A stretch of 52,862 nt of DNA from Tissierellales bacterium (GTDB lineage Bacteria; Bacillota; Clostridia; Tissierellales; JAOAQY01), in NCBI GenBank assembly GCA_025210965.1, contig JAOAQY010000086.1, forward strand, positions 1-52,862, read 5' to 3'. The notes under the pieces were generated by a model. The model did no database searches, was not told where the DNA came from, and worked only from the letters and a program-made list of their open reading frames with translations. Positions 1 through 52,862 of the stretch are shown here, piece after piece. The number at the start of each line of letters is the position of its first letter. Within the stretch, counting starts at the first letter, position 1. The translations under genes and the position numbers were made by a program.

Positions 1-496
1 CATTTAATACCTTTTCTATAACATCACTAAAAAAGTTTACTTCTTCTATTCCATCTATCTGCTCTATCTTCGCCACTGTCGGTTCTACATTTCTAAGTGT
101 CTTCAAATGCAGTATAAATGAGTCTGGGAGTGGATTATCGCTCTCTAACCCCTCTAGTAACGATGCTTCGTCTCCCCAATCTTCTTTAAAATTCTCTAAT
201 GCCTGTGTTTTCGATATATACGTCAAATCTACAACTTCATCATATCCTAGTATTTCTTCCCCAATCGCCTCAACTTGAACAATGCTGAGACCATCTTTTA
301 GAAATATCTTCACATCATCAAATTCATCCTGTATGTGACTTGCTATATAATTCGTATTTATTATAAGCAGTAGTACTATTCCTAGTATTATAAGTGTAGC
401 TGATAATGAAGTTATCGATGCTAAACTCATCGTCCTGTTTCTCCAAAGCCCTACTAATCCTTGCCTTATATTTACTCCTACAGATCTAAGCTTCAT
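1..496 (-). CDS. ftsX: Cell division protein FtsX (3' end cut by window edge)
   Basis: This is the membrane subunit of the FtsEX ABC complex, which controls peptidoglycan hydrolases at division or during elongation. I translated the reverse strand directly; about 165 N-terminal residues are present. They start MKLRSVGVNIRQGLVGLWRN, then one long hydrophobic helix at about residues 31-48, then the start of the extracellular loop, which ends in DVIEKVLN at the window edge. The short positively charged N-terminus followed by a single helix and a large external domain is the usual FtsX layout. The ATG lies inside the end of ftsE (11-base overlap), so the two are translationally coupled. The remaining membrane helices lie outside the window. 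The identification rests mainly on this start pattern and on ftsE next door. Confidence 0.93.
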   Translation of the reverse strand, partial: MKLRSVGVNIRQGLVGLWRNRTMSLASITSLSATLIILGIVLLLIINTNYIASHIQDEFDDVKIFLKDGLSIVQVEAIGEEILGYDEVVDLTYISKTQALENFKEDWGDEASLLEGLESDNPLPDSFILHLKTLRNVEPTVAKIEQIDGIEEVNFFSDVIEKVLN

Positions 497-1169
497 CGTA
501 AACACCCCTTTGCGTGTCTCTGATGATTTTACCGTCGTGAATTTGAATCACTCGTCGTTTCATCATATCAACAATTTGATTTGCATGTGTAGCCATAATT
601 ACTGTCGTCCCTCTCTTATTGATATACTTTATAAGTTTCATAATCTCCCATGCATTGTTTGGGTCTAGATTTCCTGTAGGCTCATCGGCAACCAATACTG
701 ATGGATTGTTTATAATCGCCCTAGCTATTGAAACCTTCTGTCTCTCTCCACCTGATAACTCAGCTGGGTAGTAATTGCCCTTATCTTGAAGTCCTACCAT
801 ATTTAAAACTATTGGCACTTGCCTTTTTATACTGCGCGATGAAGCTCCAACTATCTCCATAGCAAATGCTATGTTTTCAAAAACAGTTTTTTGAGGCAAC
901 AATCTAAAATCTTGAAATACTACCCCTAGTTCTCTTCTGATATATGGTATTTTTCTATTACTTACACTCGTAATATCTTTATTGTTTAAAATAATTCTGC
1001 CGCCTGTCGGCTCTATTTCTTTCATCAATAATTTTATAATTGTCGATTTCCCAGCACCACTACTACCCACTAAAAATACAAATTCTCCTTTTTCAATGTG
1101 TAGATTGACTCTATCCAATACTTTTTTTTCTGAGCCATAATTCATTGATACGTTGATAAAATCTATCAC
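486..1169 (-). CDS. ftsE: Cell division ATP-binding protein FtsE
   Basis: This is the cytoplasmic ATPase of FtsEX. Its ATP cycle is transmitted through FtsX to cell wall hydrolases outside the membrane. The 227 residues contain all the ABC motifs: Walker A GSSGAGKS (35-42), a Q-loop in VVFQDF, signature LSGGERQ (138-144), Walker B ending ADEPTGNLD (161-169) and the switch His in MATH (195). The length is typical of FtsE. The start is a GTG with AGGAG about eight bases upstream. It overlaps ftsX by 11 bases. The gap before it carries a candidate promoter. Confidence 0.96.
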   Translation of the reverse strand: MIDFINVSMNYGSEKKVLDRVNLHIEKGEFVFLVGSSGAGKSTIIKLLMKEIEPTGGRIILNNKDITSVSNRKIPYIRRELGVVFQDFRLLPQKTVFENIAFAMEIVGASSRSIKRQVPIVLNMVGLQDKGNYYPAELSGGERQKVSIARAIINNPSVLVADEPTGNLDPNNAWEIMKLIKYINKRGTTVIMATHANQIVDMMKRRVIQIHDGKIIRDTQRGVYDEA

Positions 1170-1206
1170 TTAACTCACTCCTGTCATTAAACAACCTCTC
1201 TGTATC

Positions 1207-1235
1207 ATTATACTTTTAAAAAAGTCAAAATCTAA
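1207..1235 (-). promoter_or_regulatory. Candidate sigma-A-type promoter of ftsEX
   Basis: On the minus strand a TTAGAT -35-like box is followed by 17 bases and a perfect TATAAT -10 box, about 40 bases before the ftsE start. The -10 is strong and the -35 is weak, so the site is plausible but not proven. Confidence 0.45.
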
Positions 1236-1249
1236 GGTTTTAAAGCATT

Positions 1250-2152
1250 TTATACAAAAATTACACGGTTATAGTAAATATATGCTAGTATAAGTATTCT
1301 AAAGTTCATTGCATCTTTAAATACCTTCAAATCATATCCCGTAGTTTTGTGTATCTTTTCTAATCTATATATCAAGGTATTTCTGTGAATAAAAAGCTTT
1401 CTAGCAGCTTCACTGATATTTAGATTGCTTTCTAAAAATATATTTGCTGTCTTTATATCGTCTGTATCTAGCATCGAAAATTTAGCTAATTCTATTTTCT
1501 TTTCCAGTGTTTTAAGTTCACTTTCGCCTAAATTAGCTATGATTTGATTTATCATCAATTGATCATATTTTACAACACTTTCACTGATTCCATATCGTTT
1601 TGCTAGTCCTATAGCTTGCCTTGCTTCGCATTGTCCACGATAAACATGACGCGGTTCTATAATTGTGCTCAGTCCAATTTGTATTTCTATAGCCAAATCT
1701 GACAATATAAGTCCCGATAATTCCCTAGGAAATTTTTCGTCTATATCATCTGAAAATCTATAGTAAATACTTAGCTCGTTCTTATTTAAACTAGTAAAAT
1801 CAAGTTCTCGAATATTTATTGCCTTTAAATACTCTACTATTCTCTTCATTTCATCATCACTTTTAAGTATTATCGACATTATCTGCCCATGGGATAATCT
1901 TAAAATGTTCTTTTTTTCGAAATAATCTGTTATTTCTTCATCGCTTCTATCTTCACTCAAAAAATAACTCAAGTTTTTCCTTTGATTCTCAGATTTTGTT
2001 CTATTTTGTTGGAGTTCTTCTATGATATCTAAAAGTACTTTTTCTCTATCTGTTAATCTATTCTCCATACAAACATGTATTTCCTGCTCTTCTATATCAA
2101 TTTCTTCCGAAAAAAATTTTTTGATTAATTCAAATTTATTTTCTTCTTTCAT
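1250..2152 (-). CDS. PucR/CdaR-type transcriptional regulator
   Basis: This is a likely DNA-binding regulator of about 300 residues. The C-terminal ~60 residues carry the PucR-type helix-turn-helix: NISEAARKLFIHRNTLIYRL, followed by EKIHKTTGYDL. The preceding ~200 residues resemble the GGDEF-like middle region of CdaR/PucR proteins, with no catalytic motif that I can see. The ligand is unknown. An upstream GTG would add four residues, but the ATG at 2152 is better. It has GGGTG at good spacing, and the -10 box at 2169-2174 puts transcription start almost on the GTG. It ends about 80 bases before ftsE. Whether it controls ftsEX is only a guess from position. Confidence 0.78.
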   Translation of the reverse strand: MKEENKFELIKKFFSEEIDIEEQEIHVCMENRLTDREKVLLDIIEELQQNRTKSENQRKNLSYFLSEDRSDEEITDYFEKKNILRLSHGQIMSIILKSDDEMKRIVEYLKAINIRELDFTSLNKNELSIYYRFSDDIDEKFPRELSGLILSDLAIEIQIGLSTIIEPRHVYRGQCEARQAIGLAKRYGISESVVKYDQLMINQIIANLGESELKTLEKKIELAKFSMLDTDDIKTANIFLESNLNISEAARKLFIHRNTLIYRLEKIHKTTGYDLKVFKDAMNFRILILAYIYYNRVIFV

Positions 2153-2168
2153 AAAATCACCCACTATT

Positions 2169-2197
2169 ATTATACCTAATAATTACAATAATAACAA
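2169..2197 (-). promoter_or_regulatory. Promoter of the PucR-type regulator, very short leader
   Basis: TTGTTA, 17 bases, TATAAT on the minus strand. The -10 box is so close that the transcript should begin only about ten bases before the ATG at 2152. This supports that start over the GTG at 2164. Confidence 0.55.
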
Positions 2198-2230
2198 ATA
2201 AACATAGCATTTTATATTAATGACTCCTAA

Positions 2231-2280
2231 ATAAAAATGGGTTGAAGATTTAGAATAAACTTCTAAATCTTCAACCCATT
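2231..2280 (-). terminator. Rho-independent terminator of the transketolase operon
   Basis: The arms at 2236-2255 and 2261-2280 form a perfect 20-base-pair stem with a 5-base loop. On the minus strand the stem is followed by a T-rich tail (TTTTTAT, 2231-2237). It starts 14 bases after the stop of the C-terminal transketolase subunit. Confidence 0.92.
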
Positions 2281-2293
2281 ATTTAATCTTTAT

Positions 2294-3232
2294 TTATTTT
2301 CTTGAAATAGCTTTTTTAGCTGATTCAACTAAGTTGGCTGCTGTAAGACCATATTTTTCTAATAGGTCAGCTGGTGTACCTGACTCACCAAATGTATCTT
2401 TAACACCAACGATTTCCATAGGCACTACTTTACCAGAAACAACAACTTCTGATACCGCGCTACCAAGTCCACCATAGATGCTGTGCTCTTCAGCTGTAAC
2501 TATAGCACCTGTTTTTTCTGCTGATTCTAAAATCAACTCGTTATCAAGTGGCTTTATAGTATGGATATTTACTACTCTAGCTGAGATTCCTTCTTTAGCA
2601 AGCGTCTCTCTAGCTTCTAAGGCCATTGCTACCATGATTCCAGTTGCTACAAATGTTACATCTGTACCTTCTTCAATCACAACGCCTTTTCCGATTTCAA
2701 ATTTGTAATCTTCGTCAAATAATACAGGAACGTTCATTCTACCAAATCTCATGTAGACTGGTCCTTCATATTCTGCAGCTGCCACAACAGCTGCTTTTGC
2801 TTCTGTAGCGTCAGCTGGATTTATAACAACCATTCCTGGGATAGTTCTCATAAGACTTAAATCTTCTAGCATTTGATGCGATGCACCATCTTCACCTACT
2901 GTTAAACCAGCATGTGTTGCTGCTATTTTAACGTTTAATCTAGGATATGCTACTGAGTTTCTGATTATTTCATAAGCTCTACCTGCTGCAAACATAGCAA
3001 ATGAACTTGCAAATGGAATCTTGCCACAAGCTGCAAGTCCTGCTGCAACTCCAACCAAGTCCTGTTCTGCTATACCTACATTGAAAAATCTCTCTGGGCA
3101 AACAGATTTAAATGTTGCTGTTTTTGTCGATTTTGACAAGTCAGCATCTAATACTACTACATTTTTATTTTGCTCTGCTAATAGCTTGAGCCCTTCTCCA
3201 TAAGCAACACGAGTTGCGATCATCTCTGCCAT
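2294..3232 (-). CDS. Transketolase, C-terminal subunit
   Basis: This is the second subunit of a split transketolase, holding the pyrimidine-binding and C-terminal domains. With the N-terminal subunit it moves two-carbon units between sugar phosphates in the non-oxidative pentose phosphate pathway, using thiamine diphosphate. At 312 residues it matches half-transketolases. The catalytic Glu that activates the cofactor is E56 in GIAEQDLVG. Other family motifs include GLTVGEDGASHQ and the C-terminal AEEHSIYGGLGSAVSEV. Its ATG overlaps the stop of the N-terminal subunit by one base (TAATG), so the two are made together. A strong terminator follows. A general 1-deoxyxylulose-5-phosphate synthase role is unlikely, because that enzyme is a single long chain. 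Confidence 0.93.
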   Translation of the reverse strand: MAEMIATRVAYGEGLKLLAEQNKNVVVLDADLSKSTKTATFKSVCPERFFNVGIAEQDLVGVAAGLAACGKIPFASSFAMFAAGRAYEIIRNSVAYPRLNVKIAATHAGLTVGEDGASHQMLEDLSLMRTIPGMVVINPADATEAKAAVVAAAEYEGPVYMRFGRMNVPVLFDEDYKFEIGKGVVIEEGTDVTFVATGIMVAMALEARETLAKEGISARVVNIHTIKPLDNELILESAEKTGAIVTAEEHSIYGGLGSAVSEVVVSGKVVPMEIVGVKDTFGESGTPADLLEKYGLTAANLVESAKKAISRK

Positions 3233-4047
3233 TATTGAGCACCTCCTAATTCTTTTAAAGCTTGAGCTGTTTGCTCATCGTTTGGTGCTTGACCATGCCA
3301 TCCTGCTTCATTTTCCATAAATGAAACGCCTTTACCTTTTACAGTTTTAGCAATAATTATAGTTGGCTGTCCTTTTGTTTCACGAGCTTCTTTAAAAGCT
3401 GCTTGAATTTCTTCAAAATTATGTCCATCAATCTTTACTACGTGCCATCCAAATGCTTCCCATTTCTTGTCGATTGGCTCGATTGACATAACTTCGCTGT
3501 TTTTACCATCGATTTGTAAACCGTTAAAGTCTAAAACCGCTGTAAGGTTATCTAATTTGTAATGTGCTGCAAACATAGCTGCTTCCCAAACCAAACCTTC
3601 TTGAACTTCCCCATCTCCTAATAGTGCATATACTCTATTAGATGTTTCATCAATTTTGTTTGCTAATGCCATTCCTGATGCTGCTGAAATACCCTGTCCT
3701 AGTGAACCTGTTGACATATCAACGCCAGGTGTATCGTTCATATTTGGGTGTCCTTGCAATTCTGAATTAATTTTTCTAAGTGTACTCAATTCTGATTTGT
3801 CAAAAAATCCTCTCTCTGCTAATGCTGCATAAAGAACTGGTGCAGCATGACCTTTAGATAATACAAATCTGTCACGGTCTGCTTTCTTAGGATTTTTAGG
3901 ATCAATATTCATTTCATCAAAGAACAATACAGTCATTATATCTGCTGCTGATAATGATCCTCCTGGATGACCAGATTTTGATAGGTGTAACATTTTGACA
4001 ATTTCTTGTCTGATCGTAGTCGCTATGGACTGGAACTCTTGGTTCAT
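3232..4047 (-). CDS. Transketolase, N-terminal subunit
   Basis: This is the thiamine-diphosphate-binding half of the split transketolase (271 residues). The pattern is clear: [15 protein letters not shown] near residues 24-37, H67 in SKGHAAP, and the cofactor and magnesium motif GDGEVQEG (144-151) ending around N175. The conserved histidines that contact the substrate are present. A full AGGAGG stands just before the ATG. It is the first gene of a two-gene operon and overlaps the next by one base. Split transketolases are common in Clostridia and archaea, so the arrangement itself is not a frameshift. Confidence 0.94.
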
Positions 4048-4138
4048 GTGTAAACCTCCTAAAATTTACTAATTCTATATATTGCTGAATGTTGTTTCAG
4101 CACAAATCACTATTAGTAGTGCTTCATACAAGTCAATA

Positions 4139-4147
4139 GTATACCAC
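4139..4147 (-). promoter_or_regulatory. Candidate extended -10 promoter of the transketolase operon
   Basis: The minus strand reads TGGTATACT, an extended -10 element with no clear -35 box. It would give a leader of about 85 bases, which contains a small inverted repeat (CACTA/TAGTG). Confidence 0.35.
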
Positions 4148-4195
4148 ATTTACGGCTCAAAAAAAGTCCTTTTTATTAAAATGTCAAATCATTTT

Positions 4196-4969
4196 TTAAT
4201 TTTGGACATCTGTCACAGCTTTAGGCGTAAATAATATCTTTAATATAAACTTTGGTATCGCTAATTGTCTTTTAAATCTCTTTGGATCTTCTTTTAGTCT
4301 ATATAGCCATTCAAGCCCTATCTTTCTCCAAGCTTCTGGTGCTCCTTTTACTTTACCTGCAATTACGTCTGCAACCCCACCATTTCCAATAGCTAACTTG
4401 CAATTTATTAGCGGTGCATTCTCATCTATCCAAAGCTCCTGCTTGTATGCACCTAAGCATACAAATAGTATGTCTGCATTAGATTTATTGATTTTATCTA
4501 TTACTTCACGTTCTTCATCATGACCACTGTGCCCAATATGAGTCCCTTTGAAGTATCCGTGGTGGTGACCTGCAACAATTAAATTTTTGTACTTTTCCTT
4601 GATGTTATCACAAGCTTTTTCAGCTATTCCAGGTTCTCCACCTAGTATAAATAATCTGCCTCCGGTTCTATCTAATTCTTCCAGCATCCACAAAGACAAA
4701 TCATATCCTGTAACTCTTTCTTTAAACGACTTTCCTTTGATTTTAGCTGCATAGACAAGACCTATACCATCAACTGTTACGTAATCAGCTCTGTTGAGTA
4801 TATCTTTATATTTTTTGTTTTTTTGAGCAGCCATAACTATTTCTGGATTTGGAGTTACTATCTTTTGGATACCTTTTCCTGCTCGAAGGTGTTCTTTAAT
4901 TTTTGCCGTAGTTTCTTCAAATGTCATATTGTCTATTTGAACACCTAAGACATCTAGCCTATATCTCAT
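4196..4969 (-). CDS. tagA: WecG/TagA/CpsF-family glycosyltransferase
   Basis: This is a membrane-associated glycosyltransferase that adds the second sugar (N-acetylmannosamine or similar) to undecaprenyl-diphosphate-linked GlcNAc, the linkage step for teichoic-acid-like or secondary wall polymers. At 257 residues it has the family core. It shows TPNPEIVMAAQKN (39-51), the catalytic-Asp motif ADYVTVDGIGLVYA (D67) and FVCLGAYKQELWI about two-thirds along. The positively charged C-terminal tail (EWLYRLKEDPKRFKRQ) is the piece that attaches TagA to the membrane in studied relatives. The start ATG overlaps the csaB stop by four bases. It is the last gene of the polysaccharide run. I saw no convincing terminator after it. 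Confidence 0.9.
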   Translation of the reverse strand: MRYRLDVLGVQIDNMTFEETTAKIKEHLRAGKGIQKIVTPNPEIVMAAQKNKKYKDILNRADYVTVDGIGLVYAAKIKGKSFKERVTGYDLSLWMLEELDRTGGRLFILGGEPGIAEKACDNIKEKYKNLIVAGHHHGYFKGTHIGHSGHDEEREVIDKINKSNADILFVCLGAYKQELWIDENAPLINCKLAIGNGGVADVIAGKVKGAPEAWRKIGLEWLYRLKEDPKRFKRQLAIPKFILKILFTPKAVTDVQN

Positions 4970-6069
4970 TCGATTCCCTCCAACAATTCTTTTATTATCT
5001 CTATATTTTCATATGCACTCTTAAGTTTCTCATCATGACTCATTTCTAGTAAATCTATAGTCTTTGATTTATCTACAATACCTTTTTCAACTATATTATC
5101 TAATTCACCTTCTCGGAGCTGTGCCATAGAGCACACGCTATTTACTTTTAGCATGTCCATGAGGCCTCTAACTTTCGGATCATAGGAAATCGCAGTAAGC
5201 GCTCTTTGAGATAATATTGCGTATATCAATGCATGATATCTCATCGCAACTATGTAATCCATTTTGCTCATTATGCCTATCATCTCGTCAGCTTCATAGC
5301 ATCCTTTTAAACAATGTACTCTAGAATTATCGTCTAATTGGTCTATTATGCTCTGACTTATTTTGTCATCATGAGGATGTTGCATGGGTATGAAAACTAC
5401 TTCATACCCCTTGTCACAAATTGATTTGACAAGCGCTTTGACTCCGCTCTCGATATATTGTCCCTCTTTCCACGGCCTTACTGATATTCCTATATATTTT
5501 TTGTCGAAATCTAAATTTTCCTCTTCAAATATTCGATTTATTCTATTTTGCTCTATTGATTTCATCATAAACACGGGATCAAATGTAACACTTATCTTTG
5601 GATGTTTCAAACCCAATTCCATCAAAAAATCATATGAATCTTGATCTCTAAGGGTTATCACATCAACTTTTTTAAGCATTTCAAGAGTCCTTCTTCTATT
5701 AAATCCACTCTTTATAGGTCCCATCCCATTTGCAAATACCATCACTCTTTTACAATGTTTTTTGGCTAAGTGCAAGAGCATCAAATAATAGTATAGTGAT
5801 CTATTGCTTGTTCCATCTTGTAGCAACGTTCCTCCACCACTTATAAACAAATCGCAGCTTTTCATTTCTTTTGTTATCTGCAATAAATTGTAGCGGTTTA
5901 TAGCTCTTATGTTATAGTTTTTTTCTGTCTGTTCTACTTGATTAGAAAGAGCAACAATCTCTACCTTTTCACCAATCTCTTTTAATTGTTGTGTCAAGAC
6001 TTTTAAAATAGCATCGTCTCCACTATTATTGAAACCATAATAGCCCGATATCAATATTTTTTTAGTCAT
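4966..6069 (-). CDS. csaB: Polysaccharide pyruvyl transferase CsaB
   Basis: This enzyme transfers pyruvate from phosphoenolpyruvate as a ketal onto a sugar of the secondary cell wall polymer. The pyruvylated polymer is the anchor for SLH-domain proteins. The 367 residues carry the CsaB start ILISGYYGFNNSGDDAIL, the GGGTLLQDGTSNRSLYYYL segment and the late motif MRYHALIYAI, all typical of the family. It overlaps its neighbours on both sides by a few bases, so it is in an operon with tagA and the O-antigen-ligase-like gene. An SLH protein is encoded near 50-51.5 kb, which fits this role. Confidence 0.93.
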   Translation of the reverse strand: MTKKILISGYYGFNNSGDDAILKVLTQQLKEIGEKVEIVALSNQVEQTEKNYNIRAINRYNLLQITKEMKSCDLFISGGGTLLQDGTSNRSLYYYLMLLHLAKKHCKRVMVFANGMGPIKSGFNRRRTLEMLKKVDVITLRDQDSYDFLMELGLKHPKISVTFDPVFMMKSIEQNRINRIFEEENLDFDKKYIGISVRPWKEGQYIESGVKALVKSICDKGYEVVFIPMQHPHDDKISQSIIDQLDDNSRVHCLKGCYEADEMIGIMSKMDYIVAMRYHALIYAILSQRALTAISYDPKVRGLMDMLKVNSVCSMAQLREGELDNIVEKGIVDKSKTIDLLEMSHDEKLKSAYENIEIIKELLEGIE

Positions 6070-7801
6070 TGCTCTTCTCCTTTACTTTATATTCTGTTCG
6101 TTGAACACGAATAAGTATACCAGCAAAACCAACAATCATCCAGAATGTCCATATAATTTTGGGCAAATACAATACGTTTTCTGTCAAACCATTAGTCAAT
6201 ATTGCAACAAATGAACCAAACAAGCTTATAGCAATTATTCGTGCAAATCGATCTTCTCTCTGTATCGATATTTGGTAAAGTTTTTTCAAAATTATACCTA
6301 GCATGAATACAAGTACAAGTAAGCCTCCAATTCCAAGCTCTGCAAATATCTCCAATATCATATTGTGTGAATGATACACATTCATTGTTCGTATATAATT
6401 GAGATAATTTATCTTAAATGGCATGTATCCAAAACCTACGCCTAATATCCAATTGTCTTTTATCATTTCCATAGCAACTTTCCAAACTCTTATTCTATAT
6501 GCGTTTGAAGAGTCTCCAAGATTTGCAATAGATAGTATTCTATTCAAAATACTCTCTGGAAGTAAAAATAAACTAACTATTCCAGCTGGTATAAGTGCCC
6601 AAATGAGTTCTTTTTTGTATAGGATAACCATAACTGCTACTGCAAATGCAAATCCTAGCCACGCACCTCTACCAAATGTCAATACTAGCGCACAACCCAT
6701 AGCTCCTGTTGTACCTAAAAACAACAATTTTTTGAACCATCCCTTGCTATTCATAAATAATCCCATAGATATAGGTAATGCCATTATGAGGTATTCTCCA
6801 AGTATATTTGGATTTCCAAATACAGAATATACTCGCACGCTCAAGTTTGGATTATTTTGAACGTCTACCCATGCTGCATCCATTTCTACTCCAATAAAAT
6901 ACTGTAAAACTCCATAAACTGCAACCAAAGTAGCAACATATACAAAACTTACCATCATGCTATATAGTTTTTCTAAATTTTTTGAATCTATTATCATACT
7001 TATAGTCCAAACTATAGCTACAGTATGAATAGCCAAATCTCTGATGCTATCCATTCTATATGTCGATGTGCCTGTTCCTATTACCATTACTACATAAAAT
7101 AATACTATGGCAAATATCAAACAATCTATTTTTAGAGGAGCTTTTCTCTTTACCGCGCCCCAAACTAGTTTTATACTGCTAAGTGCAATTAAAAGCACCA
7201 TAGTAATTGATTTTGGCAATATAGGAATAGACAATATTAAAAAACTCATAATCCAAGGAAATTCTACAGTCTTTCCATCAGATGACCAAAAGTAACTCAT
7301 ACGCTCATGTAAAACGCTTGACTCATATGTTTCTCTCAAACCTGCTGGATTGACTCCAAGTGCTAAAATCATAATTAAAGCAGACACAAATGTAAACGTT
7401 ATTTCCGGTGTCATGGAATAGATATTTATATATGTCAAATATGCTATCGTTGACAAGAGCATCATTATTATACTTATTATTTTCTTTCCTAGTGGAGAAG
7501 AAACCATTTTAATCAACTTGTGAAACAAGCTATAATTTTTATTGTGTTCCCAAAAATGTCCTATAGACTTCAGCCCATAGTCAACACCTTTAAACATTGT
7601 ATCTATTATTTTATACGCCACACTATTTTCAATTGTACTCGTATGGTCGCTCATTATTTTCCCCAATGCAGAAGCTCTGTAAGCCTTCTTCACTCTCTCA
7701 AAACAACGCCCTGCAATTTTAACTGCTGAGCTGTGAATTTTATACTGTGAACATCTATTTGCTAATGTATAAAATTTTCTCTTCAGTGCTCGTTTTTCCA
7801 T
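6062..7801 (-). CDS. O-antigen ligase/polymerase-like membrane protein
   Basis: This is a polytopic membrane protein of 579 residues, related to the O-antigen ligase/Wzy family. It probably polymerises or ligates the surface polysaccharide made by its operon partners. About the first 95 residues look cytoplasmic, followed by many hydrophobic helices. The Wzy_C-like signature lies in the last third: GVGFGYMPFKINYLN and then YHSHNMILEIFAELGIGG, whose His-Asn pair is typical. It also shows NPNILGEYLIMALP and FGRGAWLGF, recurrent in this family. It overlaps csaB by eight bases. The substrate cannot be told from the sequence. Teichoic acid ligases are a different family, so a polymerase or ligase of the pyruvylated polymer is the likeliest reading. 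Confidence 0.85.
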   Translation of the reverse strand: MEKRALKRKFYTLANRCSQYKIHSSAVKIAGRCFERVKKAYRASALGKIMSDHTSTIENSVAYKIIDTMFKGVDYGLKSIGHFWEHNKNYSLFHKLIKMVSSPLGKKIISIIMMLLSTIAYLTYINIYSMTPEITFTFVSALIMILALGVNPAGLRETYESSVLHERMSYFWSSDGKTVEFPWIMSFLILSIPILPKSITMVLLIALSSIKLVWGAVKRKAPLKIDCLIFAIVLFYVVMVIGTGTSTYRMDSIRDLAIHTVAIVWTISMIIDSKNLEKLYSMMVSFVYVATLVAVYGVLQYFIGVEMDAAWVDVQNNPNLSVRVYSVFGNPNILGEYLIMALPISMGLFMNSKGWFKKLLFLGTTGAMGCALVLTFGRGAWLGFAFAVAVMVILYKKELIWALIPAGIVSLFLLPESILNRILSIANLGDSSNAYRIRVWKVAMEMIKDNWILGVGFGYMPFKINYLNYIRTMNVYHSHNMILEIFAELGIGGLLVLVFMLGIILKKLYQISIQREDRFARIIAISLFGSFVAILTNGLTENVLYLPKIIWTFWMIVGFAGILIRVQRTEYKVKEKSND

Positions 7802-7813
7802 GAATACACCCCA

Positions 7814-8302
7814 TTATTGTTCGATGATATCAACCTTTAACGCAACCCCTTGAATTGAAACTTTGCGGTTTTTTAGTGTAAATTGATTTCCTATTCTAGT
7901 ATGTTTTCCATTTATAACAACAACATCTTCAGTTATATACGCCGGACACTTCATTTTAAGTGTAACTACGTATTTGCCTGGAACTTCCATTGGAACTAAC
8001 TTATTGTCTGTCTGTATATTATCTACAAATGGTTTTATTTCTTTTGACTCAATTGTTCCAAATAATACATTTTCATCATAGTAATTTAATTCATCCCCAT
8101 CAACTAAACCATCTATTGTTGCCTGTCTTACATCTGCTACCTCTAATTGCACATATACATCCCCATTTGGTTTTACTTTTGCCCATCTATTGCCAAATAA
8201 TTTAACTCCTCCAACTACCATTAGTACTAATACTAACACTACACACAAGTCAATTACATTGATTACCCCAAATAATTTTCCTTTTTCATCAATCATTTTC
8301 AT
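7814..8302 (-). CDS. DUF4330-family membrane protein
   Basis: This 162-residue protein has a short charged start (MKMIDEKGKLFGVINVID), one membrane helix at about residues 15-35, and an external domain rich in beta strands. The opening DEKGKLFG(V/I)INVIDL is characteristic of DUF4330, a family of unknown function found beside surface polysaccharide genes. The ribosome site GGAGG sits well before the ATG. It lies between the GT4 gene and the ligase-like gene with 11-12 base gaps, so it is surely co-transcribed. A role in export or assembly of the polymer is inference from neighbours only. Confidence 0.8.
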   Translation of the reverse strand: MKMIDEKGKLFGVINVIDLCVVLVLVLMVVGGVKLFGNRWAKVKPNGDVYVQLEVADVRQATIDGLVDGDELNYYDENVLFGTIESKEIKPFVDNIQTDNKLVPMEVPGKYVVTLKMKCPAYITEDVVVINGKHTRIGNQFTLKNRKVSIQGVALKVDIIEQ

Positions 8303-8313
8303 TATTTTGCCTC

Positions 8314-9432
8314 CTATATTCTAGTCTTTTTTATAGTATGATATATTTTCACATGGTCTCGACCCATCTTATCCAATGAAAATAGTTCACTAACTTTAGT
8401 TTTTAAATTATCGCCCATGTTCTTATAGCAATCATTCTTAAGAGATTCATCTAAATACTTAGCTAATTCATTTTTGTTTTCCACTTCAAACAAGTAGCCA
8501 TTAATCCCTTGCTCAACTAAATCAGCTATACCACCAACATCTGTGCTTATAATTGTTTTTCCTAGCTTTGCTCCTTCCAATATCACATATGGAAAGCTTT
8601 CACTCTTAGATGTAAGCACATTTATGTCTAGAGCATTGAAAAAAGAATAGTTTTCTCGAACAAATCCTAATAGGTATATCTTTTGAGAAAGCCCTTCTTG
8701 CTGTATCAATTGCTCTAGGTGATGCTTTTCCTCTCCTGTTCCAGCAATCAATATCAAAAAATCATCTCGCATACTAGAGAGTTCTTTTCCCGCCTCTATG
8801 AGCGTATTTACACTCTTATTAGTATCAAGTCTCGCTGCAATACCTATGATTTTTTTATTGGTTGCATCTATACCATATTTAGATAAAAATTCTTTTTTTT
8901 CTATTATATCAACCGTTTTTTCTAAATCTATACCATTGTAAACAGTAAAGATTTTTTCTGAATCAAAGCTACGTTCTACTAGCATTTTTTTGAAATTATT
9001 CGACACTGCAATGTAGTAGTCAAATTTTCTAAGGGCCATCTCATTTAACCCAGTGAATATAATTTTTTTGTACAAATTATCTTTAAAGTCTAATTTGTAG
9101 TCACTGTGAATAGTTGTTACAAACGGAACTTTAACTTTTGATTTTAGAAACATTGCTATAAAATTAGCTCTAGCACCATGGCAATGTACTAAATCATAGC
9201 CCTCTTTTTCTATTAGTTCTTTTAATCTCGAAACCACTGAAAAATCAAAACGATTTTTTTGTTGATACACTTCAATATCCAACCCTAATTTTTTACCATC
9301 TTCATAGAATTGGTCCTCAATAAAACAGACTAGCTTTATTTGGATATCTTCTGATAGTTTTTCTACTAATGACAAAACATGTGTCTTTGCACCACCAGTA
9401 TCTCCACCACTAATCAAATGAAGTACTTTCAT
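8314..9432 (-). CDS. Glycosyltransferase family 4 protein
   Basis: This is a cytoplasmic or membrane-associated retaining glycosyltransferase with the GT-B fold (372 residues). The N-terminal domain begins KVLHLISGGDTGGAKTHVL, the usual GT4 acceptor-side glycine-rich loop. The C-terminal domain has GIAARLDTNKSVNTLIEA and the EX7E nucleotide-sugar motif in SESFPYVILEGAKLGK. The ATG at 9432 has AAGGAGG at seven bases; the GTG just before it would be too close. The sugar donor is not readable from sequence. Position in the csaB/tagA operon points to building the secondary cell wall polymer. Confidence 0.88.
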   Translation of the reverse strand: MKVLHLISGGDTGGAKTHVLSLVEKLSEDIQIKLVCFIEDQFYEDGKKLGLDIEVYQQKNRFDFSVVSRLKELIEKEGYDLVHCHGARANFIAMFLKSKVKVPFVTTIHSDYKLDFKDNLYKKIIFTGLNEMALRKFDYYIAVSNNFKKMLVERSFDSEKIFTVYNGIDLEKTVDIIEKKEFLSKYGIDATNKKIIGIAARLDTNKSVNTLIEAGKELSSMRDDFLILIAGTGEEKHHLEQLIQQEGLSQKIYLLGFVRENYSFFNALDINVLTSKSESFPYVILEGAKLGKTIISTDVGGIADLVEQGINGYLFEVENKNELAKYLDESLKNDCYKNMGDNLKTKVSELFSLDKMGRDHVKIYHTIKKTRI

Positions 9433-9444
9433 CACTTTGCCTCC

Positions 9445-9918
9445 TTATTGGATTATCTGATAATTTCCTTTGACCATAATATAAATCTCTGAACTCGCAA
9501 GTATACCTCGTCCATCTGACCTTGGAACAATCAAAAGATGATTCTTCTCTATGTTAACCCCTTTTGATAAATCTTTACCTATTGTGACATCGCATAATCC
9601 ACCTGAAGCACTTGCTATTGCAGTCCCCTTGCCTGATCTTAATATAAATTCAGTACTCGATTCCCCTACTATGCTCTGTCCTTTAGCTAATTTTACAACC
9701 TCCCATGCGGATGATTGTTTGTTTTCTAAAGTTTCTCCCCCATCAACTTTAGAATCTACATAATACTTCAATTGTTCTATTTTCTGATTCATATAGCTCA
9801 TAGTAATTAACGGATCTTTTTCACTTCCACCGTTAGCAAATACAGCTATTTGACCTATGGTAAATCCTATTATTAGTACCATCAACAACATCACATTGTA
9901 TCTCTTTTTGCTCTTCAA
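9445..9918 (-). CDS. Small exported protein of the polysaccharide operon, unknown function
   Basis: I do not recognise a named family. The 157 residues start with a signal peptide or membrane anchor (MKSKKRYNVMLLMVLIIGFT...VFANGG). Then comes SEKDPLITMSYMNQKIEQLKYYV, a segment that looks helical and that I associate with small exported proteins in clostridial polysaccharide loci. The C-terminal 80 residues are strand-rich and glycine-rich (FILRSGKGTAIASASGG) and could form a small external domain. The start codon is TTG, with AGGAGG eight bases before it inside the tail of the radical SAM gene. It lies between that gene and the GT4 gene. A structural or assembly role at the cell surface is an inference. 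Confidence 0.75.
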   Translation of the reverse strand: MKSKKRYNVMLLMVLIIGFTIGQIAVFANGGSEKDPLITMSYMNQKIEQLKYYVDSKVDGGETLENKQSSAWEVVKLAKGQSIVGESSTEFILRSGKGTAIASASGGLCDVTIGKDLSKGVNIEKNHLLIVPRSDGRGILASSEIYIMVKGNYQIIQ

Positions 9919-9920
9919 AT

Positions 9921-11831
9921 CTAACGCCTCCTTTTATTATTTTTCGCAGCGTTATGTCTATTGTTCTTCTTGTACTTCGACTTCGAGTTCCCCTTAGCGC
10001 CCCTAGATTTTGTCTTATTTGTTTCTTCATTTGAAAAATCTCGTATTAAACACTTAGGACCATTTCCTATTAAATCATATCTATTTTCACTTATAAGTGC
10101 CTGTCTAACAAGTTTATAGTTTTCTCTTCGATTGAATTGCAATAGAGCTCTTTGCATATGCTTTTCTTCTTTAGTTTTTGGAACATAAATTTTTTCAAGA
10201 GTCACAGGATTAAGCTCTGTATAATACATTGCTGCCGATAGCGTCCCTGGTGTAGGATAAAAATCCTGAACTTGCTCTGGAATATATCCTATAGATTTCA
10301 AATAGCATGCAAGTTTGATTGCAGATTTTAATGTACTACCTGGATGACTTGATATTAGATACGGTACTAGGTATTGATCCTTGCCTAGTTTCTTGTTCAT
10401 ATCTTTGTAATCCTTAGTAAATTTTTCAAACACTTCAACATTTGGTTTTCCCATGAGCTTTAGAACCTTAGGATCTATATGTTCGGGCGCTACTTTTAGC
10501 AATCCGCTTACATGATGCTCACAAAGTTCTTTTAGGAATTTTTTGTTCTTATCAGCTACTACATAATCATATCTTATTCCCGAACGTATGAATACTTTCT
10601 TGATTTTAGGTTTTTTTCTTATTTTTCTCAGTAATTGTATATAATCCTCATGATCTACTTCTAAGTTACTACATGGTTCTGGAAACAAGCACTGTTTATT
10701 TTTACAAGCACCATATGTCATTTGTTTCTTACAAGCAGGTTTCCTAAAATTAGCTGTTGGTCCACCAACATCATGTATATATCCTTTGAAATTTGGACTT
10801 TCTATCAATTTATCTGCTTCTTTTTCTAATGATTCATGACTTCTTCCCTGTACGATTCTTCCCTGATGAAATGTAATGGCACAAAACGAACAACCACCAT
10901 AGCATCCTCTTGAACTCGACAAGCTGAATTCAACTTCCTTGAGAGCAGGAATTCCACCTGATTTTTCGTAAATTGGGTGGTAAGTTCTCTGATAAGGTAG
11001 TTCATACACGTCATCTAATTCTATTGTTTCTAACGGTTTTGCCGGTGGATTCTGTACAATATATGAATCACCGTGCCTTTGAATCAATGCTTTTCCTATG
11101 AATGGATTTTGTTCTTGATTCTGTTTATTGAAGGCTCTAGCATATGCTTCTTTACTTTTTTTTATTTCGCTTAACGATTCAACTTCTACATAATCGTAAA
11201 CTTCATCTAATTGATCTTTTCTTATTCTATAGCATGTTCCCTGTACATGTCTTATATATTTAGCTTCCATTCCCATAGCTAAGCACTCTGCAACTTCTAC
11301 GACGGGTTTTTCACCCATTCCGTATATTATCAAATCTGCAGCTGTATCTATGAGTATAGAATTTCTGATTCTGTCTTCCCAGTAGTCATAGTGTGCAAAT
11401 CTTCTCAGACTAGCTTCTACTCCTCCTATCACTATTGGAATTTCTCCATAAATTTCACGAATCTTATTGCAATAGACTATAGTAGCCCTATCTGGTCTCA
11501 TTCCCATCTGTCCGCCTGGAGAATATGCATCTGTTTTTCTCTTTTTTCTATTGACGGTATAGTGATTCACCATAGAGTCCATGTTTCCCGCACTTACTAG
11601 AAATCCTAGTCTTGGCTTTCCAAATCTTTTAAAATCTTTTTCATTTTTCCAATCTGGCTGTGCCACTATGCCAACTTTGTAACCATAACGTTCTAATACT
11701 CTTCCGATAATTGCTGGGCCGAAACTTGGATGATCTACATATGCATCCCCTGAAACTAAAACAAAATCGACACCATCCCATCCTCTTTCTTTTAAATCTT
11801 TCATTGAAATGGGCAAAAATTTATTTTCCAT
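9921..11831 (-). CDS. YgiQ-family radical SAM protein
   Basis: This is a large (636-residue) radical SAM enzyme of the YgiQ family, whose reaction is not established. It has the N-terminal YgiQ domain ([20 protein letters not shown]) and the iron-sulfur motif CX3CX2C in [16 protein letters not shown] (C310, C314, C317). A further Cys-rich part around [20 protein letters not shown] may bind another metal. The last ~35 residues are very basic and Asn/Lys/Arg-rich ([18 protein letters not shown]), as in other members. The ribosome site is AGGAG before the ATG. It leads the polysaccharide run by position, with a two-base gap to the next gene, but nothing links its chemistry to polysaccharide. Read-through transcription from a convenient promoter is possible. 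Confidence 0.92.
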
Positions 11832-11959
11832 ATAATTCTCCTATTTTCACATCTACTATTTACAAAAGAAAATCCAAGGCCTTACCTCAGATTTTCACCT
11901 ACTTTATTTATCATTTTCCTTAGCTCACTAAGTTATGTAGTGCTATGGTCCATTATGTA

Positions 11960-12310
11960 TCAACATTCTTCCAAATTCAAACTAATCCTAAGTGCTTTTT
12001 CAACTTTATCCATCATTACATCGTCAAATCTGCCAACCTTGTCCCTTAACCTCTTCTTGTCTATAGTTCTAATCTGCTCCAACAATACCACTGAATCTTT
12101 CGTCAATCCGAAATCTTTTGATGATATTTCTACATGTGTTGGCAATTTAGCTTTATCAATTTTTGCTGTAATTGCAGCCACAATCAGTGTTGAACTGTAT
12201 TTGTTCCCAATATCATTTTGTAGTACCAGAACAGGGCGAATACCTCCCTGTTCCGATCCTATTACCGGACTTAAGTCGGCATATATTATGTCTCCTCTTT
12301 TTATCAGCAT
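11960..12310 (-). CDS. ndoA: MazF/PemK-family endoribonuclease toxin EndoA
   Basis: This is a sequence-specific mRNA-cleaving toxin, the chromosomal EndoA (MazF) type found behind alr in Firmicutes. The 116 residues align along the family: [35 protein letters not shown] (catalytic Arg region), [10 protein letters not shown] (conserved Thr) and the C-terminal [13 protein letters not shown] start it at the ATG at 12310. The upstream GTG at 12319 has its Shine-Dalgarno touching it and would add three residues. The ribosome site GGGAAG lies inside the end of the antitoxin gene, with one base between that stop and this ATG, so toxin synthesis is coupled to antitoxin synthesis. Confidence 0.95.
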
Positions 12311-12311
12311 T

Positions 12312-12455
12312 TTATTCACTTCCCATTAATTTCATTTCATAATCGCATAATTCTTCTTCATCACAGACAACCATTTCTTCACTTAGCTGGCTGTTTAATT
12401 TGCTCATCTCTTTGTAACCTTCTTCCATTAGTTCTTGCATCTTCTTTTTTTCCAT
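12312..12455 (-). CDS. ndoAI: Short EndoAI-like antitoxin lacking the DNA-binding domain
   Basis: This 47-codon gene is only visible by direct translation. The product starts [20 protein letters not shown] and ends MKLMGSE. It has a GGAGG site eight bases before the ATG. It matches the C-terminal, toxin-binding part of EndoAI as I know it from Bacillus subtilis (there LMRRGYMEMAKIN; here [13 protein letters not shown]). The N-terminal ribbon-helix-helix half of EndoAI, which binds DNA and dimerises, is absent. The frame is closed by the alr stop codon five codons upstream, so no longer version can be encoded here. It probably neutralises the toxin encoded one base downstream. How the pair is autoregulated is open. 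Confidence 0.85.
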
Positions 12456-12467
12456 AGCGAACCTCCA

Positions 12468-13643
12468 TTATTCCAGAAGATAGTCCCTAATCCTTATGAC
12501 CTCATTGTTCTTGATATACGCCCTTGGAACTCTTTTGCTGAGAATACATAGTATCTCATAGTTTATAGTTCCCAAGACATTCGCTATTTCATCAACACTT
12601 GGTTCTCCATGGTTCCCATCTCCAAAGAGAAACACCTCATCCCCAACATCCATTCTTTCTATATCTGTAAGATCTATCATACATTGATCCATACAAATAT
12701 TACCAACTACTCTAGCCGCCTGACCCTTGACGCCTACATAGATTTTGTTCGATAATAGACGACTATATCCATCTGCATAGCCTATTGGTATAGTACCTAT
12801 AATCGAATCTCTCTTTGTTACAAAGCTATGCCCATAACTAATGCCTTTGCCTTTTTCTAGTGATCTAGTTTGAGAAATAGTAGCTTTCAAACTCATCACC
12901 GGCTTCAAATCCATCTTTTTATGACTTACAAATTCAGATGGATACAGTCCATACATCAATAAGCCAGCTCTCACCATATCATAGTGATACTCTGGATTAT
13001 TTAATATAGCTGCACTATTAGATATATGCTTAATCGGAATCTCCAACCCTTGAGATTCTAATTTGCTAACAAAATTTTTAAACTTTTCATTCTGCACATC
13101 AGTGAATTTAGGATTCTCAGCATCTGCTAGAGCAAAATGAGAAAATATCCCTTCGATTTCGATGTTTGGTAATTGACTAATTTTTAGTATATCTCCTATA
13201 GCTTGATTGTTTGCATCAAACCCAAGTCTACTCATACCTGTGTCTATTTTTATATGAATCTTAGCTTGTCTGTCAAGCCCCTCTGCCGCGTAAGATAACG
13301 CTTCTGCTTGCTCGTAGCTAAGTACAGTTTGTATTATATCATGCTCTATTATATCATTCGCCTGAAAACCAGGTGTATATCCTAGTATCAATATAGGCGC
13401 TTTTATATGATGTTTCCTAAGCTCAAGCGCTTCAGACAATGTAGCTACTGCTAATCTATCTACTCCATTTGCCAGTATAGTTCTGGCAATCATTATAGCT
13501 CCGTGGCCATATCCATCAGCTTTTATTACTCCTGAAAGACAGGCTGACGGCGATAAGTTCTTTTTAATTTCTTTTATATTATGAATCAAGTGATCCAAGT
13601 TAATCAAGGCCCAAACAGGTCTAGTATTCATAAATGATAGCAT
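12468..13643 (-). CDS. alr: Alanine racemase
   Basis: This enzyme interconverts L- and D-alanine with pyridoxal phosphate, supplying D-alanine for peptidoglycan. The 391 residues contain the cofactor lysine K41 in GVIKADGYGHGA and the second catalytic residue, the Tyr of GKGISYGHSFVTKRDS near residue 270. They also have IKIDTGMSRLGF and the C-terminal GNICMDQCMIDLTDI. The length is normal. It lies 14 bases downstream of the AcpS-NnrD gene, and its stop is 12 bases before the antitoxin start, in the same reading frame. This alr-antitoxin-toxin order is the usual Firmicute arrangement. Confidence 0.96.
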   Translation of the reverse strand: MLSFMNTRPVWALINLDHLIHNIKEIKKNLSPSACLSGVIKADGYGHGAIMIARTILANGVDRLAVATLSEALELRKHHIKAPILILGYTPGFQANDIIEHDIIQTVLSYEQAEALSYAAEGLDRQAKIHIKIDTGMSRLGFDANNQAIGDILKISQLPNIEIEGIFSHFALADAENPKFTDVQNEKFKNFVSKLESQGLEIPIKHISNSAAILNNPEYHYDMVRAGLLMYGLYPSEFVSHKKMDLKPVMSLKATISQTRSLEKGKGISYGHSFVTKRDSIIGTIPIGYADGYSRLLSNKIYVGVKGQAARVVGNICMDQCMIDLTDIERMDVGDEVFLFGDGNHGEPSVDEIANVLGTINYEILCILSKRVPRAYIKNNEVIRIRDYLLE

Positions 13644-13657
13644 GTCTTCACCACTCT

Positions 13658-14971
13658 TTAATAGTCTATTTTTGTTTGCATTGTATTTGATATTGCTAGT
13701 GGCAATTGTTCCAATATGTCTCCTGCAATCAAGCTATACTCTCCCTTTTCAAGAGCTGCATAATCTCCTGCTAGACCGTGAAGATACACTCCAGCTAGCG
13801 CTGCTCTAAATGCACCAACCTTTTGTCCAAGTAAACTCGCAATAATACCAGCAAGTACGTCTCCACTTCCAGCTGTGGCCATCCCTGGATTTCCAGTTGG
13901 GTTTACATATACTCGTCCTTCATCGTCACAAACAATTGTCTCGTTACCCTTGAGTACTGTTATAACTCCAAATTTCTTTGAGGCTTCAAGTGCATATTTT
14001 ACTCTATCTGATTGTATATCACTAGTGTGAACTCCAAGTATAGTAGCTAACTCTCCAGGATGAGGTGTGATAATTGTAGTCCCTTCTCTCTTTTTCAAAA
14101 GCTCTGGTTCATCTTGAAGACAATTTATCCCATCTGCATCTATTATCATTGGCTTTCTAGTGTGTTCCATTATTGCTTTTATTACCTGCATCCTCTCTTT
14201 ATCAATTCCAATTCCTGGACCAAGTAATACTACTTCTACATTTTCAAGTGCCTTTTTAATATCTGGCAAGCCCGCAATACTAAAATATCCTTTATTTAAA
14301 TCCTCTGTCTTCTTTGTGATAGTCTCTGTCAATTTGATTTCTAATATATGTGCTATACTCTTTGGTACTATATTATAAACGACACCGCTCCCGCTTCTAA
14401 GCGCTGATAGACTAGCTAGGTAACATGCTCCTGTCATTCCCATACTACCCGCAACAACTCCTATTTTACCAAACGTGCCTTTGTGTGATTCTTTTTTTCT
14501 GCAAGGTAAAATATCTCCAACCATTGTCTTTGTTATCCATTGCTCATCATCTGACAATTGTCGTTTTTCAACTTCACCGCTTATATTGCCTTCTCGTTCC
14601 ATTCCATTTGCAACAGCAATTGCCATAGCATTTTCCTTCAAATGTGTAATTGATATCTCTATCATCTCAATTTGCTTCTGCTCTGCAACTAATTTGGCCT
14701 TCTGATAAAGTACCACAACAGGCTTTCCAAATTCGTCATGGTCTATAACCAAATCCTGCCATCCATAATCTCTTATTCCATATCCTAAAGCTTTGCTTAC
14801 GGCTTCTTTAGCCGCAAATAACCCTGCTATAGTCTGTATATTATTCTGCCTTTCAGCTATATACTTCAACTCTGTAGGCGCAAAAATCTTTTCCAAAAAT
14901 TTGTCATTTTTCTCAACAGCTTCTCGAATACGCTCCACTTCAATTATGTCTATTCCAGTTCCTATAATCAT
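13658..14971 (-). CDS. Fusion of holo-ACP synthase (AcpS) and NAD(P)HX dehydratase (NnrD)
   Basis: This is one 437-residue chain with two enzymes. Residues 1-125 are AcpS, which transfers 4'-phosphopantetheine from CoA to acyl carrier protein. They show D8 in GTGIDIIEVERI and E56 in LFAAKEAVSKALG, the magnesium and catalytic residues. Residues about 145-430 are NnrD (YjeF C-terminal, ribokinase-like fold), which uses ADP to dehydrate damaged hydrated NAD(P)H. They show KGTFGKIGVVAGS, ITPHPGE (301-307) and NPGMATAGSGD (361-371) with the catalytic Asp 371. A linker of about 20 residues joins them. The partner epimerase NnrE, usually fused to NnrD, is not in this protein or this window. The reading frame is open throughout, with a good ribosome site (AGGGGATGAAGTT). 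Confidence 0.9.
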   Translation of the reverse strand: MIIGTGIDIIEVERIREAVEKNDKFLEKIFAPTELKYIAERQNNIQTIAGLFAAKEAVSKALGYGIRDYGWQDLVIDHDEFGKPVVVLYQKAKLVAEQKQIEMIEISITHLKENAMAIAVANGMEREGNISGEVEKRQLSDDEQWITKTMVGDILPCRKKESHKGTFGKIGVVAGSMGMTGACYLASLSALRSGSGVVYNIVPKSIAHILEIKLTETITKKTEDLNKGYFSIAGLPDIKKALENVEVVLLGPGIGIDKERMQVIKAIMEHTRKPMIIDADGINCLQDEPELLKKREGTTIITPHPGELATILGVHTSDIQSDRVKYALEASKKFGVITVLKGNETIVCDDEGRVYVNPTGNPGMATAGSGDVLAGIIASLLGQKVGAFRAALAGVYLHGLAGDYAALEKGEYSLIAGDILEQLPLAISNTMQTKIDY

Positions 14972-15007
14972 AACTTCATCCCCTAAGCGTTTCTTTCAAT
15001 TTTCTTC

Positions 15008-15013
15008 ATTATA
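15008..15013 (-). promoter_or_regulatory. Candidate -10 box for the acpS/nnrD-alr-toxin operon
   Basis: TATAAT on the minus strand about 37 bases before the AcpS-NnrD start. The -35 region is poor (TTTATT-like), so this is a weak call. Confidence 0.3.
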
Positions 15014-15097
15014 CTAAAAAAATGATAATTAATAAAGTTTTGTATGAAATTTTATACTTTCACAGAATATTATATATTTTCTTTCTATCTTTTTGAA

Positions 15098-15126
15098 TTG
15101 AATTAAAGAAATTTTCAAGCTATAAT
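15098..15126 (+). promoter_or_regulatory. Promoter of the MFS-rsmF-like operon
   Basis: TTGAAT (15098-15103), 17 bases, TATAAT (15121-15126), 35 bases before the MFS start. The spacing and -10 box are ideal for the housekeeping sigma factor. Confidence 0.65.
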
Positions 15127-15160
15127 TAATAAAACTAGACTATTGAAAGGTGGTAGTTCA

Positions 15161-16390
15161 ATGTCAAAATCTTTTGATTTTAATTTAAAAAACAATGTAC
15201 TAAATGGCATTTTTTTAGCTTGCTCTTTGAGCCTTGTAAAACCTTATTATTCTAAATTTGCAATACGATTAGGAGCTTCCGACTATGAAGTTGCTCTGAT
15301 TTCTTCATTGCCTGCTTTGATTGCTGTTTTGACATTGATACCAGGAACACTACTAATGAATCGCTCTAGTAATAAGCAAAAATTAACTGGCTATATCACT
15401 TTGAGTCAAAAACTTTTTTATGCAGCGTTTGCAATACTTCCTTTTTTGCCTATTAGTAGACCTTCTTTAGTTTTCGTCTGTTTGATTGGTCTTATGAATT
15501 TTCCAGGTTCTCTTGCTGTTGCAGGTTATCAATCTACAATAGGTGATATATTTGAGCCTCAAGAAAGAAATAGAGCTATGGGACTTCGAAACAGATATTC
15601 TGATTTGCTAAAGCTAATAATTGTATTTCTTTCAGGTCAATTTCTACAATATTTTGCATATGATCAAACCGCTTCTATACGTTCGTATCAAGTAATATTT
15701 TTTGTAGCATTTTTGATTGCTCTTGGTGAAGTTATTACCTATTTCAAATTTAAGGGACTTCCAAAAGTATCTGTACGTCCAGATAGCAATCTCTTTTTTA
15801 CTATTTTAAAAGACGTACCAAAGCAAAAAGGTTTGATGTCTTTTATGGCCTGTTCCCTTTTGTTTCACTTCGGATGGCAGATGGGTTGGCCGCTGTTTTC
15901 GATATATCAGATAAATGTATTAAAAGCTGATGAAGGATGGCTCAGTATGATTACTATAGTCGCAAGTTTAGCTTCCATTTTTTCTGTAACTCTTTGGTCT
16001 AAATTTGCAGACAAATACTCCAATACATTGACATTAAGCATAGCAACTCTAGGTATGTCTATCACACCTATATTGTACACTTTTGCATCGTCAGTTGAAG
16101 TGCTTACTGTTCTAAATATTTTGCCTGGAATTTGTACAGCTGGGACATTATTGATTTTATTCAATTTAATGCTCGAAGTTGTACCATCTGAAAATAGGAT
16201 AATATATATAGCAATTTACACAACACTAATAAATCTTTCTGCTGCCATATCTCCAGTAATAGGAATATGGATCAAAGAGCAGACTTCAATTTATGTCGTA
16301 CTTTTGGTTGTAGGTGTACTTCGAATGATTGGAAGTATAGCATTTTTCATAAGAAGTAAACGACAAAATAAATCAAAGGAGCAATTTTAA
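15161..16390 (+). CDS. Major facilitator superfamily transporter
   Basis: This is an integral membrane transporter of about 409 residues with roughly 12 hydrophobic helices (for example NGIFLACSLSLVKPYYSKFA, YEVALISSLPALIAVLTLIP and FSVTLWSKFADKYSN). The loop after helix 2 is short and basic (LMNRSSNKQKLTGY), as in MFS proteins. No substrate-specific motif is visible, so the cargo is unknown. A TTG at 15143 would add six residues. The ATG at 15161 has AAAGGTGG at good spacing and is preferred. The stop overlaps the next ATG by one base, so it is coupled to the methyltransferase gene, though the two functions have no obvious link. Confidence 0.82.
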   Translation: MSKSFDFNLKNNVLNGIFLACSLSLVKPYYSKFAIRLGASDYEVALISSLPALIAVLTLIPGTLLMNRSSNKQKLTGYITLSQKLFYAAFAILPFLPISRPSLVFVCLIGLMNFPGSLAVAGYQSTIGDIFEPQERNRAMGLRNRYSDLLKLIIVFLSGQFLQYFAYDQTASIRSYQVIFFVAFLIALGEVITYFKFKGLPKVSVRPDSNLFFTILKDVPKQKGLMSFMACSLLFHFGWQMGWPLFSIYQINVLKADEGWLSMITIVASLASIFSVTLWSKFADKYSNTLTLSIATLGMSITPILYTFASSVEVLTVLNILPGICTAGTLLILFNLMLEVVPSENRIIYIAIYTTLINLSAAISPVIGIWIKEQTSIYVVLLVVGVLRMIGSIAFFIRSKRQNKSKEQF

Positions 16391-17739
16391 TGAATGAACT
16401 TTTTAAACAAAAAATGGAAAAATTATTGGGAGCGGAATTCAATGAATTTGTCGACGCATCCTCAAATGAAATATCTAAATCCTTTAGAGTAAATACTTCT
16501 AAAATTTCTAATAATGAGTTATTAGAAGGACTAACTAGCCTTTATGGTGACACAAATGTATTTGATAACATTCCTTGGTGTCCAACTGGTTATTATTTGA
16601 CTAATGGTGATATAACTTTAGGTAAAACACCTTATTACCATGCTGGTGCTTATTATATTCAAGAAGCAAGTGCTATGATTCCCGTAGAAGTTTTAGATCC
16701 AAAGCCTGGAGAATTAGTTCTAGATTTATGTGCTGCTCCAGGTGGAAAGTCTGTTCAAATCGCTTCTAAGTTAAATCAAGATGGTTTCGTGTTAAGTAAC
16801 GATATCAGTCCTAAGAGAACTAAAGCTCTTGCCAAGAATCTTCAAATGGCTGGTTTCAGGAATATCGCCGTTGCAAATGCATCTCCTGAGCAATTAGCTG
16901 ATCACTTCCCATGCTATTTTGACAAGGTGCTAGTCGATGCTCCTTGTTCTGGTGAGGGTATGTTTAAAAAAGATAAACAAGCTGCCAAAAACTGGACTCC
17001 AGAGTACGTTATAGAATGTCAGTCTTTGCAGAGACAAATTCTTATTTCAGCTGTAAAAATGCTAAAGCCAGGAGGCTTGCTTGTATACTCAACTTGTACG
17101 TTTTCACCTGAAGAAGATGAATCGCATATCGAGTTTCTATCCAATCACTGCCCTGAAATGTCTCTTGAAAAATTAAATGCCCAAAATGGCCTAACTAGCG
17201 GTCTAAATGGGGAATCTGTTTTAAGAGCTTGGCCTCATAAATTGAAAGGCACTGGACATTTCATCGCTGCATATAGCAAATCTGACTCTTCTTCTACCAA
17301 TGTGAAAAGTTCTGTATCAAATTCTTCTGTAGCTCCACCAGAAACTTTTGTTGATTTCTTTGGTTCTCTTCCCGATTGGTTAAACAATGGTTCATATTGC
17401 AATATCAAAGATCAATTATACTGGCTTCCAAGTGGTATAAATCTACCTCGTTCTGTCAGGTTTGAATTATCTGGTCTACACCTAGGTACCATGAAAAAAA
17501 ATAGGTTTGTACCTGCTCAAGCTTTAGCTATGGCTCTTTCTAAAAATGATTTTCGAGAAGTTATTTCATTAGATATAAGTGATCCTTTGGTTTTAAAATA
17601 TTTAAAAGGTGAAACTATAAACCTAAAAGCGCCAAAGGGATGGTTGCTGATTTGTATGAACGATTTACCTCTCGGTTGGGCCAAGTCTGATGGTAATTTT
17701 ATAAAAAATTATTATAATCCGAATTGGCGAATGAATTAG
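16390..17739 (+). CDS. RsmF/RsmB-type rRNA cytosine-C5 methyltransferase
   Basis: This methylates C5 of a cytosine in ribosomal RNA with S-adenosylmethionine (Nol1/Nop2/Sun family, 449 residues). The SAM-binding motif is LDLCAAPGGKS (111-121). The two catalytic cysteines are C186 in VDAPCSGEGMF and C236 in LVYSTCTFSPEEDE. After the catalytic domain, a ~150-residue C-terminal extension (YWLPSGINLPRSVRF..., LKAPKGWLLICMNDLPLGWAKSDG) matches the RsmF-type tail domains. The Shine-Dalgarno AAGGAG lies in the end of the MFS gene. The exact target position in rRNA cannot be deduced. Confidence 0.92.
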   Translation: MNELFKQKMEKLLGAEFNEFVDASSNEISKSFRVNTSKISNNELLEGLTSLYGDTNVFDNIPWCPTGYYLTNGDITLGKTPYYHAGAYYIQEASAMIPVEVLDPKPGELVLDLCAAPGGKSVQIASKLNQDGFVLSNDISPKRTKALAKNLQMAGFRNIAVANASPEQLADHFPCYFDKVLVDAPCSGEGMFKKDKQAAKNWTPEYVIECQSLQRQILISAVKMLKPGGLLVYSTCTFSPEEDESHIEFLSNHCPEMSLEKLNAQNGLTSGLNGESVLRAWPHKLKGTGHFIAAYSKSDSSSTNVKSSVSNSSVAPPETFVDFFGSLPDWLNNGSYCNIKDQLYWLPSGINLPRSVRFELSGLHLGTMKKNRFVPAQALAMALSKNDFREVISLDISDPLVLKYLKGETINLKAPKGWLLICMNDLPLGWAKSDGNFIKNYYNPNWRMN

Positions 17740-17798
17740 AAATATTTGGGTATTTATAATATGATTCAATTTATTACACGCAGATTGGGGGACTTTAT

Positions 17799-19430
17799 AT
17801 GAAAATAAAATTCTTAGGCGCATCAAAAGTTGTTACCGGATCTTGCTATCTGTTAGAAACTGATCACCACAAAATACTTATAGATTGTGGCTTGTTTCAA
17901 GGTAGTGATGAACTAGAACTTTTGAACAATGAACCCTTTGACTTTAATCCTGCTTTAATCGATTATGTTATCTTGTCACATGCTCACATAGATCACAGTG
18001 GTAGAATTCCTAAGTTAGTAAAAGAAGGTTTTAAAGGAAAAATTATATCAACAAAAGCCACTAAAGAACTTTGCGATATAATGTTAGTAGACAGTGGTCA
18101 TATTCAAGAATCCGATGCCAAATGGGAAAATAAGCATAGAATGAGATCGGGTAAACCACCGATTGTTCCGCTGTATACAGCATCAGATGCTTCTTATAGC
18201 TTGAAATTTTTTGACCCTGTTTTATACAATCAAAAAGTTAAGTTAAATGAAGAAATTTCTGTAAGGTTTCAAGATGCTGGACATATTTTAGGTTCTTCTA
18301 TAGTAGAGCTTTGGATTACTGAAAGAGAAAAAACTGCAAAGGTTGTTTTCTCTGGAGATTTAGGTATGAAGGATAAGCCTATTTTGAGAAATCCAGCTAA
18401 AATTGATTTTGCTGATTATCTCATTGTAGAATCTACTTATGGGAATCGCCTTCACAAACAAGTTGGTGAAAGTACGAAGAGATTAGTTGAAATAATAAAT
18501 AAAACTGCTGCAAGAGGTGGCTCTGTTATCATTCCTTCTTTTGCGGTAAGTAGAACTCAGGAATTGATTTATGAACTCAACCACTATTATGAATATAATG
18601 ATGATGTACAGCAATTTATGAGAATTCCTATATATATAGATAGTCCTATGGCTGTCTCCGCTACTGAAGTTTATAAAAATAATTCTTATTGCTTTAATGA
18701 AGCTGCTAAGGATTTGATTTTGGGCGGAGATGATCCATTCAAGTTCGAAAATCTATTCTATGTTAGATCTCAGAGCGAATCTATGAGACTAAATGAAGCT
18801 CCCTATCCTAAAGTTATAATTTCTGCTAGCGGTATGTGTACTGCTGGAAGGATACGTCATCACTTGAGACATAATTTGTGGAATAAGAAAAATAGTGTAG
18901 TATTCGTAGGATACCAAGCTGAAGGAACTCTAGGAAGACGATTAAAAGATGGCATAAAAAAAGTCAAGGTACTTGGTGAAGAAGTTTCAGTTGAAGCAGA
19001 AATTTACAGCATAGAAGGTTTTTCAGGACATGCTGATAAGAATGGCTTAATTGATTTTGTCGAATCATTTGAAAAAGTTCCTAAGAAAATATTTGTAACA
19101 CATGGCGAGGAAAGTTCATCAAATGATTTTGCACAATACTTACGTGAAACTCATCATGTAAAAGCTATAGTGCCTGACATAGGTTTTACATTTGAACTTA
19201 AGGAACATGTAAAAACTTATCAACACGGTACTCAGCTTGAATCTATAAGACGCAAAGAAAATATTCAAAAAGAGTTGCAAACAGCTTATTCTCAATTTGA
19301 AAACCTTGCTTATAATACCGATAAGATGATGGATCAAAGTTTATTATCAGATCATTACGATAGTCTAAAAAATAAAATTATTGATTTACAACAAAAATTA
19401 ATGGATATAACAATAATGCTTGGTAAGTAA
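17799..19430 (+). CDS. Beta-CASP metallo-beta-lactamase fold ribonuclease-like protein
   Basis: This is a predicted zinc-dependent nuclease acting on RNA (543 residues). Metallo-beta-lactamase motifs: HxHxDH at 61-66 (SHAHIDHSGR), the later His in DAGHILGSSIVE, and the Asp in FSGDLGMKDKP. Beta-CASP motifs: IIPSFAVSRTQELIYEL, SASGMCTAGRIRHHL and GFSGHADKNGL with the last metal ligand. This layout is that of the YSH1/CPSF-like bacterial proteins rather than RNase J, which has a different C-terminus. Here the final ~80 residues are charged and probably helical. It stands alone between its own short 5' gap and a terminator. Confidence 0.9.
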   Translation: MKIKFLGASKVVTGSCYLLETDHHKILIDCGLFQGSDELELLNNEPFDFNPALIDYVILSHAHIDHSGRIPKLVKEGFKGKIISTKATKELCDIMLVDSGHIQESDAKWENKHRMRSGKPPIVPLYTASDASYSLKFFDPVLYNQKVKLNEEISVRFQDAGHILGSSIVELWITEREKTAKVVFSGDLGMKDKPILRNPAKIDFADYLIVESTYGNRLHKQVGESTKRLVEIINKTAARGGSVIIPSFAVSRTQELIYELNHYYEYNDDVQQFMRIPIYIDSPMAVSATEVYKNNSYCFNEAAKDLILGGDDPFKFENLFYVRSQSESMRLNEAPYPKVIISASGMCTAGRIRHHLRHNLWNKKNSVVFVGYQAEGTLGRRLKDGIKKVKVLGEEVSVEAEIYSIEGFSGHADKNGLIDFVESFEKVPKKIFVTHGEESSSNDFAQYLRETHHVKAIVPDIGFTFELKEHVKTYQHGTQLESIRRKENIQKELQTAYSQFENLAYNTDKMMDQSLLSDHYDSLKNKIIDLQQKLMDITIMLGK

Positions 19431-19433
19431 TAT

Positions 19434-19489
19434 AAAGAGTGCTGAGATAAAATAGATAACTCTATTTTATCTCAGCACTCTTTTTTTAT
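19434..19489. terminator. Bidirectional terminator between convergent genes
   Basis: The arms at 19434-19456 and 19461-19483 are a perfect 23-base inverted repeat around a TAAC loop. They are flanked by T-runs on the plus strand and, less strongly, on the minus strand. It separates the beta-CASP gene from the convergent GAF-like gene. Confidence 0.93.
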
Positions 19490-20766
19490 TTAAATTCATA
19501 ACTCAAAAAATCATCTATAGTCTCTAATTTTTCCACTCTCGAAAAACCCTCTTTCAGTTCAGGGTCAAATCCAATATCGAATGCATAATCTCCAACAATA
19601 TCAACTCCTTCATATTGTGATTTATCTATTTTTTCAAATGGATTAAACCTTATTCTCTTGTATGAAAGATAAAATTCTATGTCGTATTTTTGCATATCAT
19701 CTATTTTTTCAGCTAGTTTTCCTAAAAACATTGCGTTTTCATCTACTGTATTTTGTTCTTCTAGCCTTTTCATCTTGTAGTTAGAATACATAGATGATAA
19801 CATTTTGACTATCATTTCTATAGCTTGTATAATCTCTAATCTTAATCCACCTTCAACTCTTCCAATCACCCAATAATACTCTGCATGCCCTATGCTTTCT
19901 AAACCTAATAATCTCTTATCTATTGGTGCTATTATAGAGCAATTAGTTCTCTCTCCAATCTCCAAACCATCAAAATTTGAATCTATTTTTTCTCCGTTAT
20001 ATCCATAGTCTATTTTCCCAAAATTAGATTGATTTATACAGTCTATCTCATTTTTGACTTCTCTAAAATCTCCTCTTGATTTTAGCAATCTATATTTCTT
20101 CGATTTAGTTTTCTCAAGTATACAACTCTCCGTAATTTTATATACTATGCTCATTGTTGCCAATAAGCTTTCAAACAGTTCTTCTAATGTAATTGCACTT
20201 TGAATATTCGCCATAACGTCATACAGTGTAGCTAATTGCATTCTTTGTTTTTCCATTAAATCCATCTGTTCTATATTAAGTGAATTATTTTCGGCTATCT
20301 TGAGAAGAAAGTCTATAAAATTAAATAACTCCTCATTCTTCTCAAAAAAATCTAAGCTCGACTGCGATAATTCACTAAAACTTACAAAGCCTGTAATAGA
20401 ACCGTTTTTTAATAGTACTATGTTTTCAGCTCTCAGATTGCTTAGATCTACATGTCCCTCTATTCCTTCATTTCCAAATTCTATTTTTTCTATTTTGTAA
20501 GGTTCAAAATCCGAAGCATTCAGCTCAACATCTCCATAGTATGGTCTGTATTCACCCTTTTTGTATACACGTTTCACATTGTATATCTTCTTCGTCTCAT
20601 CGTAAAGCGCTATTGCGATAGTTCTAGCTTCTGTTATTTCATAAAGCATATCTAATATATTTTCAACTACTTCTTCTAATTCACTTATGAAATAAAACCC
20701 ATCTATCTTATTAAAATTTATCAATTTTATGATTTTTTTCATCAGATCCAATTTATGCTCTCTCAT
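19486..20766 (-). CDS. Uncharacterised two-GAF-like protein, no output domain
   Basis: This 426-residue soluble protein belongs to no family I can name firmly. Residues about 20-165 and 190-345 each read like a GAF-type sensor fold. The first has ITEARTIAIALYDETKKIYNV and ending strands. The second starts after the helix MDLMEKQRMQLATLYDVMANIQSAITLEELFESLLATMS, a common lead-in to GAF domains. There is no kinase, HD, GGDEF or DNA-binding part; the C-terminal 80 residues are charged and featureless. No transmembrane segment is seen. It follows the FapA-like gene by nine bases and has AGGAGG, so the two are co-expressed. A regulatory partner role is a guess. Confidence 0.7.
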   Translation of the reverse strand: MREHKLDLMKKIIKLINFNKIDGFYFISELEEVVENILDMLYEITEARTIAIALYDETKKIYNVKRVYKKGEYRPYYGDVELNASDFEPYKIEKIEFGNEGIEGHVDLSNLRAENIVLLKNGSITGFVSFSELSQSSLDFFEKNEELFNFIDFLLKIAENNSLNIEQMDLMEKQRMQLATLYDVMANIQSAITLEELFESLLATMSIVYKITESCILEKTKSKKYRLLKSRGDFREVKNEIDCINQSNFGKIDYGYNGEKIDSNFDGLEIGERTNCSIIAPIDKRLLGLESIGHAEYYWVIGRVEGGLRLEIIQAIEMIVKMLSSMYSNYKMKRLEEQNTVDENAMFLGKLAEKIDDMQKYDIEFYLSYKRIRFNPFEKIDKSQYEGVDIVGDYAFDIGFDPELKEGFSRVEKLETIDDFLSYEFK

Positions 20767-20775
20767 CTTTTCCTC

Positions 20776-22347
20776 CTATCGCTTCTGTATCTTGATTTGA
20801 TTCTCATCGTAATAGTATATGCCTCGTACTGGTTCTCTTACTGGAATTTCTATTCTTCTAATCGCTACTTGAGATCCAGGATACATTTGTCCTAATATTT
20901 CTATACTGCCTTGACCTTTAGCTCTCAAATGATTATTAAGTATAGTACGCCGTTCCTCTAATTCAGATATTTCTAGCAAAAGTTTACCAATTAATCTTTT
21001 CAATTTCTTATAATCTAGTGGGATAGTCTTCTCTCCACCAGCTTCAATTAGGTTTAGTGCTTTTTTATTGTATTCCAAAAGTTTTAGCTTTTCTTTATAT
21101 ATTCCAAGTAGTTCAGTCAATTCTTCATTTACTTTTTTTCTGTCAAATCCATCAACTCTAATTTGAGTTTTTATCTCTTTATTATTCCCAATAAATTGTG
21201 CCTTTATCCAAGCTTTAGCAAGTATTTGCCCTCCTATGATTCGACCCCTGACCGATGCGACTTCTATTGCATCCGCTTTTATTCTACTGTCAAATATATA
21301 ATATCCTATGTTAACATATCCTCTACAATCAATATTAGCCTGATTTACATGCTTTATAAATACATCTTTACCTGCTTTTATCATACTTTTTCGCTTTCCA
21401 TAAATTCCGCCCTTAATAACTATGCTACCATACCTCGATTCTATGAGATTTACACACCCAAGTCCCATATTTCCATTTATGGTTATATCATAGTCTGCTT
21501 TTACAGAAAATCCATCTTCTATAGTCCCTTTTATAGTGACATAGCCCTTAAAATCTACATTGCCCGTCGTATAATTCACATCATCTATAATCAAATGACT
21601 GCTTATAGTAATTTTTCCATTTTTAAACTCAACTATCCCATCTTCTTTTGCGCTAAGTACATGTTCATGTTCTTCTTCTATCAATTGTACTTTTTTGCTA
21701 TCATACCTTAATCTTCCACTTTTTCCAGCTCTAGCATGTAGCACTTCGCCAATTATATTTATTCCATCTACACCTTCTGTAGCAAGTTTCATTGAACCAA
21801 GCCAGTCACCCATTCTAACAGATTTATACAATTCAACTGCATAAAAATCGGTAGATCCATCTTTAGAAATCTCTGGCTTTGCATCAGGTAATTCTATGTA
21901 ATTTACGATTGCATCTTCTCCATCTACAGGCAATTTCCCTTCTGCTACGATAACTTCTCCAGATATATCATATGTTTCATTAAATATAGATGATTTTACT
22001 CCATAATTAATTCCATTTTCTTCTAAGCATTGTCTGATTTGCTGATTAATCTCTTTTCTATTTGTTTCAAACTCTTCATTTGTAACAAATAGTTTTATAT
22101 AAGCTACCATTAGATCTTGATCCATTCTTAACTCAATCATATCTCCAGCTTCGCCAATACAAATAGTTTCATCATCTAACAACAAAAAAGAATTTCTGAG
22201 TTTCATAAAATCAATTTTATTAATTCTCGGATGATTTTCTAATTCTCTATGTAATTCAGCTATATTTCCATACTCTCTTTTCGCTTTTATGTATACATTT
22301 TGATTTTGGATAATAATATCGTATTCAACTGCACTTTTTATAATCAT
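20776..22347 (-). CDS. FapA/DUF342-domain protein
   Basis: This 523-residue cytoplasmic protein has the FapA (DUF342) core. After a ~150-residue N-terminal part comes the segment AVELYKSVRMGDWLGSMKLATEGVDGINIIGEV. Then a long run of short strands typical of a beta-helix follows (DGIVEFKNGKITISSHLIID, VNIGYYIFDSRIKADAIEVA, RGRIIGGQI). A C-terminal coiled coil of about 80 residues follows (KVNEELTELLGIYKEKLKLLEYNK). The family was named for polar localisation of flagella in Vibrio; its role in Clostridia is not established. AGGAGGGGG precedes the ATG. It heads a two-gene unit with the GAF-like gene, after the terminator of the cyclophilin unit. Confidence 0.85.
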   Translation of the reverse strand: MIIKSAVEYDIIIQNQNVYIKAKREYGNIAELHRELENHPRINKIDFMKLRNSFLLLDDETICIGEAGDMIELRMDQDLMVAYIKLFVTNEEFETNRKEINQQIRQCLEENGINYGVKSSIFNETYDISGEVIVAEGKLPVDGEDAIVNYIELPDAKPEISKDGSTDFYAVELYKSVRMGDWLGSMKLATEGVDGINIIGEVLHARAGKSGRLRYDSKKVQLIEEEHEHVLSAKEDGIVEFKNGKITISSHLIIDDVNYTTGNVDFKGYVTIKGTIEDGFSVKADYDITINGNMGLGCVNLIESRYGSIVIKGGIYGKRKSMIKAGKDVFIKHVNQANIDCRGYVNIGYYIFDSRIKADAIEVASVRGRIIGGQILAKAWIKAQFIGNNKEIKTQIRVDGFDRKKVNEELTELLGIYKEKLKLLEYNKKALNLIEAGGEKTIPLDYKKLKRLIGKLLLEISELEERRTILNNHLRAKGQGSIEILGQMYPGSQVAIRRIEIPVREPVRGIYYYDENQIKIQKR

Positions 22348-22365
22348 TTTCCCCCTCCTTTCTTT

Positions 22366-22400
22366 TCAAAAAAGCTAGGAAACATTAATGTCCCCTAGCT
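22366..22400 (-). terminator. Terminator after the cyclophilin gene
   Basis: On the minus strand AGCTAGG pairs with CCTAGCT (22373-22379 and 22394-22400) around an inner ACAT/ATGT stem, followed by TTTTTT. It lies 11 bases past the cyclophilin stop. Confidence 0.85.
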
Positions 22401-22410
22401 CTATTTTAAT

Positions 22411-22929
22411 TTATAATGTTTCTGGTTCAGACCATTCGTAATCAGCAGTGTCAACAACTACTGAACCAATTCTCTGATCTTCAATAGGACGATCTCCAGC
22501 ATGTGTAGCTCCTGTTGCTATGCGATCAACTTCTTCTAACCCTTCTATTACTCTACCAAATGCAGCATAGCTACCATCAAGATGTGGTGCATTTGCATGC
22601 ATTATAAAAAACTGTGAACCAGCTGAATCAGGATGCATTGCTCTAGCCATAGACAATACACCTCTTTCATGCTTCATTTGGTTGTCAAATCCATTCGATT
22701 TAAACTCACCTTTTATTCCATATCCTGGACCACCCATTCCAGTTCCATCTGGGCATCCTCCTTGAATCATAAATCCTTCTATTACTCTATGAAAAATAAG
22801 TCCATCATAGAAGCCTTTATTTACAAGACTTATAAAATTATTTACTGTATTAGGCGCCACTCTTGGATAAAGTTCTGCCTTGATTTGATTACCGTTCTCC
22901 ATGGTAATCGTAATAACTGGGTTTGTCAA
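22411..22929 (-). CDS. Cyclophilin-type peptidyl-prolyl isomerase
   Basis: This is a cytoplasmic cis-trans prolyl isomerase that helps protein folding (172 residues, single domain, no signal peptide). The active-site stretch is FHRVIEGFMIQGGCPDGTGMGG. Later come the SMARAMHPDSAGSQFFI and LDGSYAAFGRVIEGLEEVDR segments, all diagnostic. The start codon is TTG, with AAGGAGGAG upstream. It follows the repeat protein by 14 bases and is its last operon partner before a terminator. Confidence 0.95.
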   Translation of the reverse strand: MTNPVITITMENGNQIKAELYPRVAPNTVNNFISLVNKGFYDGLIFHRVIEGFMIQGGCPDGTGMGGPGYGIKGEFKSNGFDNQMKHERGVLSMARAMHPDSAGSQFFIMHANAPHLDGSYAAFGRVIEGLEEVDRIATGATHAGDRPIEDQRIGSVVVDTADYEWSEPETL

Positions 22930-22943
22930 AATAAATCTCCTCC

Positions 22944-24362
22944 TTACGAATTCTCTGCTATCAATTTAGCAATTTCGTCATCACTCAATATTTTATTTGG
23001 ATCATCGCCAACTGACGATGTTACCTCCTCTTCTAGCTCCTCTATATGAGCCTCATCATCTTCTTGCTGAGCTATAAGTGCAGCAATTTCATCTGGTGTC
23101 ATCATTTTATTCGAATCCTCTGGAGCTGGCGCCTCTACTTTTTCAACCATTGGGCCATTCTCGGCTTCTTCTTGTTCTATAAGTGCCGCTATCTCCTCGG
23201 GCGTCATCATCTTATTCGAATCCTCTGATGCTGAAGGCTCTTCTTCTGGAGTACTTTCTTGCTCTACTAGTGCTGCTATCTCCTCAGGTGTCATCATTTT
23301 ATTTGAATCCTCTGATGCTGGAGACTCTTCTTCTGCATCACTTTCTTGTTCTACTAGCGCTGCTATCTCCTCGGGCGTCATCATCTTATTTGAATCCTCT
23401 GATGCTGGAGATTTTTCTTCGGGTTCACTTTCTTGCTCTACTAATGCCGCTATCTCCTCAGGTGTCATCATTTTATTTGAATCCTCTGATGCTGGAGACT
23501 CTTCCTCGACATCACTTTCTTGTTCTACTAGTGCTGCTATCTCCTCAGGCGTCATCATTTTATTTGGATCTTCTGATTCTAGCTCTTCTTCATTAGATTC
23601 TAGCGTCTCTTCTATTATATCATCTGATTCTATTTCTTCAAGCAAATCATCACTTTCAGATTCTAACTCTTCTGTTTGATTTTCTTCAGGTATAGACGCT
23701 TGCAAATCTTCCTCTATAATTTCAATCTCTTCTTCTTCTGATTCATCTTCTAACATTTCTTCTGTTTCTTCATGTTGTTCTTCCGCTTCACTTACAAGCT
23801 CTTCTATGCTTTCATTCTCTTCGAAGGAAGAGTTCCCTGGTTCTCCCTCTTCACCTTGAGCTTCCATCATCATTTCTTGCTCTTTTTCTGGGTCATAGTC
23901 CAATCGCTTTTTCTCAAATTCTTCTAGAGCTTGTTCATAGTTGCGATCCATATGTTTTTTTTCTTCTTCGAATTTTCGCTTTTTTTCATTTAGTAATCTC
24001 AAACGCTCCATGTAATTTTCATTTATACGTTCTTTCTCTTTGTTAAACTCTTCCTGTTCTCGCTCTAGTGCTTGTAATGCTTTTAATTCAGCTTTTCGTC
24101 TTTGATCTTCCAATCTAAAAAGAGCTTTCTCTTCCTCTAGCTTCCTATGTTCCTCTTCAAGTTCTCTCTCTCGTTTTTCTTTCTCTGACTCAAAGCGTTT
24201 CTTTTCTTCTTCGAATTTTTCACGTTCAAGTTCTACTCGAGTTTTCTTTCTCTGCATTTCTTCTTTATAGGTTTCAAAACAAGACGTGCAATAAATTTCC
24301 CCAGTTGATTTGAGCTTATGTGCTTTTTTACTAATTTTTTCGCCACATTTATCGCAATTCAT
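22944..24362 (-). CDS. Zinc-finger/coiled-coil protein with seven EIAAL-type repeats
   Basis: I know no named family for this 472-residue protein. Residues 1-30 carry two CxxC pairs (C3/C6 and C25/C28), a LIM- or ribbon-like zinc site. Residues ~35-165 are a highly charged coiled coil, and ~165-264 a very acidic Glu-rich linker. Residues 265-472 hold seven copies of a motif whose core is NKMMTPEEIAALVEQ. The first four units are 29 residues long and nearly identical; the next two are 35 and 38; the last ends the protein as NKILSDDEIAKLIAENS. The core resembles the ILSQxEIDALL peptide by which FliM and FliY bind phosphorylated CheY. There is no signal peptide. It lies between the HD-GYP gene and the cyclophilin gene and is surely co-transcribed with them. 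A scaffold role is inference. Confidence 0.8.
   Translation of the reverse strand: MNCDKCGEKISKKAHKLKSTGEIYCTSCFETYKEEMQRKKTRVELEREKFEEEKKRFESEKEKRERELEEEHRKLEEEKALFRLEDQRRKAELKALQALEREQEEFNKEKERINENYMERLRLLNEKKRKFEEEKKHMDRNYEQALEEFEKKRLDYDPEKEQEMMMEAQGEEGEPGNSSFEENESIEELVSEAEEQHEETEEMLEDESEEEEIEIIEEDLQASIPEENQTEELESESDDLLEEIESDDIIEETLESNEEELESEDPNKMMTPEEIAALVEQESDVEEESPASEDSNKMMTPEEIAALVEQESEPEEKSPASEDSNKMMTPEEIAALVEQESDAEEESPASEDSNKMMTPEEIAALVEQESTPEEEPSASEDSNKMMTPEEIAALIEQEEAENGPMVEKVEAPAPEDSNKMMTPDEIAALIAQQEDDEAHIEELEEEVTSSVGDDPNKILSDDEIAKLIAENS
22947..23570 (-). repeat. Seven in-frame repeats, first four 87 bases each
   Basis: The four 87-base units plus three longer or shorter ones encode the EIAAL-type motifs of the 472-residue protein. 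The near-identity of the first units suggests recent expansion by unequal crossing-over or slippage. Copy number may vary between strains. The uniform coding frame and protein-level pattern rule out a CRISPR array. Confidence 0.93.
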
Positions 24363-24383
24363 ACTAATATTAACCCCCTACAT

Positions 24384-25601
24384 CTATGCCATATCAATAA
24401 TCCTAATATGCTTATTTTCAACAAGTTTTATAATTTTATCATCATCAGTCTGAATAACAGGTCTAGTTGGAAATTCCATATCTACAAAAATTATTTTTCC
24501 CTTTTTACCTGTATTTAATAATACTTTTTTGCCCATATAATATTCTGCCAAATTAGTCAAAAAGATATAGCAAACCTTTGGATCTAATGTAATTCCACTA
24601 TTCCAATATATATATTCAGCTGCATCAAATGGTGAATATCTATGCCTGTATGGTCTGTCTGAAATCATCGCATCATAAATATCACAAACCATTACTATTT
24701 TGGCAAATTCATGAATCTGATTAGATTTGACTCTAAGTGGATACCCGCTTCCATCTAGTCTCTCATGATGCTGTAATGCACAAAACTTAACATTGCTAGA
24801 AATGCCTTGAGTCTTGAGTAGTATCTGATACCCAAATTGTGGGTGTTTCTTTATTAATGTATATTCGTTGCTAGTTATCTTAAACTGCCTATTCATTATG
24901 AAATCTGGTACTTTTAGTTTTCCAATGTCAAACATCAAACCAGCTAATGCCAATTCTTTATTTTGTTCTTCTGTATAACCTAACCACTTGCCAATCATAG
25001 CTGCAAGCATTGATACCCTAAGTGAATGCTGATAAGTATAATCATCTACTTCTTTAAGTTGATTTAATCTCATTAGAACATCATTGTTTCTAACTAAATC
25101 TTCATAGGAATCTTCTATATGATCTTTAATATGCTCTAACTCTATTTTGTCACCAGATTTAATCTTTGAAAAGACTTCCTTAGTTTCTTCAACATAGACT
25201 TGATTCTTAACATCAAAAGGAATATTGCCTTCTCCTGTCAGCACTTGCAAGTCTTTATTTGCAGTTAATACGCCTTCTATTACCTTATCTTTTTCCATTT
25301 CATATTTGACGCGGAGATGCTCTTTCTTTTCATCTTCATCAAAATTTTCGCCTCGCTTCAAAGCTTTTGCTTTTTCAACAAGCAGTTCGTCTTCCAATCC
25401 TTGTTCTACTTCATTCTTAGGTGGCACTGTAGGATCTCTCAAAATCTTAATTTTTTCAATCTTAAGATTTTCCAATAATCTAATATGTTTTTCAGTTAAT
25501 TCAGTTCCCTCATTTAATAACACAACAGTTTTCCCAACATCTAAAACTGGCGCGCCTAAAATCATACCTTTTTTTATTTCACTTATTTTAATTTCTCTCA
25601 T
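24384..25601 (-). CDS. HD-GYP domain protein with an altered HD motif
   Basis: This is likely a cyclic-di-GMP phosphodiesterase or a degenerate relative (405 residues). N-terminal ~50 residues: a DUF3391-like segment (ISEIKKGMILGAPVLDVGKTV). Residues ~190-340: HD-GYP, with H192 in QHSLRVSMLA, LMFDIGKLKVPD (223-233) and HHERLDGSGYP (278-288), the GYP signature. In the canonical family the metal-binding pair is His-Asp (LLHDIGK); here the His is Phe (F224), although D225 and the GYP part remain. The C-terminal ~55 residues are a short extra beta-rich piece (MGKKVLLNTGKKGKIIFVD). Activity is therefore uncertain: metal binding may be weakened or lost. AGGAGG precedes the ATG, and it is first in the operon with the repeat protein and the cyclophilin. 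Confidence 0.88.
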   Translation of the reverse strand: MREIKISEIKKGMILGAPVLDVGKTVVLLNEGTELTEKHIRLLENLKIEKIKILRDPTVPPKNEVEQGLEDELLVEKAKALKRGENFDEDEKKEHLRVKYEMEKDKVIEGVLTANKDLQVLTGEGNIPFDVKNQVYVEETKEVFSKIKSGDKIELEHIKDHIEDSYEDLVRNNDVLMRLNQLKEVDDYTYQHSLRVSMLAAMIGKWLGYTEEQNKELALAGLMFDIGKLKVPDFIMNRQFKITSNEYTLIKKHPQFGYQILLKTQGISSNVKFCALQHHERLDGSGYPLRVKSNQIHEFAKIVMVCDIYDAMISDRPYRHRYSPFDAAEYIYWNSGITLDPKVCYIFLTNLAEYYMGKKVLLNTGKKGKIIFVDMEFPTRPVIQTDDDKIIKLVENKHIRIIDMA

Positions 25602-25723
25602 ATTAGGTGCCCTCCTTTAGAAAACTTCTTTTTTTTAATCACATTATAGCTTATCTATACCCTTTAATTCGCTTTTTAATGTAGAATTAGAAATTTAATG
25701 TCATTTTCTCAAGGATATTGACT

Positions 25724-25930
25724 TTAAAATACTGCCATTATAACCAATATAAAAAATATTAGCAATATCATGGCTATAAAATATCTAAGACAGCCAATGC
25801 CAGCAGTTACAGCGCTGAAAAACGCTTCATCTTCCTCTTGGCTTTTTCTTTCCTCTTCACTTTGAGGTTTGTGTTCATATATTTCTTTGAACCCAGCAGA
25901 TTCTTTCCATTTGTTTTTTAAAAATCCCAT
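25724..25930 (-). CDS. Small single-pass membrane protein, unknown
   Basis: This product of about 68 residues has a charged N-terminal half (GFLKNKWKESAGFKEIYEH, then a Glu-rich stretch) and one C-terminal membrane helix (YFIAMILLIFFILVIMAVF). I recognise no family. The preferred ATG is at 25930, with AGGTG six bases before it; two earlier candidate starts overlap that site. It is 23 bases after yhaM on the same strand, so it is probably co-transcribed. Glu-rich small membrane proteins often modulate a partner, but nothing here shows which. Confidence 0.6.
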   Translation of the reverse strand: MGFLKNKWKESAGFKEIYEHKPQSEEERKSQEEDEAFFSAVTAGIGCLRYFIAMILLIFFILVIMAVF

Positions 25931-25953
25931 TATCATCACCTACTTTTACAGGT

Positions 25954-26910
25954 CTAAAATGTTTTTTTGTATACTTGTCTTTTGTCAAGCGACCATATTC
26001 TATCTGAAACTTCTCCACCATCTATATTCTCTATAGCTGCAAACATATCGTACATTCTAGCATCCATTACATCCACAAAATGAAGTATTTCTGCCTCTGG
26101 AATCATAGGTTTCTTAGGACTTCCATATTCTGGCTCATAGTGATGAGTCAAAACTAGATGCTCTAATAACATTATTTTTTCTTTCGAAATACCATGTTCG
26201 ACACCTATCAATTCAATTTTCTTTACTCCCTGTATTATATGACCTAGTAGTTTTCCTTCGATGGTATAATCTTCTACAAAACCTAGTTCATCTGAAGACA
26301 TCTCATTTATTTTTTCTATATCGTGAAGTAATATTCCTGCAAAAATAAGGTCTGTATCTAAGTCAGTATAAACTTGTGCGATTTTTTCTCCTGTACGAAG
26401 CATTCTAAGCAAATGATACAATAATCCACTTCTTATAGAATGATGATTCGATTTTGCTGCAGGATAGTACATTATTTTTTCTTTATACTCCTCAAATATA
26501 ATTTCGACAACTTTTGATATTTCTTTATCCCTTATTTTACCTATAAATCCACAAATTTCTTCATACATTTCTGTATTTTTAATTGGAGCACTCGGTACTA
26601 AATCTTCTACAGATACTTCATCGTCATCTGTAACCAATCTAATTCTAGCTATTTTCAGCTGTAACGCGCCTCTCCACTCTTGTATCTTACCTCGAACTTT
26701 AATCATTTTACCCGACGTATATTTGGATTCATCTCCATCTTTATATTCCCATAATTTGGCATTTACACTTCCTGTTTGATCTGCAAATTCTAAATCTAAG
26801 TATTTGTTATTGTTCGATGCTATTCTAAGCTGTGACGATTTAATGAGCAAATAGCTATCTATTTCATCTCCACTATTAAACTCTTTAATCTGCTTTAATT
26901 CAATTCCCAT
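25954..26910 (-). CDS. yhaM: YhaM-family 3'-5' exoribonuclease
   Basis: This is an RNA/DNA 3'-5' exonuclease of 318 residues. The N-terminal OB-fold (residues about 15-90) has SGKMIKVRGKIQEWRGALQLK. The C-terminal HD domain holds the metal ligands in HHSIRSGLLYHLLRM, LLHDIEKINEM and LTHHYEPEYGSP. The common GK of HDIGK is EK here (HDIEK), a substitution outside the metal pair. Length and order match YhaM of Bacillus and Staphylococcus (about 314 residues). A likely ribosome site (GGAGAGAT) precedes the ATG. Confidence 0.93.
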   Translation of the reverse strand: MGIELKQIKEFNSGDEIDSYLLIKSSQLRIASNNNKYLDLEFADQTGSVNAKLWEYKDGDESKYTSGKMIKVRGKIQEWRGALQLKIARIRLVTDDDEVSVEDLVPSAPIKNTEMYEEICGFIGKIRDKEISKVVEIIFEEYKEKIMYYPAAKSNHHSIRSGLLYHLLRMLRTGEKIAQVYTDLDTDLIFAGILLHDIEKINEMSSDELGFVEDYTIEGKLLGHIIQGVKKIELIGVEHGISKEKIMLLEHLVLTHHYEPEYGSPKKPMIPEAEILHFVDVMDARMYDMFAAIENIDGGEVSDRIWSLDKRQVYKKTF

Positions 26911-26965
26911 AATATCTCTCCATTCTATAATTTTACAATCTTAATTATATCATGTTTTTACACCA

Positions 26966-27008
26966 CAAAAAAACTTTCTCAAAAGAAAATTTTCTCTCAA
27001 GAAAGTTT
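26966..27008 (-). terminator. Terminator after the membrane-anchored transglycosylase-like gene
   Basis: On the minus strand AAACTTTCT pairs with AGAAAGTTT (26971-26979 and 27000-27008), with a partly paired inner stretch, and runs into TTTTTTT. It overlaps the stop codon. Confidence 0.8.
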
Positions 27009-28011
27009 AATAAGTTTCAACGTATTGGTTTAATCGATAATAAATGCGCCTAACTCCTTCTGACCATCTATCGTCTTCTGCGTATGTCATATTCATCCAT
27101 TCAAATATATCTTCATCTATTGGGCATTCACTTATTATTCTATCCAAAAGATGACTTGCTATTTCAGTCGAATCTTTCAAATCTGTATTGTAATATTCCC
27201 AGCTATTGAATACATTGTATGGGTTATTAATAATTTGATTTGCATACGTGGTAGTAGACGGTACAAAACTCTGCTCCTGACCTATAATCGCAAACAATAG
27301 TAGTGGATCTAAATTGTATTGCCTAGCAGTATCTACAATAATTTTAAAATTCTCTCCCTCAACTAATTTAGATTCTAATGCTTTAAAGTAATTCTTAAGA
27401 TGCTCATAATCATAAATTTTGTACGGAAAATACCTCTGCTTATAATCTAAATATAGCTGTTCTCTATAGAATTCATCTTCTGCTATAATATAACTATCCA
27501 TAGAAACATCTTTCACTACTATGAAGTCACTTGTAAAATGAGGCATAAAATAATAAATCAGATAGATAAATGTTAGTAGTACACCTATCACTGCATATTT
27601 GTACTTCACTGCTATTTTTTTCAATTTATATTTTCTAGAAAATATATGACAAACACTATCAAATGAGTAGCTCTCATCTAATGCTTCTTCGAGCCATTTT
27701 TCAAACTCACTCTCTTTTTCGCTATGTGATGCTATAGAATAGGCAGCTTCAACTGCATCAAAATAATTTACATCATCTTTTCCATCCTCTATAAGCGCCA
27801 TCAAAAGAGTTTTTCGCGCCTGCAAACGCTCAGATTTTTCAAGCCAATAGTACTCTCTATCAAATACCTTTATTATAGCTTTTGATATGATTTTCGTTTT
27901 GGCTGATTCAGATAGTTCTGGATTTTTAGAGTAAATATGTCCTCTCAATATCTCTATATCTTCTGCCGTAATGATTTTTGTATCTCGCAATTTGTGTTCT
28001 AATGTAAACAT
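27007..28011 (-). CDS. Membrane-anchored lytic-transglycosylase-like protein
   Basis: This is a 334-residue protein with an unusual order. A cytoplasmic N-terminal part of about 135 residues (helical, charged) is followed by a single membrane helix at 139-157 (AVIGVLLTFIYLIYYFM). Then comes an external C-terminal domain like the SLT lysozyme fold. The SLT signature is LDPLLLFAIIGQEQSFVPS, with E246 at the catalytic Glu position. The following NNPYNVFNSWEYYNTDL and DSTEIASHLLDRII segments are the rest of the fold. It would cut or bind peptidoglycan outside the membrane. The cytoplasmic part may sense or tether. An extended -10 promoter sits 45 bases upstream and a terminator overlaps its end, so it is transcribed alone. 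Confidence 0.75.
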   Translation of the reverse strand: MFTLEHKLRDTKIITAEDIEILRGHIYSKNPELSESAKTKIISKAIIKVFDREYYWLEKSERLQARKTLLMALIEDGKDDVNYFDAVEAAYSIASHSEKESEFEKWLEEALDESYSFDSVCHIFSRKYKLKKIAVKYKYAVIGVLLTFIYLIYYFMPHFTSDFIVVKDVSMDSYIIAEDEFYREQLYLDYKQRYFPYKIYDYEHLKNYFKALESKLVEGENFKIIVDTARQYNLDPLLLFAIIGQEQSFVPSTTTYANQIINNPYNVFNSWEYYNTDLKDSTEIASHLLDRIISECPIDEDIFEWMNMTYAEDDRWSEGVRRIYYRLNQYVETY

Positions 28012-28055
28012 CTAGTGTCTTCACACCCCAATTCTTAACTACTTTTATACGTTTT

Positions 28056-28064
28056 ATTATACCA
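28056..28064 (-). promoter_or_regulatory. Extended -10 promoter of the transglycosylase-like gene
   Basis: The minus strand reads TGGTATAAT, a perfect extended -10 element, about 45 bases before the ATG. There is no clear -35 box, as is common when TGn is present. Confidence 0.55.
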
Positions 28065-28082
28065 TATTTGTAAAATCACATG

Positions 28083-30305
28083 CTACTTATTCAAAAAATC
28101 GCCATAATGCTTTAATTCGTCAATAAACGACTCGAATTGAAGTATAAAATCTTTGATTTTATGCTCTTCTGACCTATTGTACTCATTTGAAAAAATTTCT
28201 TCTATTTCAGGCAATATCTTTGCTATCTTAACTGCGCTGAAATATCCTATTGTTCCCTTTATTTTGTGTAAATTTTGCAATGTATCTTCATCAAAATTTC
28301 TTTCAAATTGACAATTCTCAATTTTTTTAACTACAGATTCATATTCTTCTATAGCAAAGTTAATTATAACCGACATCTTGGAATTCCCCATCAAATTTCT
28401 ACTTTGATTTATTCCATCTAGGTCAATATATTCAAACACAAGTTTTTCGGGATCCATAAATTTAACTTTTCTAGTTTTCTTTAGTTGATCTTTTATTTTG
28501 TTTAGAACCTTTATTATTTGCCCTTCATTCAATGGTTTAGTTACAAAAAAATCTGCCCCGCAAGAATTTAACTCATCTACGGTTTCTTTACTTGCGTCTG
28601 CTGACATAGCCACAATTAGAGCATGCTCTATTTCTTGGCTTGATTCATAATCCCTTATATCTCTTATCGCTTCTCTACCATTTTTCACAGGCATTCTACT
28701 ATCCATGAGAACTACATCAGCACCATATTTCTTGTATTTTTCAAATGCCTCTTGACCATCTTTTGACGTTATAACTCTATGCTTTAAGTAGTCTCCAAGT
28801 AACTTTTCAACATACATTCTGTTAATAGCATCATCTTCTGCTACTAAAACTCGTAATTCATACCCTTGATCAATATCATAATTTCCTAAGTCATCAAGCG
28901 ACTCGTTCAATAATTCTTCTGTTTTCTCTAGTTCAAGTTCAAAATAGAATCTGCTTCCTCTACCTAAACTGCTCTGAAGTTTCAAATCACTGTTCATAGA
29001 TTCCAATAGATTTTTAGCTATAGGAAGACCTAATCCAGTTCCACCATATTCCTCAGCACTATTAATTTGCTCATATGCATCAAATATAATTTTTTGTTTT
29101 TCTTTAGATATACCTATTCCTGTATCCTCAACTTCAAACAAAAGCTTTATTTTAGAATCATGCCCTTCTAGTATTCTAATATTTAATGTAACCGAACCTA
29201 CTTGAGTAAATTTAACTGCATTACCAAGTAAATTAAGTAAAACTTGCTGTAATCTAATATAATCTCCAATAAAATATTTTGGCAAATTTTCATCTTTGTT
29301 AATTTCAAATCTTAAGTTTTTATTTTTGCACTTCTGAGTCAATATTTGTTCTATATTTGACAACATAATTTCTAAATCGAAATTTTTATTCTCCATAACT
29401 ATTTTATTTGATTCTATCTTAGAAAAATCTAAAACTTCTCCAATAACATGCTTCAAATAGTCGGACGAATACTTTATATTGTCCAAATATATTCTCAAAT
29501 CAACATCATCTATCTCATGTCTTAGTACATTTGTCATACCTATTATGCCATTTAGTGGAGTTCTTATCTCATGACTCATATTTGCTAAAAATCTACTCTT
29601 AGAACTACTAGCTAACTCTGCTTTTTCACGTTCCTTCTTAAATGCGTTTTCTAATTCCTTGTACTCGGTTATATCTTGCATAGTTCCAAATATATTTACC
29701 ATGATACCTTCATCATTAAATTCCTTAGTTCCATGAGTAAATACCCATTTTTCGTTTCCTCTTTCTGTCACTATTCTAAACTCTATCTCGTATTCTCCTC
29801 TATTTTGAAATGAATTTTTATTTATAGTATCTACTCGTTCTCTATCATCTGGGTGTATAAACTTTGAAAACAAATCAACACTTGCTTGATTATATCTAGG
29901 ATCTAGTTCTAATATGTCATAAACTTCCTCAGACCAAAACTCCACATCATTTATTAAATCATGAGACCAATCGCCAAGCTTTGCTATTTTCTGTGTTTTT
30001 TTCAGTCTGTACTCAAGAATTCTCCTATCGGTTTTCTCCAAAAATATAGCGGCATAACAACTTTCCATTTCATGAATTTTTATGTCATAATAATGTCTAT
30101 TGCTCTCATATCTTATTGATTCTGATTTCAAATTATCATAACTATCATAATATTCATTTATGGCATTTTGTACACGCTCTATATCAAATTCTGAAGTTTT
30201 TTTATTTCCTTCTAATATCTTAGCTTTCCCATTCTTTAATTTAAATAACAAGACGGGTATATCTAAATCCTCAACATTTATTGAAAGTTTTGTACGACTT
30301 ATCAC
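28083..30305 (-). CDS. Cytosolic hybrid histidine kinase with receiver and HPt domains
   Basis: This is a multi-step phosphorelay protein of about 740 residues. Order from the chosen GTG start: N-terminal region, one PAS domain (~105-215; GDWSHDLINDVEFWSEEVYD to NIFGTMQDITEYK), HisKA with H245 in FLANMSHEIRTPLNG, then HATPase (NLLGNAVKFTQVG, DTGIGISKEKQ, GGTGLGLPIA). A receiver domain follows (VVLMDSRMPVKNG), and last an HPt domain with its His in LHKIKGTIGYFSA. No membrane helix is seen, so it should sense something inside the cell. The long reading frame offers an ATG at 30350, but only the GTG at 30305 has a ribosome site (AGAGGTG) at the right distance. No separate output regulator is adjacent. 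Confidence 0.9.
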   Translation of the reverse strand: MISRTKLSINVEDLDIPVLLFKLKNGKAKILEGNKKTSEFDIERVQNAINEYYDSYDNLKSESIRYESNRHYYDIKIHEMESCYAAIFLEKTDRRILEYRLKKTQKIAKLGDWSHDLINDVEFWSEEVYDILELDPRYNQASVDLFSKFIHPDDRERVDTINKNSFQNRGEYEIEFRIVTERGNEKWVFTHGTKEFNDEGIMVNIFGTMQDITEYKELENAFKKEREKAELASSSKSRFLANMSHEIRTPLNGIIGMTNVLRHEIDDVDLRIYLDNIKYSSDYLKHVIGEVLDFSKIESNKIVMENKNFDLEIMLSNIEQILTQKCKNKNLRFEINKDENLPKYFIGDYIRLQQVLLNLLGNAVKFTQVGSVTLNIRILEGHDSKIKLLFEVEDTGIGISKEKQKIIFDAYEQINSAEEYGGTGLGLPIAKNLLESMNSDLKLQSSLGRGSRFYFELELEKTEELLNESLDDLGNYDIDQGYELRVLVAEDDAINRMYVEKLLGDYLKHRVITSKDGQEAFEKYKKYGADVVLMDSRMPVKNGREAIRDIRDYESSQEIEHALIVAMSADASKETVDELNSCGADFFVTKPLNEGQIIKVLNKIKDQLKKTRKVKFMDPEKLVFEYIDLDGINQSRNLMGNSKMSVIINFAIEEYESVVKKIENCQFERNFDEDTLQNLHKIKGTIGYFSAVKIAKILPEIEEIFSNEYNRSEEHKIKDFILQFESFIDELKHYGDFLNK

Positions 30306-30361
30306 AAGATCACCTCTCTGACAAACTTCTATATTTATAAGATAATACATAGCTTGTCTGT

Positions 30362-30367
30362 ATTATA
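30362..30367 (-). promoter_or_regulatory. Candidate -10 box of the hybrid kinase gene
   Basis: A perfect TATAAT on the minus strand lies in the short gap after addA, about 60 bases before the kinase GTG start. The -35 box is not clear. Confidence 0.4.
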
Positions 30368-30391
30368 CCCTCGATTTTTTCTAAAAAACAG

Positions 30392-33300
30392 CTACATTTT
30401 CAAAATTTTTCCGCTTTCTATGAGATATAGGTATTTTTCCTTCACAGATTTGTTCAATATACTCTCTACAGCTTCTTTATAAAGATTAATTTGTTTCTCA
30501 TATTTCGCTTTTACAAGCGCTTCATCGCTGTAACTACTACCTCCTGATTTATAATCGACTAATACTATCTCTCCGTTTTCTTCAAATAGTAAATCTATTA
30601 TACCCTGAATCAAGATTTCTCCACTTTCGTATTCAGATTCAAGAATTGTAGCAGATTTTTTCAGTACAAATGGCTGTTCTCTATAGACTTTATCCGATTT
30701 TTTTATTCTTGCAAACAAATCTGACTTCAAATACTTCTCTATATAGCTATAATCTTTTTCACTCAAAAACTCATTGGCTCCATCGTAATTATTTATATAA
30801 GCTCTCAGTTTTGTGCTATCTTCAAATGAATAATCAATTATATTTTGAAGTATCAAATGTAGCAATACTCCCCTCTTTTGCCAATTTTTTGACTCGACAT
30901 CTAGAATCTTTTTGTCATACTTAGTTTCATCTCGAAGCCAGGGCTCTTTTTTATAAGCATTTAGCTCAGAAACACTGTATTTTCTTTTTAAATTGCTAAG
31001 GTAAAATGCTGGATATGACCAGTTCAATGTCTCCTCTATTGAATCGTCCATTTCAGTTTTTTCAGCTTGACTATCTAGCATTGTCTTCAAATTCTCTATA
31101 TTTTCTGCTATCATTTCTTTTTTGTCTTTTAGAAGTTCTATCTCAGCTATGAGTTTTATACTATAGTGAGCTTTGCTTGTATTGTATTTCGCATCAAAAC
31201 CCTGCTTTTGTAAATCTTGAACTGATTCTGTCGTTAATGCAAATCTCATTATCCAGTCTATATAGCTTTTATCTTGCTTTAACCTATATATAGAAGGTGC
31301 ATTACTCCAATTCTCTATTTTTTTGTTCATATCATTTACATAGCCTGTCATTATTAATTGATCAACAGCTCTTGTCATTGCAACATATAGAATCCTCATC
31401 TCTTCAGATAAATTCTCTATTTTTATCTGTTGCTTTACTACTTCTTGTAGAAACATAGAATTGTAACTTCTAAGTTTTGGATCTATATATTGTGTTCCCA
31501 AGCCCAATTCTTTATGAAGTATGACCTTTTTTCTGAGGTCTTGCTGATTAAATTGTTTTCCCATACACGCACATATAACTATTGGAAATTCAAGACCTTT
31601 ACTTTTGTGTATACTCATCATTCTAACTACATTTTCATTTTCACCTATTAGCTTAGCCGCTGACAAATCTTGACTTTGATTTCTCAATTTTTTCGTATAT
31701 CTAATAAAATCAAATAAACCACCAAAGCTAACTTTTTCATATGCATTTGCTCTATCTATCAAAAGTCTAATATTAGCCTGTCTCTGTTCTCCTCCTGGCA
31801 TAGCTGCAACATAATAATAAAAATTGGTTTCAGTTAATATCTCCCACATCAAATCTCCTAGTTTTATAAGCTTCGAAAGTTTTTCCCACGATGTGAGTTT
31901 TTCATAAAAACTTCTCAGTCTATCCGCTATCTCGTCTTCATGGTTTTCTATATATCTGAGCGTAGCTTCATAATATGAAACCTCTTGATCTTCAATTCTT
32001 ATTTGAATCAACTCTTCAGTCTTGAATGCACATATTGGAGATCTCAAAACACTTATAAGTGCTATGTCTTGATTTCTATTGTCTATCAGCTTAAGCAAAT
32101 TTATAATCAAACTAACTTCGACTGAATCAAGATAACCTTCCGCATCGTCTACATATATTGGTATATCTTCTTTCATAAATATTTCATTGAATATATTTGA
32201 CGAACGCCTTACAGCTCTCATAAGTATCACTATATCTCTGTATTCTATTTTTCTAAATTCTCCATTTTTAGCATCATATGTCGGTGTTCCAATTAATTCT
32301 TTAATTCTCTTTGCTATATAAATAGCTTCTTTTTCTATTTTGTTGTACTCCTTTAGTATCTCATCATCAATATCTTTTTCACCATAAATTAATTCTATTT
32401 TTATGTTTTCATTCTCTAAATCTTCAAATTTTGCTCCTGGATTTAGATACTCTTTTTCATCATATTGCACATCGCCTAGTTTATCACTCATTATTGCACT
32501 AAATAGTTCGTTTATTCCCATCAATATACTAGGACGGCTTCTAAAGTTTTGATTAAGTTGTATGACTTCATTCTCTTCTCCCGAATCCAAATAAAGTTTT
32601 CTCTTCTTTATAAATATCTCTGGATCAGCCAGTCTAAATCTATATATACTCTGTTTTACATCGCCTACTTGAAATAAATTATCTTCTCTTTTTATTCTAG
32701 AAATAATGCTTTCTTGCACCTCATTTGTGTCTTGATATTCATCTAAAAATATGAAGCTATATCTCTTTCTTTCCTTCACAGCCAAATCATCGTTTGATAA
32801 TATCTTGATTGCATAGTGCTCTATGTCATTGAAATCTAGCACTCCTTGATCTCGCTTCGCTTCATCAAATGTTCTTGAAAAGTCTTCAACTAAATCTATC
32901 AAATACTCAAGTCGTGGATAGAGTTCATTCATCTTTCCAACTTCCTTGTCAAAATCATATATCGCATAAATTTCTATTATTTTTTTTATATTTTTCTTCA
33001 AATCATTTCTGATACTCTTGTAAACCTCTGCATATTCACCAACTAATTCTTTTCTATCTTTCTTGATACTAGATAATCTCTTGAATTGAATATCATTCAT
33101 AGCATCAAATACACTTCCTATTTGGGCTGATTCAATCATTTCATTTATATCTTTTATTTGAGCATATTCATTTTTAGCACAATCCATATATTCAATTAAA
33201 TCATATTCCATACACTTATCAAGTGCTAGTTTCGATAATTCATATAGCCCTTGAAAATCAATCTTAAAGTTATTTTTAAATGTATCCATCATTTCACTTT

Positions 33301-33910
33301 CATCAAAATCATTTCTAGACAAATTATAAAATGAAACTATTTCCCTGAGCCAATCAAATGGTGATGGCTTACTCTGTGCAAAATGATATAGTTCTAATAT
33401 CAATTGTCTTAAACCCTCATCTGTTTTATTTCCTGAATACATTTCTATAAGATCATAAAAATATCCGTCACCTTTTTCATAATAATTTTCCATTAGCTGT
33501 TCTAGTAGCTCTTCTTTGAGCAATTGCATCTCTGTATCGTCTGCTATTTTGAAATTTGGATCTAATTCTACAATATGAAAATGTCTTCGAATTAACTCTA
33601 TACAATACGCATGTATTGTAGATATTGATGCTTTTTGTATATTCAGTATTTGCTTTCTTATGAAGGAATCGTCTCCTTGAAGCAATTCTTCTCTAAGTTT
33701 TGCTAAAAGTCGTTCTCTCATTTCTCCTGCAGCTGCATTGGTAAATGTCACTACTAACAGACTATCTACTGGCACTTTATCGTCTTTTATCAAAGATGCT
33801 ATTCTCTCTATCAATACTCTAGTTTTTCCGCTACCTGCTGCTGCAGATATTAGTATATTTGATTTTCTACATACAACAGCATGTTTTTGATCTGGTGTTA
33901 GTTGTGGCAT
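30392..33910 (-). CDS. addA: AddA helicase-nuclease subunit
   Basis: This is the UvrD-like helicase and nuclease subunit of AddAB, which resects double-strand breaks and loads recombination (about 1172 residues). Walker A is SAAAGSGKTRVLIERI near the N-terminus. Further helicase motifs are VVTFTNAAAGEMRERLL, IFLDEYQDTNEVQ, LNQNFRSRPSIL, MSIHKSKGLEFPIV and EMRILYVAMTRAVDQL. The C-terminal nuclease motif is GIIDLLFEENGEIVLVDYKSGG with Asp and Lys intact. The ATG at 33910 has AAGGAG at the right distance; an ATG six codons earlier has none and would overlap addB. It starts one base after the addB stop, so the two are coupled. Confidence 0.96.
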   Translation of the reverse strand: MPQLTPDQKHAVVCRKSNILISAAAGSGKTRVLIERIASLIKDDKVPVDSLLVVTFTNAAAGEMRERLLAKLREELLQGDDSFIRKQILNIQKASISTIHAYCIELIRRHFHIVELDPNFKIADDTEMQLLKEELLEQLMENYYEKGDGYFYDLIEMYSGNKTDEGLRQLILELYHFAQSKPSPFDWLREIVSFYNLSRNDFDESEMMDTFKNNFKIDFQGLYELSKLALDKCMEYDLIEYMDCAKNEYAQIKDINEMIESAQIGSVFDAMNDIQFKRLSSIKKDRKELVGEYAEVYKSIRNDLKKNIKKIIEIYAIYDFDKEVGKMNELYPRLEYLIDLVEDFSRTFDEAKRDQGVLDFNDIEHYAIKILSNDDLAVKERKRYSFIFLDEYQDTNEVQESIISRIKREDNLFQVGDVKQSIYRFRLADPEIFIKKRKLYLDSGEENEVIQLNQNFRSRPSILMGINELFSAIMSDKLGDVQYDEKEYLNPGAKFEDLENENIKIELIYGEKDIDDEILKEYNKIEKEAIYIAKRIKELIGTPTYDAKNGEFRKIEYRDIVILMRAVRRSSNIFNEIFMKEDIPIYVDDAEGYLDSVEVSLIINLLKLIDNRNQDIALISVLRSPICAFKTEELIQIRIEDQEVSYYEATLRYIENHEDEIADRLRSFYEKLTSWEKLSKLIKLGDLMWEILTETNFYYYVAAMPGGEQRQANIRLLIDRANAYEKVSFGGLFDFIRYTKKLRNQSQDLSAAKLIGENENVVRMMSIHKSKGLEFPIVICACMGKQFNQQDLRKKVILHKELGLGTQYIDPKLRSYNSMFLQEVVKQQIKIENLSEEMRILYVAMTRAVDQLIMTGYVNDMNKKIENWSNAPSIYRLKQDKSYIDWIMRFALTTESVQDLQKQGFDAKYNTSKAHYSIKLIAEIELLKDKKEMIAENIENLKTMLDSQAEKTEMDDSIEETLNWSYPAFYLSNLKRKYSVSELNAYKKEPWLRDETKYDKKILDVESKNWQKRGVLLHLILQNIIDYSFEDSTKLRAYINNYDGANEFLSEKDYSYIEKYLKSDLFARIKKSDKVYREQPFVLKKSATILESEYESGEILIQGIIDLLFEENGEIVLVDYKSGGSSYSDEALVKAKYEKQINLYKEAVESILNKSVKEKYLYLIESGKILKM

Positions 33911-33911
33911 A

Positions 33912-36900
33912 TTAACATTCTCCTTCATTTTTACTAGTCTTTATAACTTTAAGTATTTCTTCATCTGTTAGTTTTGGTACTTTTCTATATGCATTTTTAA
34001 ATTTAGTGTCAAATTGACATATGCTCTTGTAGTCGCAATATTGACACGGTGTATTATCTCCATCTTTGTACGGTTCTATTTCCATGTTTCCACATACTAT
34101 TTTTTCAGCGGATTCTATTAATTTCTGCTTTGTATACTTTATAAGTCCTTCAAATTCATCTAACTCTAAAGCAGATGATCTCTTGCTAAAATCTTCTTTT
34201 TTAGTAATCTCAACTGGAATTATATCCGACTTCGAACCTTCTTCAAGGGTGTGATCCATGCTTTGAACTAATCTCAAATCTTTTAGCACTATTCCTGACA
34301 TTTTAAGTGCTTTCATTATGTTTTTCTCTATTATCTCTCCATCATCTGCAATATTCTCTACCATCGGATCATCAATTTTAAAATACAGGCATCCTCCAGG
34401 CAAAAATTCCCCTCTTTTTTTGAGCATCTCCATAGCTTGATCTAGATATACAACCAATTGAAGCTCTAATCCATTGTACACATCTGAAAGTGAGAATTTT
34501 TTATGTCCTGATTTATAATCTATCACCTTTACATATTTTTGCTCTCCATCTTGACCTACATCTACTCTGTCAATCCTACCTTTAAGTTCTATTATTTCCC
34601 CTGTTGGAAGTTCTATCAATATATTTTCAAATATAGCTTCAAATAAAGCCGGTTCAAAATCACCCATTTTTACATGCTCAACTAGTGTATGAGTAGCTCT
34701 TTTACAAATCCTTTCAAGTCTTTTCAATGCATATTTGTTTTTTTCGCTACTAGATAGTAATTCATTGGAAAATCTAGGTGCTAATTCGTCTATTACCTCT
34801 TCAACAGTTTTTTCTATTTCATCATTAGATAAATCTTTCCACTTCTTCTTTTTGATATGAATTTGCTTAGAAAAATTTTCTATGGATTGGTGAAAAAATT
34901 CTCCTATTTCTGGTGCTTTTAGTTCATATTCTTTTCTCTCTTTTGGCCTCAACCCATACCTTACAAAATGAGAAAATGGACAGGCTATAAATTTTTCTAT
35001 TCTAGATATGCTCGTCTGTATGGGACTAGGATATAATTTTTTGACCTGATATGGGTTTATAGCTTCTTGTCTGTTGTCATAATATAGTGCATCAAATATT
35101 TGCTCTGGTCTATTTTCAAATTTAGATGACTCCTGTAATTTTTGATATATATTTGCCCATTTAGATTCAAGCTCTATTCCATCGACTGACAATCTCAAGT
35201 GCTTTATAAGATTTTTATATGCAATTTTTTCTAAAAGATACTCATCTCTTTCAGTTTTCTGTATTTCAGTATGTTCCGGTATCTTTACAAGCAGTTCCTT
35301 CAATCTAGGTATCAGTATTGATTCTCTCATCGCTTTTCCATCAATGTTTGAAAGCGTATAACTGATTTCTAGATAATCTGAAGTAGTTGCCAATACTTTA
35401 TAAAAACTCATTCTATCTTCACGCATTAATGTTGCTATGTCAGAATAAATCGGAACTCCTGCCTCTTTTAGTATCATTTTTTCATCGTCTAATAATATAC
35501 CGCTATCTTGAAAGTTTTTTGGTATAGCTCCATCATTTGTACCTACTAGAAATGTTATCTTTGACTGTCTATGTTTTATTCTATCTATAGATCCTACTAT
35601 AACTTCATCTATTGTCGTTGGAATCAAGCCTATCTCATACTCTGCAAATCCACTCTCTAAAAGGCTTCTCAGCTCTTTCAAACTCATAGTTGCCTCACCT
35701 AGTAATAATTCTAATTGATCAAATACCGTCTCTATTATTTCTCTAATTTGCTCGTATTCTTGAGCATAATCATTCCAATTGTTTTCATATAAAACCTCTA
35801 TTTTATTTTCCAAACACTTTTCAAAATCAATGGTATTTAAAAATAGTTTTATAGAATCTATTTGATCTCTAACTCTTTTGCTCTGTCTAATAGACTCGTT
35901 TAACTCTTTAAGTGGCATTATAATTTCTTCTCTAAGTGATTCTATACTCTCTAAATAGTTAAATTCATACTCAAATGGCTTTAACCACCTATTACCTCTA
36001 ATCCCGTATTGCAAGGCATAATTTTCAAAAACATACATCAATTCTAAGTCTAAATCTAATAAATCTGTTTTCAAATATCTAAATACATCTTCGTATCTAA
36101 AATTTTTAAGACATATATCTAGTGAGCTCATAATAAGTTTTATTGCTGGATTGGAAGTTATTTTTCGCTTTTCATCATTGAAATATGGTATATTGAACTC
36201 ACTAAATGTTCTTTTAATTATAGGTAAATACGTCTCCATTTGATTTGTAACTATACCTATATCTCTATAATTGTATTGACCCGACTGGATGTATTGAGTA
36301 ATCTTAGCTGCTAATTTTTCAACTTCTTCATATGGCGATTTTCCATACCAAAGCGTTGTTCTAGATGTTTCTACATCCATAGCACCTCTTTTTTCAGGTA
36401 AATAGTAATATTTTTCTAACGCATTCAATTCTTCATTTTGAAAAACTACATATGGGTTCTCTATTATTTGTGTATCTATCCCTAGTTCACTAAGTCGTTC
36501 TACTATTCTTTGAGATGTATTTTGGACATTTAAAAATATCTCGTTTTCCTCTTCAAAATCCAATATAACTTTTACATCAACACCTTTATTCGCCATTGCT
36601 TCTATTATTTTCATCTCTAGTGCTGTAAAACCATCAAAATCCATTATCCATATTACTTTATTTTTCAAATCATCGGAGTATTGTATGGCATCTATATACA
36701 ACCTATTGTAATCTAATTCATCGTTAAATGATGTCTCAAAATAGGTATTGTATACTTCATATATCCTTGCTATATCTTTAAATTTTTGTTTAGTCAATGG
36801 ATCTTTGTCTAATTTTTTTATACATACTTCTAGTAGTTCTACTGGCGTTTCATTTCTTCTAAGTTCATCTAATAATTTTACTGTTTCGAGTAAAAAGCCT

Positions 36901-37241
36901 TCTTTTTTGTATGCTTTCTTGAATAGTATTAGATCTTTGCTCTCATTTTCTAGTATCTTTCTCACGAGCATCATTTTACCAAGATTATCTATATAATTTG
37001 TTTCTTTTATTTCTTGATTCTCATTTATTAACCTATCTCCCAATCTTTTAAAGCTAAGCACCTCTAAAAGCATAAGTCCAGCCGTATCAAATTCTTTTAT
37101 CAATTGTTCTTCTGTTTGAAGTGTACTCTGTTCTGGTACTAATACCAGAAATTCTTTTTCATTTTTATTTCTATTATTCCATTCATCATTTATGTATGCA
37201 GCTCTATTTTGATTTCCTCTGCCCTTTATTATTGTAAACAT
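33912..37241 (-). CDS. addB: AddB helicase-nuclease subunit, Walker A degenerate
   Basis: This is the second subunit of AddAB (1109 residues), with an inactive helicase fold, a 5'-strand nuclease and an iron-sulfur cluster. The cluster cysteines are all present: C754 in FIACPFSHFVRYGL, and CxxCx5C at 1066, 1069 and 1075 (CQYCDYKSIC). The nuclease motif is GRIDRVDVGQDGEQKYVKVIDYKSG. Unusually, the N-terminal Walker A, normally GRxGSGKT in AddB, reads KGRGNQNRAAY, so the Gly-Lys-Thr loop is lost. The start is well marked (GGGAGGGAAAA then ATG), so this is not a mis-called start. Length and the rest of the protein are normal. Confidence 0.94.
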   Translation of the reverse strand: MFTIIKGRGNQNRAAYINDEWNNRNKNEKEFLVLVPEQSTLQTEEQLIKEFDTAGLMLLEVLSFKRLGDRLINENQEIKETNYIDNLGKMMLVRKILENESKDLILFKKAYKKEGFLLETVKLLDELRRNETPVELLEVCIKKLDKDPLTKQKFKDIARIYEVYNTYFETSFNDELDYNRLYIDAIQYSDDLKNKVIWIMDFDGFTALEMKIIEAMANKGVDVKVILDFEEENEIFLNVQNTSQRIVERLSELGIDTQIIENPYVVFQNEELNALEKYYYLPEKRGAMDVETSRTTLWYGKSPYEEVEKLAAKITQYIQSGQYNYRDIGIVTNQMETYLPIIKRTFSEFNIPYFNDEKRKITSNPAIKLIMSSLDICLKNFRYEDVFRYLKTDLLDLDLELMYVFENYALQYGIRGNRWLKPFEYEFNYLESIESLREEIIMPLKELNESIRQSKRVRDQIDSIKLFLNTIDFEKCLENKIEVLYENNWNDYAQEYEQIREIIETVFDQLELLLGEATMSLKELRSLLESGFAEYEIGLIPTTIDEVIVGSIDRIKHRQSKITFLVGTNDGAIPKNFQDSGILLDDEKMILKEAGVPIYSDIATLMREDRMSFYKVLATTSDYLEISYTLSNIDGKAMRESILIPRLKELLVKIPEHTEIQKTERDEYLLEKIAYKNLIKHLRLSVDGIELESKWANIYQKLQESSKFENRPEQIFDALYYDNRQEAINPYQVKKLYPSPIQTSISRIEKFIACPFSHFVRYGLRPKERKEYELKAPEIGEFFHQSIENFSKQIHIKKKKWKDLSNDEIEKTVEEVIDELAPRFSNELLSSSEKNKYALKRLERICKRATHTLVEHVKMGDFEPALFEAIFENILIELPTGEIIELKGRIDRVDVGQDGEQKYVKVIDYKSGHKKFSLSDVYNGLELQLVVYLDQAMEMLKKRGEFLPGGCLYFKIDDPMVENIADDGEIIEKNIMKALKMSGIVLKDLRLVQSMDHTLEEGSKSDIIPVEITKKEDFSKRSSALELDEFEGLIKYTKQKLIESAEKIVCGNMEIEPYKDGDNTPCQYCDYKSICQFDTKFKNAYRKVPKLTDEEILKVIKTSKNEGEC

Positions 37242-37281
37242 TTTTCCCTCCCGAACTCCTACAGCATTTTATTTTAATTCT

Positions 37282-37307
37282 AAAAAAAGGGTATCTCTCG
37301 ACACCCT
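37282..37307 (-). terminator. Terminator after the 130-residue membrane protein
   Basis: On the minus strand AGGGTGTC pairs with GATACCCT across a GAGA tetraloop (37288-37307), then seven Ts. It overlaps the stop codon. Confidence 0.88.
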
Positions 37308-37698
37308 ATTGTTCTTTTCTATGCTTCATTCCATGATATATTTCTCCAATTACTCCAAGCAATCCACTATAGAAAATAAACTCAACAAATGACATAAATC
37401 CAACTACTTGAAATGCTCCGTTGTTTGATATAAATGCCATGTATAGTAGATATATTATTCCAGCAATACTTCCTATCATCATGAATAAATATATTCGCTT
37501 AAGCCCTAAAATGCCAAAGAAGCAATGAATGATGTTAAATATGGCAGCTAAAACCATGTATTTAAACACTAATTCGCTCTGTACTTCTCCTCTAATTTTT
37601 ACTCCAAATGCTAATGAAAATACAACGGTTAATACAAGTGTACTTATAATTAATCGAAGTATCCACCTCTTACTGTATTTTTCAGGTATAATTTTCAT
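37306..37698 (-). CDS. Small four-helix membrane protein, unknown
   Basis: I recognise no family in this 130-residue protein. It has four hydrophobic helices (about 12-32, 45-65, 68-88 and 96-118; for example ILRLIISTLVLTVVFSLAF and IYLFMMIGSIAGIIYLLYMA) with short loops and a His/Lys/Arg-rich C-terminal end (EIYHGMKHRKEQ). GAGG precedes the ATG. It follows the hydroxyacid dehydrogenase gene by 13 bases and ends at a terminator. Its role is not readable. Confidence 0.65.
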   Translation of the reverse strand: MKIIPEKYSKRWILRLIISTLVLTVVFSLAFGVKIRGEVQSELVFKYMVLAAIFNIIHCFFGILGLKRIYLFMMIGSIAGIIYLLYMAFISNNGAFQVVGFMSFVEFIFYSGLLGVIGEIYHGMKHRKEQ

Positions 37699-37711
37699 CT
37701 GCTAGTCCTCC

Positions 37712-38668
37712 CTATTTTGTCACTTGAGTTAATGGTTCTCTACCTTCTAATACTTCTATTATATTTCTAGCTGCTAGTATACCCATATCTGTTCTAGTTT
37801 CTCTAGATGCACTGCCAATATGTGGAGTCAGCACGACTTGCTCCATAGCTAATAATTTTTTTGGAACCATTGGTTCCTCCTCAAAAACATCTAATCCAGC
37901 GCCCCATATTAATTTGTTTTCTAGAGCATTTATTAAAGCTTCTTGATCTACCACACTGCCTCTAGATGTATTTATAAGTATTGTATTTGGTTTCATTTCT
38001 TTAAAAGCTTGCTTATCTACCATGTGATATGTTTCTTTAGTTAATGGAACATGTATAGACAATACATCACTTTTCTCATATAATTCTTGTTTACTAACCC
38101 ATCTAGCTCCATATTTTTTTTCAAACAATTCATCTCTAGATCTATTATGGTAAATAACATCCATATCATAGCCCAAGCTCTTTTTTACAAATGCCTTTCC
38201 TATTCTACCAGCACCTAATATTCCAAGTGTCTTGCCATATAAATCCTGACCGAGTAACAATGTCGGCTTAAACTGTTTCCAGTTTCCATCTCTAAGATAA
38301 TTATCTGCCTCGACAATTCTTCTAGAAACGCTCATAAGTAAAGCCCACGCCAATTCTGCTGTGGTCTCTGATAGTACATCAGGGGTATTTGTCAATACTA
38401 CATTTCTGTCTTTTGCAGCAATTACATCAAAGTTATCATACCCTACTGCATAATTTGCGCATATCTTTATATTAGGACACTCGTCAAAAAATTCTCCATC
38501 AATTTTGTCTGTTAGTTGAGTCAATACTGCATCACATTGTTTTGCATCTCTGTACAATTCTTCTTTCGTCATTGGACGATCTTCTGGATTCAATTTCACC
38601 TCAAAGTGTTTTTCTAACAATTCTATCGCCGCTCTGGGTATCTCTCTAGTTACCAATACTTTTTTCAT
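37712..38668 (-). CDS. D-2-hydroxyacid dehydrogenase (glyoxylate/hydroxypyruvate reductase-like)
   Basis: This is an NAD(P)H-dependent cytoplasmic enzyme (318 residues) that reduces a 2-oxoacid such as glyoxylate or hydroxypyruvate. The cofactor-binding loop is LGILGAGRIGKAFVKKSLG. The active site has the Arg in INTSRGSVVDQEALINAL, the Glu in GLDVFEEEP, and the His in VVLTPHIGSASRETR. The longer frame starts at 38695, but the ATG at 38668 has GGGAGGACG at good spacing and starts with MKKVLVTREIP as expected. Exact substrate is not determinable. It faces the beta-phosphoglucomutase gene across a shared promoter region with a dyad. Confidence 0.9.
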   Translation of the reverse strand: MKKVLVTREIPRAAIELLEKHFEVKLNPEDRPMTKEELYRDAKQCDAVLTQLTDKIDGEFFDECPNIKICANYAVGYDNFDVIAAKDRNVVLTNTPDVLSETTAELAWALLMSVSRRIVEADNYLRDGNWKQFKPTLLLGQDLYGKTLGILGAGRIGKAFVKKSLGYDMDVIYHNRSRDELFEKKYGARWVSKQELYEKSDVLSIHVPLTKETYHMVDKQAFKEMKPNTILINTSRGSVVDQEALINALENKLIWGAGLDVFEEEPMVPKKLLAMEQVVLTPHIGSASRETRTDMGILAARNIIEVLEGREPLTQVTK

Positions 38669-38720
38669 AGCTCGTCCTCCCTTTTTGTTATACATTACAA
38701 ACCTAATTATATATTACACC

Positions 38721-38746
38721 AAAATGGAGATTTTTAACACCATTTT
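38721..38746. promoter_or_regulatory. Imperfect operator-like dyad between divergent genes
   Basis: AAAATGG (38721-38727) and CCATTTT (38740-38746) are inverted copies 12 bases apart, between the start of the dehydrogenase gene and the -10 box of pgmB. It could be a regulator site, or a chance repeat in AT-rich DNA. Confidence 0.3.
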
Positions 38747-38757
38747 CCAATGAATTT

Positions 38758-38766
38758 TGCTATAAT
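38758..38766 (+). promoter_or_regulatory. Extended -10 promoter of pgmB
   Basis: TGCTATAAT on the plus strand, about 50 bases before the pgmB ATG. It is an extended -10 element with no good -35 box. Confidence 0.5.
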
Positions 38767-38817
38767 GAAGTCGAATATTTTATATTTTATCGGACAAATA
38801 ATAGGAGGAATTTAAAG

Positions 38818-39468
38818 ATGACCATAAAAGCCTGTATTTTTGATTTAGATGGAGTTATAGTGGATACTGCCAAGTACCATTTTCTAGCTTGGAAAGAACT
38901 TGCAAATTCACTAGATATCCCATTTGATGAGAATGACAACGAGAAATTAAAGGGAGTAAGCAGAATGGCTTCTCTTGATATTATTTTGGATATTGGAGAT
39001 TTGCATTTAAGTTCTGAAGAAAAGGAAGAATTAGCATCAAAGAAAAATTCTCGTTATTGCTCTTTTTTAAGTGATATGACTGAAAGTGAAATTCTCCCAG
39101 GTGCAAAGGAATTCTTGCTTAATTTAAAGGCATCTGGAATAAAAATAGCACTTGGCTCTGCTAGCAAAAATGCTCCTACTATATTGAATCATCTAGGTAT
39201 AACTGATCTATTTGATGTAATTGTAGACGGCAATCACGTAACTAAAGCAAAACCTGATCCTGAAGTTTTCAAATTAGGAGCTGACCAGCTAGGTATTGAT
39301 TATAGTGACTGCGTAGTATTTGAAGATTCTATAGCTGGTTTAGAAGCTGCTAAGAGACTTGATATGCATACTATCGGAATAGGTAAAAAAAATCAGCTTC
39401 CTCTAGCTGATTATGTATTTGAAGATTTATCCTCTCTTAATTATAAAAAACTTTGCCAGCTTTTTTAG
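38818..39468 (+). CDS. pgmB: Beta-phosphoglucomutase
   Basis: This converts beta-glucose 1-phosphate to glucose 6-phosphate in maltose or trehalose breakdown (216 residues). It is a HAD phosphatase-fold mutase. The nucleophile/acid-base pair is D9 and D11 in FDLDGVIVDTAKYH. The cap loop begins near LKGVSRMASLDIIL, and GSASKNAPTIL and KPDPEVFKLGA carry the later HAD motifs, with FEDSIAGLEAA as the last. AGGAGG precedes the ATG. Other HAD sugar phosphatases share this layout, but the DTAKYHFLAWKELA and GVSRMASL segments favour a beta-phosphoglucomutase. Its terminator starts inside the coding region. Confidence 0.92.
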   Translation: MTIKACIFDLDGVIVDTAKYHFLAWKELANSLDIPFDENDNEKLKGVSRMASLDIILDIGDLHLSSEEKEELASKKNSRYCSFLSDMTESEILPGAKEFLLNLKASGIKIALGSASKNAPTILNHLGITDLFDVIVDGNHVTKAKPDPEVFKLGADQLGIDYSDCVVFEDSIAGLEAAKRLDMHTIGIGKKNQLPLADYVFEDLSSLNYKKLCQLF

Positions 39469-39481
39469 GCAAAGTTTTTTT
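39446..39481 (+). terminator. Terminator overlapping the end of pgmB
   Basis: AAAAACTTTGCC pairs with GGCAAAGTTTTT (39446-39457 and 39468-39479). The final codons of pgmB form the left arm and loop; the TAG stop is at 39466-39468. Confidence 0.85.
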
Positions 39482-39497
39482 GTAATTAAATTTATTT

Positions 39498-41099
39498 CTA
39501 ATCAAATTTTCTATAATTTGCTATAATTCTATCCGCAACTTTAATGCCATCAACAGCTGCTGACATTATTCCACCAGCATAACCAGCGCCTTCTCCACAA
39601 GGATACAATCCACTACAATTTGTGCTTTCTAAACTCTTCTGATCTCTTATAATTCTGACTGGAGATGAACTTCTAGATTCTACACCAGTCAAGACTGCAT
39701 CTGGCATCGCAAACCCTTTCATCCTCTTGTCAATGTTTACTATAGCTTCCCTAATTGTCTGCGCCATATCCTCTGTCAAATAACTTTCTAACTCTGTCCA
39801 CTTCACTCCAGGTCTATATGAAGGTTTAACGCTTCCACACCCTGTTGACTTTCTTTTCTTTAGCAAGTCTCCTACTTTTTGTGCAGGCGCTTTATAATCG
39901 GAACCTCCTGCAACAAAAGCTCTCTCTTCTAATTCTCTTTGAAAATACATTCCCGCAAGCACGTGATTGCTACCGAAATCATTCTCATCTACTGGTACTA
40001 ATATAGCACTATTTGCATTTTCTGCATCTCTAGCATGCTCACTCATGCCATTTGTGACTAGCCTTCCATTCTCAGAAGCAGCAGCAACTACTAATCCTCC
40101 TGGACACATACAAAATGTATGTGCTCTTCTTCCATCTTCTCCATGGTAGACTTGCTTATAATCGGCTGCACCTAATCGTTCACTCTGAGCATACTTTCCA
40201 TATTGAATCTTGTCTATATGATTTTGAGGATGCTCAATTCTAACACCCACTGCAAATGGTTTTTGAGACATATCTATTCCATTTTCAAAAAGCATCTCAA
40301 ATGTATCTCTTGCACTATGTCCTATAGCTAGTACTGCTACTTCTGTATCTATTTTTTCTCCCGAATCTAATATAATACCATTTAACAATCGATTTTCTAC
40401 GGTTAACTTTTCAACTTTTGTATCAAAAACTACTTTTCCGCCCATTTTTATTATAGACTCTCTGATGTTTTTGACTACTTTTTTCAATACATCTGTTCCT
40501 ATGTGTGGTTTTGAATCATATAGTATTTCTTTCGGTGCTCCTGCCTCGACAAATAATTCTAAAACTTTCTTACATCGGATGTCCTTTATTCCAGTAGTAA
40601 GCTTTCCATCCGAAAATGTTCCAGCTCCACCTTCCCCAAATTGAACATTAGAATTTTCTTTTAATACCCCATTGTTCCAAAATTCTTCTATGTCTTTCGA
40701 TCGCTGATCTACTTCACTACCTCTTTCAATTACTATAGGTTTATAGCCCTCTTTGGCAAGTATATACCCTGCCATCAAACCTGCTGGACCACTTCCAATT
40801 ACTATAGGCGAATTTTTTAGTATAACATTCCCACTCTCCGGAGTCTCATATTTCTTTTTAGATGGTAAAGTGTATACGTTTTTAGGTATATTTAATAATA
40901 ATTTTTTTTCATTTTTCAGCTCTACTTTCACGCTATACGTAAAATGTATCTGGTCTTTTTTTCTGGCATCTAGCGATTTTTTTGCTATTCTAACACTCAT
41001 TATGAGTTCCGGCGATATTCTAAGTTTCTTTGCTATTTTTTGCTTTAACTTAGACTCTGGCTCATCTAAATGCAATTTTATATTTGATAATTGAATCAT
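39498..41099 (-). CDS. FAD-dependent dehydrogenase-like flavoprotein (COG2509 type)
   Basis: This is a flavoprotein of 533 residues with an N-terminal domain of about 90 residues and a Rossmann FAD site in PIVIGSGPAGLMAGYIL (about 95-111) followed by PIVIERG. Later motifs are FGEGGAGTFSDGKLTTGIKD, VLAIGHSARDTFEML, GVRIEHPQ and GLYPCGEGAGYAGGIMSAAVDG. These are typical of the uncharacterised COG2509 dehydrogenases. The substrate is unknown; no redox-active CxxC is seen. GGGGGAAG precedes the ATG. It is last in a three-gene operon with a HI0933-like flavoprotein and a TraB protein. Confidence 0.88.
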   Translation of the reverse strand: MIQLSNIKLHLDEPESKLKQKIAKKLRISPELIMSVRIAKKSLDARKKDQIHFTYSVKVELKNEKKLLLNIPKNVYTLPSKKKYETPESGNVILKNSPIVIGSGPAGLMAGYILAKEGYKPIVIERGSEVDQRSKDIEEFWNNGVLKENSNVQFGEGGAGTFSDGKLTTGIKDIRCKKVLELFVEAGAPKEILYDSKPHIGTDVLKKVVKNIRESIIKMGGKVVFDTKVEKLTVENRLLNGIILDSGEKIDTEVAVLAIGHSARDTFEMLFENGIDMSQKPFAVGVRIEHPQNHIDKIQYGKYAQSERLGAADYKQVYHGEDGRRAHTFCMCPGGLVVAAASENGRLVTNGMSEHARDAENANSAILVPVDENDFGSNHVLAGMYFQRELEERAFVAGGSDYKAPAQKVGDLLKKRKSTGCGSVKPSYRPGVKWTELESYLTEDMAQTIREAIVNIDKRMKGFAMPDAVLTGVESRSSSPVRIIRDQKSLESTNCSGLYPCGEGAGYAGGIMSAAVDGIKVADRIIANYRKFD

Positions 41100-41109
41100 G
41101 AACTTCCCC

Positions 41110-42354
41110 CTAACAACTTTCTCCCGCTAAATGACCTGTTGAAAATGCTATCTGCAAATTATATCCGCCAGTATATGCATCTACATCGATTAATTCACCA
41201 GCAAAATATAAACCTTCTATGAGTTTTGATTCCATAGTAGATGGATTTATTTCATCTACATTAACTCCTCCAGCTGTCACTATCGCCTCTTCTATAGGTC
41301 TAAAATCATCTAATTTAAATTTCAAATGTTTTAAGAGTTTACATAGATTTTGTCTCTCTTCTCTAGTTATTTGGTTTACTTTTTTCTCAGGATCTATCCC
41401 AGATAATTTTATAATTATATCTATCATTTTTTTCGGCAATAATTCATTTATAGAATTTTTAAATTGTTTATTGTTATTTTTCTCAAAATCACGTTGCAAC
41501 CGTTGATCTAATTTAGATTCATCCAATGCAGGTTTTAAATCTATTTCGGCAAATATATCATCAAATGACTTTTTCTTAGAACTATTTATCGCATTTAGTA
41601 GTTTTCTACTTCCTGATAGTACCAATGGTCCTGATATACCAAAATGAGTAAAAATCATCTCACCTAAGTCCTTATATACAACCTTATTTCCTTTTTTAAG
41701 ACTTAGTGTTATATTTCTAAGCGATAATCCCTGCAAGTCTCTAACCCATTTTTCAGCTGATACAAGTGGTACTAGCGATGGGTATATATCTGTAATATTA
41801 TGGCCCATTGATTTAGCTAATTTATATCCATCTCCAGTAGAGCCTGTCTTTGGATAACTTTTCCCTCCTGTAGCTAATATCAATACATCACAATTGTATT
41901 TTTTGCCGCTGTCTACCTCTACTGCTTTTATTTTACTATTCTCTGTAACAATTTTTGTAACCCTCTGTTTTGTGTAGATTTCTACTCCACATTCTCTTAA
42001 ATCATCTATCAATGCTTCTACTACATCCATTGCTCTATCACTCTTTGGGAAAACTCTCTGCCCTCTCTCAACTTTAGTAGGAACTCCTAGGCTTTCAAAA
42101 TAATCTATTGTTTGCTCATTTGTGTATTGATAAAATGCACTGTATAAGAAATATTTATTTCCTTCCACTTGTTCCATTATATCTTCTATTTCACCTGCAT
42201 TTGTTATATTACAACGACCTTTTCCAGTTATAGATAGCTTTACTCCAAGTCTATCTCTTCGCTCCAAAAGGGTTACATTATATCCTTTTTTGGCTGCTGT
42301 TCTAGCTGCCATCATTCCAGCTGGTCCACCGCCAACAACTACTACATTCTTCAT
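41110..42354 (-). CDS. HI0933/YhiN-family flavoprotein
   Basis: This is a FAD-binding oxidoreductase of 414 residues of the HI0933 (YhiN/YtfP) family; its reaction is not known. It starts NVVVVGGGPAGMMAARTAAKK, followed by GKGRCNITNA, a strong family signature near residue 60. Further on come LATGGKSYPKTGSTGDGYKLA and, at the end, GLYFAGELIDVDAYTGGYNLQIA. Length and layout are normal. AAGGAG precedes the ATG. It lies between the TraB-type gene and the COG2509 flavoprotein with 10-13 base gaps. Confidence 0.92.
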   Translation of the reverse strand: MKNVVVVGGGPAGMMAARTAAKKGYNVTLLERRDRLGVKLSITGKGRCNITNAGEIEDIMEQVEGNKYFLYSAFYQYTNEQTIDYFESLGVPTKVERGQRVFPKSDRAMDVVEALIDDLRECGVEIYTKQRVTKIVTENSKIKAVEVDSGKKYNCDVLILATGGKSYPKTGSTGDGYKLAKSMGHNITDIYPSLVPLVSAEKWVRDLQGLSLRNITLSLKKGNKVVYKDLGEMIFTHFGISGPLVLSGSRKLLNAINSSKKKSFDDIFAEIDLKPALDESKLDQRLQRDFEKNNNKQFKNSINELLPKKMIDIIIKLSGIDPEKKVNQITREERQNLCKLLKHLKFKLDDFRPIEEAIVTAGGVNVDEINPSTMESKLIEGLYFAGELIDVDAYTGGYNLQIAFSTGHLAGESC

Positions 42355-42367
42355 AATACAATCTCCT

Positions 42368-43537
42368 TTAGTTCAACAATGTTTGCACAAAAGTATTGAC
42401 AACTCCAGCTCCACCGATAAGTGTACCCAAAGTACTTCCTAAATTGGCAAACGCTACTACTAATAATATTCTAGTTACTCTGTTTTTCCAAAAACCTTTG
42501 ATACTAGTTAAGTCTTCTGATAAGCTTGATAAGTCTTTTACATTCGGTTTTCTAACAAACGCTTCAACCAATCCTGCAAACCAACCAGCTGCTAAAAGAG
42601 GATTTAGCGAACTAATAGGCGCTATTACCAATGCTGTAAGTATAGACAGCGGATGTCCTAACGCACAAACTACTCCAATAGCTGAAAGTGTACCATTCCA
42701 AAATAACCATGTCAAAATTTGATCTATTCCTGCATCTCTGTTTTTGAATAATGTATATCCTATTATAGTAAGTATGGCTACAGTTATTCCCCAACCAATC
42801 CATTTTTTATTTGATTTCTTAGTAGGTATCTCTGTTAACTTTTTCATATCTTGAGTCTTAAATATTTCTTTTCTAACTCCTGGTACATGTGCTGCACCTA
42901 ATACTGCAACGATTTTCTCCCCTGGAGCATTTTTTATCTTATTTGCAAGGTATTGATCTCTTTCGTCAACAAGAGTCTCCTTAAGCTCTGGAAAACTCAT
43001 TGAAAGTTCATTTAGTGCTGATTCTAATAAATCTTCTGTTTTCATTTTTTCTAAATCTTCTTCTGTTATTTCTTCATCGTCAAATGCACTCAATATAACT
43101 TGTGTTATAAGTTTAAACTTACCACCTAATCCCATATTAGCCCATATTCTTTTAAATGTCGTCTGTATATTTCTATCTGCTAATACCAATTCTGCATCTA
43201 TTTCCTTGGCAGATTCTATACCTTGTATCATCTCTTTTCCAGGTTCTATGCCAAGTTTTTCACCAATTCTTTTCTGATATGAACTCATTATCATATTTGT
43301 CAAAAGCAGCATAGCCTGTTTGTTCTTTATTACTTTTACGATATCCATGTTTTCCCAGCTATCTTTTTTAGTAATAGTCTTGTATCTGCCTTCACAAAGC
43401 TCAACACATACTGCGTCTGGCCTTTCTGCATCTATTATTTCTTTTACCTGTTCCACACTGTGCTTACTTACATGGGCCGTAGCAATCAATACGATTTCTT
43501 TGCCGTCTATATACATTCTGTAAATATTTTCTTCCAT
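42368..43537 (-). CDS. TraB/PrgY-family membrane protein
   Basis: This is a 389-residue protein of the TraB family. About 235 N-terminal residues form the TraB domain. They start with ATAHVSKHSVEQVKEII, then DAVCVELCEGRYKTI, and near its end VAVLGAAHVPGV, all typical motifs. The C-terminal part has about four membrane helices (WIGWGITVAILTIIGYTLF, WLFWNGTLSAIGVVCAL, HPLSILTALVIAPISSL and ILLVVAFANLGSTLGTLIG). In enterococcal plasmids the relatives limit a peptide pheromone, but chromosomal homologs like this have no proven function. A protease-like role is suggested from related folds only. It is first in its operon. Confidence 0.88.
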   Translation of the reverse strand: MEENIYRMYIDGKEIVLIATAHVSKHSVEQVKEIIDAERPDAVCVELCEGRYKTITKKDSWENMDIVKVIKNKQAMLLLTNMIMSSYQKRIGEKLGIEPGKEMIQGIESAKEIDAELVLADRNIQTTFKRIWANMGLGGKFKLITQVILSAFDDEEITEEDLEKMKTEDLLESALNELSMSFPELKETLVDERDQYLANKIKNAPGEKIVAVLGAAHVPGVRKEIFKTQDMKKLTEIPTKKSNKKWIGWGITVAILTIIGYTLFKNRDAGIDQILTWLFWNGTLSAIGVVCALGHPLSILTALVIAPISSLNPLLAAGWFAGLVEAFVRKPNVKDLSSLSEDLTSIKGFWKNRVTRILLVVAFANLGSTLGTLIGGAGVVNTFVQTLLN

Positions 43538-43596
43538 ATATATGCCTCTTTCTCGTTCTATTTGCTTCCCTGTCTATTTCTGTAAATATAACATCA

Positions 43597-43634
43597 AAAA
43601 AAATAAACTAAGTTTACGCATAAACTTAGTTTAT
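43597..43634 (-). terminator. Terminator after the SLT transglycosylase gene
   Basis: The arms at 43603-43616 and 43621-43634 form a perfect 14-base stem around a TGCG loop on the minus strand, then a T-run. It starts 12 bases past the stop. Confidence 0.92.
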
Positions 43635-43645
43635 AATGTTTAGCT

Positions 43646-44419
43646 TTATTTTTCAAGTCTTCTGCTATAATTACTCGCACGACTTGCTACAGTTTTAGAA
43701 TAAGTACTCCTGTAGGTATTGTTTCTTTCAAAATATGTCTTTGAACTATAAGGTCCTCTGTTGTACTCTGTCAATATACGATCCACATCATTCCCATATG
43801 CTTTTTGTAATATTGATAAGTATATCATTCCCAATCCAATATTATACTCTGGCTCAAATATTCTCTCTGGATTGTACTCTAAATTTAATAAATGACCATA
43901 TTCATTTGCAAGCCATTTTTCTGTAGATGGGATTATCTGACAATATCCTCTATCTTTAGCATTACCAACTTCGTATTGTTTAAATTTACTCTCTAAGTCA
44001 ATTAGCCCCAATACCAATGGTATACTTACATCTAATTCTTCAGAATACTTTACTATGACGCTTGAAGTTTGAAGATCAAGTGGCGTGTTTTCGAAAATCT
44101 TAACCGCCTTCTCCACATGTGCATCATTTTCTAAGTTTAAATACTTAGCCATTTTTTTCGATAAAATATATGCTTCCGATTGCCTTATGTCATTTAAAGC
44201 TTCATTTGCCTTGCTAAGTTCATTTTCTGTACGCTCTAGCTTTTTTTCAAGAAGAACTATCTCTTCTTGACTTTTTTTAAGTGCTTTCTCTTGCTCTGCA
44301 CGCTTAGCTTCAACTGTCATCGTCCAATAACATCCAACGATAGTCAATGCCAATACTAGAATTGTGAAAACAGAAAATAATCTCGGGGCTGCGCTCCTCT
44401 TTTCTCTTTCAAAACTCAT
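43646..44419 (-). CDS. Membrane-anchored SLT lytic transglycosylase
   Basis: This is a cell-wall enzyme of about 257 residues. A short basic N-terminus (SFEREKRSAAPR) and one membrane helix (FSVFTILVLALTIVGCYW) precede a coiled coil of about 60 residues. The SLT domain follows with catalytic Glu in LVLGLIDLESKFKQ, then KDRGYCQIIPSTEKWLA and LTEYNRGPYSS. A longer frame reaches 44464, but its start has no ribosome site, whereas the ATG at 44419 has GTGAGGAAG. It is a type II membrane protein with the enzyme outside. It is unrelated in order to the other SLT-like gene at 27-28 kb, which has a large cytosolic part. It has its own promoter and terminator. Confidence 0.86.
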   Translation of the reverse strand: MSFEREKRSAAPRLFSVFTILVLALTIVGCYWTMTVEAKRAEQEKALKKSQEEIVLLEKKLERTENELSKANEALNDIRQSEAYILSKKMAKYLNLENDAHVEKAVKIFENTPLDLQTSSVIVKYSEELDVSIPLVLGLIDLESKFKQYEVGNAKDRGYCQIIPSTEKWLANEYGHLLNLEYNPERIFEPEYNIGLGMIYLSILQKAYGNDVDRILTEYNRGPYSSKTYFERNNTYRSTYSKTVASRASNYSRRLEK

Positions 44420-44533
44420 TGTTGCTTCCTCACTTTCTGATTCTTCATAATTATCTTTCATCAATCAAATTTATTGTTTTTTTCTTATATGTCTTAAATG
44501 AAAGTAGATGCCGTATTTAGCACCCAGTTATGA

Positions 44534-44562
44534 AATATAACACATTTTACAAAAGCTTGCAA
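44534..44562 (-). promoter_or_regulatory. Promoter of the SLT transglycosylase gene
   Basis: TTGCAA, 17 bases, TATATT on the minus strand, giving a leader of about 110 bases before the chosen ATG. The rest of this 228-base gap before thiI shows nothing else I can support. Confidence 0.5.
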
Positions 44563-44692
44563 GCTGATATGAGTTTCTTGTCAAAAATGAACATTAAAGA
44601 TAGTTGAAAACAAGCCATCCAAATTCAAATATGACATTTCTATAACCATTTTCTGAATTTTTCACAATTATAATCACTTATTAGTTTTTTAA

Positions 44693-45868
44693 TTAAAACG
44701 CACGATCTATTGTTATGATTTCCATTTTATCTATAGCATCTTTAACCAATCCATCAAAATCAAGCTCTTCCTCTTCCTTTATAAGTGCTTTCAAGCTTGG
44801 TTTTGTAGCAGGATGTTTTGGTAAAAATACAGTACAGCAATCTTCAAATGGCAATATTGATGTCTCATATGTGCCTATTCTATGAGCTATATCCATTATT
44901 TCTGTCTTGTCCATTCCTATAAGTGGTCTAAATACTGGAAGTGTTGTAATAGAGTTTGTTGCCATTATTCCTTCCATAGTCTGACTAGCCACCTGACCTA
45001 AACTTTCTCCAGTAATTAAGCATTTCATATCATGATTCATAGCTATCGTCTCCGCTATTTTCATCATAAATCTTCTTGAATGGTTAACCATATGCTTCTC
45101 TGGACAATTTTCGTGAATTGCTTTTTGTATCTCCAAAAGGTTTATATTGTATATTCTAAACTCACCTGTATATTGTGATATTATTTTTGCCAAATCCAAT
45201 ACTTTTTCTTTAGCTCTTTCACTTGTAAATGGATAACTATGGAAGTGTATAGCATTTATCTCAACTCCTCTTTTAGCCATCATATAAGCAGCTACAGGAC
45301 TATCTATTCCTCCCGATAGAAGTAATAATCCTCTACCAGTACAACCTACTGGCAAACCACCACCGCCAGGTATTTTTTCTGTAAATACATATGCATGCTG
45401 TCTGATATCTACAAAAACTTTAAAATCTGGTTTGTGAACATCTACTTTTAATCCGTCTATGTTTTTTAATATTACTCCACCTTCATGTCTAGCGATTTCC
45501 ATAGAGTTCATAGGAAATTTTTTATCGGCTCTAATTCCTTCAGCTTTAAATGTCTTATAGTCATTTTTAGCTAATGTCTCTTTAGTAGCAACAAGAACTG
45601 CCTCGTCAATTTGATCTAAATCAACATCTACTCTGATACATGGTGTCAAAAGTACTATACCAAATACTTTTTTCAATTGTTCCATTATAGCATCTAAGTC
45701 CTCATCTCTTCCCTCAACATAAAATTTGCTGTGGTCATTATAAACTTTTATATCTTCAAATCTTTCCAAGTTCATAATTATTTGTTTCTTCAATTTATTT
45801 GTAAAATATGGTCTATTTTTTCCCTTTAATGCTATCTCTCCAAAACTAACTCCAATTACTTTTTTCAA
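44693..45868 (-). CDS. thiI: tRNA 4-thiouridine synthase ThiI
   Basis: This makes 4-thiouridine at position 8 of tRNA, and contributes sulfur to thiamine thiazole in some species (about 391 residues). The N-terminal ferredoxin-like and THUMP domains come first (SFGEIALKGKNRPYF near the start). The ATP pyrophosphatase P-loop follows, LLLLSGGIDSPVAAYMM, and the catalytic Cys pair in FEDCCTVFLPKHPATK. There is no rhodanese domain, the Firmicute form that takes sulfur from a dedicated desulfurase. A GTG start overlaps the nifS stop, but the TTG at 45868 has AGAGGTG at good spacing and matches the usual N-terminus. It lies right after nifS. Confidence 0.93.
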   Translation of the reverse strand: MKKVIGVSFGEIALKGKNRPYFTNKLKKQIIMNLERFEDIKVYNDHSKFYVEGRDEDLDAIMEQLKKVFGIVLLTPCIRVDVDLDQIDEAVLVATKETLAKNDYKTFKAEGIRADKKFPMNSMEIARHEGGVILKNIDGLKVDVHKPDFKVFVDIRQHAYVFTEKIPGGGGLPVGCTGRGLLLLSGGIDSPVAAYMMAKRGVEINAIHFHSYPFTSERAKEKVLDLAKIISQYTGEFRIYNINLLEIQKAIHENCPEKHMVNHSRRFMMKIAETIAMNHDMKCLITGESLGQVASQTMEGIMATNSITTLPVFRPLIGMDKTEIMDIAHRIGTYETSILPFEDCCTVFLPKHPATKPSLKALIKEEEELDFDGLVKDAIDKMEIITIDRAF

Positions 45869-45873
45869 TTGCT

Positions 45874-47037
45874 TCACCTCTTCATTATTTTTCTTATTTC
45901 TTTAACCACTTTGCTCATTTCTACAACTGCATAATCAATTTCTTCTATAGTATTGTATTTTGAAAAACTCATTCTAATAGATGAATCAATTTCTTCCAAA
46001 TTTAATTTCATCGCTTTCAAAACATGACTTCCGCCCTTATTCTTAGAAGAACAAGCCGCTCCTGTAGATACATATATATTAGCATTTTCTAAATAATGCA
46101 AAAAAACCTCACCTTTTATGCCCTTAAACGTTATATTTATAATATGTGGAGCACCACTTTCATCTAATGAACTATTCACTACAAAATCATCAAGGTTTTC
46201 TTTGAACTTTTCAACCAATCTAATTTTTAAATTTTGAAGATGGTCTCTATAATTTTTTTCATCTTGCTTTATACAATTTAGAGCGGTCGCCAATCCTACT
46301 ATTCCAGGAACATTTTCTGTTCCCGGTCTCATGCCATGTTCTTGACCTGACCCTTTATATGGTGCATTTATATTGAGTCCTTTTTTCAAATACATTCCAC
46401 CAATTCCTTTTGGCCCGTGGAATTTATGACCGCTAAATGTAAATGCATCTACATCTAAGTTAGATAAATCTACTGGTATTTTGCCAATAGCTTGTATTCC
46501 ATCAATATGGATTTTGGCTTTAGAATTTGCTCTCAACCATTTAGCAATCTCTTTAACTGGCTGAATTGCTCCGGTCTCATTGTTCACCATCATAATAGAT
46601 ACAACAGCTGTATCTTCCCTAATTATTTCTTTTAATTGCTCAATGTCAACATAACCATTTCTATCTACCTTCAAATAACTTACTTCATATCCTTGAGTTT
46701 CATAATATTTAAATATATTTTTAACCGATGCATGTTCTATCTCTGTTGTTATTAGATGTTTCTTATTTTTACCAAATTTATTTATAATTCCCTGTAATGC
46801 TATATTATTTCCTTCGGTTCCTCCAGAAGTAAAATATATTTCATCTGGCATAACTTTTAAATAATCTGCAATATCTTTTCTTGCCTTTTTTATCTTTTTT
46901 TCTACAATTAGTCCCATTCTATGTAGTGAAGATGGATTCCCATAATCTTGTTCGAACATCTCAACCATTGCTTGCACTACTTCTTCCCTTACTTTCGTAG
47001 TCGCTGCGTTGTCTAGATAAGCTTCCATTGTATTCAC
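45874..47037 (-). CDS. nifS: Cysteine desulfurase (NifS/IscS-type) for ThiI
   Basis: This PLP enzyme takes sulfur from cysteine and passes it on as persulfide (387 residues). The cofactor lysine is K205 in FSGHKFHGPKGIGGMYL. H103 (EIEHASVKN) stacks on the cofactor, D179 and Q182 sit in HIDGIQAIGK, and the catalytic Cys is in STGAACSSKNKGGSHVL. The gene is immediately before thiI. Firmicutes pair a desulfurase of this kind (NifZ in Bacillus subtilis) with a ThiI that lacks rhodanese. The ribosome site is AAAGGGTG. It has a very good promoter upstream. Confidence 0.94.
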   Translation of the reverse strand: MNTMEAYLDNAATTKVREEVVQAMVEMFEQDYGNPSSLHRMGLIVEKKIKKARKDIADYLKVMPDEIYFTSGGTEGNNIALQGIINKFGKNKKHLITTEIEHASVKNIFKYYETQGYEVSYLKVDRNGYVDIEQLKEIIREDTAVVSIMMVNNETGAIQPVKEIAKWLRANSKAKIHIDGIQAIGKIPVDLSNLDVDAFTFSGHKFHGPKGIGGMYLKKGLNINAPYKGSGQEHGMRPGTENVPGIVGLATALNCIKQDEKNYRDHLQNLKIRLVEKFKENLDDFVVNSSLDESGAPHIINITFKGIKGEVFLHYLENANIYVSTGAACSSKNKGGSHVLKAMKLNLEEIDSSIRMSFSKYNTIEEIDYAVVEMSKVVKEIRKIMKR

Positions 47038-47094
47038 CCTTTCTCACTGTATTTATATATCCATGCACGTTCAAAATCTATCACTCGACTTTTT

Positions 47095-47123
47095 ATTATA
47101 TCAGATTGAAGCCTTCTTGTGAA
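47095..47123 (-). promoter_or_regulatory. Promoter of nifS-thiI
   Basis: TTCACA, 17 bases, TATAAT on the minus strand, with TGA before the -10 making it extended as well. It gives a leader of about 50 bases. The divergent side toward the asparaginase gene has no clear promoter pair that I would call. Confidence 0.7.
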
Positions 47124-47248
47124 CTCTATAACTTACATATCGATAGTCTAATATTTTGACTTATTAAATATTTTTTACATTAGATATATACTATGATAAT
47201 TGTGATAAAATAAGTTTGTTGTGAATACTATAGTATGGAGGGATTTAA

Positions 47249-48235
47249 ATGAAGAAAAAAATTGCAATAGTCTTTACTGGAGGTACTATTTCAATGAAAG
47301 TCGATCCTAGTTTGAACGCTGCAATCCCAGGAATGACTAGTGAAGAAATAATGAGTAAAGTTACAAATATTGAAAAATTTGCTGATTTTGAAATTATAAA
47401 GTTTTCTAATATGCCAGGTCCACATATGACTCTTGATAGTATGTTCGAACTTTCTCAAAAGGTAAAGGAATTAACATCGAGAAAGGATATAAGTGGCGTT
47501 ATAGTAACGCACGGTACTGATACTTTAGAAGAAACCGCTTACTTTTTGGATTTAACCCTATCAACTGAAAAGCCTATAGTTGTTGTAGGTGCTATGAGAA
47601 ATGGATCAGAACTCGGCTATGATGGTCCTAGTAATATTGCTGCAGCTATCTGTACAGCTATCTCAGATGACTCTTCTAATAGAGGGGTTTTAGTTGTACT
47701 AAATAATGAGGTAAATGCTGCGCGAGAAGTAACAAAAACTAATACCTTGGCACTAAACACCTTCAAATCACCAGAATTTGGACCGCTAGGTATAGTTGAC
47801 AATGATGAAGTAATCTATTATAGATCGCTCCAAGAACATAAAGTAATAGATATAGACAATGTTGATACAAAGGTTGGTCTTGTAAAAGCATGTGTAGGCA
47901 TGGATTCTGACCTCATAAATTACATGATAGACACAGGTTATAATGGTATAGTAATCGAAGGTATGGGACGAGGTAATCTACCTCCAAATATGATATCTGG
48001 CATAAAAAAAGCTTTATCTAAAGATATTCCTGTAGTTTTAGTTTCTAGATGCCACACTGGAAGGGTGCTAGATACTTACGGCTATGAGGGTGCTGGTAGA
48101 ACGCTGACAGATGCTGGAGTAATTTTAGGTTTTAATCTACCTGGTCAAAAAGCCAGAATAAAGCTTATAGTAGCTTTATGTCATACAAAAAATATGAAAG
48201 AAATAAAATCTATTTTCGAAAAGGGTCTATATTAA
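47249..48235 (+). CDS. ansA: Type I L-asparaginase
   Basis: This cytoplasmic enzyme hydrolyses L-asparagine to aspartate and ammonia (328 residues). The first catalytic Thr is T13 in FTGGTISMKVD, and the second motif is THGTDTLEETAYFLD (HGTDT 88-92), with the second Thr and Asp. AMRNGSELGYDGPSNIAAA is also typical. No signal peptide is present, so it is of the cytoplasmic type. ATGGAGGG precedes the ATG. It converges with glutamine synthetase on a shared terminator. The pair both handle amide nitrogen, but joint control is not shown. Confidence 0.94.
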   Translation: MKKKIAIVFTGGTISMKVDPSLNAAIPGMTSEEIMSKVTNIEKFADFEIIKFSNMPGPHMTLDSMFELSQKVKELTSRKDISGVIVTHGTDTLEETAYFLDLTLSTEKPIVVVGAMRNGSELGYDGPSNIAAAICTAISDDSSNRGVLVVLNNEVNAAREVTKTNTLALNTFKSPEFGPLGIVDNDEVIYYRSLQEHKVIDIDNVDTKVGLVKACVGMDSDLINYMIDTGYNGIVIEGMGRGNLPPNMISGIKKALSKDIPVVLVSRCHTGRVLDTYGYEGAGRTLTDAGVILGFNLPGQKARIKLIVALCHTKNMKEIKSIFEKGLY

Positions 48236-48246
48236 TCTAGATAGTA

Positions 48247-48278
48247 AACTTCTCACCACCTAAGGTGTGTGAGAAGTT
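48247..48278 (+). other. Extra hairpin between ansA and its terminator
   Basis: AACTTCTCAC...GTGAGAAGTT plus an inner CACC/GGTG stem form a strong hairpin 11 bases past the ansA stop, with one bulged base. No T-run follows, so it is not itself a terminator. It may protect the mRNA end or form part of a small RNA. Confidence 0.5.
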
Positions 48279-48300
48279 CGGACAAATCATAAACTTAAAA

Positions 48301-48353
48301 GAGTGCTAAACCAAGATAAATTAATCTATCTTGATTTAGCACCTTTTTATTTA
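48301..48353. terminator. Bidirectional terminator between ansA and glnA
   Basis: GTGCTAAACCAAGATA pairs with TATCTTGATTTAGCAC (48303-48318, 48327-48342), with T-runs on both sides. It serves the convergent asparaginase and glutamine synthetase genes. Confidence 0.88.
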
Positions 48354-48378
48354 AATTTTTTTCAATTGTTTTGTATCA

Positions 48379-49809
48379 CTATAAATCGTAATACAATTCA
48401 AATTCTTTTGGATTTGGAATAGTATTTATCATTTTTGATTCTCTTCTCAATCTTACTATTTGATCTTTAATTAATCCTTCAGTAAATACATTTCCTTCCA
48501 ATAAAAATTTGTTGTCAATTTCTAACGCATCTGCTGCTTCATCTAAGTTTCTTGGCAAACATTTGATTTTATTTCGCTCTTCTTCTGGTAAATTGAATAC
48601 GTTCACATCATATGGTCCAAAACCTTCGTCTGTTGGATCTATTTTGTTTTTTATACCATCTAAACCTGCCATCAATAATGCAGAGAATGACAAGTATGGA
48701 TTACATGTAGCATCCTGAGATCTAAATTCAAATCTTTTCTTATCTGGTTTTTTTGCATAAGCTGGTATTCTAATTACTGCACTTCTATTTGCCATACCAA
48801 AACACAAATTAACTGGAGCTTCATATCCTGGTACTAATCTCTTATATGAATTCGTGCTTGGATTTGTAAATGCCAATAATGCTGGTGAATGTTTTAAAAC
48901 TCCACCTATAAAATAAAGTGCTTCTTGGCTAAGTGATGCATAGCCTTCTGAATCATAAAATACAGGTTTTCCATCTTTTTTTAGTATCATGTGTACGTGG
49001 AATCCATTTCCAGCTTCTCCATACAATGGTTTTGGCATAAATGTAACTGTTTGTCCTCTTTCAATAGCTAAATTTTTGAGTATATATTTTATCAAAAGTG
49101 TGTTATCAGCCATCTTATGCATTGTTCCAAAATCAGTTTCTATCTCAACTTGACCAGATGCTCCTACTTCGTGGTGATGATATTTTACATCTACACCTAA
49201 ACCTTCTAATAACGTTGTAGCTGCTGATCTAAAATCATTAGTCTCATCGTATGGTAAATCTGAATGATACCCTTTTTGGAATTTTTGCTTGTATCCAAGG
49301 TTTTGGTGACTTGTCATTTCAGAATTCCAGAATGATTCATGGCAGTCAATCATAACTTCTTGATGTTCTGGTCTCGTATTAAATGATACGTGATCAAATA
49401 CGTTAAACTCAAACTCTGGTCCGAATAATATTTCATCTCCAATGCCTGTAGTTTTTAGATAAGATTCTGCTTTTTCGGATATATATCTTGGATCACCTTC
49501 AAATCTTTCAAATGTCTCACCAATATAGTAAATATCAGCTATCATTGTCAATGTCTTTTGCTCTGTAAATGGATCTAAAAATGCTGTTGTAACATCTGGT
49601 TTAAATACCATATCCGACCTCTCTACACTCAAAAATCCGTAGCTAGAACCATCGAATCCTATTCCATTTTCCATTATGCTCTCATCAAATCGTTTGGCAG
49701 GAATAGCCAAATGTCTCCATCGTCCAATCATGTCAACTACTTTGAAATCTACAATTTTGATATCGTTTTCCTGAATATAATGCATTGCTTCTTTTATAGT
49801 TTGAAACAT
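48379..49809 (-). CDS. glnA: Glutamine synthetase, GSI-beta-like with no adenylylation Tyr
   Basis: This makes glutamine from glutamate, ammonia and ATP (476 residues). Family motifs: GIGFDGSSYGF, GPEFEFNVFD, HHHEVGASGQVEIE, GEAGNGFHVHM, NPSTNSYKRLVPGYEAPVN and RFEFRSQDATCNPYLSFSALL. Both the length and the long middle insertion (FDHVSFNTRPEHQEVM... to KGYHSDLP) match the GSI-beta form (E. coli type), not the shorter GSI-alpha usual in Firmicutes. In E. coli the C-terminal Tyr of NLYDLPPEE is adenylylated; here the stretch reads NVFNLPEEE with Phe 405, so this control is not possible. The promoter is good (TTGACA-TATCAT). AGAGGTGATG precedes the ATG. Confidence 0.94.
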   Translation of the reverse strand: MFQTIKEAMHYIQENDIKIVDFKVVDMIGRWRHLAIPAKRFDESIMENGIGFDGSSYGFLSVERSDMVFKPDVTTAFLDPFTEQKTLTMIADIYYIGETFERFEGDPRYISEKAESYLKTTGIGDEILFGPEFEFNVFDHVSFNTRPEHQEVMIDCHESFWNSEMTSHQNLGYKQKFQKGYHSDLPYDETNDFRSAATTLLEGLGVDVKYHHHEVGASGQVEIETDFGTMHKMADNTLLIKYILKNLAIERGQTVTFMPKPLYGEAGNGFHVHMILKKDGKPVFYDSEGYASLSQEALYFIGGVLKHSPALLAFTNPSTNSYKRLVPGYEAPVNLCFGMANRSAVIRIPAYAKKPDKKRFEFRSQDATCNPYLSFSALLMAGLDGIKNKIDPTDEGFGPYDVNVFNLPEEERNKIKCLPRNLDEAADALEIDNKFLLEGNVFTEGLIKDQIVRLRRESKMINTIPNPKEFELYYDL

Positions 49810-49845
49810 GTCATCACCTCTTCATAAAATATCCCCTGCTACTTA

Positions 49846-49875
49846 ATGATAGGCTATTCAACTCTCAATTGTCAA
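49846..49875 (-). promoter_or_regulatory. Promoter of glnA
   Basis: TTGACA, 18 bases, TATCAT on the minus strand, with a leader of about 30 bases. The -35 is perfect. Confidence 0.6.
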
Positions 49876-49937
49876 ATTATTTAAATTATTGTAAGAATTC
49901 CAAATTTTTATTCGTTTTTTTACTTATAATTCATGCT

Positions 49938-49975
49938 AAAAAAAAGAACTACTTAGTTTTCACTATTGTAGTTCT
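49938..49975 (-). terminator. Terminator after the SLH gene
   Basis: On the minus strand AGAACTAC pairs with GTAGTTCT (49945-49952 and 49968-49975), followed by eight Ts. It lies 13 bases past the stop of the SLH protein. Confidence 0.82.
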
Positions 49976-49987
49976 CTATAATTCATT

Positions 49988-51487
49988 CTATGGCAGCCTT
50001 ATTTCTTGTACTTCATTGGCTTCTGATATCAATATATTTTGCTCTAGTAGCAATTGTTTCAATCCAGAATCAAAATAGACTTCAAGTTCTTCTTTCTTCG
50101 ATAGATACTCTGTATAATTTTTTACATTAGACTGACCATTTTTAAAATACTCTATTGCTTCATCATATTTTTCCTGTAATTTAAGCAAATAAACTTTATT
50201 GTTTACAAAGTACTTGTACGACTCTAATGATTTGAACTGAACAGACTGCTCTAGCACATTATAATAGCTTAATATCTTTTCATAGTCTATTTTATCTTCT
50301 AGCAAAAATTTAGTCTTGTAAAATAATATATTTAGTTGCTCTTCTTCGCTTTGTGCTGATTCTCCCCATTTGTTTATAAATCCTAAAATTTCATTATTCG
50401 TAAGTTTAGGCTCTTTAAGTATACCTTCTGCAAGTATTTTCCCCTGCTGATAATCTAGTATGTCTTGATTCAAATACGATGTCAAAAGTTCTTCCATCAA
50501 TTTGGTTTTCTCTTTTTCATCTTCATATAGTTCATACCGAATAAGATAATAATTTAATCCAACAACATTCCAATACTGTTCAGTCCTCAAATTTCTAAGT
50601 GTCTGAAGTGGATCTGCATCATATAATTCTCTTTCACTATATGGTATGTTTTTTATTATAGCAAGATACTCAAGTGTGTTGATTGCTTTACTGTATCTTT
50701 CATCCATTTCTGTTTTTAATGTACTTTCACTACTCAGATAATCCCCAAAATAATCGTATTTTTTATCATATATATTTGCGATAACTTCTATCCCATTTAA
50801 TGGCTTTATTGATATCAAATTCATTTCTTTATACAATCTCTGTATCAAAGCCGCTGATTCTGCCCTTGTAATGTTTCTATCTAGCTCTATCCTATTTGTA
50901 TCGCCTTGTACAATCTTGTTATTGACTACAGTTCTTATTGCCTCTGAATACTTATAGTTTACATCTAAATCTGTAAATGTAAGTATTTTGTTTTCTATGC
51001 TTGGTCCTACAAAATAGCTAGAAAGCAATATCGCTTCTTCTCGTGTTATAGGCTTATTAGGATTTAATAAGTTGCCTTCAAAAATATCATATACACTTGG
51101 CTCTGTATCTTGTTTTTGTATATAGTCAAATACAGTTTTGATTTCATTATATGCCCAAAAGTTTTGACTCACATCCTCATACCCATATGCATAAACAATT
51201 TTACTTTCATCAATTATTTCTATGGTATCATCTCTTTTTATAAGTCCAGTTTCACTCGCAGCTCTTTGCAGTATAGATATATACTCAGCTCTTGTTATTG
51301 GATCATCTGGTTTAAACGTACCATCTTCATATCCACTAAACAAAGGCACATCATTAGTTGCCCACATTATAATTTCTTCTGCCCAATGCTGCCATATGTC
51401 TATAAAAAATGTTGTAGCAAAAACTTGCGATTGACTGACTAAGATATAAAAGCAAAAAATCATAAATATTCGCTTTAAATTTTTCAT
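49988..51487 (-). CDS. Exported SLH-domain protein with helical C-terminus
   Basis: This is a cell-surface protein of about 499 residues. The signal peptide starts MKNLKRIFMIFCFYILVSQS and probably ends after VFA. Three SLH modules follow (about 28-215), each with the strand-turn pattern. They contain FSGYEDGTFKPDDPITRAEY, the second NPNKPITREEAILL, and the third IELDRNITRAESAALIQRL. SLH modules bind pyruvylated wall polymer. The remaining ~280 residues are helical and repetitive in hydrophobic spacing, like TPR or alpha-solenoid, with no enzyme motif. The long frame reaches 51634, but the ATG at 51487 has a full AGGAGGGGG and starts the signal peptide. CsaB in this window would supply the anchor. 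Confidence 0.88.
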   Translation of the reverse strand: MKNLKRIFMIFCFYILVSQSQVFATTFFIDIWQHWAEEIIMWATNDVPLFSGYEDGTFKPDDPITRAEYISILQRAASETGLIKRDDTIEIIDESKIVYAYGYEDVSQNFWAYNEIKTVFDYIQKQDTEPSVYDIFEGNLLNPNKPITREEAILLSSYFVGPSIENKILTFTDLDVNYKYSEAIRTVVNNKIVQGDTNRIELDRNITRAESAALIQRLYKEMNLISIKPLNGIEVIANIYDKKYDYFGDYLSSESTLKTEMDERYSKAINTLEYLAIIKNIPYSERELYDADPLQTLRNLRTEQYWNVVGLNYYLIRYELYEDEKEKTKLMEELLTSYLNQDILDYQQGKILAEGILKEPKLTNNEILGFINKWGESAQSEEEQLNILFYKTKFLLEDKIDYEKILSYYNVLEQSVQFKSLESYKYFVNNKVYLLKLQEKYDEAIEYFKNGQSNVKNYTEYLSKKEELEVYFDSGLKQLLLEQNILISEANEVQEIRLP

Positions 51488-51581
51488 GGTCCCCCTCCTA
51501 AATAGTTGACATATCAAAATTTTCATTGTATATCTTATATATGCTATTATATATATTGATAAACTTAGAAAGGATTTTAAT
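51488..51581. promoter_or_regulatory. Divergent promoter region between SLH and exonuclease genes
   Basis: Within 94 bases between the two starts, an AT-rich core at about 51527-51560 holds TATA-type -10 candidates on both strands that overlap. I could not assign the boxes exactly. Confidence 0.35.
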
Positions 51582-52553
51582 ATGATAACTTCAGATAATG
51601 TTATTTCAGATACTATTGTTGTCGAGTACTTCAATAGTCATCCCAATGATTGTTTACTCGACATAGAAACAACAGGTTTTAATAAAATAACCGATACAAT
51701 TATTATATTAGGTTTACTCTATAAAAACAACAACGAGATTCATCTTTTGCAATGGGCTTGTGAATCTCTTTCTGACGAAAAGCTTGTAATAACTTCTTTT
51801 TTAGAATTTTTGAAAGAAAAAAAACATTTTATAACATATAATGGAGAACAATTTGATTGGAAATTCATTGAAAAGAAATGTGAACTCTATAATTTAATCA
51901 TGGACTCATTTACTCATTTTGATCTATATATTAGATTAAAACCTCATTTTTCAATTTTACCATTTGATGATTTAAAGTTAAATACATTGATAACATACTT
52001 TGACTCTGAGGCGATTATAAAAGGTTCTGGTGCAGATTGTGTACATTGGTATCATATGTATTTAAAGAAAAATGATATTTCTTTCTTAGATAGTATAATG
52101 GAACATAATTACTCTGATTTAATCGGCCTTTGCATCGCACAAAAAGCTCTTTCTCTTCTCGATAGTCTCTTAACAATTGAAATTCGAGATTCTATTATCA
52201 GATTAGTTAACTATCAAATTGATAAAAATATGATTCGTCTCTCTGGACAAATTGAATCTATTGGCCCTAATTTACATTCTGCTGAAATATATCTGCCATA
52301 CTCTAGTTTGATATTGAATTTAAAAAATAGCCTCTTATCTGTTGATTTAGAATTTAGAATTCTAAAATTAGATGATTCAACTAAGCTTTTAATAAGCGAT
52401 ACAAATGCTCTTAAAATAGCACCACTAAAATCCAGTGTATTTGGACTTCCACCAAATGTAATTCCATTGGCGATACAAGTTGATAAAAAGTCAAAACTAT
52501 TGATAGATTCCATAAAATGGGTTATAAAAGCGTTATACGAACAGGCTTTCTAA
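51582..52553 (+). CDS. DEDD-type exonuclease (YprB-like, RNase H fold)
   Basis: This is a putative 3'-5' exonuclease of 323 residues with an RNase H-like DEDD fold. The first acidic pair is D27 and E29 in CLLDIETTGFN; the second Asp is D92 in TYNGEQFDWKFI; the last is in HNYSDLIGLCIAQKAL. This layout resembles the YprB-like ribonuclease H-like proteins of Firmicutes. After about residue 200 comes a domain without a motif I recognise (IEIRDSIIRLVNYQIDKN..., ending in WVIKALYEQAF). The ATG has GAAAGG before it. It is divergent from the SLH gene. Substrate (RNA or DNA) is not shown. Confidence 0.85.
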   Translation: MITSDNVISDTIVVEYFNSHPNDCLLDIETTGFNKITDTIIILGLLYKNNNEIHLLQWACESLSDEKLVITSFLEFLKEKKHFITYNGEQFDWKFIEKKCELYNLIMDSFTHFDLYIRLKPHFSILPFDDLKLNTLITYFDSEAIIKGSGADCVHWYHMYLKKNDISFLDSIMEHNYSDLIGLCIAQKALSLLDSLLTIEIRDSIIRLVNYQIDKNMIRLSGQIESIGPNLHSAEIYLPYSSLILNLKNSLLSVDLEFRILKLDDSTKLLISDTNALKIAPLKSSVFGLPPNVIPLAIQVDKKSKLLIDSIKWVIKALYEQAF

Positions 52554-52591
52554 TTTCTAAAGAAATATTCTGTTTCTAAAGAAATATCCTG
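52554..52591. repeat. 19-base direct repeat just after the exonuclease stop
   Basis: TTTCTAAAGAAATATTCTG and TTTCTAAAGAAATATCCTG stand head to tail with one mismatch. It looks like a recent small duplication. The second copy donates its end to the terminator stem. Confidence 0.75.
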
Positions 52592-52623
52592 CCAACAAAT
52601 TTTGTTGTCGGGATATTTTTTTA
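52583..52623 (+). terminator. Terminator after the exonuclease gene
   Basis: AAATATCC..GCCAACAAA pairs with TTTGTTG..GGGATATTT with two imperfect positions, followed by a run of Ts. It separates the gene from the oppositely oriented tRNA cluster. Confidence 0.75.
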
Positions 52624-52663
52624 TACAATAAAAAAGAGTTTGATATAGAATCAAACTCCAATT

Positions 52664-52739
52664 TGGTGCCCAGAGGCGGAATCGAACCACCGACACGGGG
52701 ATTTTCAGTCCCCTGCTCTACCGACTGAGCTATCTGGGC
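52664..52739 (-). tRNA. tRNA-Phe (GAA)
   Basis: A 76-base cloverleaf on the minus strand with acceptor GCCCAGA/TCTGGGC, anticodon loop CTGAAAA (anticodon GAA), T-loop TTCGATT and encoded CCA. Confidence 0.97.
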
Positions 52740-52744
52740 GAATA

Positions 52745-52821
<77 letters not shown>

Positions 52822-52824
52822 ATA

Positions 52825-52862
52825 TGGTCGGGGTAGCAGGATTTGAACCCGCGACCCTCTGG
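52825..52862 (-). tRNA. tRNA 3' half, probably tRNA-Pro (cut by window edge)
   Basis: The 3' half of a tRNA on the minus strand: anticodon-stem end CCAGA, variable loop, T-stem with TTCAAAT, acceptor TACCCCG, A and CCA. The G before the discriminator base implies a C1-G72 pair, which in bacteria points to proline. The anticodon is outside the window. Confidence 0.7.

Follow-up and report, generated by a model that had tools for sequence, protein, structure and literature searches.

A finger and coiled-coil protein carrying seven tandem FliM-like motifs in a Tissierellales bacterium: a candidate multivalent scaffold of the clostridial motility network

The window, the whole stretch of DNA analysed here, spans 52,862 nucleotides of a contig from a Tissierellales bacterium (JAOAQY010000086.1). 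Near its middle lies a reverse-strand open reading frame with an ATG start that encodes a 472-amino-acid protein (Table 1). The protein begins MNCDKCGEK...YCTSCFETYK, and its finger cysteines are C3–C6 and C25–C28. Similarity of this finger to PF01258 (zf-dskA_traR) is weak and sub-threshold, at 15.4 bits against a cut-off of 24.9. The acidic linker (about residues 166–268) carries a net charge of −48. AlphaFold2 models each motif copy of the C-terminal tail as an isolated short helix amid low-confidence, disordered stretches; built from one sequence only, and for a protein rich in repeats, the model is weak evidence and is used as consistent only. No transmembrane segment is evident from the sequence, the Pfam matches include no LysM, FimV C-terminal or CheC/SPOA domain, and NCBIfam holds no model matching the protein. 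Pfam matches to Glycos_trans_3N, Phage_TAC_6 and similar families were rejected because they arise from the repeated helix cap.

Table 1. Features of the motif-repeat gene and its neighbours in the window
Feature	Position	Strand	Basis
Motif-repeat protein of 472 aa (C4 finger, long helix, acidic linker, seven copies of a docking-type motif)	22944..24362	(-)	sequence, AlphaFold2
C4 zinc-finger-like N-terminus, CxxC-x18-CxxC, aa 1-33	24264..24362	(-)	sequence; weak PF01258; pLDDT 83-91
Long single charged helix / coiled coil, aa 26-154	23901..24287	(-)	AlphaFold2 pLDDT >90 for most
Acidic linker, aa 166-266, D+E ~48%	23565..23867	(-)	sequence
Motif copy 1, NKMMTPEEIAALVEQ	23520..23564	(-)	pattern, sequence
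Motif copy 2, NKMMTPEEIAALVEQ	23433..23477	(-)	pattern, sequence
Motif copy 3, NKMMTPEEIAALVEQ	23346..23390	(-)	pattern, sequence
Motif copy 4, NKMMTPEEIAALVEQ	23259..23303	(-)	pattern, sequence
Motif copy 5, NKMMTPEEIAALIEQ	23172..23216	(-)	pattern, sequence
Motif copy 6, NKMMTPDEIAALIAQ	23067..23111	(-)	pattern, sequence
Motif copy 7, NKILSDDEIAKLIAE, C-terminal	22953..22997	(-)	most FliM-like by identity to LSQxEIDxLL
HD-GYP-type protein, upstream of finger gene	24384..25601	(-)	HD_5 6e-30; FDIGK replaces HDIGK
Cyclophilin-type peptidyl-prolyl isomerase, 15 bp downstream	22411..22929	(-)	sequence, by eye
FapA-family (DUF342; flagellar assembly protein A), second host FapA paralogue	20776..22347	(-)	E 1e-53
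GAF-like regulator accompanying the FapA paralogue, also in L091	19486..20766	(-)	locus comparison

The finger gene belongs to a same-strand run of five genes, encoding the HD-GYP-type protein, the finger protein, the cyclophilin, the FapA-family protein and the GAF-like regulator, with gaps of ~10–64 bp. An earlier note on this DNA had stated that the window contains no flagellar gene; that statement is corrected by the FapA-family gene, which lies two genes from the finger gene, and a receiver domain is also present at 28503–28850 within a hybrid kinase. This hybrid histidine kinase (28083–30350, (-)) combines PAS, HisKA, HATPase and receiver domains with a weak Hpt match; the window has no other receiver domain. 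In the HD-GYP-type protein, the HD dyad reads FDIGK and the HHERLDGSGYP motif is retained, so that it is possibly a c-di-GMP binder devoid of phosphodiesterase activity. Among the other genomes of the order, G010 alone has a close relative of the FapA paralogue (42% identity), and there the FapA and GAF-like genes have a DUF327 (YaaR) gene as their neighbour. Synteny with G010, the nearest relative, indicates that the pair is retained there and that the finger protein is absent.

The seven motif copies of the window protein follow the pattern (D)[PS]NK[MI][ML][TS]x[DE]EIA[AK]L[VI] and start at residues 267, 296, 325, 354, 383, 418 and 456, spaced by 29, 29, 29, 29, 35 and 38 residues. Across the organism's own 3.6 Mb genome the pattern has seven matches, all within this gene, and the reversed control has none. 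The repeats and the CxxC..CxxC finger described in the earlier note are confirmed. At the DNA level, copies 1–5 are covered by a tandem array of 87 bp × 4.9 copies (23169–23591; TRF). Such an array would be expected if the tail were low-complexity acidic sequence in which generic helix caps had been amplified by slippage, with no specific partner; T-P-E-E-I is a common helix N-cap, and the fact that Glycos_trans_3N and further Pfam families of no relation match it below threshold points the same way. The codons of copies 1–4 disfavour this explanation. Seven of the 15 motif codons vary, every change being synonymous, whereas five of the seven variable spacer codons are non-synonymous (Fisher p 0.02, on small numbers). 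Because the motif changes are all synonymous and the spacer changes mostly non-synonymous, the repeated peptide, and not the spacers, is by this codon comparison under purifying selection. In addition, copies 6 and 7 keep the motif despite their diverged spacing, and divergent Lachnospirales proteins, described below, retain the same peptide at their C-terminus. A tail amplified by slippage and lacking a specific partner is therefore very improbable.

The gene as a whole is known from its own genome only, and an orthologue search with the whole protein found none among 60 relatives. Across 249 genomes of the order, the motif pattern returned this gene and chance matches, which were rejected (Clp-type, AfsR-type, pyruvate dehydrogenase-type and others). 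A protein search of genome contigs found eight Lachnospirales-type loci in which essentially the tail motif alone matches. In Lachnospirales a narrow DNA pattern missed most carriers and a wider one recovered them, type C (below) included; these patterns come from the motif itself, and divergent forms escape them. One apparent carrier, G321, was rejected as a chance match in an HsdM-like protein.

The Lachnospirales carriers have two architectures, unrelated to each other and membrane-anchored, on which the extended motif DPNKx[ML][ST]P[DE][DE]IAAL occurs in 1–7 copies. Type B proteins (L011, L122, L142), the kind encoded at the eight loci of the protein search, have two N-terminal transmembrane helices, a coiled coil and a divergent acidic tail ending in ...DPNKMMTPDEIAALIAGL, with 1–6 copies; the terminal peptide alone is conserved while the tails diverge. 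Type C proteins (L119–L121) have a long acidic N-terminal tail with 1–7 copies, a Lys-rich stretch, one transmembrane segment and an outer domain. The transmembrane and Lys-rich features were read from sequence and, for type B, also from a structure model of a five-copy member found in a class-wide sample (G821). A Prok_Ub Pfam match of type B was rejected as a product of the repeated helix cap. Both types share the acidic disordered tail and the extended motif with the window protein but lack the zinc finger. The consensus of 35 distinct copies is D-P-N-K-x-[ML]-[ST]-P-[DE]-[DE]-I-A-A-L-[FILV]-A. Since the three scaffolds are unrelated, the peptide must have either spread or arisen by convergence, in the manner of short linear motifs. 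A literature search found no paper describing such repeats. At one type B locus (L122:8865-11261), small paralogous proteins are also encoded in a row; they share a leader-like N-terminus (EELLKGLTEEQIKKVEACKSSEEILALAKAEGV.L..EQLEAVSGG), have CxxC pairs of zinc-ribbon-like appearance at the C-terminal end, and resemble Nif11-type peptide precursors.

The genomes that carry the motif are mostly flagellate. In the Lachnospirales sample, FliM is present in all eight real carriers, against 238 of 392 genomes (61%), a hypergeometric p of 0.018 that ignores kinship; the genes of G446 and G555 are near-identical. Among the eight genomes from the protein search, six have FliM, and G252 and G255 lack both FliM and FlhA; these two are draft genomes, and FliM and FlhA can share one operon. 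Pooled with shared genomes counted once, 13 of 15 Lachnospirales carriers have FliM, in a set that is small, related and mostly composed of metagenome drafts.

Gene context also varies between the loci. A CheV gene (CheW plus receiver) lies one to three genes from the type C genes of G477 and G559, two of the three type C genes, and in G559 a GGDEF-EAL gene adjoins the type C gene. CheV adjoins type C repeat proteins at L120:455-2452 and L121:8172-12338, the GGDEF-EAL gene being in L121. Type B genes are preceded by Soj-ParB-DUF4446-DUF3881 in L011, L122 and L123, and in G821 a FapA gene lies near the type B gene, as in the window. Because neighbours differ from locus to locus, the context points to motility and c-di-GMP generally, not to one partner.

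The host genome encodes both CheY and a flagellar motor. Its FliM has a TTG start (SEVLSQNEIDALLSAL), its FliY starts MVSDMLSQEEIDALLNGG, and a single contig carries FliM, FliY, CheY, CheB, CheC, CheD, MotAB-type genes, FlhF and FlhG; apart from FliM, these genes were identified by reading their sequences. Receiver-domain matches number 66 in the genome. Phosphorylated CheY binds the N-terminus of FliM (PMC9126983; PMC5677366).

The similarity to FliM was assessed with a profile of 17 distinct FliM/FliY N-terminal motifs from the host and Lachnospirales genomes, two of them read by eye. The background comprised 104,068 eleven-mers of the screened loci, with flagellar and motif proteins excluded. 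The window copies score 13.2–13.7 bits, a range whose lower end is reached by two of the background eleven-mers, and Lachnospirales copies score 10–20 bits; in most of the motif proteins the copies lie between 13 and 20 bits. The FliM core (hydrophobic, S/T, x, x, E/D, I, x, x, L, hydrophobic) is present in the repeats, both by profile and in the 35-copy alignment. Relative to the published FliM motif LSQxEIDxLL (PMC5677366), copies 1–6 have three of eight exact identities and copy 7 has five, in agreement with the earlier view that the last copy is the best match. One repeat in L121 reads TMTADEIDALF.

In the CheY interface, FliM contributes the hydrophobic contacts L6, I11, L14 and L15, together with two polar contacts, Q8, which contacts CheY V108, and D12, which contacts CheY K119 (PMC3774744). 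The hydrophobic positions are kept in the repeats as M/L, I, L and V/I. Position Q8 is P, A, G or D, with proline in most copies and glutamine in none, and position D12 is alanine in 30 of the 35 distinct copies. Asp12 is not essential to the FliM/FliY class, since the FliY proteins of several of these genomes have N, S, E or A in its place. FliY of the carrier G555 (L129:8210-9385 (+)) starts MSDVLSEEEIAALFAQ; its motif VLSEEEIAALF lacks both Q8 and D12, which is unusual for the C-ring, and an EIAALF sequence is thus found in a genuine C-ring protein. The repeats and the FliM/FliY peptide share an S/T-capped short helix, the E-I-x-x-L core, the hydrophobic contacts and a flexible terminal tail. 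They differ in that the FliM/FliY peptide is single and N-terminal in a CheC/SPOA protein of the C-ring, whereas the window repeats are tandem and C-terminal and occur in a protein with none of these properties; Q8 is replaced by P and D12 by A, and a DPNK prefix is added.

FliM and FliY lack the DPNK prefix, which hardly varies among the 35 distinct copies; this suggests a partner with extra contacts. The prefix is consistent with DPNKx[ML][ST]PDEIAAL being a separate docking motif for another partner, such as a receiver, a pole or membrane organiser or a c-di-GMP protein, with the FliM likeness a convergence of helix capping and amphipathic face. The absence of Q8 and D12, the two carriers that lack FliM and FlhA, the HD-GYP gene beside the window gene and the GGDEF-EAL gene beside one type C gene are all compatible with this alternative. 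Against it stand the profile scores, rarely reached by chance, the mostly flagellate carriers and the EIAALF of a genuine FliY. A separate motif is less likely than not and ranks second among the readings considered.

The reading ranked first, a tentative one, is that the protein is a multivalent scaffold that binds a CheY-family receiver through its FliM-like peptides. The earlier proposal of FliM-like, multivalent CheY docking is partly supported: the likeness to the FliM/FliY peptide exceeds chance and the multivalency is well founded. CheY is no more than a plausible, putative client, because Q8 and D12 are replaced, the foreign DPNK prefix is near-invariant and FliM and FlhA are both absent from two carriers. 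The repeats may function like a FliM-type peptide; they are not classed as a CheY-binding FliM motif, because two of the contact residues are missing and binding is putative.

The window protein is best described as a putative motility-network scaffold with multivalent docking motifs. The zinc finger and long rod would carry a disordered acidic tail presenting seven helical peptides of the FliM/FliY class, each an S/T-capped helix with the hydrophobic face M/L...I..L[VIFL]. Each peptide would dock in the groove by which motility regulators bind FliM/FliY. Among possible clients a CheY-family receiver domain is likeliest, and it would be bound at a distance from the motor. With seven helices the tail would concentrate the client locally and either keep it off the motor or deliver it there. 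The scaffold would thus act as a buffer or a store for the client, or fix its place. We infer the binding, the CheY-type client and the sponge or hub role from these features together.

A further candidate client is FlhG. This MinD-type ATPase determines how many flagella are made, and the repeats might titrate it or tether it at a landmark. FlhG interacts with the FliM N-terminus in polar flagellates (PMC12826062) and with FliY in Bacillus (PMC7226244), and a MinD-type ATPase gene of the FlhG type is present, by sequence reading, in the host's own flagellar operon. Soj-ParB precedes the type B gene at three loci, but this ParAB link may be mere gene order. Acidic cytoplasmic domains are described for landmark proteins such as HubP (PMC12918733). 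Q8 and D12 are missing for this client too, and FlhG, ranked third, is an unlikely partner.

Two known systems offer partial parallels to the preferred scaffold reading. CheZ has a single C-terminal CheY-binding peptide alongside a phosphatase domain; by description it resembles the window protein in being a non-motor protein with a terminal CheY-docking helix, putative in the latter. HubP/FimV landmarks recruit motility regulators through long acidic cytoplasmic regions, and the window protein likewise has an extended acidic region. HubP/FimV and types B and C are membrane-anchored, whereas the window protein has neither an evident transmembrane segment nor the LysM and FimV C-terminal domains.

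More broadly, and with somewhat less confidence than for the single protein, Clostridia may possess a class of scaffolds, on at least three unrelated architectures, that capture CheY-family receivers or FlhG off the motor through tandem FliM-like peptides and so set the free pool or place of the regulator. At the motor, single FliM/FliY peptides are the known contact points of CheY and FlhG. If the proposal is true, proteins with up to seven such copies off the motor would represent a novel means by which signals for chemotaxis or flagellar number are buffered, delayed or localised, and they offer ready-made multivalent baits. Even with another client, a peptide borne on three unrelated scaffolds would mark an unrecognised hub in motile Clostridia.
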